Part shown: positions 1 through 35,242 of the stretch, in pieces
How the letters are laid out: every line of letters starts with the position of its first letter
Numbering within the stretch: the stretch's first letter is position 1
DNA from: Desulfoarculaceae bacterium
Lineage (GTDB): Bacteria > Desulfobacterota > Desulfobulbia > Desulfobulbales > Desulfocapsaceae
Length of the DNA stretch: 35,242 nucleotides
NCBI GenBank assembly: GCA_019429465.1
Contig: JAHYIV010000032.1
Coordinates: forward strand, 1 to 35,242
Direction: 5' to 3'
The notes under the pieces: model-generated
What the model was told of the DNA's origin: nothing
The model's database searches: none
The model's input: the letters and a program-made list of their open reading frames with translations, nothing else
Made by a program: the position numbers and the translations under genes

Positions 1-31
1 TGTCAAATAGTCTGCTTCCGGGGAGTAATTC

Positions 32-559
32 ATGATGATGAAATCAGAAAAAGGCGTTTCCGCCGTTGAGTTTGCCCTGATCGCCCCGCTGCTCTTTGTC
101 CTCACCTTCGGCATCATCGAGTTCGCGCTGCTGCTCTTTGACAAGGCCGTTATCACCAATGCCTCGAGGGAAGGCGCCCGCACCGCCATTGTTTACCACC
201 AAGATGAGTACGGCTCCTACGATCCGGCTGATGTGGATGAGATACAAGATCTTGTGGCCAACTATGCCAACGGCTATCTCGTCAATTTTGGTGTCAATGA
301 GGACATTGCCAGCACAGATGTCGGGGTTAAATATAGTACTGATCCAACAAACGAGGGGTCCTGGGGTCCGCCACCTGCAGTCCCCGCCCAGTGGAATGAC
401 GGACAGTGGTATGTCAGAGTCACTGTACCCTATACCTATGACTTTCTCGTCCTGCCTAATCTTCGCAAGCTGCTTAAGGGTGAATTTGATCGCCTCGACA
501 TGCCTCTAGAAGGAAGAACAATTATGCGAATGGAACGGTCAGGAACAGGGAGTTATTGA
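32..559 (+). CDS. tadE: TadE-like pseudopilin of the Tad/Flp pilus
   Basis: A 175-residue minor pseudopilin-like protein expected to be cleaved by a TadV-type prepilin peptidase and used in Flp pilus assembly in the envelope. After a short basic N-terminus comes a glycine followed by a hydrophobic helix with a glutamate five residues after it (KGVSAVEFAL), the class IV prepilin pattern, then the TadE-type stretch ending in NASREGAR. The rest is a periplasmic domain without recognisable catalytic residues. Three ATG codons lie in a row; GGGGAG at 20-25 is six bases before the first, so the first was used. Its stop lies two bases before the next start, so the two are likely translated together. 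The upstream part of the locus (prepilin, peptidase, secretin, CpaB) is presumably outside the window. The TadE family call is firm, the exact paralogue less so. Confidence 0.9.
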   Translation: MMMKSEKGVSAVEFALIAPLLFVLTFGIIEFALLLFDKAVITNASREGARTAIVYHQDEYGSYDPADVDEIQDLVANYANGYLVNFGVNEDIASTDVGVKYSTDPTNEGSWGPPPAVPAQWNDGQWYVRVTVPYTYDFLVLPNLRKLLKGEFDRLDMPLEGRTIMRMERSGTGSY

Positions 560-561
560 CG

Positions 562-1836
562 ATGAAAATCCATAATAGAATATTGCGAAAGAATGAGAAG
601 GGTGCCACCGCCATCTTTGTCGCCCTGATCCTTACCCTGCTGCTGGGGTTTGCCGCCCTCGGCATAGATGTCAACTATCTTTACGGTGTCCGTAATGAAT
701 TACAGAACGCTGCTGATGCCGGTGCCCTTGCTGGAGCGAGCGTTTTGTTCACTAATGATTGTACAATAACTGATATTGATGATGTGGTAATACCTGAGGC
801 AGAGAAAGTAGCCAAAGCCAACAAAACAGGAAATCATGTCCTTGAGGATATTGAGATAACAGTGCAAATCGGCCACTGGTCTTTTACCACCAAAAAATTC
901 GTCGCCGATGCTGTACCTATCAACGCGGTCAGGGTTCAGACAGACAGGAGAGACACCCCCTCATTTTTTGCCAAGACTCTCGGTTTTGAACGGTTCTTTG
1001 TCTCTACGGTTGCCGTTGCCTGGTTAGGTTATCCGGAAAGTTTTTTTGACCAGCCGATTGCCCTATGCCTGGCAGCTATTACCGATCCCAGCACTGGACT
1101 TTTGTCATGCGATGTTGGGAAAATGACCAATAATAACAATGATACAGGTGGATGGAGCAATCTTAGTACTGATAATTGCTCAGGAGGAACAAATACTAGT
1201 GAGGTACGAGATCTTATATGCGAGGGCAGTCCTCAGCCAGTAGAAGTAGGAAAAACTATGGGAATGCTCAATGGTATGAGTAACGTAGGATATACTGATT
1301 TTTTTACATGCTGGCAGAAATTGGAAAATTCATCGTCAGGGACAAAAAATTGGAATATTACGCTTCCCGTTGTTGAGTGCACAGGCCCAGATGGCATGGA
1401 CATTAGTCCTTGCTTACCACTTAAGACAGCAGTGAATGTAAATGTTATCTGGATAACCAGAGTATTAACGGGTAATCCCGGAGATGAAGATACGTATTAT
1501 GCAGATGTACCACGGGACATGACCGCCCCGGTCACCCCGGTCGATGGTGTGCCAGAACCACCACCAATACACTGGACCTGTGAAGTTGGCTATCGGTCAT
1601 GCTGGATATCGTTTGTTAATACATTCAATATCGGGAATGCCAATCACGATGAGAATAAACCACCAGGACCAGGAGATCCGGATTACAATGAGTCGGATTA
1701 CAACGATTTTTACGACGATTTGTACCAAAGTAGAACTATTTACTTTCTTCCGGATTGTACGGAGCGCCGTGGAGGTGAAGATTACTATATGTGCCCAATG
1801 AACCCTCTACTTGTGAACCCCCTACTTGTCGAGTGA
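562..1836 (+). CDS. tadG: TadG-like pilus assembly protein
   Basis: A 424-residue envelope protein with the N-terminal Tad domain: a basic start, one transmembrane helix (about residues 17-37) and the signature GVRNELQNAADAGALAGA. The rest is predicted periplasmic and is rich in Cys, Asn, Asp and Pro, with many AT-rich codons between 1120 and 1500. I see no von Willebrand A domain, so it is TadG-like rather than a classic long TadG. The ATG at 562 was preferred over an in-frame TTG at 556 because AGGGAG at 547-552 is correctly spaced only for the ATG. The C-terminus ends in a near-perfect 15-base tandem duplication encoding NPLLVNPLLVE. It may tether the pilus machine to peptidoglycan or the outer membrane; that role is inferred from the family. 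Confidence 0.85.
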   Translation: MKIHNRILRKNEKGATAIFVALILTLLLGFAALGIDVNYLYGVRNELQNAADAGALAGASVLFTNDCTITDIDDVVIPEAEKVAKANKTGNHVLEDIEITVQIGHWSFTTKKFVADAVPINAVRVQTDRRDTPSFFAKTLGFERFFVSTVAVAWLGYPESFFDQPIALCLAAITDPSTGLLSCDVGKMTNNNNDTGGWSNLSTDNCSGGTNTSEVRDLICEGSPQPVEVGKTMGMLNGMSNVGYTDFFTCWQKLENSSSGTKNWNITLPVVECTGPDGMDISPCLPLKTAVNVNVIWITRVLTGNPGDEDTYYADVPRDMTAPVTPVDGVPEPPPIHWTCEVGYRSCWISFVNTFNIGNANHDENKPPGPGDPDYNESDYNDFYDDLYQSRTIYFLPDCTERRGGEDYYMCPMNPLLVNPLLVE

Positions 1837-1908
1837 GATGGTGGAACAGCGTTTGAAAGTGGGCAATCGGCCCCAGAATAAAACAAAAGAACTGCCCAAA
1901 GGAATCAT

Positions 1909-3072
1909 ATGACCACTCAAAAAAATCCATTATCTGTACAACTGGCCATTAAGACCCCGGCGATTCAGGAGAGTCTTACCCAGATTATCAAGGGTCTTGA
2001 TGGGTTCACCCTGCAGAAAGGTAACGACGCTGCTCGGATTGATGTCCTGGTTCTGGAAATTGGCAGCAACCCGGCATCCGAATTCGAGACCATCAGGGCA
2101 TTGCTGCAGGAAAATGTGGTGGGCACCCTTTTTCTCACCTCAGCGAAAACAACCTCCGACATCCTGCTTCCTGCCCTGCGGGCAGGGGCCAAAGAGTTCT
2201 TCTCTCAACCTATAGACCCCGGGGAGGTTATCAGCGCCTTCCAGAAAGTTAAGGCTGAATCTCTGGTAAAGAACCAGCCTGGCGAGAAGCCGCTGATCCT
2301 GGGCAGGATTTTCAGTGTCCTCGGGGCGAAAGGTGGTGTCGGCACCACGACCTTTGCCGTCAATCTGGCCACCAGCATCCAGGCCCTTGATCCGGAAAAA
2401 CTGGTTGCCCTCATCGACATGAACAGACTCGTCGGCGAGGTCCCCCTCTTCCTTGACCTCCAGACGGATACCAACTGGGAGGAGATCGGCAAAAACTTCA
2501 GCAGGCTTGACGCGGCGTACCTGCAGAGTGCCATGACACACCATTCGTCAGGAGTCTATGTGCTGCCGGCCCCAAGCAGATTTGAAACAGAGGCCCATCT
2601 GCCGGCTGACTCCCTGTTTCAGATAGTGAAGGCCATGCGCCAGTTTTTTGACTATATCATTATTGATGGCGGCATGGTGTTTGATGATAATCTCTGCAAG
2701 ATATTTGCTGAATCAGAACGTGTCTATCTGGTCTCCATCCTCAGCCTTCCCTGCATCATCAATGTAAGAAAGCTGCAGGAGTCCATTCTCACCACGGGCG
2801 GCGTGACCGACGGCAAACTGCGGATCATTGCCAATCGATTTGAAAAAAAAGCGCAGATCAGCCTGACTGAAGCCAATAAAATAATCGGCACGGACATTTC
2901 AACGACCATTCCCAATGACTACCAATTAACCATGGAAGCCATCAATAATGGCAAAACTATTGCCGAAATTTCCGCAAGCTCCAGCGTCGCTAAAGCTTAT
3001 GAAAAACTTGCTGAATCTGTAGTTGAGTCGGCTAACAAAAGGCCACGAGGTATTTTCAGCTGGTTCAGATAA
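1909..3072 (+). CDS. cpaE: CpaE/TadZ-type pilus localisation ATPase
   Basis: A 387-residue MinD/ParA-superfamily protein that places the Tad pilus assembly site. Residues 1-115 form an atypical receiver-like domain; the position usually held by the phospho-acceptor Asp reads LEI, so phosphorylation is unlikely. Residues about 133-370 are the ATPase-like domain. Its deviant Walker A reads KGGVGTTT at 141-148: the signature lysine is kept but the P-loop lysine is a threonine, as in many TadZ/CpaE proteins, so ATP hydrolysis may be weak. An IIIDGG segment is the Walker B-like strand. The start has AAAGGA just upstream. It follows tadG by 72 bases and precedes cpaF by 31 bases, consistent with one operon. 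Confidence 0.9.
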   Translation: MTTQKNPLSVQLAIKTPAIQESLTQIIKGLDGFTLQKGNDAARIDVLVLEIGSNPASEFETIRALLQENVVGTLFLTSAKTTSDILLPALRAGAKEFFSQPIDPGEVISAFQKVKAESLVKNQPGEKPLILGRIFSVLGAKGGVGTTTFAVNLATSIQALDPEKLVALIDMNRLVGEVPLFLDLQTDTNWEEIGKNFSRLDAAYLQSAMTHHSSGVYVLPAPSRFETEAHLPADSLFQIVKAMRQFFDYIIIDGGMVFDDNLCKIFAESERVYLVSILSLPCIINVRKLQESILTTGGVTDGKLRIIANRFEKKAQISLTEANKIIGTDISTTIPNDYQLTMEAINNGKTIAEISASSSVAKAYEKLAESVVESANKRPRGIFSWFR

Positions 3073-3103
3073 ACGCAAGTTTTATGGTGAGGAGACCTAC
3101 AAC

Positions 3104-4471
3104 ATGGCACTTCAGGAGCTTTTAAAAAATCTGGAACGGTCAGCAGACGACACTGACACCGCCAAAAAAACAGTACTGGATATCACCGACATAGACGCCT
3201 CTGATGAATATGTCGAATTAAAGTCCAATATTCATGACCGGCTGACCAAGATCATTGACCTGTCACTCCTTGACGGTATTGACGAGGTCCGTTTGCGTAG
3301 GGAGATCAGCAAGGCCACGGAAGGCATCCTGGCCGACAAGACCCTGCAGACCATCCCCCTCAACGCCAAAGAGCATGCCCGCCTGTTAAAAGAGATCGAA
3401 GACGAGGTCCTTGGCCTGGGGCCTCTTGAGGGTCTCATGCAGGATGATTCAGTCTCTGACATCCTGGTCAACTCCTATAAGTCCGTCTATGTCGAACGAT
3501 TCGGCAAAATTGAAAAAACAAGGGTGCGTTTCAAGGATGATACCCACCTGATGAGAATCATCGAGAAGATAGTCTCCGCCGTCGGCAGAAGGATTGATGA
3601 AATCTCACCGATGGTAGACGCTCGCCTGCCGGATGGTTCTCGGGTCAATGCCATCATTCCTCCCCTGGCCCTGGATGGCCCCTGCCTTTCCATCAGAAGG
3701 TTTGCCGTCGACCCTCTGACCTTGAAAGACCTGACGGTCTTAAAGACAATCACGCCAGTCCTCGGTGAACTGCTCAAGGCCATTGTTCAGGCGCGGCTTA
3801 ATGTTCTTATCTCTGGAGGAACCGGATCGGGCAAGACCACATTATTGAATGTCATGTCCCAGTTTATCTCGCATGCCGAACGGATCGTGACCATTGAGGA
3901 CTCGGCGGAACTGCAGCTGAAACAGGATCATGTCGTTCGGCTTGAAACCAGGCCGGCAAATCTTGAGGGCAAAGGGCAGATTACCCAGCGAGACCTGGTC
4001 CGCAACAGCCTGCGGATGCGGCCGGACAGGATTATTGTCGGGGAGGTGCGCGGGGCCGAGGCTGTTGATATGCTGCAGGCCATGAATACCGGCCATGACG
4101 GCTCCTTGACCACGGTGCACGCCAACACTCCCGTGGATGCCTTGATGCGTATTGAGACCATGGTCAACATGGCCGGTTTCAACCTGCCCAGTGACTATAT
4201 CAAAAAATTCATCAGCTCGGCAATCAATGTTGTTATCCAGATCGAGAGACTGGTGGATGGGTCGAGAAAAGTGGTCAGCCTTCAGGAAATCACAGGGATG
4301 GAAGGAAGCGTCATCACCATGCAGGAGATAATTTCATTTGAGCAGAGCGATGTGGATAAAGATGGTGTTGTTGCAGGACGGTTCCGCTCCCACGGTATAC
4401 GACCCAAGTTTTTTGATCGATTTACGAAAATGGGCATTCCGATAACGGAAAATTTATTTGAACAGGAATAG
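3104..4471 (+). CDS. cpaF: CpaF/TadA secretion ATPase of the Tad pilus
   Basis: A 455-residue cytoplasmic hexameric ATPase of the GspE/VirB11 superfamily that powers Flp pilus assembly. The N-terminal third is a helical region ending in the segment [20 protein letters not shown] typical of CpaF. The motor has Walker [10 protein letters not shown] at about 238-246, an Asp-box region [10 protein letters not shown], Walker B-like [14 protein letters not shown] and the His-containing [12 protein letters not shown]. The start was moved 81 bases into the longest frame, to the ATG at 3104, because GGTGAGGAG at 3086-3094 fits that codon and the upstream part overlaps the end of cpaE. TadB and TadC, its inner-membrane partners, follow directly. 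Confidence 0.96.
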
Positions 4472-4498
4472 TCTTTGCGGATTAACAAGAGGTAAACG

Positions 4499-5455
4499 AT
4501 GAAATTCATACTCCCTGTCGCACTCTTTTTTCTGATTATTGCTGTCTGCGAACTGGTTTACTCGCTGTTCGTCAAACCGGACACCCGTACGATCAACAAG
4601 GTCGTCGAACGGTACTCAACCGGCCCGCGGGGAAAAGACGAGCTCGACATCCTCTATTATAGAAAGTTCAGCGACATCAAGCTGTTAGACAGGATGCTCT
4701 CCACAATTCCGGCCGTAAGGGCCCTGGACGCACTCATGCAGCAGGGTGGCGTGAGCACCCTGGCCAGCGTCTTTCTCCTTTCCACCCTGACTGCCGGAGC
4801 AGGGCTTCTCCTGATCTGCACATCATTGCAGCTGATTCTCCCCCTGTCCATTCTCATTACAGGTGCCGGAATGGTGCTGCCGTTTCTCTATCTCCTTTAT
4901 AAACGGAAGCAGAGACGATCCGCATTCGAGACCCTTTTTCCTGATGCCCTCGACCTTATGGGCTATTCCCTGAAGGCAGGCCATTCAATCCTGGCCAGTT
5001 TTAAAATGGTGGCCGAGGAAATAGCAGCTCCTGTTGGAGAAGAGTTCAACCGGGTTGTTGAGGAGATCAATTTCGGCCGGGACCTTGACTCTTCATTACG
5101 GAATTTTTCGAACCGTGTTGACTCTCCGGAACTCAGATTTTTTGTCACCTCAGTGATTATTCAGCACGAAACCGGCGGCAATCTGGTGGAGATGCTGCAA
5201 AGAATATCCGAGGTTATCCGCCGTAAATTCCGGTTCCGGGAAAAAGTAAAGACATTAAGCGCCGAAGGGAAGCTGTCAGCCATAATTCTCGTGGCCCTGC
5301 CGTTCCTCATTGCAACTGCCATAATCGCCCTGAATCCCGGGTATATCATGGTGCTGGTAAGCGATCCCATAGGCCCCTATGCCATAGCCATTGCCCTGAC
5401 CATGATGGCTATAGGTTCTTTTATAATGTACAAGCTGGTACAACTGGACATGTGA
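4499..5455 (+). CDS. tadB: TadB inner-membrane platform protein
   Basis: A 318-residue polytopic membrane protein of the type II secretion F-domain family (GspF-like). It forms the inner-membrane platform on which CpaF acts. An N-terminal helix (residues 2-22) and two adjacent helices near 85-130 precede the cytoplasmic F-domain with the motif LFPDALDLMGYSLKAGHSI, and two more helices lie near the C-terminus. AGAGGT ahead of the ATG supports the start. The last bases overlap the frame of tadC (tga inside gtgagg), suggesting coupled translation. The paralogous neighbour with the same F-domain layout makes the TadB/TadC pair clear. Confidence 0.93.
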   Translation: MKFILPVALFFLIIAVCELVYSLFVKPDTRTINKVVERYSTGPRGKDELDILYYRKFSDIKLLDRMLSTIPAVRALDALMQQGGVSTLASVFLLSTLTAGAGLLLICTSLQLILPLSILITGAGMVLPFLYLLYKRKQRRSAFETLFPDALDLMGYSLKAGHSILASFKMVAEEIAAPVGEEFNRVVEEINFGRDLDSSLRNFSNRVDSPELRFFVTSVIIQHETGGNLVEMLQRISEVIRRKFRFREKVKTLSAEGKLSAIILVALPFLIATAIIALNPGYIMVLVSDPIGPYAIAIALTMMAIGSFIMYKLVQLDM

Positions 5456-5466
5456 GGCCTTCTTTT

Positions 5467-6414
5467 ATGGAAAACATCCCCCTGCTCCTGTCAATTGCAA
5501 CTTTTATTGTTATCCTGTTTCTTTTCTTCACCGCCGCATCCTTTCTGGCTGCCCGGAAAAAAGAGCAGGATTTGCTTCACAGGACCGAAAAGTGGAGCGA
5601 GAAGGCAAAAAATGCCGGTGGTTCCACCTCAAAAGAACGAGGTTCCAAAGGAACAGGCCTCTTTGCCTTCCTTGGACTGTCCGGCAAAGGCAACAAGGGC
5701 CTTGATGAAAGCATGTACGCTGACACCCCGCTGTTTTATCAACGGGCCGGTATCTATAACCGCAGCGCCATACGTTTGTACCAGATATTGCGCATCCTCC
5801 TTTTTCTGACCCCGCCCATACTCCTGATTTTCTCCTATCTTGTGTACAACCGCCCCGTTAACAGCCTGACCCTGCTCGTTGTTTTCATGGCAGCGGTTGT
5901 TGCTTACTTCCTGCCGGTTCTCTGGTTGAAAATGGTTGCCCGTGCCCGCAAAAAAGAACTGGACAGAACCTTCCCGGATGCCATGGATCTGTTGATGGTC
6001 TGCGTGGAGGCCGGACTCGGAATCGATTCCGCTATCCGCAGGGTATCGGATGAGATTCACATTACCAGTCCCGAGCTGGCCAAGGAATTCAAAATCCTGT
6101 CGCTTGAGCTGAAAACCGGGAGATCACGCAACGACTGTTTGAAAAATCTGGCCCGGCGAACAGACCTGCCTGATGTCAACAACCTGGTAAGCCTGCTTAT
6201 TCAGGCAGACAAATATGGCACCGGCGTGGCAAATGCCCTGAAGGTCCATTCAGAAGAGATGCGACAGAAGAGATACAGCAGGCTGGAAGAACTGGCGGCC
6301 AAACTGCCGGTAAAGCTCGTTGTGCCTCTGATACTTTTTATCTTTCCGGCATTTTTTGTTGTCATTATGGGGCCTGCGGCGATTCAAGTGCTCCGGGTAA
6401 TCATCCAGAGGTGA
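5467..6414 (+). CDS. tadC: TadC inner-membrane platform protein
   Basis: A 315-residue paralogue of TadB with an N-terminal membrane helix, a basic low-complexity linker (residues about 35-75), two central helices and the F-domain signature FPDAMDLLMVCVEAGLGIDSAI, then a C-terminal helix PLILFIFPAFFVVIMGPA. It is thought to pair with TadB as the platform of the Tad machine. A GTG at 5452 would give a slightly longer protein, but GTGAGG at 5452-5457 is itself the likely ribosome site for the ATG at 5467. The next gene starts four bases after its stop. Confidence 0.93.
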   Translation: MENIPLLLSIATFIVILFLFFTAASFLAARKKEQDLLHRTEKWSEKAKNAGGSTSKERGSKGTGLFAFLGLSGKGNKGLDESMYADTPLFYQRAGIYNRSAIRLYQILRILLFLTPPILLIFSYLVYNRPVNSLTLLVVFMAAVVAYFLPVLWLKMVARARKKELDRTFPDAMDLLMVCVEAGLGIDSAIRRVSDEIHITSPELAKEFKILSLELKTGRSRNDCLKNLARRTDLPDVNNLVSLLIQADKYGTGVANALKVHSEEMRQKRYSRLEELAAKLPVKLVVPLILFIFPAFFVVIMGPAAIQVLRVIIQR

Positions 6415-6418
6415 GATT

Positions 6419-7831
6419 ATGAAAAGAAACAGGACTAACAAAAAGAGAGAAAATATCGGGAGGGTAAATCTGCTGGGTCTGCTTTTTCTTCCCCTGCTGG
6501 TCAGCGGCTGCAGCTCTCATGACAGCCGTTTTTCATACTTCAACATGCTGGACAACGTCAAGGGAACCAGCCAGAACAGACAAGCAGCCGAAACATTCTG
6601 GTCGTCGGTACGACCGGTATCGTCCCTCTCCGCCTCTCATTACAAGTTGGGACGCTATTACCAGCAACAACGAAAATATGACAAGGCCATTACAGAATTT
6701 TCCAAGGCCCTGCTCAATGACAGCAGCTACTGCCAGGCCTACAACGGTATTGCCATGTCTCATGATGGACTCAAACGCTGCGAGCTGGCTTCCGCCTCCT
6801 ACCAACAGGCCATAGCCTGTGATCCCCAGCAGGCATATATATATAATAATTACGCCTGCTCGAGCATTCTCTGCGGAGATTACCAGAAAGGTGCGGCCTT
6901 ACTGTCTCAAGCCGCGCAGTTGTCCAAGGATAACCGTCGCATAAAAAACAATATGAAACTCGTTCAGATGCTTGTCGAACGAGAGAACAGGCTGGCTGAA
7001 GCTCCAGGCCCAAAAGAACCTGTTGCGGCCTTGGCTGCCAGGACTGATGTGCCGCCGGCAGCAATGGAGAATGAAAGGTCACGGACGGATCCGCTGGCCG
7101 ACAGACCATTGAATACTGCACTCGGGGAAACGCTTATTGGCGGCGTGGTTGAAAAAATAGCTGTCGACAATGCCGACCACAACAGCGCAGGGCCAGAGGC
7201 TGAACCGGCCGGCCTCGCTGAGCTGACATCGGGTACGGGCCAGGAGGAAGAGATGCGCATATTACCAACGGCAGATGCGACTCTTGTCAGCGATGAAACA
7301 GGTAAGGCCGCAGAGGCACCAGAGGCACCAGAATCTTCCTTACTGGATGATATAGTGGTCAACGACCTTGTTATAGTAATGGTACAAGAACCAAAGGAGC
7401 AACAGGATCAGGCAGGACCTGCTCTTGATTATTTAACGAGTACCGCGATTGAGGTCTCTAACGGCAACGGGATAAACGGCATGGCGGGCAGAAGCGCCGA
7501 CTATCTTCGCTCCTATGGCTTTACCGTCGGCAGGATCACCAATGCCCATGACTTCAGCTTTAATGATAGCGTCATATTTTACCGGGAAGGGTACTTGCAG
7601 GTGGCAGAAGAACTGGCCAGGATTACGCCGGGACCTCAGAATATCAAGAAGGTCGAATCCCTCGGGAGACCAGCCATCGGCGTCAGGATTCTTTTAGGCA
7701 GGGATCTGGCGAAGGTGCAATTCCCGGATGGCTATGCCAGGAACATTACCACCGGGCTGGCGGCAACAGAGCAAAACGCGGATCCTGTCAGCTCGACAGG
7801 AGATATGGCTACCCTTGCCGTGACTTACTGA
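6419..7831 (+). CDS. TPR lipoprotein with C-terminal LytR_C domain
   Basis: A 470-residue lipoprotein. A signal peptide (residues about 17-31) ends in a lipobox, LVSGC, so the mature protein starts at the cysteine and is membrane-anchored. Three to four tetratricopeptide repeats cover about residues 75-185 (for example YYQQQRKYDKAITEFSKALL). A long acidic, Ala/Glu/Pro-rich linker (about 190-335) follows, then a LytR_C-type domain beginning at IEVSNGNGINGMAGRSADYL and ending near VRILLGRD. Its position directly behind tadC matches the TadD pilotin-like slot. The LytR_C domain, found elsewhere at the C-terminus of cell-wall enzymes, suggests contact with peptidoglycan or another envelope protein; that is inference. 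The linker has a short 9-base tandem repeat near 7317-7334. Confidence 0.8.
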   Translation: MKRNRTNKKRENIGRVNLLGLLFLPLLVSGCSSHDSRFSYFNMLDNVKGTSQNRQAAETFWSSVRPVSSLSASHYKLGRYYQQQRKYDKAITEFSKALLNDSSYCQAYNGIAMSHDGLKRCELASASYQQAIACDPQQAYIYNNYACSSILCGDYQKGAALLSQAAQLSKDNRRIKNNMKLVQMLVERENRLAEAPGPKEPVAALAARTDVPPAAMENERSRTDPLADRPLNTALGETLIGGVVEKIAVDNADHNSAGPEAEPAGLAELTSGTGQEEEMRILPTADATLVSDETGKAAEAPEAPESSLLDDIVVNDLVIVMVQEPKEQQDQAGPALDYLTSTAIEVSNGNGINGMAGRSADYLRSYGFTVGRITNAHDFSFNDSVIFYREGYLQVAEELARITPGPQNIKKVESLGRPAIGVRILLGRDLAKVQFPDGYARNITTGLAATEQNADPVSSTGDMATLAVTY

Positions 7832-7877
7832 ACAAAGATCCCGGCAGACAGGTGATCAAAATAAATTCGGGTTCATT

Positions 7878-8873
7878 ATGAAAAACAAATCCCTCCTCCC
7901 CGCGGCTGTCAGACAGCACTTTTTGCAAGACGGGAGCATGCTCCTCAGAGTTCCCGTCTTAGTGACCGCCCTCTTCTTATTAACCAGCTGTGCGTCCTCC
8001 CAGGACAAGACCGGTGCCAACCTGGAAAGACAGATCAAACTTCAGCAGATTGAGCAGCAACTTATAGCAGAACCGACTGCGAAAGAAAAACGGACAGCGG
8101 CAGAATTTGAAGAACAGGGCGACCGCTATGTATTGAGAGGTGATAGCAACAGGGCCTATATTTACTACGTAAAAGGACTGGCAGTTGCGCCTGACAATGT
8201 ATCTCTCATCCATAAACAAGGAGCCTTGCTGCTGAAAAAAGCTAAATTCAGTGAAGCAGAAGCAGTCTATGACAAGTTGCTGGCCGTCAACAACAAGAAT
8301 TCGGTGGCCCTTGAAGGCCGCGGCAAAGCAAACTTTGGCCAGGGGAAATTTACGGAGGCGGAACAGGATTTTCTGGCAGCACTTGCGATCAACCCAGCAC
8401 ATTGGCAGGCCCAGGAGTTTCTTGGCCTGATAAACAGCAGGCGGCAAGAATACGGTCAGGCCATAAACCGGTTCAAGACAGCACTGAGCCAACAACCGCA
8501 CAATGAAAGCATCGGTAACAATCTGGCGGTCACCTATTACCTCAATGGTAATTTCCAGGAGGCAGCTCTTTTATTGAAAGGACTGGTGAAAACATCCCAG
8601 AACCGAAAAGTTTACAATAATCTCGCCCTGGCTTCCTTCCAGCTTGGCCGCTACGACGAGGCCATGGACGCCTTCAGACGAGGCTCTGAAAACGAAGCTG
8701 TGGCCTATAACAATATGGGCTCTGAATTTTTAACCAGCCAGAAATACAAAGAAGCAATCCAGGCCTTTGAGAAGGCAATTGACCTCCATCCCAAATTCTA
8801 CCCATCCGCCCAGAATAATCTGGCTATCGCCACCCATGCATTGTCAAATGCTGCTTCAGAGGCAACAAATTAG
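7878..8873 (+). CDS. tadD: TadD-like TPR lipoprotein
   Basis: A 331-residue lipoprotein made almost entirely of tetratricopeptide repeats (about seven, residues 75-320), for example AIQAFEKAIDLHPKFYPSAQNNLA. A hydrophobic stretch with lipobox LLTSC marks lipid attachment. The ATG at 7878 gives an unusually long 24-residue lead; an in-frame ATG at 7938 gives a textbook lipoprotein signal peptide (MLLRVPVLVTALFLLTSC) but its GGGAG is only one base upstream, so the start is uncertain. It probably acts as a TadD-type assembly factor for the pilus secretin. It is co-directional with the Tad genes, 46 bases after the previous stop. Confidence 0.78.
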   Translation: MKNKSLLPAAVRQHFLQDGSMLLRVPVLVTALFLLTSCASSQDKTGANLERQIKLQQIEQQLIAEPTAKEKRTAAEFEEQGDRYVLRGDSNRAYIYYVKGLAVAPDNVSLIHKQGALLLKKAKFSEAEAVYDKLLAVNNKNSVALEGRGKANFGQGKFTEAEQDFLAALAINPAHWQAQEFLGLINSRRQEYGQAINRFKTALSQQPHNESIGNNLAVTYYLNGNFQEAALLLKGLVKTSQNRKVYNNLALASFQLGRYDEAMDAFRRGSENEAVAYNNMGSEFLTSQKYKEAIQAFEKAIDLHPKFYPSAQNNLAIATHALSNAASEATN

Positions 8874-8954
8874 ACAAAGCGCAAAAACAAGGAGGAACCA
8901 GTATTGATTATTAAACCAGTACTCTCTATTTCTAATAAATTTTATGGAGGAATC

Positions 8955-9731
8955 ATGAAAAACATGGGTTTTATACTAATCTTACTGGGTCTCTTCGGTC
9001 TCTCGAGTTGCTCTTCAGTGCCAAAACCAGTGACCCACCAATTTACAAATCAAACAACATTAGAGGCTTCCGAGCATTGGGGTATTTTGGCTCACGACTT
9101 TGCCAATGAAATTGTAACAGCCATGATGGCAAACCCATTGTGGATATCAAAAGACAATGGAACAGGATCTTTGAATACTATGTACATTAATCCGGACACA
9201 AAGGCCTCAATGTCTGTTGTGCCACCTATCTATCTACAAACTAATGATTTATCTCAATTTGGGAAAACTTTTCGCACTTATTTGATTACAGAAATAACAA
9301 AACTTGGTTACCCCGTCGCCCATACACCCGAAAATGCCGTAATAGCCAGATGGTCAGTAAATAAGGTCTATCATAAAGCGGACAGAGTTGCTTCTGCGTG
9401 GCCTGGGACAGGGACGGCAGCTTCTTTAATTGGTTATGGTATATATAAAATTATTGACAACTCTAGTACTTTTGTAGGGGTATTGGCTGCTGGCGCCACC
9501 TACGATATAATTACTAATGCGTTTACGGGAGAATATTTTAACCCGAGTTACGTGCCGCATACTGAGATTGTTTTGACTTTCACAGTATCAAAAGATGAGA
9601 AGGTGCTATCTCGTCAAACGCAAGCCTACTACGTAAATGCAAAAGACTTTAACCATTATAACACCATAGCTGATTATGCCGGTCAAGAAAGTCATTTAAG
9701 ACCAATAAATTTTAATGTCACTAACTATTAA
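8955..9731 (+). CDS. Lipoprotein of unknown function, partner of FlgO-like gene
   Basis: A 258-residue predicted lipoprotein I do not recognise. The signal peptide MKNMGFILILLGLFGLSSC ends in a clear lipobox. The ATG at 8955 was chosen because GGAGG sits four bases before it and because it gives this signal peptide; a TTG further upstream also has a GGAGG but would bury the signal. Residues about 155-205 are Gly/Ala-rich and hydrophobic (TGTAASLIGYGIY, FVGVLAAGATYDI), possibly membrane-inserting. The remainder contains a mixed alpha/beta pattern with TFTVSKDEKVLSRQTQAYYV near the end. The gene is clearly more AT-rich than the Tad genes before it, and it is followed after 11 bases by a FlgO-family lipoprotein, so the two likely act together at the outer membrane. 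Confidence 0.75.
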   Translation: MKNMGFILILLGLFGLSSCSSVPKPVTHQFTNQTTLEASEHWGILAHDFANEIVTAMMANPLWISKDNGTGSLNTMYINPDTKASMSVVPPIYLQTNDLSQFGKTFRTYLITEITKLGYPVAHTPENAVIARWSVNKVYHKADRVASAWPGTGTAASLIGYGIYKIIDNSSTFVGVLAAGATYDIITNAFTGEYFNPSYVPHTEIVLTFTVSKDEKVLSRQTQAYYVNAKDFNHYNTIADYAGQESHLRPINFNVTNY

Positions 9732-9742
9732 AGGAATGAACT

Positions 9743-10303
9743 ATGAAAAAGATTCTTTCTTATCTCTTTGTGTTTGTTACTGCACTGGCCTTGAATGGCT
9801 GTAGCCAACCCTCCCATCAGGCAGTTAATGGATTTTCCTATCAAAGGAACGTTGATATCAGCCTTGTTGATGTAAGCTATGCTATTGTTGAGAAGTTAGA
9901 AGGTAATTTAAAGGCACCGATTTCGCCCAATGATACTATCATTGTTGCAAGCTTTGTCGATGTCAATAACTTAACTGTATCATCACCGTTCGGACGCATC
10001 ATGGCCGAACAGGTAGGATCAAGATTGGCCCAAAAAGGTTATAAAGTCATTGAATTGAAGCTACGGCAGAATTCGATATTTATTGAAGAACGTAAAGGGG
10101 AATTTTTGTTGAGCCGAGAATTCAAGAATATCAGTTTAAACCACAAGGCCAGTGCAGTAGTTGTAGGCACCTATGCGAGCAGTTATGACAGGATATATAT
10201 ATCTACTCGCATTATAAACCCATCAGATAGCATAATTTTAGCATCCTATGATTATGGAATGCCTGCTAACTCTAAGCAACAGTATTCTTTGTTGAAAAAT
10301 TAA
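9743..10303 (+). CDS. FlgO-family outer-membrane lipoprotein
   Basis: A 186-residue lipoprotein with signal peptide and lipobox (LALNGC). Residues about 60-175 match the FlgO domain: IIVASFVDVNNLTVSSPFGR, then EQVGSRLAQKGYKVIELKL, and VVVGTYASSYDRIYISTRII. In Vibrio, FlgO is an outer-membrane lipoprotein needed for flagellar stability or motility. Here there are no flagellar genes; the gene closes a Tad pilus region, so a role in outer-membrane assembly or anchoring of a surface machine is possible but inferred. It is AT-rich like its upstream partner, from which it is 11 bases away. Confidence 0.8.
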   Translation: MKKILSYLFVFVTALALNGCSQPSHQAVNGFSYQRNVDISLVDVSYAIVEKLEGNLKAPISPNDTIIVASFVDVNNLTVSSPFGRIMAEQVGSRLAQKGYKVIELKLRQNSIFIEERKGEFLLSREFKNISLNHKASAVVVGTYASSYDRIYISTRIINPSDSIILASYDYGMPANSKQQYSLLKN

Positions 10304-10340
10304 AACTTAAATACTGCAATCGTACCTGTCGCCACCAAGC

Positions 10341-10361
10341 GGGCGACCCACCGGGTCGCCC
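10341..10361. repeat. Short perfect hairpin, GGGCGACCC/GGGTCGCCC
   Basis: A 9-bp perfect inverted repeat with a 3-base loop (ACC) lies between the convergent flgO-like and ABC-F genes. There is no T-tract, so it is not a standard terminator. GGGCGACCC-type hairpins followed by CCTACG look like a dispersed palindromic (REP-like) unit. Confidence 0.55.
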
Positions 10362-10403
10362 CTACGATGCCTTCCCCCATCATTCGCATGCGGCGCAGGG
10401 GAA

Positions 10404-12374
10404 TCAAAAACCGGCCTCGAAAGCCTCAATCGCATCCTGTGCCTCTTCCCACTGAGCGTACCAGCGATCCAGCTGGGCTTTACACTGATCGTATTCACTA
10501 CTGGCCCTGGCCCAGGCCGGTTCATCATAATAGAGTTCAGGGTCGGCCATCAGGGTTTCCAGTTCTTCCTTGCGGCCTTCCAGGGTTGCAATCTGTTTTT
10601 CCGCCTCTTCCTCCTTTTTCTTCCAGGGCGCGAGCTTCCGGCCGCGCTCCTTGCGCTCCAAGGCCTCCTGCTGCCGTTTCTCTTTTTTTGATTCCCGGGA
10701 ATGCTCAACCACGCTGCCGTCAGCCGCGACCGGGGTCTCAGGCGCCGCACCCTTCTTTTCCTCATCCTCGAGGGCCGCCTTGCGCAGATATTCGGTCACA
10801 TTTCCCTCATAGAGTACCACCTGGCCATCACGCACCAGCAGCACCTTGTTGATGAAGCTGTCGAGGAAATAGCGGTTATGGGAGACGACAATGATACAGC
10901 CGTCATACTGGGCCATGGCCTCCTGCAGCACCTCCTGGGAGCTGATATCCAGATGGTTGGTCGGCTCATCGAGGAGCATCAGGTTGGCGGGTTTGGCGAT
11001 CATCCGGGCCAGGGCCAGGCGACTCTTTTCACCGCCGGAGAGCACCGCCACCTTCTTGTCCACCTCCTCACCCTTTAAGAGAAAGGCCCCCAGCAGAGAA
11101 CGCATCCTGGTGATGGACAGATCGGCACCGGAAAGGGCCATGGTCTCCAGGGCGGAGAGGGTCGGAGAGAGCTCCTGGGCCTGATGCTGGCCGAAATAGG
11201 AGAGCTGGACATTATGGCCCAGCTTGATCTCGCCGGCGTCATGCTCGAGCTGACCGCCGATGATCTTGAGCAGGGTTGACTTGCCGGCGCCATTGACGCC
11301 CACCACCGCCACCTTGTCCCCCCGCTGCAGCTGCAGGTTCACATCGGAAAAGATCCGCACCCCCTGATAGCTCTTGCTCAAGCCCTCGATCTGCAGCACA
11401 TCTCGACCGGAAGGGGGAGAAGGCGGAAAGGTGAACCGAATCTGCTGTTCATCTTCGGAGAGCTCGATCATATCAATCTTGTCAAGCTGCTTTACCCGGC
11501 TCTGCACCTGTTTGGCCTTGGTCGATTTGGCCCGGAAACGCTCGACGAAACGCATGGTCTGTTTAATCTTGGCCTGCTGATTATCATAGGCCCCCTTTTC
11601 GATAATCCGCCGCTCCGCCTTTTCCTTGATATAATAGGAGTAGTTGCCCTTATAGACCGACAGCCTGCCCATACTCAGCTCCCAGGTGGTCTTGGTGATC
11701 TTGTCGAGGAAGGTCCGGTCATGGGAGATCACCACCATGGCCCCGGGACAGGTGCGAAAGAACTCCTCGACCCAGGTCAGTGACTCCAGATCCAGATGAT
11801 TGGTGGGCTCATCCAGGAGCAGCAGGGAGGGTGACACCAGCAGCATCTTGGCCAGCATCAGGCGCATGACCCAGCCCCCGGAAAAGTTGATCACCGGCGC
11901 CTCCATGTCGGTCTGCTTGAAGCCCAGTCCCAGCAGCACCTTTTCCACCCTGGGCCGGATGGTATAAACATCATGCCCTTCCAGTAGATGCTGCAGCTCC
12001 CCCTGCCGCTCCACCATGGCGGCATAGAGTTCGGACTCCTGATCCGTCGTCGCCAGCTGTCCATTGAGGAAATCCGCCTCCTGCTGCAGGGCCAGGATTT
12101 CATCGAAGGCGCTCTCCGCCTCCTGGTACAGGGTATTCTCCGAGACCAGGGCGCTGCTTTCCTGGGGCAGATAGCCCACGGTAAAATGTTTGGACTTGGT
12201 CACCACCCCGTCATCACAGTCAGAAACTCCGGCCATGATCTTGAGCAGGGTTGACTTGCCGGCCCCGTTGACCCCGATCAGACCAATACGGTCGCCGGCA
12301 TGGACCCGCTGGGAGATATCCTTAAAGAGGTGTTTCTCGCCAAAACGGACATCCAGATGATTAATTGACAGCAT
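10404..12374 (-). CDS. ABC-F family ATPase (Uup/YheS type)
   Basis: A 656-residue soluble tandem ABC protein without membrane segments. ABC-F proteins act on the ribosome, relieving stalls or adjusting translation. The first nucleotide-binding domain has Walker A GVNGAGKST near residue 35, signature FSGGW and Walker B LLLLDEPTNHLD; the second has a second GVNGAGKST, signature LSGGEKSRLALARM and LMLLDEPTNHLD. Between them is the basic interdomain linker (RFRAKSTKAKQVQSRVKQLDK) that reaches the P-site tRNA in this family. After residue about 540 comes a charged coiled-coil C-terminal domain (KKEEEAEKQIATLEGRKEELE), typical of Uup/YheS-like members. Its start overlaps the end of the upstream radical SAM gene by 14 bases. 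The exact subfamily cannot be fixed by eye. Confidence 0.92.
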   Translation of the reverse strand: MLSINHLDVRFGEKHLFKDISQRVHAGDRIGLIGVNGAGKSTLLKIMAGVSDCDDGVVTKSKHFTVGYLPQESSALVSENTLYQEAESAFDEILALQQEADFLNGQLATTDQESELYAAMVERQGELQHLLEGHDVYTIRPRVEKVLLGLGFKQTDMEAPVINFSGGWVMRLMLAKMLLVSPSLLLLDEPTNHLDLESLTWVEEFFRTCPGAMVVISHDRTFLDKITKTTWELSMGRLSVYKGNYSYYIKEKAERRIIEKGAYDNQQAKIKQTMRFVERFRAKSTKAKQVQSRVKQLDKIDMIELSEDEQQIRFTFPPSPPSGRDVLQIEGLSKSYQGVRIFSDVNLQLQRGDKVAVVGVNGAGKSTLLKIIGGQLEHDAGEIKLGHNVQLSYFGQHQAQELSPTLSALETMALSGADLSITRMRSLLGAFLLKGEEVDKKVAVLSGGEKSRLALARMIAKPANLMLLDEPTNHLDISSQEVLQEAMAQYDGCIIVVSHNRYFLDSFINKVLLVRDGQVVLYEGNVTEYLRKAALEDEEKKGAAPETPVAADGSVVEHSRESKKEKRQQEALERKERGRKLAPWKKKEEEAEKQIATLEGRKEELETLMADPELYYDEPAWARASSEYDQCKAQLDRWYAQWEEAQDAIEAFEAGF

Positions 12375-13428
12375 AGACCAAAGTTCCTCGTTTCATAGTT
12401 GCATTTGTTATAAGTTCCAGTCTGTCGGCCATTCCCAACCGTTCAAACCGCTTCATATTCAATCGTTTCATCCCGATGACCGCGGAGAGATCACGGGGGG
12501 AGATCCGCACCGTCAGCCGCCGGCCTTTGGGGCAGGCGGCGAGCAGGGCCCTGATCCTCTTGAACCAGATCCTGCTCGCCACCAGTTCGCCGAATGCCGG
12601 GTGATACGGCCCGGCCAGCAGTTCGCGCTCCAGTGCTGCGGATGGCTGCAGCCCGATGCGCACCACCCGGATCGTTGCCGCCGCCAGCATTTCCCTGGCC
12701 CGAGCGGTCAGGGCAATGGCCTTGTTCATCGACAGCGGCCGATAGTCACCCCGCCGGTACATCGCCGCCAGCCCGGCCTGTTCAACCACCAGCACCGGAT
12801 AGAGACGGACAAAGGCGGGCGCCAGGACAATCACCTCCCGCACCGTCCGCAGAAAGGACCCCGTCGTCTCCAGCGGCAGGCCCGGCATCAATTGAATCCC
12901 CACCTCCATGCCCGCGTTGCGCAGCAGGGCCACGGCCCGCCGGGAATCATCGGCGTCATGACCACGCCAGGATGCCCGCAGCACCCGATCATCGAGAGAC
13001 TGTACCCCCAGCTCGACAATGCGCACGCCCTGGGACAGAAGGAAAGAGCACACCGCTTTGTCGACACAATCAGGCCGAGTGGAGAGCCTGATACAGTCAA
13101 CCTGACCTGATCGCAGAAAGGGCTGGACCGCTGCCAGCAGCTCCTGCTGACGGGCCTCAGGCAGACAGGTAAACGAGCCTCCGAAAAAAGCGACCTGTAC
13201 CGACGGCCACCCTTCCGCCATCCCTGGCTCGCGCGGCACTGGGGCATCCATGCCCGGCGCCGGCTTTTGCCTTCGTGGTCGTGCCAGCCATTCCCGGATG
13301 GTGGCGGTCACCGATGCGGCAACATCGACCCGGCTGCCCTCCTCACCCGTGATGGAGTGCTGATTACAGAAAAGACATTGTTGCGGACAACCCTGATGCG
13401 GAATAAAAATGGGAATAACTAAAGGCAT
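12361..13428 (-). CDS. Elp3-like radical SAM protein of unknown substrate
   Basis: A 355-residue radical SAM enzyme. The cluster-binding motif CPQQCLFC (Cys-x3-Cys-x2-Cys) sits at about residue 14, within IPIFIPHQGCPQQCLFCNQ, followed by the fold elements FFGGSFTCL, STRPDCVD, VELGVQSLDD and GIQLMPGLPLET. It resembles the Elp3/MiaB/NifB group and the short Elp3-like proteins of anaerobes that lack the acetyltransferase half. The reaction is unknown. The ATG at 13428 was used; a GTG two codons upstream is also possible and neither has a good ribosome site. It overlaps the ABC-F gene, so they are probably co-transcribed, and a tRNA- or translation-related role is a reasonable inference. Confidence 0.82.
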   Translation of the reverse strand: MPLVIPIFIPHQGCPQQCLFCNQHSITGEEGSRVDVAASVTATIREWLARPRRQKPAPGMDAPVPREPGMAEGWPSVQVAFFGGSFTCLPEARQQELLAAVQPFLRSGQVDCIRLSTRPDCVDKAVCSFLLSQGVRIVELGVQSLDDRVLRASWRGHDADDSRRAVALLRNAGMEVGIQLMPGLPLETTGSFLRTVREVIVLAPAFVRLYPVLVVEQAGLAAMYRRGDYRPLSMNKAIALTARAREMLAAATIRVVRIGLQPSAALERELLAGPYHPAFGELVASRIWFKRIRALLAACPKGRRLTVRISPRDLSAVIGMKRLNMKRFERLGMADRLELITNATMKRGTLVYAVN

Positions 13429-13529
13429 AAGCACGTGGGGATGGGGTGAGAAACTGATTTATTATGACATCTTTACAAAAAAGAGGGAAGTGTGCGTTAT
13501 TCATAACCCCGGTGAACCCTGACCAACAA

Positions 13530-13901
13530 TCACCACAAGCGCTCATAGAGCACAAGGCCCCAGGTCATCGCCACCATGACAAGGGCGACAAAGACGGCGG
13601 CAGAGCCCAGATCCTTTGCCGCTCCGGACAGGAGATGATGCTCCGGGCCAATACGGTCAACCACGGCCTCAATCGCTGAATTCAACAGTTCGGCGACCAG
13701 CACAACCAGACAGGTACCGACCAGCAAGGCCCGCTCCACTCCATTATTCCCCAGCAGAAAAGCCAGGGGCAGGAGAATCGCAGCCAGAATGACCTCCTGA
13801 CGAAATGCCGCCTCCATCCGCCAGGCCGTCCTCAGGCCTGAAAACGAATAGCCGGCGGCATTGATAATACGGCGCAATCCAGTTTTTTTCACTCCGTCCA
13901 T
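13530..13901 (-). CDS. dgkA: Diacylglycerol kinase (DgkA family)
   Basis: A 123-residue small integral membrane kinase that phosphorylates diacylglycerol or undecaprenol to recycle lipid carriers in the inner membrane. It has the amphipathic N-terminus with RTAWRMEAAFRQE, three membrane helices, and the catalytic signature ELLNSAIEAVVDRIG. Length agrees with the roughly 120-residue family. The frame is open further upstream, but the ATG at 13901 is preceded by a GGGAGAAG ribosome site and fits homologue length; the extra upstream codons would come from a repeat-like element (13930-14085). The next gene upstream, rnc, points the same way but is 319 bases off. Confidence 0.94.
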   Translation of the reverse strand: MDGVKKTGLRRIINAAGYSFSGLRTAWRMEAAFRQEVILAAILLPLAFLLGNNGVERALLVGTCLVVLVAELLNSAIEAVVDRIGPEHHLLSGAAKDLGSAAVFVALVMVAMTWGLVLYERLW

Positions 13902-13929
13902 GCTCTTCTCCCTTGTGGCATTTTGCTTT

Positions 13930-14085
13930 GTAACTATCCAGCACAATTGGGCAGGTCGGGCTTTAGCCAGAAAACAGGGGATCATAGCAAGTCCTGCGTC
14001 GGGTTGAAACCCGACCTACATGTTGTATAGCATCCTATTGTGTTTGTTTTTTTTATCAGAGCATGAAATTAGGGTGGATAGTTAC
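13930..14085. mobile_element. Possible MITE-like element (156 bp) with GTAACTATCCA ends
   Basis: The left end GTAACTATCCAGC (13930-13942) is identical to the terminal repeat of the element at 21337-21490, and the right end GGTGGATAGTTAC (14073-14085) is its inverted counterpart over 11 bases. The length, 156 bp, is close to the 154 bp of the other two copies, but the interior differs and contains its own palindrome (13998-14015, GTCGGGTT-GA-AACCCGAC). Flanking 9-mers match at only 5 of 9 positions, so no clear target duplication remains. No coding capacity. Confidence 0.5.
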
Positions 14086-14220
14086 GTTGCATTTATATAA
14101 ATAGTGAGTTGTAAGGAGTGAGTGGACAAAGTGGATATGATGGACGGCCTGTCTGATGAACTATGGGGGGGACGACGTGGACACTTACCACTTACCACCA
14201 CTTACCACTGACCACTTACT
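14086..14220. other. Rest of dgkA-rnc gap with degenerate CACTTACC repeats
   Basis: No gene is supported between 13902 and 14220. Besides the element at 13930-14085, the right part (14181-14220) holds about five degenerate copies of CACTTACC abutting the rnc stop codon. A purine-rich stretch with AGTGAGT-like words at 14105-14130 is weakly complementary to it, so the rnc transcript end could fold. No convincing terminator was found. Confidence 0.5.
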
Positions 14221-14958
14221 TCACAACTTAGTAATCATCAGATCATAATCTGCAAGAGCGACGGCAGCGGCCCGCTGCTCGGCCTCTTTCTTGGAACTGG
14301 CAGAACCGGTGCCAAAGACAATGTCCCGGAAGACAACAGAGACGGTAAATATTTTCTGATGAGAGGGCCCTTCTTCCATATCCAGTCGATAAGATGGGGC
14401 CTCGTTAAACTGTTCCTGCAAGGCCTCCTGTAACCTGCTTTTGCTGTCTGCGATCAGCAATTCCTCTCTCTTGGCATCAAAGACCGGGACAAAAAAACGA
14501 AGCACAAAGCCTTTTACTGTCTCATAACCGCCATCTTCAAAAATAGCCCCGACAACCGCCTCATAAGCGCAGGACAGAATAGACGATTTATTCCTCCCAC
14601 TGGAGGCATCCTCACCCTTGCCAAGACTTAAGAATTTACCAAGTTCCACATCGCGGGCCATGGCAGCGAGATGGGTTTCATTGACAAGCGCGGCCCGCAA
14701 TTTGGTCAGGTCTCCTTCGCGCATCGTGGGAAAATGTTTGAATAAGGTATGACCGACAACCAGATCAAGAACTGCGTCCCCCAGAAACTCCAGCGTTTCA
14801 TTATTCTGCCCCGGAAAAGAATGCTCAAAGGCAAAGGAGGCGTGAATCAAGGCCTTCTGCAACAGACGCAGGTCAGTAAATCGATAGCCAAGTATCTGCT
14901 CAAACAGAGAGAGTTCCTGCTTATTCCTCTGCACCAGTGAATCAATATCCATACCCAT
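14221..14958 (-). CDS. rnc: Ribonuclease III
   Basis: A 245-residue double-strand-specific endoribonuclease that processes rRNA and other structured RNAs in the cytoplasm. The RNase III signature NETLEFLGDAVLDLVV contains the catalytic acidic residues (residues about 49-64); the later acidic metal ligands are seen in EAVVGAIFED. Residues about 168-240 form the double-stranded RNA-binding domain, with GSASSKKEAEQRAAAVAL near the end. The length is normal. The ATG at 14958 is followed two codons later by another ATG; AAGGGGA fits the second start (14952) somewhat better. It is divergent from the tRNA-Cys gene, and its leader overlaps that promoter. Confidence 0.95.
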   Translation of the reverse strand: MGMDIDSLVQRNKQELSLFEQILGYRFTDLRLLQKALIHASFAFEHSFPGQNNETLEFLGDAVLDLVVGHTLFKHFPTMREGDLTKLRAALVNETHLAAMARDVELGKFLSLGKGEDASSGRNKSSILSCAYEAVVGAIFEDGGYETVKGFVLRFFVPVFDAKREELLIADSKSRLQEALQEQFNEAPSYRLDMEEGPSHQKIFTVSVVFRDIVFGTGSASSKKEAEQRAAAVALADYDLMITKL

Positions 14959-14965
14959 TTTCCCC

Positions 14966-14993
14966 TTGTCAAAAAAACAAACTGTGGTATAAA
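14966..14993 (+). promoter_or_regulatory. Sigma-70-type promoter of tRNA-Cys
   Basis: TTGTCA (14966-14971) and TATAAA (14988-14993) are separated by 16 bases, placing transcription start near 15000, about 25 bases before the tRNA. It overlaps the ribosome-binding region of the divergent rnc gene. Confidence 0.6.
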
Positions 14994-15024
14994 GTGGCTC
15001 GCAGGCTTAAAGTCTGCTCAAAAA

Positions 15025-15099
15025 GGCGGCGTAGCCAAGTGGTAAGGCACTGGTCTGCAAAACCATGATTCAGCGGTTCAAATCCGCTCGCCGCCTCCA
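15025..15099 (+). tRNA. tRNA-Cys (anticodon GCA)
   Basis: The 75-base gene folds into a cloverleaf. The acceptor stem GGCGGCG (15025-15031) pairs with CGCCGCC (15089-15095), followed by the discriminator T and an encoded CCA end. The T arm is AGCGG-TTCAAAT-CCGCT. The anticodon loop CTGCAAA gives GCA, Cys. The anticodon stem has one C/T mismatch at its base. A terminator follows directly. Confidence 0.96.
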
Positions 15100-15107
15100 G
15101 TAAATTC

Positions 15108-15145
15108 AAAGGGTCACAAGTTATGCAACTTGTGACCCTTTTTTT
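15108..15145 (+). terminator. Rho-independent terminator after tRNA-Cys
   Basis: A perfect 10-bp stem, GGGTCACAAG (15111-15120) with CTTGTGACCC (15129-15138), has an 8-base loop and is followed by seven T residues. Confidence 0.92.
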
Positions 15146-15608
15146 ATCAATATTGTGTCACCTGAATCCTGCAATCAGTTGAGCTTCGAGGCTGTCGAGA
15201 CGTGTGCAGAGGCAAGGCGGCAAGCCATTTTCAGCGCGGGGCTACGCTCACACAAAATAAGGCCACCACTTCACGTATAAAACGGCATAAGGATCCGTAA
15301 CAAAACAAATGAAAAGCCTATTTGTTTTATAACGGTTCCTACGCCGGCAGACAAAATAAGGCCACCACTTCACGTATAAAACGGCATAAGGATCCGTAAC
15401 AAAACAAATGAAAAGCCTATTTGTTTTATAACGGTTCCTACGCCGGCAGACAAAATAAGGCCATCACTTCACGTATAAAACGGCATAAGGATCCGTAACA
15501 AAACAAATGAAAAGCCTATTTGTTTTATAACGGTTCCTAAATACCTGATATTGCCCTCAAGGTCAAGTCGCATCCTGCAAGATCACCATTTCAAGGGAAC
15601 AGAGTCCT
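15146..15608. other. Gene-free region downstream of glgP and tRNA-Cys
   Basis: This 463-base gap between the tRNA terminator and the glgP stop contains no supported gene. About 15180-15250 is unique sequence with no clear structure that I can name. From 15252 to 15539 it is filled by a 99-bp tandem repeat, listed separately. No terminator with a T-tract for glgP is visible, but the repeat hairpins could act as transcript ends. Confidence 0.6.
15252..15539. repeat. 99-bp palindromic tandem repeat, 2.9 copies
   Basis: Copies begin at 15252, 15351 and 15450 and are identical except for one base (CCACC to CCATC) in the third, which also lacks the last bases ACGCCGGCAG. Each copy holds a 21-bp imperfect inverted repeat (first copy: 15290-15310 with 15320-15340, three mismatches, 9-base loop). 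The motif CGGCATAAGGATCCGTAAC recurs, with variants, near 30102, 30211 and, inverted, 30735. The near identity of the copies implies recent duplication. Confidence 0.95.
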
Positions 15609-18116
15609 TCAAACATCATCATTCACCGGAACCCCCCAGATCTCTTTGGCATACTGCTTAATGGTCCGATCAGTGGAAAATTTCCCCATACGCGCCACAT
15701 TAAGAACAGACATTCTGCTCCAGGCTATCTGATCAAGAAAAACGGTATTAACCCGATCCTGACAGGCAAGATACGATTCCAGGTCCAGAAGGAGAAGATA
15801 GGGATCGTGCTGATCAAGCAGGCTGTCAACAAGGGGGCGGAACAGATCCTTGTCACCCCGGCTGAAAGAGCCGTCCCGAAGGCTGTCGATAATCTGAGCG
15901 ACCTCCTCGTTATCACGATAAATGGCCATAGGCGTGCGACTGATATTCAATTTCTCAAATCCAGCCTCTTCCGCCGTCATCCCGAAGATAAAGATATTTT
16001 CAGATCCCACCTCTTCCAGAATCTCAATATTGGCCCCGTCAAGGGTTCCTATGGTGAGAGCGCCATTGAGTGAGAACTTCATATTGCCGGTGCCGGAGGC
16101 CTCGGTGCCGGCGGTCGAGATCTGCTCGGAGAGATCAGCGGCCGGCATGATCACCTCGGCCTGGGACACATTATAATTAGGAAGAAAAGCAACCCGCAGA
16201 CGATGCCCCACCCGTGGATCATGATTCACCACCTCACCAATGGAATTGATCAGTTTGATAATCAGCTTGGCCTTCCAGTAACTAGGTGCGGCCTTGCCGG
16301 CAAAGATAAACGTCCGCGGGGCAAGGTCAAGATCAGGCCTCCGGAGTATCTTGTGATAGAGGGCGATCATATGCAGGCAGTTCAACAACTGCCGTTTATA
16401 TTCATGGATACGCTTCACCTGGATATCAAACATGGAATCGAGATTCACCTCAACACCACATTCTTTTTCGATCAGGGTTGCCAACCGCTCTTTGTTGGCC
16501 CGTTTAATCGCCTGCCATTCTCCCTGGAACTCCCTGTCGTCAGCAAAGGGTTCCAGCCCCCGCAACTGATCAAGGTCGGTGATCCATCCGGGACCGATCT
16601 TGGCAGAGATCAGTTCGGCAAGCCGTGGATTGGCCTTGAGCAGCCAGCGCCTGGGAGTAATGCCGTTGGTCTTGGAGTTAAACTTGCCCGGGAAAAACTG
16701 ATGGAACGATTTAAAGGTCTTCTCCTTCAACAAGTGGGTATGCAGCTCTGCCACCCCATTGACCGAATGACTGCCGACGATGGCCAGATGGGCCATACAC
16801 ACCTTTTTGATCTCCCCCTCCTCAATAATGGACATGGCACGCAGTCTGCCGATATCCCCGGGATAGGCCAGGGCTACCTGCTCCAGAAAACGCTGATTGA
16901 TCTCATAAATGATCTCCATATGCCGGGGCAGCACCTTGGCCATCAGCCCCACATCCCATTTCTCCAGGGCCTCGGGCATGAGGGTATGATTGGTGTAGGC
17001 AAAGGTCTTGGTGGAGACATCCCAGGCCCTTTCCCAGCTCAGCCCCTCGATGTCAAGGAGCAGACGCATCAGCTCGGGAATGGCAATGGACGGATGGGTA
17101 TCGTTCAACTGCACGGCAATAATATCACTGAACTTGGTAAAATCTGAATACTTCTTTTGATAGCGGCGCATGATATCCTGAAAGGTGGCAGCCACAAAGA
17201 AGTACTGCTGTTTCAACCGCAGTTCCTGGCCTGCCAGATTATGATCCGGTGGATAGAGCACCTTGGATATAGTCTCGGAACTCACCTTGTGCTGCACCGC
17301 GCCGATATAATCGCCCCTGCCGAAATAACTCAGATCCAGATCCCGGGAGGCACGGGCAGCCCACAAGCGCATATTGATCACATGATCGTTATGATAGCCG
17401 GGCACCAGGATATCACAGGGCAGGGCCATGACCTCCTCCGTCTCCAGCCATCGGGACCGGTAGTTCCCATCCGCATCGAGATACGTGCTGACCCGACCAT
17501 AAAAATGGACCGGAAAAACGGGCATGTTCCGCTGAAATACCCAGGGTGACCCATAACGCATCCAGTTGTCAGGACTTTCCACCTGATAGCCATCAATCAA
17601 CTGCTGGTTAAAAAGACCATATTCATAGAGAATTCCATAGCCATAGGCGGGGATCTTCAAGGTGGCAATGGAATCCATGAAACAGGCAGCCAGCCGCCCC
17701 AGTCCGCCGTTGCCCAGGGCCGCGTCCTCCTCTTCCTCCCGGAGCAGATCCATATCAAAACCAAGCGCTTCAACTGCCTGCTTTACCTCATCATAAATCC
17801 CCAGATTAATCATGCTGTTACCCAGGGAACGACCAATCAGAAACTCAAGAGAGAGATAATAAACCCGTTTTTTCCCCTTGGCGTAAGAGGCCTTCTGGGT
17901 CTTGATCCATTTTTCCACCATGATATCCCGCAGAGTATAAGCCACAGCCCTATAGATATCATTTTCACCTGCCCGCTGCGGATCACGGCCCTGAAAACTC
18001 ATCACATGATGCAGAATATTTTTCTTAATATTTTCAGCGTTTGCGGGAAAAAAGAGACTATCACTATCACAGGCCAACAAAGGGAGAGCCTCTTTGCCCT
18101 TCTCTAGATCTTTCAT
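15609..18116 (-). CDS. glgP: Glycogen/starch phosphorylase
   Basis: An 835-residue pyridoxal-phosphate enzyme releasing glucose 1-phosphate from glycogen or maltodextrin in the cytoplasm. Full-length for the GT35 family. The N-terminal part has YYLSLEFLIGRSLGNSMINLG and ALGNGGLGRLAACFMDS; the catalytic core has QLNDTHPSIAIPELMRLL, VKRIHEYKRQLLN and the PLP-lysine region EASGTGNMKFSLNGALTIGT. A TTG lies one codon before the ATG at 18116; the ATG fits the GAGGAG nine bases upstream. It stands alone, with a palindromic tandem repeat behind it and a divergent TPR/cysteine operon in front. Substrate choice (glycogen or maltodextrin) cannot be read from sequence alone. Confidence 0.97.
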   Translation of the reverse strand: MKDLEKGKEALPLLACDSDSLFFPANAENIKKNILHHVMSFQGRDPQRAGENDIYRAVAYTLRDIMVEKWIKTQKASYAKGKKRVYYLSLEFLIGRSLGNSMINLGIYDEVKQAVEALGFDMDLLREEEEDAALGNGGLGRLAACFMDSIATLKIPAYGYGILYEYGLFNQQLIDGYQVESPDNWMRYGSPWVFQRNMPVFPVHFYGRVSTYLDADGNYRSRWLETEEVMALPCDILVPGYHNDHVINMRLWAARASRDLDLSYFGRGDYIGAVQHKVSSETISKVLYPPDHNLAGQELRLKQQYFFVAATFQDIMRRYQKKYSDFTKFSDIIAVQLNDTHPSIAIPELMRLLLDIEGLSWERAWDVSTKTFAYTNHTLMPEALEKWDVGLMAKVLPRHMEIIYEINQRFLEQVALAYPGDIGRLRAMSIIEEGEIKKVCMAHLAIVGSHSVNGVAELHTHLLKEKTFKSFHQFFPGKFNSKTNGITPRRWLLKANPRLAELISAKIGPGWITDLDQLRGLEPFADDREFQGEWQAIKRANKERLATLIEKECGVEVNLDSMFDIQVKRIHEYKRQLLNCLHMIALYHKILRRPDLDLAPRTFIFAGKAAPSYWKAKLIIKLINSIGEVVNHDPRVGHRLRVAFLPNYNVSQAEVIMPAADLSEQISTAGTEASGTGNMKFSLNGALTIGTLDGANIEILEEVGSENIFIFGMTAEEAGFEKLNISRTPMAIYRDNEEVAQIIDSLRDGSFSRGDKDLFRPLVDSLLDQHDPYLLLLDLESYLACQDRVNTVFLDQIAWSRMSVLNVARMGKFSTDRTIKQYAKEIWGVPVNDDV

Positions 18117-18409
18117 CAAAAAAATTCTCCTCGATAGAATGGCGGCCCCCTTGCTTTACAACCGAGAGTCGCTTATAGTTTTTTCAATTATTTTATCAGT
18201 CATCAATTGTACAATAATGCCCGATTACAACATAAACAAAAAGCACTTTTTCAACAAAGAGCCGTGACAATACAACATATCTCTTGAGCCTCCTGCCGGT
18301 TAGCGAAGACTCAAAGGGAAGGTTCCGAGGCCTTTCCGGCCTTTCAGCTGTCATGTTATTTGTCTATAATGGCGCAATTCGTATCTTCAATCATTTCGAG
18401 GGAGCAACC
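18117..18409. other. Divergent intergenic region glgP / TPR-cysE-cysK
   Basis: This 293-base spacer carries the leaders of two divergent transcripts. The half near glgP is AT-rich with the GAGGAG ribosome site; the other half holds the TATAAT listed separately. I see no gene or clear operator in it. Confidence 0.5.
18342..18370 (+). promoter_or_regulatory. Putative promoter of the TPR-cysE-cysK operon
   Basis: A perfect TATAAT (18365-18370) lies 17 bases after a poor -35 match, TTTCAG (18342-18347). Transcription would start near 18377, 33 bases before the ATG at 18410, which supports that start over longer frames. Confidence 0.45.
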
Positions 18410-19051
18410 ATGACCGCTGAAAAAATGGTAAAAAAAGAGACCATGCTGATAGCCATCGCCATAAGTTTACTGCTGGGATTTCTAACAGGGGCCATTTTTA
18501 CAACCTACAAGTTAAGTTCATCAAAAACGAGTGGCGGACAATCCGCTACCGCCCAAAAACAACAAGGCACTACATTGAACAATGAGCAAGCCAGGACCAT
18601 CGCGACCCTCGAGGCGGAGGTTGAGACAGCTCCTGCCAATGGAGAGGCATGGACCAGGCTCGGCAATCTTTACTACGACACGAATCAGGTCAAAAAAGCA
18701 ATTAATGCCTATACCCGTGCGCTTGACATCTTACCGGCAAATGCCGACATCCTGACTGACCTCGGCGTCATGTACCGACTCGACAAGCAACCGGACAAGT
18801 CCATAGAGTCTTTTGATAAAGCGATCCAAGCCAATCCCCAACACGAAACAGCACGCCTGAACAAGGGCGTCGTCCTGCTCTATGATCTTGGCCGGACGGC
18901 GGATGCCCTCCAGACCTGGCAGAAACTGCTTGCTATCAACCCCAATGCGGTAACCGCCAACGGCCAGTCGGTGCGTGATCTTATGGCAGATGTCACCAAA
19001 GAGTTTGGGACATCCCCAGAAAAGCAGGCACCCGAAACCACAACAAAGTGA
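18410..19051 (+). CDS. Membrane-anchored TPR protein
   Basis: A 213-residue protein with one N-terminal membrane helix (about residues 12-33, MLIAIAISLLLGFLTGAIF) and at least three tetratricopeptide repeats (about residues 80-185) such as GEAWTRLGNLYYDTNQVKKAINAYTRAL. The layout resembles NrfG/CcmI-like assembly proteins, but no haem-maturation gene is nearby, so the function is open. The ATG at 18410 was chosen because GAGGGAG precedes it by five bases and it follows a plausible promoter; a longer frame lacks both. The next gene, serine acetyltransferase, starts five bases after its stop, so it is likely co-expressed with cysteine synthesis. Confidence 0.8.
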   Translation: MTAEKMVKKETMLIAIAISLLLGFLTGAIFTTYKLSSSKTSGGQSATAQKQQGTTLNNEQARTIATLEAEVETAPANGEAWTRLGNLYYDTNQVKKAINAYTRALDILPANADILTDLGVMYRLDKQPDKSIESFDKAIQANPQHETARLNKGVVLLYDLGRTADALQTWQKLLAINPNAVTANGQSVRDLMADVTKEFGTSPEKQAPETTTK

Positions 19052-19056
19052 TCCCC

Positions 19057-20067
19057 ATGTCAGCACAACAAAACAAACAAAACCCCATCATGACCCCCCT
19101 TGAGCCCTGTGACCATGTGTCTGACAACAATGTCTGCCTGTATTCCCAGGTCCCGGCAGTAGTCAAAAAACTGGTCGCCTCCTGGCAGAGCAAAAACTGC
19201 TTTGATCACATCGGACCTGTGTCAATTCCTTCACACCAGACCATCATTGATATCACCTATCTGGTCAGACAGCTCCTCTTTCCAGGCTATTTTACCCAGG
19301 CCAAACTGTACGCCTCCAATCTGGAATATTATATTGGCCAGAAATCCACAGAGCTCTACGAGCAGCTCACCGAGCAGATCACTATGGCCATCCGCCATGA
19401 CTGCCGACGAATCAATCTGCCCTGCACCAACTGCGAGGCACGAGGCCACCATCTGGCCCTGGCCTTCATCAAAACCCTGCCCCAGATCACCGCCACCCTG
19501 GCCGAAGACATCCGGGCCACACTGGACGGTGACCCGGCCACCAACAGTGCCGACGAGGTGATCTTCAGCTATCCAGGCCTGCTGGCAACCTCCATCTATC
19601 GCATGGCCCACGAGTTATTTCTCCTCAAGGTGCCGATCATCCCGCGGATTATGACCGAGCACGCCCACAGCCTCACCGGCATTGACATCCATCCAGGCGC
19701 CACCATCGGCCCTGGCCTCTTTATCGATCACGGCACCGGAGTGGTGATCGGCGAGACCAGCATCATCGGTGAAAACGTCCGACTCTATCAGGGGGTGACA
19801 CTGGGCGCACTGTCGCTGCCCCGCGATGCCGGGATCAAACTCCAGCAGGTTAAGCGCCATCCCACCATTGAAGATGAAGTGATCATCTATGCCAACGCCA
19901 TTATCCTGGGTGGCGAAACCGTGATCGGCAGACGCTCGATCATCGGCGGTAATATCTGGCTCACCGAAAGCGTGCCGCCGGACACCAGGGTGATGCTCAA
20001 ACGACCAGAGCTGATCTTTTCTGAAAAGAAGACGGCAGCAGCCAAAAAGGAGAAGAAGATGTCATGA
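19057..20067 (+). CDS. cysE: Serine O-acetyltransferase (CysE/EpsC type)
   Basis: A 336-residue enzyme making O-acetylserine from serine and acetyl-CoA, the first step of cysteine synthesis. The N-terminal 200 residues are helical; the C-terminal part is a left-handed beta-helix with hexapeptide repeats: [34 protein letters not shown]. The His/Asp catalytic pair is expected in HPGA and DHGTG. Unusual points are a Cys-rich patch [10 protein letters not shown] at about residue 123 and a Lys-rich tail that lacks the usual CysE C-terminal peptide which docks into CysK; the protein matches the longer EpsC-like group. A GTG at 19048 overlapping the previous stop is an alternative start. It overlaps cysK by four bases (ATGA). 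Confidence 0.92.
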
Positions 20068-20987
20068 CCAGTATGACGCTCATAGCCACCATAGGCAACA
20101 CTCCCCTACTCACCCTCTCGCGTATCACCGAAGGATGCCGGGCTACCATCCTGGCCAAGCAGGAGTCAAGAAACCCCATGGGCAGCCTCAAGGACCGCAT
20201 CGCCGCTGCCATGATCGAGACCGGGATCCTTGCAGGACAGATCAAGAACGACACCACTATTATCGAACCGACCAGCGGCAATACCGGCCTCGGCCTGGCC
20301 TTTATCTGCGCGGCCAGAGGGATGCGCCTGATTCTGACCATGCCCGAGAGCATGTCCATGGAACGCCGCATTCTGCTCAAACATCTGGGGGCCGAGCTTG
20401 TTCTCACCCCGGCCGCGGCTGGGATGCGAGGGGCTATTGAGGCCGCCAGTAAGCTGGCCCAAGAGAACAAGAACAGTTTCATGCCCAACCAGTTTTCCAA
20501 TCCGGCCAACCCCGCCATCCACCGGACAACAACCGCTGAAGAGATCTGGTCGGCAAGTAGCGGCAAAGTCGATATTTTTGTCGCAGGGATAGGCACCGGC
20601 GGGACGATTACCGGCGTGGGCGAGGTGTTAAAGAGCAGGAATTCGCAGGTCGAGATCGTGGGAGTCGAGCCGGCAGATTCACCGGTACTCTCAGGGGGTA
20701 CGGCCGGTCCCCATAAAATTCAGGGGATAGGTGCCGGCTTTGTCCCTGACATCCTCAATACCGCCATCCTTGACGCCATCATCACCGTGTCAAATCAGGA
20801 CGCAATAAGTATGACCAGACGCCTAGGTGCCGAAGAAGGGATTCTCTGCGGCATCTCTTCAGGGGCCGCAGTCTGGGCCGCCCTGCAACTGGCGGCAAGA
20901 GATGAGAATCAGGGCAAGACCATTGTCACCATCCTCCCCGACACCGGAGAGCGCTACCTGAGCACCGAATTGATGACCGGAGCATGA
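20064..20987 (+). CDS. cysK: Cysteine synthase (O-acetylserine sulfhydrylase)
   Basis: A 307-residue fold-type II PLP enzyme turning O-acetylserine and sulfide into cysteine. The PLP lysine is Lys43 in NPMGSLKDR; the substrate loop is [13 protein letters not shown] at about residues 71-83; the phosphate cup is [14 protein letters not shown]; and [10 protein letters not shown] is near the end. It overlaps cysE by four bases, so the two steps are translationally coupled. Whether it is CysK- or CysM-like (sulfide or thiosulfate) is not certain. It converges with hgcB. Confidence 0.94.
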
Positions 20988-21018
20988 TGAGGCCGCCCTG
21001 TCGTTCAAAGCGGGACGA

Positions 21019-21312
21019 TCAGCATCCGCATCCTGAAGGTTTTTTTCCGGTAACCTTGGCAAGCCAACTGTTGAGAATGTAGCGGGCACAGCCGCAGCCG
21101 TCATCTGGGTTGACGAAGATAGCCCCGACAGGGCAGTTCATGGCACAGGCCCCGCATTCCATGCAGGCATCATAATCAACGATGGACGCCTTTTTTTCAA
21201 TACACTTGAAGATGCGATGCGGACAGACTACCTCGCACATCCCGCAACCGATACAGACAGCCTTGTCCAGTCTGAGAATTGGTGCACCATCTATGTATCT
21301 GAACTCTTTCAA
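21019..21312 (-). CDS. hgcB: HgcB, ferredoxin for mercury methylation
   Basis: A 97-residue dicluster ferredoxin expected to reduce the corrinoid of HgcA during methylation of Hg(II). From the TTG start, CX2CX2CX3CP motifs sit at C20/23/26/30 and C50/53/56/60, a further cysteine at C73 (plus C75), and the tail ends SGCGC with C95 and C97. From memory, the characterised HgcB has the same plan: two clusters, Cys73, and a C-terminal cysteine pair at 94-95. The start is not obvious. An ATG at 21375 would add 21 residues encoded mostly by the inserted element 21337-21490; the TTG at 21312, giving MKEFRYIDG, fits family length and numbering. Its ribosome site is weak. It converges with cysK. Confidence 0.9.
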   Translation of the reverse strand: MKEFRYIDGAPILRLDKAVCIGCGMCEVVCPHRIFKCIEKKASIVDYDACMECGACAMNCPVGAIFVNPDDGCGCARYILNSWLAKVTGKKPSGCGC

Positions 21313-21336
21313 GGCCTTGTCTCTTAAAGAAAAAAA

Positions 21337-21490
21337 GTAACTATCCAGCTTAATGCCGGGAAAATTCCAAAACACATGTCACGTAACTATTCAGCAGTGC
21401 CTCATATGCGAGAAAGAGGCCTGCGAAGTGTACTGATTCGTACATGAGCAGACCGATGACGAAGCAGATGAGGTGCTGCTGGATAGTTAC
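21337..21490. mobile_element. 154-bp MITE-like insertion between hgcA and hgcB
   Basis: Perfect 13-bp terminal inverted repeats (GTAACTATCCAGC at 21337-21349, GCTGGATAGTTAC at 21478-21490) are flanked by a perfect 9-bp direct repeat, AGAAAAAAA at 21328-21336 and 21491-21499, the mark of transposition. Inside, a 46-base arm precedes a 108-bp near-palindrome (21383-21490) with 23-bp arms. There is no transposase, so it would have moved in trans. The hgcA stop codon lies in its terminal repeat. A second 154-bp copy is at 24532-24685. Confidence 0.9.
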
Positions 21491-22677
21491 AGAAAAAAAG
21501 GACCAGCCAGCCAGCAGGACAGGCCAAGCAGGGCAGTGATGAGCTGTATGGCCAGCCCTTTGCGCATTTCTATTTTCACTCCGGAAAGTGAGGTGTACGG
21601 GGTCGAACCGGTGAAGTTCATGGCCAGATAGGAGCTGATGCTCATTGCCCACAGGAACATGCCGGTCACGGCCGTCCAGCCGACAAAGGGCAAAAACCGC
21701 AGAATAGTGAATATCCCGACCGGAATTCCGAAGAGCAGCCCCTTGAACCAGAACTGCCTGCCGGGTATCCAGGGCAGCAGCAGCGGGACCAGAACCGTCC
21801 CAGCCAGAACGCCGGCAATCGTCACCAGACCTATCGTTCCACCTCTGTGCAATGCCCGGTCCAGCGAATAGATGTCAGGGCCGAAACCGGATAACAGCAT
21901 CAGGCCGGCCAGGGTGAGAATAAGCGGTTTTAACAGTAAAAACAGTTCCAACGGGATCAGGACTGCGCGTTCCTTCAGCTTAAAGGTAGCGCTACGCATG
22001 GCCTCGTCTGCTGCCTGACCGCTCTCCAGAAATCGTTTGATATCCCTGGCCCTGATCGGGCCGAATGTCCCTTTGAAGCCACAGGCGTTTTTCAGCTTCA
22101 GGGCAGAGACTCCAGGGGCGCCATATTGCGGCAGGATGAGTTCGCGGTGGTTGACCACGTCCATAAGTTTTGCCCGCTGGACCTGATAGGCTATTTCCTC
22201 AGTCGAGAATGTGCCCTTCCCGGCAGCACACCAGACGTTAATGCCCCTGGTATCCACCACCAGTATCCACACATCCACACCACCCAGTTCCCGGCGCAGG
22301 GCATCGAAGGTCAGTTTGTAATTGGCGGTCACAAAAACAGGCGAATTGCCGTCTGGCCTGCCGACACAGTACAATCCGGGTGTTATCGTGTACTGGTCAC
22401 GCTGAATACCGATTCTCGCTCCGATCGTCCCCCAGTGATCTGACCAGCTCAGGATGGCAGCGACCTGGGGCACCGGGCCTGCCGGAGAAGCTATAAAACC
22501 GCTGACAAAAGAGGCGATGGTGTACCCAGCCTGTTCATGCACCCCGGACCGGGGTTCCGTTTCCGGGCCTCAGCAGACCCCGGCATCGATTTCCGGCGGC
22601 GGGGCCAAGGGCATCGAACCGGAGGAGGAATCTACCTTTTTCGGCAAACTGGAAAGGGGTTGGAATGATTGAGTCAT
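21487..22677 (-). CDS. hgcA: HgcA, corrinoid methyltransferase for Hg methylation, with UGA codon 36
   Basis: A 396-residue protein (counting the UGA) that transfers a methyl group from a corrinoid to Hg(II), with HgcB as reductant. The hallmark motif NVWCAAGK is at about residues 147-154; Cys150 would be the lower cobalt ligand. Residues about 45-240 are the corrinoid domain (PGLYCVG, VTANYKLTFDALRREL, VDTRGINVWC); five membrane helices follow from about 255 to the end, as in the family. The start ATG at 22677 lies 23 bases after hemH. Codon 36 is an in-frame UGA in the context Cys-UGA-Gly, with a SECIS-like hairpin behind it. A GTG at 22542 would avoid the UGA and give 351 residues, close to the length of the best-known HgcA, but it has no ribosome site and lies in the hairpin stem. 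The stop codon is supplied by the inserted 154-bp element. HgcA is certain; selenocysteine is inferred. Confidence 0.9.
22541..22572 (-). promoter_or_regulatory. Putative bacterial SECIS element behind UGA codon 36 of hgcA
   Basis: On the minus strand the UGA (22572-22570) is followed by a hairpin ACCCCGGTCCGGGGT (22555-22541) with a 5-6 bp GC stem. Its loop contains GGUC at +23 to +26 counted from the U of UGA. The E. coli fdhF SECIS has GGUC in its loop at +22 to +25. The bulged U of fdhF is not seen (A17 here). Confidence 0.6.
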
Positions 22678-22700
22678 GATCGTGATAATTCCGGTTGAGT

Positions 22701-23600
22701 TTATCCCGCTATCCTGGCCGCCAGAAACTCGACAAAGAGATCACTGTCATTCTGCACCTGACAGACCCGGTAATCGAGCAGGCCGAGGATCCGGGCTATC
22801 TCCTTATATTCAATGGCCAGCTCCAGGTCGGTCTCTGAATTATCGATGGTAAACGAGAGGGGATAGACAATCACCTTCTCGCCGGCCAATCCCTTGAGGG
22901 TTGTGTCGAGAGATGGTTCCAGCCAGCGCATGGGACCGACCTTGGACTGATAGGCCAGATGAAAACCCTTGAAATCGATCCCGGCCTTCGCCAACAAGGT
23001 CTTTAAGATGGCCACATGCTCATTGATCTGTTGTTCATAAGGGTCATGGGCGGCAATCTTCTGCGGCAGACCATGGGCGGAAAAGACCAGATGGTAACTT
23101 CTGTCCTGATACTGCTCGCGGATCCGTTCAATAATCGAGGCGTTAAACAGGGGATCATCAAAATAAGGACCGACCTCCCTGACCTCCGGCCGCTGGCCAT
23201 GACGCTTCAGCGCGCGATAGACATCTTCAAAACTAGATTTGGTGGTGGTCGAAGAGTAATGGGGATAGAGCGGGACGAGAATCAACTGGTCAAACTTCCT
23301 GTCAGCAAGGAGATCCGCGGCCAGGGGATGAGTATAGCGCATGACCGGAAAAACCTCCTCCCCGGTGCTCTGCCGCAGTTTCTCCACCAGCCTATCGGTA
23401 TATTCATAGATCTTGCTGCCACCAATCAGCTCGTATTTTTTCCATATTTTCTTATAGCGCAGGGTTGAAATCAGCGGCGCCAAAAGATAGCGCATCGGCG
23501 AGCGAATAATTGCCTTGTCACTGAACATATTAAACAGGAAAGATCTGAGCTCCTGTTCCGACCGCGCCCCGCCCATATTCAGCAGCAATATTCCTTTCAT
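22701..23600 (-). CDS. hemH: Ferrochelatase (HemH family)
   Basis: A 299-residue class II chelatase inserting Fe(II) into a porphyrin. Family landmarks are LLLNMGGARSEQEL at the N-terminus, PLYPHYSSTTTKSSFEDV, the catalytic-His segment FSAHGLPQKIAAHDPYEQQ, and YPLSFTIDNSETDLELAIEYKE with the conserved Glu. The start ATG at 23600 is preceded by GAGAGG and avoids overlap with the upstream transporter gene. It is slightly short for the family. It lies 34 bases after the ZIP gene and 23 bases before hgcA, so all three look co-transcribed. Whether it makes protohaem or works on coproporphyrin is not visible. Confidence 0.92.
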   Translation of the reverse strand: MKGILLLNMGGARSEQELRSFLFNMFSDKAIIRSPMRYLLAPLISTLRYKKIWKKYELIGGSKIYEYTDRLVEKLRQSTGEEVFPVMRYTHPLAADLLADRKFDQLILVPLYPHYSSTTTKSSFEDVYRALKRHGQRPEVREVGPYFDDPLFNASIIERIREQYQDRSYHLVFSAHGLPQKIAAHDPYEQQINEHVAILKTLLAKAGIDFKGFHLAYQSKVGPMRWLEPSLDTTLKGLAGEKVIVYPLSFTIDNSETDLELAIEYKEIARILGLLDYRVCQVQNDSDLFVEFLAARIAG

Positions 23601-23634
23601 ATTCGTATCCTCTCTCATCTGCCTTCTGATCTGT

Positions 23635-24450
23635 TTACCCCAGGGCCACATCGAGTACCATCATTACCGTAAAACCTGCCATGGTGGCCATGGTGACCAG
23701 ATCAATATTAGCCTCAATGCGCTGAGAAGTCGGTATCAGCTCTTCTACCACCACAAAGATCATGGCCCCGGCGGCAAAACAGAGGGCATACGGCAGAACC
23801 GACTGCATCTGCATGACGAAATAAGCCCCAAACACAGCGGCTACCGGCTCAACCATACCAGACGCCTGGCCCAGCAGAAAACTCTTCCTCCGACTCACCC
23901 CCTCTCTTCTCAAGGGCATGGATACCGCCGTTCCTTCTGGAAAATTCTGCAGCCCAATGCCTATGGCCAGGGCCACCGCTGCCCCAATGGTGGCGGCGGG
24001 AAGACCGGCCGCCACTGCGCCGAAGGCCACCCCCACCGCCAGTCCCTCCGGAATATTATGCAGGGTAATAGCCAGGACCAGCAGGGTGCTTCGCTGCCAG
24101 GAGGTCTTGACCCCCTCGCTTTTGTTTACCGCCATACCCGGATGCAGATGGGGAAGCACGGCGTCGGCCAGACGCATGAAAATGCCGCCGGCCAGGAATC
24201 CGATCGCGGCAGTCAGCCAGGGAACAAACCCCATCTGCCTGGCCATCTCGATACCTGGTGCCAGCAGTGACCAGAAACTGGCGGCAATCATGACCCCGGC
24301 TGCAAATCCGAGCATGGCATCCATAAAGCGCTGATTGACCGTCTTGGTGAAAAAGACCAGAGAGGCCCCGGCCGCAGTCACCCCCCAGGTAAAAAGGGTG
24401 GCCAGAAACGCCTGCATGACCGGATCGAACTGCTGTATAAAAGTGATCAT
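23635..24450 (-). CDS. ZIP family metal transporter
   Basis: A 271-residue inner-membrane transporter with about eight helices, related to ZupT/GufA. The metal-binding motifs are in helices IV and [13 protein letters not shown] and [17 protein letters not shown] proteins move Zn(II), Fe(II), Mn(II) or similar ions into the cytoplasm. GGGGAG six bases before the ATG supports the start. It is the first gene of the run ZIP-hemH-hgcA-hgcB; its leader is bounded 81 bases upstream by a 154-bp MITE-like copy. A role in supplying iron for HemH or in divalent-metal (including mercury) uptake is possible but only inferred from position. Confidence 0.92.
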
Positions 24451-24531
24451 TCTGAGCTCCCCGCCCTTTATCCCCCCTGTCCGGCCACTGGGATCTACCG
24501 ATCACAGCCATCGCAACACATATAATTATTC

Positions 24532-24685
24532 GTAATTATTCAGCAGCGCCTCATATGCGGGAAAGAGGCCTGCGAAGTGTACTGATTCGTACATAAGCAG
24601 GCCGATGACGAAGTAGATGAGGTGCTGCTGGACAGTTACGAGACATGTGTTTTGTCATTTTCCCAGCATTAAGCTGCATAATTAC
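24532..24685. mobile_element. Second copy of the 154-bp MITE-like element
   Basis: Same length as the copy at 21337-21490 but opposite in arm orientation: the 46-base arm is at the right (24640-24685, inverted), while the 108-bp core (24532-24639) is in the same direction as in copy 1 with about seven differences. The ends are GTAATTATTCAGC and GCTGCATAATTAC (one mismatch). No 9-bp target duplication; only TATTC matches on both sides. It sits just upstream of the ZIP-hemH-hgcAB operon. Confidence 0.85.
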
Positions 24686-24712
24686 TATTCTTCTTACCAG
24701 ATCCAGAGCAAT

Positions 24713-24745
24713 AAAAAAAGGGGAGCCAAATGGCTCCCCTTTTTT
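24713..24745. terminator. Bidirectional terminator after glnN
   Basis: An 8-bp stem GGGGAGCC (24720-24727) and GGCTCCCC (24732-24739) with loop AAAT is flanked by seven A residues on the left and six T residues on the right, so it can stop transcription on either strand. It ends the amtB-glnB-glnD-glnN cluster. Confidence 0.92.
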
Positions 24746-24769
24746 AACACATAAAAAGATGGATAACGC

Positions 24770-26911
24770 TTACAAATTGAAAAGCAGATCGCTGTAGGTC
24801 GGCACCGGCCAGAGGTTACTGGGCAGGATCTCCTCCAGGGCATCAATGTCAGCACGCAGGGCTACTGTTGCCGGTATGACCTTGTCACGATAGGCCGCAG
24901 CCTGTTTCTCCAGCTTGTCTTGACCTTGGGCCTTCTTGGTCTCTTCCTCAAGCTTGGCCACCTTCTTGCCGACCGCATCTAGGTGTTTGGATACCTGCTC
25001 CAGCAGTTCCTTCTGCACCGTCCCCAGCTTGCCGGCAGCAGCCAGAGAGGCGCCGAGCTCGGTCACAAAACGGATGGCGGCAGGGATATAGAGGCGCCGG
25101 GTCATCTGGATCGCAGTCAGGGCCTCGATATTGATATGCTTGGCGTACTGCTCCATATAGATTTCATAACGGGAATCCAGTTCATCCTTGGAAAGCACAT
25201 TGTACTTGCCGAAGAGCTTGATCGCCTTGGGAGTCACAAAGGCCTTCAGGGCATCCACAGTGTTGCGGACATTGGGAAGACCACGTTTCTCCGCCTCTTT
25301 GACCCAGTCTTCTGAATAATTATTGCCATTGAAGATGATCCGGCCATGTTTGGTCATGACCTCGGTCAGAATAGCCGAGATCTCCTGGTTCACATCCTTG
25401 GCCTTTTCCAGACGAGTGGCGATCTCATCCAAGGCCTCGGCGGCGATGGTATTCAAGGTCACATTCGGACCGGCAATGGACTGGGCAGAACCGACCATGC
25501 GGAACTCGAACTTGTTACCGGTAAAGGCAAATGGCGAGGTCCGGTTCCGGTCCGTATTGTCCTTGGGCAGTTCCGGCAGGGAATCGACCCCGATCTTCAC
25601 GGTCTGACAGACATCTTTCTTGCAGATCTTCTCACCCTTGGCCAGTTGCTCCAGGACATCGGACAGCTCATGGCCGAGGAAGACGGAGATGATCGCCGGC
25701 GGGGCCTCGTTGGCGCCCAGACGGTGATCGTTGCCGGAACTGCCGCAGGTGGCGCGCATGATGTCGGCATGGGTGTCCACCGCCTTGAGCAGGGCAGAGA
25801 GGAAGACCAGGAACTGGGCGTTATCCTCGGGGGTCTGGCCCGGCTCAAGCAGGTTGATACCGTCATCGGTGGACAGCGACCAGTTGTTGTGCTTGCCGGA
25901 ACCGTTGACCCCGGCGTAGGGTTTCTCATGGAGCAGGCAGACCATGCCGTGACGAATGGCCACCTTCTGCATGGTCTCCATGACCAGCTGGTTGTGGTCG
26001 GTGGCGATGTTGGTGGTGGTGAAGACCGGGGCCATCTCAAACTGGGCCGGGGCCACCTCGTTGTGCTTGGTCTTGGAGGCGATGCCCATCTTCCACAGCT
26101 CGATATCCAGATCCTTCATATAGGCGGAGACCCGATCCTTGATGGCGCCGAAGTACTGGTCTTCCAGCTCCTGTCCCTTGGGAGCGGGAGCGCCGAAGAG
26201 AGTGCGGCCGCAGGTCATCAGGTCAAGGCGCTGCTGATAGTATTCCTTCTCAACCAGAAAATATTCCTGCTCGGCGCCGACGGTTGACATGACGCGGCTG
26301 GAGGTGGTGTTGCCCATGGCCTTGAGCACCCGCATCGCCTGCTTGGCCACGACATTCATCGACCGGAGCAGCGGGGTCTTCTTGTCCAGGGCCTCACCCT
26401 TGTAGGAACAGAAGGCGGTGGGGATACAGAGGGTTACATCACCGGCAGTATCCTCTTTCAGAAAGGCAGGAGAGGTGCAGTCCCAGGCGGTGTAGCCGCG
26501 GGCCTCAAAGGTCACGCGCAGGCCGCCGCTGGGAAAGGAAGAGGCATCCGGCTCGCCCTGAATCAGCTGCTTGCCGGAAAACTCCATGATCACGCCGCCG
26601 TCATCGGTGGGGGCAATAAAAGAGTCGTGCTTCTCGGCGGTAATCCCGGTCAAGGGCTGAAACCAGTGGGTGTAATGGCTGGCACCTTTTTCAATGGCCC
26701 AATCCTTCATGGCATTAGCCACCACCGAGGCGACCTCCGGGGCAAGGGCAACGCCGGTAATGATGGTCTCGCGCAGGGCCTTATAGGTACCCTTGGGCAG
26801 CCTCTCCTTCATCTTCCTGTCATTAAAGACATTGGCCCCGAACAGCTCCGGCACGGGGATAGCATTCTGACCATAAGCACTAGCACAACAGCAATTTGTA
26901 TTCTCACACAT
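24770..26911 (-). CDS. glnN: Type III glutamine synthetase (GlnN)
   Basis: A 713-residue enzyme making glutamine from glutamate, ammonia and ATP in the cytoplasm. Length and motifs match the GSIII family: [12 protein letters not shown] near the N-terminus, [43 protein letters not shown] and [18 protein letters not shown] (catalytic and glutamate-binding regions). The start was placed at MCENTNCCC because AGGAGG lies nine bases before it; the longer frame has no such site. The N-terminus carries three adjacent cysteines. It is the last gene of a cluster with amtB, glnB and glnD. A bidirectional terminator follows. GSIII is generally not adenylylated; no glnE is seen here. Confidence 0.95.
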
Positions 26912-27316
26912 TTCTTGTTCCTCCTGATCTTGTTGAATCATAATTTTCTGAAACCGTTTCGATATAACCAGTGCATTACTGTTCATGTCGTGACAGAACC
27001 TTGATGGCGTCGTAAAAAGTCGTCAACTGCTTCGTTGCTGCAAATTATCTCGTCACTGCGGCGTACTCAAGTACGCCTCATTCCTCGAAATTTGCGCGCC
27101 TCGCATTTGACGCTTTTTACTTAGCCATCCCAGAAATTGAGTTTTTACGAAACCATCAACCTTGTACCGTTTTTTGCCATCACGATGACAGCATTATTTT
27201 TTTATAACGACCTGTACCCCCATTGCTCACACCTCACCCATGGACACGTTTCTTTTTTACCATTTTGACCAGTAGAAGTAATCAACAACTCTACTTATTT
27301 ACATTTTTGTAATACA
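26912..27316. other. Gene-free region upstream of glnN
   Basis: This 405-base gap between glnD and glnN has no supported gene. It holds a 127-bp palindromic element (27003-27129, listed separately) and an AT-rich stretch at 27160-27310 that probably contains the glnN promoter, though no sigma-54 or sigma-70 site is convincing. Confidence 0.55.
27003..27129. repeat. 127-bp palindromic intergenic element
   Basis: A long imperfect palindrome: GATGGC-GTCGTAAAAAGTCGTCAA at the left pairs with TTGACGCTTTTTACTTAGCCATC at the right, centred on the perfect GGCGTACT-CA-AGTACGCC (27060-27077). It resembles dispersed GTAAAAAGTCG-type palindromes common between genes of Desulfobacterota. No coding capacity. 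Confidence 0.75.
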
Positions 27317-30073
27317 TCACAGAGCACGCCCTATTGCATAGAGTAGCCCCTCTCTGATCTCAGAGGCAAAGGATTCATCTGTGATCTTCCGCCCTTTACT
27401 ATCGAGCACATAAAAAATATCAATCAACTGATGGATCTCAGTGGCAATAAAGGCACGATAGATATTCACGCCAAATCCTGCCAGGGTCTGGGTAATATGA
27501 TACAATTGCCCGGCCCTGTCCGCGGAATGAACTTCAATGACCGTATAGCGGTCCGAGATGTCATTATCAATCACTACCCGGGACTGCTGCCCCAAAAGCA
27601 TCGCCTCCGGCAGCTTTCGTCGTTCCTGGATCGAGGCCAGCTTCTGAAAAATCCAGTGCTCAAGCCCCAAACGATGATTGAGGGCACGGTCCAGCTCATC
27701 GTTGACAGCCTGCCAGTCCATTTCCAAAAAACTCAGTCCATCAAGCGGCCGTACCTCCAGCACATCCACCGCTAACGCCGGTCGCTCTTTCTCCCTCTCT
27801 GGAGCAATCGACACTGAGCCATCCATGGCCTGCACCCCTGGCTCTCGCGGATTCAGGCCGTCCCTGGCCGTCAGCGCCTCGCCACCCTCCCAGGTGAAAA
27901 TCTGGGCACTCAGCACCGAGAGGTTATGAAGCGCCAGTACTCCACAGATCTTCGCCAGCAGACCGGAACGGTCTCTGGCCACAATCAACAGTGACCAATG
28001 CTGACCTAGTTCCCGCGGAAAGATCAGGGCCTTCTTCTGCAAAATCTGATAATTCTGCCGACAGATACGGATATGCCTGGCAACCACCCCCGGGGTAAAG
28101 CTGAGCAGGTAGTCTGCTGGCAGACGACCGACATCGGTAACAGCCAGGGAGGGTCCAGCAACACCGTCAGGGCTGGCGGCAGCAGCGTCCTGCCCTTCCT
28201 CATCAGCATAAGCATCAAGCAACAACACAACCTGCCGGCGCAGCCAGTCAGCCCCTTGCTCCACCTGCTGCCGCACCGCATCAGGATGCACGGCGACAAT
28301 CTGACCTGGTTCCAGATAGGGAGAGATCTTCAGAAACATCTCTTGGAGCAGAGCCCCCTTCCATTCACTCCAGGCCGAAGGGCCTGTGGCCCTGGAATCA
28401 GCTATGGAAAGGAGATAGAGCATAGCCAGCCGGTCGCTGTCTCCGATCGTCTCGGAGCAGCGCCTGATAAAGGATTCGTCATTCAAATCACGACGCAGGG
28501 CGTTATCCGGCATGAACAGATGATTGCGCACCAGAAAGGCCAGACAGTCCCGTTCAGCAGGCTCAAGCCCAAGTCTTGCCCCTACTGCCCCCACCATTTC
28601 CGCCCCGATCAGGGAATGATTTCCCCCTGACCCCTTGCCGATATCATGAAGCAGGGCGGCCAGGTAGAGGATATGCGGCGATGACACTGAAAGATATACT
28701 GTGGCATCCTGCTCCACGATCAATCGCAGTTCAGCCACTGTCTGCAGCAGATGCCGATCAACCGTGTAGATATGATATATATCATGCTGGACCAAGGTAC
28801 TTATTCTCTCGAGTTCAGGTATATAGGCCGCCAGCAGTCCGGTCTCCAGCATCACCTCCAAGACCGAAAGTGGAGTTGCAGGGTGCAACAAAAGCTCAAA
28901 AAATGGCCTGGACATCCGCGGCGACACCAGCATCTTGTCATCAATAAGCCCAAGGCTGGCGCTGACAATCTTGCGTGTTCGATGATGAACAGGGGTCCCC
29001 GTGCTCGCCGAAGCCAGAAACAGACGCATCAGCAGATACGGCCTGGCTGCCAGTTCCCCGGGGGAGACAAGCAGATGCAAGCGATTGTTACGCAGCTCAA
29101 TCCCTTTTTCAAGAATCCGGTCACGGACTGACCTTTCACCTTTTACGGCCAGGGCAAAAACCTCGTCTACATGCTCAAAAAAGAGATCCGTGATCACCGC
29201 AATCGTCTGGAGATGCCCATGGGTCTCCCTCATGAAGTTCTCCACGGGAAGGATCCCTGTACCCGTCTTATACCCGAAGACCCGGGCGAGTTCCTCCTGA
29301 TGTTCAAAATAGAGCTGATCATTCTTGCGCCCGCTGATATAATGGAGGCGATTCCTGATCTTCACCAGTTCATTCCATGATCCGGAAAAGGCCTCCCGCT
29401 CTTCCTCCAGCAGAACACCAGCCTCGACAATGTTCTGGAGGCTGTCCAGACCAAAAACAACCTTTGCCGTCCAGAGCATGGCCTGGATATCACGCATTCC
29501 CCCTTTCCCCTCCTTGATGTGAGGTTCAAGCAGATAACTGTGACTGCCAAATCGCTTCCGTCGTACCGCCCGGAAGGCCTTCATGCTGCGGACAAATTCA
29601 TCGCGTCCGCCTTCAATAAAACGCAACCGATACCGGACCAGCAGGTCATCGAACAACTCCTGCGAACCTGCTAGGAATCTGGCATCAAGCATGGCGACTT
29701 GGAAGAAAAATTCCTGGCCGGCATGCTCCATAGATTCCTCGATAGTGCGCACCGCGTGTCCGACCTCAAGCCCTGCATCCCAGAGCGGGTAGAGAATGGC
29801 CTCAGCCACCTGCTTGATTTCCGCCTGCTGCTCCGGCTGATAAAGGATCAGAAGATCAATATCAGAATAAGGAAAAAGCTCCTGGCGGCCATATCCGCCA
29901 AGGGCCACCAAGGCAATCGAACAGGTAAGTTCACTGGTCGCATTCTGAAAATGCTGACGAATAAAGACATCAACCAGCCTGCTCTGCTCGGCAAGCAAGG
30001 CCTGACCACTCAGGCCCTGCTGCCACAGTTTTTCCAGGGCACCGCGCTGGGCACGAAGATGCATTGACTTCAT
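27317..30073 (-). CDS. glnD: PII uridylyltransferase / uridylyl-removing enzyme
   Basis: A 918-residue bifunctional nitrogen sensor that uridylylates PII when glutamine is low and deuridylylates it when glutamine is high. Domains in order: nucleotidyltransferase with GGYGRQELFPYSDIDLLILY at about residues 55-74; a helical GlnD linker domain; the HD domain with LLHDIGKGSGGNHSLIGAEM near residue 475; and two C-terminal ACT domains, the first starting near WSLLIVARDRSGLLAKI and the second near YTVIEVHSADRAGQLYHI. An insertion rich in Ala, Asp and Gly separates the HD and ACT parts. The ribosome site is weak; an ATG at 30064 is an alternative. It follows glnB, its substrate, by 195 bases filled with hairpins. 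Confidence 0.95.
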   Translation of the reverse strand: MKSMHLRAQRGALEKLWQQGLSGQALLAEQSRLVDVFIRQHFQNATSELTCSIALVALGGYGRQELFPYSDIDLLILYQPEQQAEIKQVAEAILYPLWDAGLEVGHAVRTIEESMEHAGQEFFFQVAMLDARFLAGSQELFDDLLVRYRLRFIEGGRDEFVRSMKAFRAVRRKRFGSHSYLLEPHIKEGKGGMRDIQAMLWTAKVVFGLDSLQNIVEAGVLLEEEREAFSGSWNELVKIRNRLHYISGRKNDQLYFEHQEELARVFGYKTGTGILPVENFMRETHGHLQTIAVITDLFFEHVDEVFALAVKGERSVRDRILEKGIELRNNRLHLLVSPGELAARPYLLMRLFLASASTGTPVHHRTRKIVSASLGLIDDKMLVSPRMSRPFFELLLHPATPLSVLEVMLETGLLAAYIPELERISTLVQHDIYHIYTVDRHLLQTVAELRLIVEQDATVYLSVSSPHILYLAALLHDIGKGSGGNHSLIGAEMVGAVGARLGLEPAERDCLAFLVRNHLFMPDNALRRDLNDESFIRRCSETIGDSDRLAMLYLLSIADSRATGPSAWSEWKGALLQEMFLKISPYLEPGQIVAVHPDAVRQQVEQGADWLRRQVVLLLDAYADEEGQDAAAASPDGVAGPSLAVTDVGRLPADYLLSFTPGVVARHIRICRQNYQILQKKALIFPRELGQHWSLLIVARDRSGLLAKICGVLALHNLSVLSAQIFTWEGGEALTARDGLNPREPGVQAMDGSVSIAPEREKERPALAVDVLEVRPLDGLSFLEMDWQAVNDELDRALNHRLGLEHWIFQKLASIQERRKLPEAMLLGQQSRVVIDNDISDRYTVIEVHSADRAGQLYHITQTLAGFGVNIYRAFIATEIHQLIDIFYVLDSKGRKITDESFASEIREGLLYAIGRAL

Positions 30074-30099
30074 GGCTTATCTTGCATGGTATCTGTGAA

Positions 30100-30268
30100 G
30101 CGGCATAAGAGACCGTACACGAGACAAAAAAAAACTTGAGTCGCAACAATTACTCGTTATCCGGCAGATACCACTCACAGAAACAGCCCTAAAGGTGCTC
30201 TTTCTGTGAGTGGCATAAGAGTCCGTAACGAAATGAGCAGAAAAGCGCTGCTCATTTCATAACGGACT

Positions 30269-30270
<2 letters not shown>
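30100..30270. repeat. Palindromic repeat cluster between glnB and glnD
   Basis: Three pieces: a half-unit CGGCATAAGAGACCGTA at 30101-30117; a perfect 13-bp inverted repeat CCACTCACAGAAA / TTTCTGTGAGTGG (30171-30183, 30201-30213); and a 23-bp stem with two mismatches, 30218-30240 with 30248-30270, around the loop AAAAGCG. The last shares GGCATAAG-RTCCGTAAC with the tandem repeat at 15252. The glnB stop codon falls in its arm. Confidence 0.85.
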
Positions 30271-30619
<349 letters not shown>

Positions 30620-30693
30620 TCAATCATCAGAGAACAGAGGACAGATTTCCAGGACAGCTGAAGTGTCCCGATTTCAATTTCTTTCGCTCTTTT

Positions 30694-30786
30694 AGGAGCC
30701 GTTACGAAATAACATGGCCATTTATATAGATTTCGTTACGGATCCTTATGCCGATCCTGGTTCTAAGACGGCCATGTTATTTTTTT
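30694..30786. repeat. Overlapping inverted repeats between amtB and glnB
   Basis: An inverted copy of the CGGCATAAGGATCCGTAAC family forms a 17-bp stem (30694-30710 with 30730-30746, two mismatches). A second, perfect 13-bp pair, AAATAACATGGCC (30707-30719) and GGCCATGTTATTT (30770-30782), overlaps the first by four bases. The two pairings interleave, so only one, or a pseudoknot, can form in the amtB-glnB transcript. A run of seven T (plus strand, 30780-30786) borders it. Confidence 0.75.
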
Positions 30787-30794
30787 ACAGCGGC

Positions 30795-32012
30795 TTAATG
30801 AGTATAACCGACTTCACTGTGCTGGGCCAGATCCAGTCCTTGCGTCTCATCATCCAGACTCACTCTGAGACCAATGGTTGCGTCAATTATTTTCAAGACA
30901 ATAAAGGTTACCACTACCGAGTAAGCAATCGTTGAACCTACACCAATGGCCTGAACTGCCAGTTGAGATGCATTGCCAAAGAAGAGTCCGTCAGCGCCAC
31001 CAGGATTCACAGCTGTTGAGGCAAAAAGTCCGGTTGCAAGCGCTCCCCAGATACCACCAACTCCATGGATGCCAACCACGTCCAGGGAATCGTCATAACC
31101 GAGTTTGCCCTTGGCCAAAACAGCAAGATAACAGAGCACACCTGCTGTACCACCCATGACAAGGGCAGAAACAGGACTGACAAAGCCTGCTCCCGGAGTA
31201 ATGGCTACCAGCCCGGCCAGAGCACCGGAAGCAGCGCCCAGGATAGTCGGTTTTCCCTGTATCTTCCATTCGGCAATGACCCAGGCCAAAATGCCAGCAC
31301 CCGTTGCCGCCTGAGTCGTAAAAAGGGCAAGAACAGCAATGGGACCAGCAGAAAGGGCACTCCCCGCGTTAAATCCGAACCAGCCGAACCAGAGCAGACC
31401 AGCACCCAGAACCGCCATTGGTAGGTTATGAGGATGCATGGAATCTCGACCATACCCTTTTCGTCTTCCCAGGACAAGGGCCGCCACCAAGGCAGCTGCG
31501 CCAGAATTAATATGAATAACAGTGCCGCCGGCAAAATCAAGCGCGCCCATCTCTCCAAGCCATCCACCTTGTCCCCAGACCCAATGACAGACGGGGAGGT
31601 AAACCAGGGTTGACCAGACGACCGCAAAGGCCAGAAAGGCCGAAAACTTCATTCGCTCAGCAAAGGCCCCGGTGATCAGCGCCGGAGTAATAATAGCAAA
31701 CATGAGCTGAAAAGCGCAAAACAACAGATCCGGTATGGTCTCAGCATAAGGCCCCGGCACAAGCCCAACACCTTTCAAACCGCCATACTCCAGATTACCG
31801 ATAAAATGACCGACATCCGGACCAAAGGCCAGAGAATAGCCATAAACAACCCAGAGAACAGAGACAATTCCCATACAGACAAAACTCTGCATGGTCGTTG
31901 CCAGCACATTTTTCTGGCGGACCAGCCCACCGTAAAACAGGGCCAGCCCAGGCGTCATCAGCATCACCATGGCCGTGGCAATAAGCATAAAAGCGGTATC
32001 TCCAGTATCCAT
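30795..32012 (-). CDS. amtB: Ammonium transporter AmtB
   Basis: A 405-residue, 11-helix inner-membrane ammonium channel. Family landmarks are MLMTPGLALFYGGLVRQKN at the N-terminus, FAGGTVIHINSGAAALVAAL, the first pore His region HNLPMAVLGAGLLWFGWFGFNAGS and the second pore His region VVGIHGVGGIWGALATG. The cytosolic C-terminal tail GLRVSLDDETQGLDLAQHSEVGY is the part that contacts PII. Two ATGs are adjacent; GGAGG is two bases from the first and five from the second, so the second (32012) was used. The longer frame (to 32102) lacks a ribosome site. It leads the amtB-glnB-glnD-glnN run and has a sigma-54-like promoter 180 bases upstream. Confidence 0.96.
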   Translation of the reverse strand: MDTGDTAFMLIATAMVMLMTPGLALFYGGLVRQKNVLATTMQSFVCMGIVSVLWVVYGYSLAFGPDVGHFIGNLEYGGLKGVGLVPGPYAETIPDLLFCAFQLMFAIITPALITGAFAERMKFSAFLAFAVVWSTLVYLPVCHWVWGQGGWLGEMGALDFAGGTVIHINSGAAALVAALVLGRRKGYGRDSMHPHNLPMAVLGAGLLWFGWFGFNAGSALSAGPIAVLALFTTQAATGAGILAWVIAEWKIQGKPTILGAASGALAGLVAITPGAGFVSPVSALVMGGTAGVLCYLAVLAKGKLGYDDSLDVVGIHGVGGIWGALATGLFASTAVNPGGADGLFFGNASQLAVQAIGVGSTIAYSVVVTFIVLKIIDATIGLRVSLDDETQGLDLAQHSEVGYTH

Positions 32013-32191
32013 CATTTCCTCCAGCTTAAGACATCTATGTGTAACTGTGTAAGTGAAATCAAGACCTGCGATTTCATCCTCTTCAGACCAGAAGACCATC
32101 AATGCCGCCCCTCTGACCGTGCCCTATTCCCGACAGTATACAAAGACGGCCACGATTAATAGATCGAAATTTATCTCATCATTATTACAAA

Positions 32192-32207
32192 TACAAAAAA
32201 CGTGCCA
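32192..32207 (-). promoter_or_regulatory. Sigma-54-like promoter of amtB
   Basis: On the minus strand TGGCAC (32207-32202), five bases, TTGTA (32196-32192) matches the consensus TGGCAC-N5-TTGCA except for T in place of C at the -12 GC. Spacing between the GG and G-T positions is correct. Nitrogen control by NtrC and RpoN would fit amtB-glnB, but no NtrC site was identified. Confidence 0.5.
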
Positions 32208-32376
32208 ACTAGCAAGAACGAGGTCAACCTACTAAGATAACAAGAGATAGTGTCCACGTAAACCAAAGCAATAAACCAGAGATAAATTACTATTTTGTCA
32301 TAAAAAGATACAAAAGCAACAATTCTGTCAATATTACCTATATGACAAGATAACGGTTAATTTTCCACTGAAATTA

Positions 32377-32405
32377 TTTACATTTCACCACAGGGCAGGT
32401 ATCAT
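32377..32405 (+). promoter_or_regulatory. Sigma-70 promoter of the MtnA-PilZ gene
   Basis: TTTACA (32377-32382), 17 bases, TATCAT (32400-32405); each hexamer matches 5 of 6 consensus positions. Transcription would start near 32412, about 60 bases before the ATG. Confidence 0.6.
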
Positions 32406-32473
32406 AGTAAAAGAACAATATCTACTTTTTATCCTTACAGTTTCCCTCTCACAGAAAAGAAGAACTCCCCGCC

Positions 32474-33958
32474 ATGAACATTAATGGACGCCACTTCAGA
32501 ACCATCTGGCCAGACCCTGAAAAAAGTGGCAGCATCTGTATTATTGACCAGCGTCAGTTGCCACACCAATTTGTCATCGAATCCCTGACCTCCCTGGACG
32601 ATTCAATCAGGGCAATCAAGGATATGCATGTACGAGGCGCTGGTCTGATTGGGGCTACCGCTGGATTTGGCATGTATCTGGCGGCAATGAATGCCCCGCA
32701 TCATGGCGTGGATGAAGCACTGGAACAGGCGGCAACACTGTTGAACAAAAGTCGACCCACCGCCAGAAATCTAGGGTGGGCCGTTGAACGTGTTCTGGCT
32801 GCTGTTAAAAAGGTCGAGGAAGGAATAGAAAAAAAGGACATGGCCTATAAAACCGCCTGCGATATTGCCGACGAAGATGCGGCATTCTGCAGGCAAATCG
32901 GCGTTTACGGCCTTAAACTCATAGCCGCCATCAGTAAAGAGAAGAACGGGGAAGCGGTCAATATCCTCACCCATTGCAATGCGGGATGGCTGGCCTTTGT
33001 AGATTACGGCAGCGCCACAGCCCCCATCTACGCAGCAAGAGACGCCGGAATCGCAGTGCATGTCTGGGTAGATGAGACCCGTCCCTGGAATCAGGGGGCA
33101 AAACTCACCGCCTGGGAGCTGCAGCAGGAAGGCATCGCCAACACATTGATCACCGATAATACCGGAGGCCACCTGATGCAGAATGGCATGGTGGATCTGG
33201 TCATTGTCGGCAGCGACCGGACCACCCACACCGGAGATGTGGCCAACAAGATAGGGACCTACTTGAAGGCCCTGGCTGCTCATGATAACGGCATCCCTTT
33301 TTATGTGGCCCTGCCGTCCTCGACCTTTGATTGGGAACTGGAGGACGGCACCAGGATCCCTATTGAACAGCGCTCAGGCGATGAAATCACCAGGATCAGT
33401 GGCATGAATGACAACACAGGCAGGATCGAGACCGTTCGACTGGCTGCAAATGGAACCCAGGCAGTCAACTACAGCTTTGATGTAACACCGGCACGACTGA
33501 TCAGCGGACTTATCACGGAAAGAGGAATCATTCAGGCCAACAAGGAAGCAATTCACGCTCTTTTCCCGGAAAAAAAAGTAAAAAATGAGGCGAGAACAAC
33601 TATGCAATCAACAGAACAGAGACGTTTTATTCGTAAAGATGCACTCCATCTTCTCGACTATCTCGTCATCGACCAGCACGGCCTGCAGACCACATACTCA
33701 ATGGGCCGTACCCTTGATGTAAGTGAGAATGGCCTCAAACTGGAGACAACCCAGCCGATATCCAAAGGTGATACCCTGCTGATAACCGTTGGCGTAGAGG
33801 ATGATCTCATTGATCTCCGCGGCGATGTTGTCCATACGGAAATCCTTGACGGACGATATGTTACAGGTATTGAATTTCAGGATATTTCGGTGGAAGGAAG
33901 AAGAATCTTCAAGAAATATGGCGAGGCCTTTCGCTCAAAGCAGGCTCAAAACCCCTGA
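32474..33958 (+). CDS. mtnA: MtnA-family isomerase fused to a PilZ domain
   Basis: A 494-residue two-domain protein. Residues 1 to about 365 are a methylthioribose-1-phosphate isomerase (eIF2B-alpha-like) domain: VRGAGLIGATAGFG, catalytic Cys168 in LTHCNAGW, DETRPWNQGAKLTAWEL, catalytic Asp248 in GSDRTTHTGDVANKIGTY. It opens the ring of methylthioribose 1-phosphate in methionine salvage, or 5-deoxyribose 1-phosphate in the related DHAP shunt; the GSDRTTHTGD variant does not settle which. Residues about 377-490 are a PilZ domain with the c-di-GMP motifs RxxxR (383-387) and DVSENG (415-420). The frame is continuous across a short charged linker. An internal ATG at 33602 could give a free PilZ protein, but no stop separates the parts. 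Ribosome site weak. Confidence 0.87.
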   Translation: MNINGRHFRTIWPDPEKSGSICIIDQRQLPHQFVIESLTSLDDSIRAIKDMHVRGAGLIGATAGFGMYLAAMNAPHHGVDEALEQAATLLNKSRPTARNLGWAVERVLAAVKKVEEGIEKKDMAYKTACDIADEDAAFCRQIGVYGLKLIAAISKEKNGEAVNILTHCNAGWLAFVDYGSATAPIYAARDAGIAVHVWVDETRPWNQGAKLTAWELQQEGIANTLITDNTGGHLMQNGMVDLVIVGSDRTTHTGDVANKIGTYLKALAAHDNGIPFYVALPSSTFDWELEDGTRIPIEQRSGDEITRISGMNDNTGRIETVRLAANGTQAVNYSFDVTPARLISGLITERGIIQANKEAIHALFPEKKVKNEARTTMQSTEQRRFIRKDALHLLDYLVIDQHGLQTTYSMGRTLDVSENGLKLETTQPISKGDTLLITVGVEDDLIDLRGDVVHTEILDGRYVTGIEFQDISVEGRRIFKKYGEAFRSKQAQNP

Positions 33959-34014
33959 TTTAAGCCCGCTCTCTTTCCCCTATGGAGAGAAGCAGAGGAA
34001 AAATCCATCTCAAA

Positions 34015-35055
34015 CTAGAGCGGAATCTCTCCCCGAGACAAAAGAGTGTGCGGCGCAATAACCGTTCCCGCGGCAAGAGAACATCCCTCAAGATAGCTAT
34101 AGGCACCGACATGAACATTCTCGCTCAGGGCGCTGCCTTTTATAATAGCCCCGTTTTCCAGGATACAGTTTTTTCCTATAACGGAATGACCGGTGAGGTG
34201 GACGCCAGGATAAAGAATAACATCCCGGCCTAGTGTTACCTCTGGGGCAATGGAGATCGACGCAGGGTCATGCATGGTAATCCCTGCCAGCATCAACTGG
34301 CGGTTGCGGCGCATTTGTAATTCCTTGTGCGCCTCTGCCAATTCAATCCGTGAATTCACCCCGAGCACATCCTGAGGCCGAGAGGTCATATATTTTTCAA
34401 CAGGATATTTTTTCCCAGTGGCAATTGATACGATATCAGTAAGATACATTTCCCCCTGACTGTTTTCACACCCAACCCCCTTCAGGGTTTGAAAAAGAAA
34501 GTCCGCATCGACACAATAGATTCCGGTATTGATCTCCCTTATTTCCTTCTGTTCAGGACTCGCATCTTTTTCCTCGACAATGGCCAGCACATGGCCCGCA
34601 TCATTGCTGATAATGCGCCCGTAATTGGTAGGATATTCAAGAACAGTGGTCATCACCGTGAGCGGTCCCCCATGGGCAAGATGTTTCCTGTACATCTGCT
34701 CCAGGGTTTCACTCTGAATCAGCGGGGTATCACCACAAAGGATCATAACCGTCCCCTTTTTTCTGCCGATTAACTGCTCAGCACAGAGAACAGCATGACC
34801 GGTACCCAGTTGTTCTTCCTGGACACACAGCACTACGTCAAAGTCGGCAAGGGAACGTTCAACCTCATCACGCTGGTGACCGATGACAGCAACAGTTTTA
34901 TCTGCCCTCAGGGGCATGACTGCTGTCAGGACATGATGCAGCATCGGGGCATAGAAAACCTCATGCAAAACCTTGGCCATTTCTGATTTCATGCGGGTAC
35001 CTTTGCCCGCTGCCAGAATTATAATAGAAAGAACAGATTGATCAGACACATTCAT
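34015..35055 (-). CDS. Short GlmU-like UDP-GlcNAc pyrophosphorylase
   Basis: A 346-residue nucleotidyltransferase. The N-terminal domain has the sugar-1-phosphate uridylyltransferase signature LAAGKGTRMKSEMAKVLH, then EEQLGTGHAVLCAEQL, LCGDTPLI, NYGRII and EINTGIYCVD. From about residue 250 a left-handed beta-helix begins (SIAPEVTLGRDVILYPGVHL) but ends after some five coils with GEIPL. Full GlmU is about 456 residues; the acetyltransferase catalytic His/Lys and acetyl-CoA loops are absent, and no matching sequence continues in another frame before the neighbouring gene. It may therefore make UDP-GlcNAc (or a similar UDP-sugar) only from an acetylated substrate. A GTG at 35049 fits the AAAGGA ribosome site better than the ATG at 35055. 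Convergent with the MtnA-PilZ gene. Confidence 0.88.
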   Translation of the reverse strand: MNVSDQSVLSIIILAAGKGTRMKSEMAKVLHEVFYAPMLHHVLTAVMPLRADKTVAVIGHQRDEVERSLADFDVVLCVQEEQLGTGHAVLCAEQLIGRKKGTVMILCGDTPLIQSETLEQMYRKHLAHGGPLTVMTTVLEYPTNYGRIISNDAGHVLAIVEEKDASPEQKEIREINTGIYCVDADFLFQTLKGVGCENSQGEMYLTDIVSIATGKKYPVEKYMTSRPQDVLGVNSRIELAEAHKELQMRRNRQLMLAGITMHDPASISIAPEVTLGRDVILYPGVHLTGHSVIGKNCILENGAIIKGSALSENVHVGAYSYLEGCSLAAGTVIAPHTLLSRGEIPL

Positions 35056-35125
35056 TCCTTTGTTTGGGTACGTGTATCCTTCACCGATATGGCATGCTTA
35101 AAAGCAACATAAAACAATCACCCCA

Positions 35126-35152
35126 ATTATACAAAATTTACCACTCTGTCAA
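35126..35152 (-). promoter_or_regulatory. Promoter of the GlmU-like gene
   Basis: On the minus strand a perfect TTGACA (35152-35147) and a perfect TATAAT (35131-35126) are 15 bases apart, about 70 bases before the start codon. The spacer is two bases short of optimal. Confidence 0.55.
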
Positions 35153-35242
35153 GAAAAGGGAGAAACATAGCAGGGAATGGCCAGAAAAAAAACCTTGAGT
35201 TGCAGGATATTTTTTCATGACGCTTATCGCTTGAACGCAGAA

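What the first reader, a model, noticed from the sequence alone, without database searches (positions are those of the whole stretch)
22541..22677. HgcA may be a selenoprotein: in-frame UGA with a SECIS-like hairpin
Upstream of the obvious hgcA frame, 45 codons run back to an ATG 23 bases after hemH, interrupted only by UGA at codon 36 (Cys-UGA-Gly). A GC-rich hairpin follows with GGUC in its loop at +23 to +26, one base off the E. coli fdhF SECIS position. The alternative GTG start has no ribosome site, lies in the hairpin stem and would leave a 158-base gap in an otherwise tight operon. Selenocysteine beside cysteine near the N-terminus of HgcA would be a new redox feature of mercury methylation. 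Against it: the GTG version has a length close to the best-known HgcA, and the bulged U of fdhF is missing.
Basis: partly seen in the sequence, partly recalled or inferred. Interest (0 to 1): 0.9.

Follow-up and report, generated by a model that had tools for sequence, protein, structure and literature searches.

The report
Selenocysteine in mercury-methylating protein HgcA
In this bacterium the gene for HgcA, a protein predicted to help make methylmercury, carries an in-frame UGA codon that is likely read as selenocysteine; selenocysteine-type HgcA has already been proposed in print, so this is a well-supported further example and not a new kind of thing.

Summary
hgcA lies on the minus strand; its frame runs back through Cys-UGA-Gly (UGA at 22570-22572) to an ATG at 22677. 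Of 139 hgcA loci from the same order (this one included), the homologous place holds Cys-UGA in 90 (UGA in 90 of 90, never UAA or UAG), Cys-Cys in 27, and no readable pair in 22. The UGA forms share a hairpin with GG at +20/+21 after the UGA that 200 of 200 synonymous shuffles fail to match; the Cys forms lack it. The genome has selA, selB, tRNA-Sec and a selD that has an in-frame UGA and GG-loop hairpin at the same spacing. The rival GTG start is Glu in 9 of 11 genus members. UGA is almost surely read as selenocysteine, though no protein evidence exists here. It is not new: Cys-Sec HgcA is in Table 1 of PMC13188914, citing Haft and Gwadz 2023. Added here: an order-wide census in which Sec is the majority form, conservation of the insertion signal, and an inferred, untested role of the pair as a flexible mercury ligand.

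The parts
21487..22677 (-). hgcA with its N-terminal tail, ATG to stop, 396 residues with Sec36 (the GTG-start version has 351)
   Evidence: NF040863 HgcA 423 bits, cut-off 275; frame read
22570..22572 (-). UGA, predicted Sec codon 36, directly after Cys35 (22573-22575)
   Evidence: Cys-UGA in 90 and Cys-Cys in 27 of 139 loci of the order
22541..22555 (-). Predicted SECIS hairpin: stem 22551-22555 / 22541-22545, loop GGUCC 22546-22550
22540..22542 (-). GTG, the alternative start that a gene caller would take; lies at the 3' arm of the hairpin
   Evidence: Glu in 9 of 11 genus members
21019..21375 (-). hgcB, two-cluster ferredoxin partner; Cys form (GCGC), UGA stop
   Evidence: NF040864 97.5 bits, just under its cut-off of 99; two CxxCxxCxxxC[PA] motifs, tail and stop codon
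22701..23651 (-). hemH (ferrochelatase), gene upstream of hgcA
   Evidence: TIGR00109 227.8 bits, cut-off 124.6

Best explanation
This hgcA gene is predicted to encode a selenoprotein: the in-frame UGA at codon 36 is likely read as selenocysteine with the help of a predicted hairpin that ends 29 bases after it, which would give a Cys-Sec pair near the N-terminus of the mercury-methylating corrinoid protein HgcA. Shown by sequence: the frame, the UGA, the hairpin's conservation, the Cys-Cys homologues and the sel genes. [quoted passage not shown] Inferred and untested: the pair sits on a flexible tail before the corrinoid-binding domain and serves as a soft-metal ligand that takes up Hg(II) or hands over methylmercury, as is proposed for the C-terminal Cys pair of HgcB. 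The confidence given is for Sec decoding; for the mercury-ligand role it is about 0.45.
For: Stop at this place is TGA in 90 of 90 loci and Cys codons stand there in 27 more of 139; 23 of 80 loci of another collection, partly the same genomes, show the same, TGA in 23 of 23, four from named isolates. Hairpin: G at +20 in 85 and at +21 in 84 of 86 distinct Sec forms against 1 and 8 of 27 Cys forms; stem 5.37 pairs against 3.19 +/- 0.11 in synonymous shuffles, 0 of 200 as high; Cys forms 2.52. Changes on both sides of the stem, e.g. +18/+27 paired in 75 of 86 against 42.5 +/- 3.5 shuffled, 0 of 300. Published SECIS constraints met by the window, 51 of 90 Sec forms and 1 of 27 Cys forms. selA, selB, selD, tRNA-Sec over cut-off; selD has its own UGA and a GG-loop hairpin at the same spacing. 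Part before the UGA evolves as protein: pN/pS 0.59, shifted frames 0.88 and 1.73. Synonymous change is low just after the UGA, pS 0.22 against 0.39 and 0.45 further on. GTG start absent in 9 of 11 genus members.
Against: No protein evidence. No clear ribosome site at the ATG. Energy of the 48 bases after the UGA does not separate Sec from Cys forms (p 0.35 for z, 0.94 for energy). Local hairpin energy beats synonymous shuffles in Cys forms too (0 of 200 as low). 39 of 90 Sec forms miss the strict test. Several stem positions pair no more than shuffles do, being invariant or outside the stem. selA was not found in 10 of 89 Sec-form genomes, two of them single contigs, and is present in 26 of 27 Cys-form genomes, so it does not discriminate. 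Against an essential role of the pair: by its published numbering the purified ND132 enzyme would start after it.
Confidence: 0.95

Rival explanations
1. The UGA is an ordinary stop of a leader and HgcA starts at GTG 22542 (351 residues).
For: GTG-start ORF is open and the NF040863 profile begins only at residue 24 of it; ND132 HgcA, as numbered in print, also starts after the pair.
Against: The codon is Glu in 9 of 11 genus members; it has no ribosome site; the part before the UGA aligns and is constrained as protein; Cys-Cys stands there in 27 of 139 loci.
Confidence: 0.03
2. UGA is read through by another route (reassigned code, or near-cognate tRNA giving Trp, Cys or Arg).
For: No residue has been measured.
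Against: UGA ends the neighbouring hgcB, so the codon is not reassigned; the conserved hairpin, the full Sec machinery and the Cys counterparts fit Sec.
Confidence: 0.015
3. Sequencing error or decaying gene.
For: The assembly is a draft of 72 contigs.
Against: Same codon in 90 loci, 89 genomes, and in isolates; the rest of the frame is intact.
Confidence: 0.005
4. Given Sec decoding, the Cys-Sec pair is a redox switch or disulfide/selenylsulfide link (for example with HgcB cysteines) and not a mercury ligand.
For: Cys-Sec pairs are redox-active in other proteins (recalled); HgcB partners of 44 of 76 Sec forms have an extra Cys.
Against: The extra Cys of HgcB arose once on the tree, too few independent pairs to test; 10 of 27 Cys-form tails carry further Cys-Cys pairs, more like a metal-binding tail.
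Confidence: 0.3

Closest known systems
Sec-type HgcA, motif CU (NF040863; Haft and Gwadz 2023, as listed in Table 1 of PMC13188914)
   Same: Same protein family, same Cys-Sec pair; one predicted Sec
   Different: Nothing that I could test; the paper itself is not held, so the position in their sequences was not compared. The gene here is a further member
HgcA of Pseudodesulfovibrio mercurii ND132 (PMC11588087, PMC7305189)
   Same: Corrinoid-binding domain, invariant cap-helix Cys (Cys93 there, Cys150 here), membrane domain
   Different: By its published numbering it begins about 22 residues after the Sec position; whether its DNA has an unannotated tail was not checked
Sec-type HgcB, motif GVGU (NF040864; PMC13188914)
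   Same: Predicted Sec in the partner protein of the same pathway
   Different: The window's HgcB has Cys there (GCGC); the Sec form was seen in L198 beside a Cys-Cys HgcA
SECIS of E. coli fdhF (recalled, not run)
   Same: GGUC in the apical loop, one base nearer the UGA there
   Different: No bulged U here; shorter stem

Membership tests
HgcA (NF040863) | Profile score over the curated cut-off | tested here: met
   423 bits, cut-off 275
HgcA (NF040863) | Cap-helix Cys in NVWCAAGK (motif recalled) and membrane domain | tested here: met
   Cys150, invariant in 40 rows; long helices 241-262, 272-303, 309-332, 334-358, 367-395 in the model
HgcA (NF040863) | hgcB next to it | tested here: met
   Downstream on the same strand; NF040864 97.5 bits is just under its cut-off of 99, both cluster motifs present
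HgcA (NF040863) | Methylates mercury | not testable with these tools
   Needs assay
CU-type HgcA selenoprotein | In-frame UGA after Cys with Cys in place of UGA in homologues | tested here: met
   90 Cys-UGA and 27 Cys-Cys of 139
CU-type HgcA selenoprotein | Downstream hairpin within the published bacterial SECIS constraints (loop 3-9, stem 4-16 bp, G in first two loop bases, spacing 16-37, MFE at most -7.5) | tested here: met
   -8.6 with G20-C24 counted as a pair; -7.4 without (constraints)
CU-type HgcA selenoprotein | Sec machinery in the genome | tested here: met
   selA, selB, selD, tRNA-Sec over cut-offs
CU-type HgcA selenoprotein | Selenium in the protein | not testable with these tools
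   Needs 75Se or mass spectrometry

The most novel reading that the evidence does not exclude
In the order of this bacterium selenocysteine is the rule in HgcA, and the N-terminal Cys-Sec pair is the site by which HgcA itself takes mercury, so that selenium supply gates methylmercury formation; Cys-form lineages make up for the weaker ligand with extra Cys-Cys pairs in the tail.
Probability: 0.2. Interest if true: 0.8.

Novelty: new member of a known kind. Interest (0 to 1): 0.4.

Why it matters
Selenium and mercury bind each other strongly (general knowledge), and a methylating enzyme that itself carries selenium would tie the two element cycles together at one residue. The kind is already in print, but the GTG start and the NCBIfam profile both begin after the pair, so the tail is easily lost from databases and constructs. 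In the census here the Sec form is the majority of loci with a pair (90 of 117), and cultured strains have it, which makes the role testable.

Tried and rejected
Whole-stretch folding: energies of the 48 bases after the UGA do not separate Sec from Cys forms; only stem and loop at the fixed place do. Rfam: no SECIS match. Link between Sec-type HgcA and the extra Cys in HgcB: 44 of 76 Sec-form and 0 of 24 Cys-form loci with a typed HgcB, but the extra Cys arose once on the tree and independent pairs were too few; rejected as evidence. Extra Cys-Cys pairs in the tail: 10 of 27 Cys forms, 1 of 90 Sec forms, not corrected for kinship, start codons guessed; a lead only. selA as discriminator: 79 of 89 Sec-form and 26 of 27 Cys-form genomes; it does not discriminate. 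Structure: AlphaFold2 leaves residues 1-22 under pLDDT 50 and block 31-40 at 62, so it says nothing firm about the pair. By sequence, at E 0.01 or less, only 4 distinct corrinoid/iron-sulfur protein sequences match in the PDB, no HgcA. In alignment A1 the invariance of residues 35 and 36 is by my selection of rows. PMC2398784, cited by the review for this family, holds none of three terms searched in its main text. A pattern search for the selD site failed; the translation gave it.

Rows dropped: of the matches I used 139 loci (30 that came with the search, 109). Not fetched: three better matches that start beyond residue 20 of the query (G069, G086:C95, G180), and matches weaker than 2.4e-36; the printed list was itself cut. 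Of 29 pattern matches to Cys-Cys, L226 and L243 were dropped because the pair is not at the homologous place, leaving 27. The 22 without a pair: L183 and L244 reach a contig edge, L171 looks broken, and most of the rest are a distinct HgcA subgroup (18 of the 22, L244 among them, have an HgcB of type GEGC). L166 was left out of A1 because of a further TGA inside the gene. The middle's rows was cut from the output; its totals were printed.

Full report
What is there. The window is contig C61 of a 2.84-Mb genome in 72 contigs, 94.79% complete. On the minus strand it holds hemH (22701-23651), hgcA and hgcB (21019-21375). The obvious hgcA frame opens at GTG 22542, 351 residues. Upstream it stays open to an ATG at 22677 except for a TGA at 22570-22572, in the context Cys-UGA-Gly. 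The ATG is 23 bases after the hemH stop; after the TGA comes a perfect 5-bp stem at +15 to +19 / +25 to +29 with loop GGUCC.

Homologues. A search of 257 genomes of the same order with the GTG protein gave a match in 225, weak corrinoid-protein matches included. I read the upstream frame in 139 HgcA loci, the window's own among them. At the homologous place 90 have Cys-UGA, 27 Cys-Cys, 22 no readable pair. The stop is TGA in 90 of 90. Flanks align: for example PC-U-GPKPEPRSG.HERPGY in Sec forms and PCCGPKPGPPSSP.EKPGY in Cys forms. In 11 genus members the tail aligns from the start Met to the UGA and its frame is open in 11 of 11. Of 80 loci of another collection, partly the same genomes, 23 have Cys-UGA-Gly, TGA in 23 of 23, four from named isolates. 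This removes sequencing error and decay.

The insertion signal. Among 86 distinct Sec-form sequences G stands at +20 in 85 and at +21 in 84; among 27 Cys forms in 1 and 8. The stem around that loop averages 5.37 uninterrupted Watson-Crick pairs; synonymous shuffles give 3.19 +/- 0.11, none of 200 as high; Cys forms have 2.52 (shuffles 2.14 +/- 0.19, 7 of 200 as high). Stem positions change on both sides: +18/+27 is C-G in some lineages and A-U in others, paired in 75 of 86 in one fixed register against 42.5 +/- 3.5 with partners shuffled, 0 of 300 as high. These shuffles ignore kinship, the stem sits in slightly different registers in different lineages, and several positions are invariant or show no excess. 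Against the bacterial SECIS constraints read in passages of PMC13188914, the window passes (-8.6 with G20-C24 as a pair; -7.4 for five pairs alone, just short of -7.5), and so do 51 of 90 Sec forms and 1 of 27 Cys forms; of all 1390 TGA trinucleotides of the window, both strands, 45 pass and 6 pass at spacing 17-21. What does not help: fold energy of 48 bases does not separate Sec from Cys forms; local energy beats synonymous shuffles in Cys forms too; 39 of 90 Sec forms miss the test; Rfam has no match. A side reading: the Pro-Arg-Ser/Ala-Gly of Sec forms is largely the coding shadow of stem and loop (CCC CGG UCC GGG in the window), where Cys forms have Pro-Pro-Ser-Ser.

Machinery. The genome has selA (623.7 bits), selB (387.7), selD (373.9) and tRNA-Sec (69.1), each over its cut-off; ARAGORN reads the last as tRNA-SeC(tca). 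selD has its own UGA at KAAG-UGA-AAKLG, followed by a hairpin with G at +20 and +21 and the same G20-C24 closing pair as in hgcA. Across the order selA was found in 79 of 89 Sec-form and 26 of 27 Cys-form genomes: capacity, but no discrimination. Of the ten Sec-form genomes without selA, seven have selB over the cut-off.

Translation before the UGA. In 11 genus members pN/pS is 0.59 in the true frame, 0.88 and 1.73 in the shifted frames; pS is 0.22 in the 15 codons after the UGA against 0.39 and 0.45 further on, as expected if the RNA is constrained there. The GTG codon is Glu in 9 of the 11. Neither start has a clear ribosome site.

History. On a FastTree tree of 187 HgcA bodies (pair left out) the Sec label needs 4 changes against 61.5 with labels shuffled. 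The Sec form is thus old in this order and mostly inherited; gain and loss cannot be told apart. Loci further off show UGA at other places of the tail with hairpins of 5-7 bp and a G in the loop (L094, L114, L122, L126); two of the four, L094 (-7.0) and L126 (-7.1), miss the energy cut.

How it would work. Decoding by SelB, Sec-tRNA and the hairpin is established biology. The role of the pair is inference. It lies 15 residues before the invariant Gly-Tyr and 33 before the start of the NF040863 profile match, in a part that AlphaFold2 leaves at low confidence (block 31-40, pLDDT 62). A flexible vicinal thiol-selenol is a good soft-metal ligand; PMC7305189 (passages) proposes Hg transfer for the C-terminal Cys pair of HgcB. 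I think capture or hand-over of Hg(II) or methylmercury most likely, a redox role less likely. Against an essential role: Cys93 of ND132 HgcA (PMC11588087, passages) should correspond to Cys150 here, so by its numbering that enzyme starts about 22 residues after the Sec position, and it was purified and its cobalamin methylated by SAM.

What is known. Full-text searches for HgcA with selenocysteine found 3 papers, with selenoprotein 4. Table 1 of PMC13188914 (passages) lists 'Mercury methylation corrinoid protein HgcA', NF040863, motif CU, one Sec, and HgcB, NF040864, motif GVGU, citing among others Haft and Gwadz 2023, which is not held. [quoted passage not shown] In these searches and two more (listings only) I saw no report of selenium measured in HgcA; they cover open-licence papers only.

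Verdict. A well-supported predicted selenoprotein gene, a further member of a known kind.

Noticed in passing
G127 (hgcA L164) and G128 (hgcA L142): Two single-contig genomes (97% complete) with UGA-form hgcA, selB and tRNA-Sec over cut-off, but no selA at E 0.001 and no archaeal-type SepSecS, while genus mates G126 and G129 have selA. An assembly gap or another way to make Sec-tRNA?
   Followed up: partly
L198 (G157): HgcB with an in-frame UGA at the GVG-Cys place, beside a Cys-Cys HgcA; in 24 Cys-form loci with a readable HgcB this is the one case, in 77 Sec-form loci none was seen.
   Followed up: partly
L094 (SAR324), L114 (Desulfuromonas), L122, L126: UGA at other places of the HgcA tail (Ser-UGA-Cys in L094; a further Cys-UGA 31 residues before the matched part in L114; Thr-UGA-Gly in L122), each followed by a hairpin with a G in the first two loop bases.
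   Followed up: partly
G000:C28:47175-48116 (L014): SelD of the window's genome is itself a predicted selenoprotein with a hairpin like that of hgcA.
   Followed up: yes
L171 (G216): HgcA frame looks broken near its N-terminus although the HgcB beside it is readable.
   Followed up: no
window 19048-20987 + and 23635-24450 -: Hexapeptide-repeat transferase and PALP-family enzyme (looks like a cysteine-making pair) downstream of hgcB on the other strand, and a ZIP-family metal transporter upstream of hemH.
   Followed up: no
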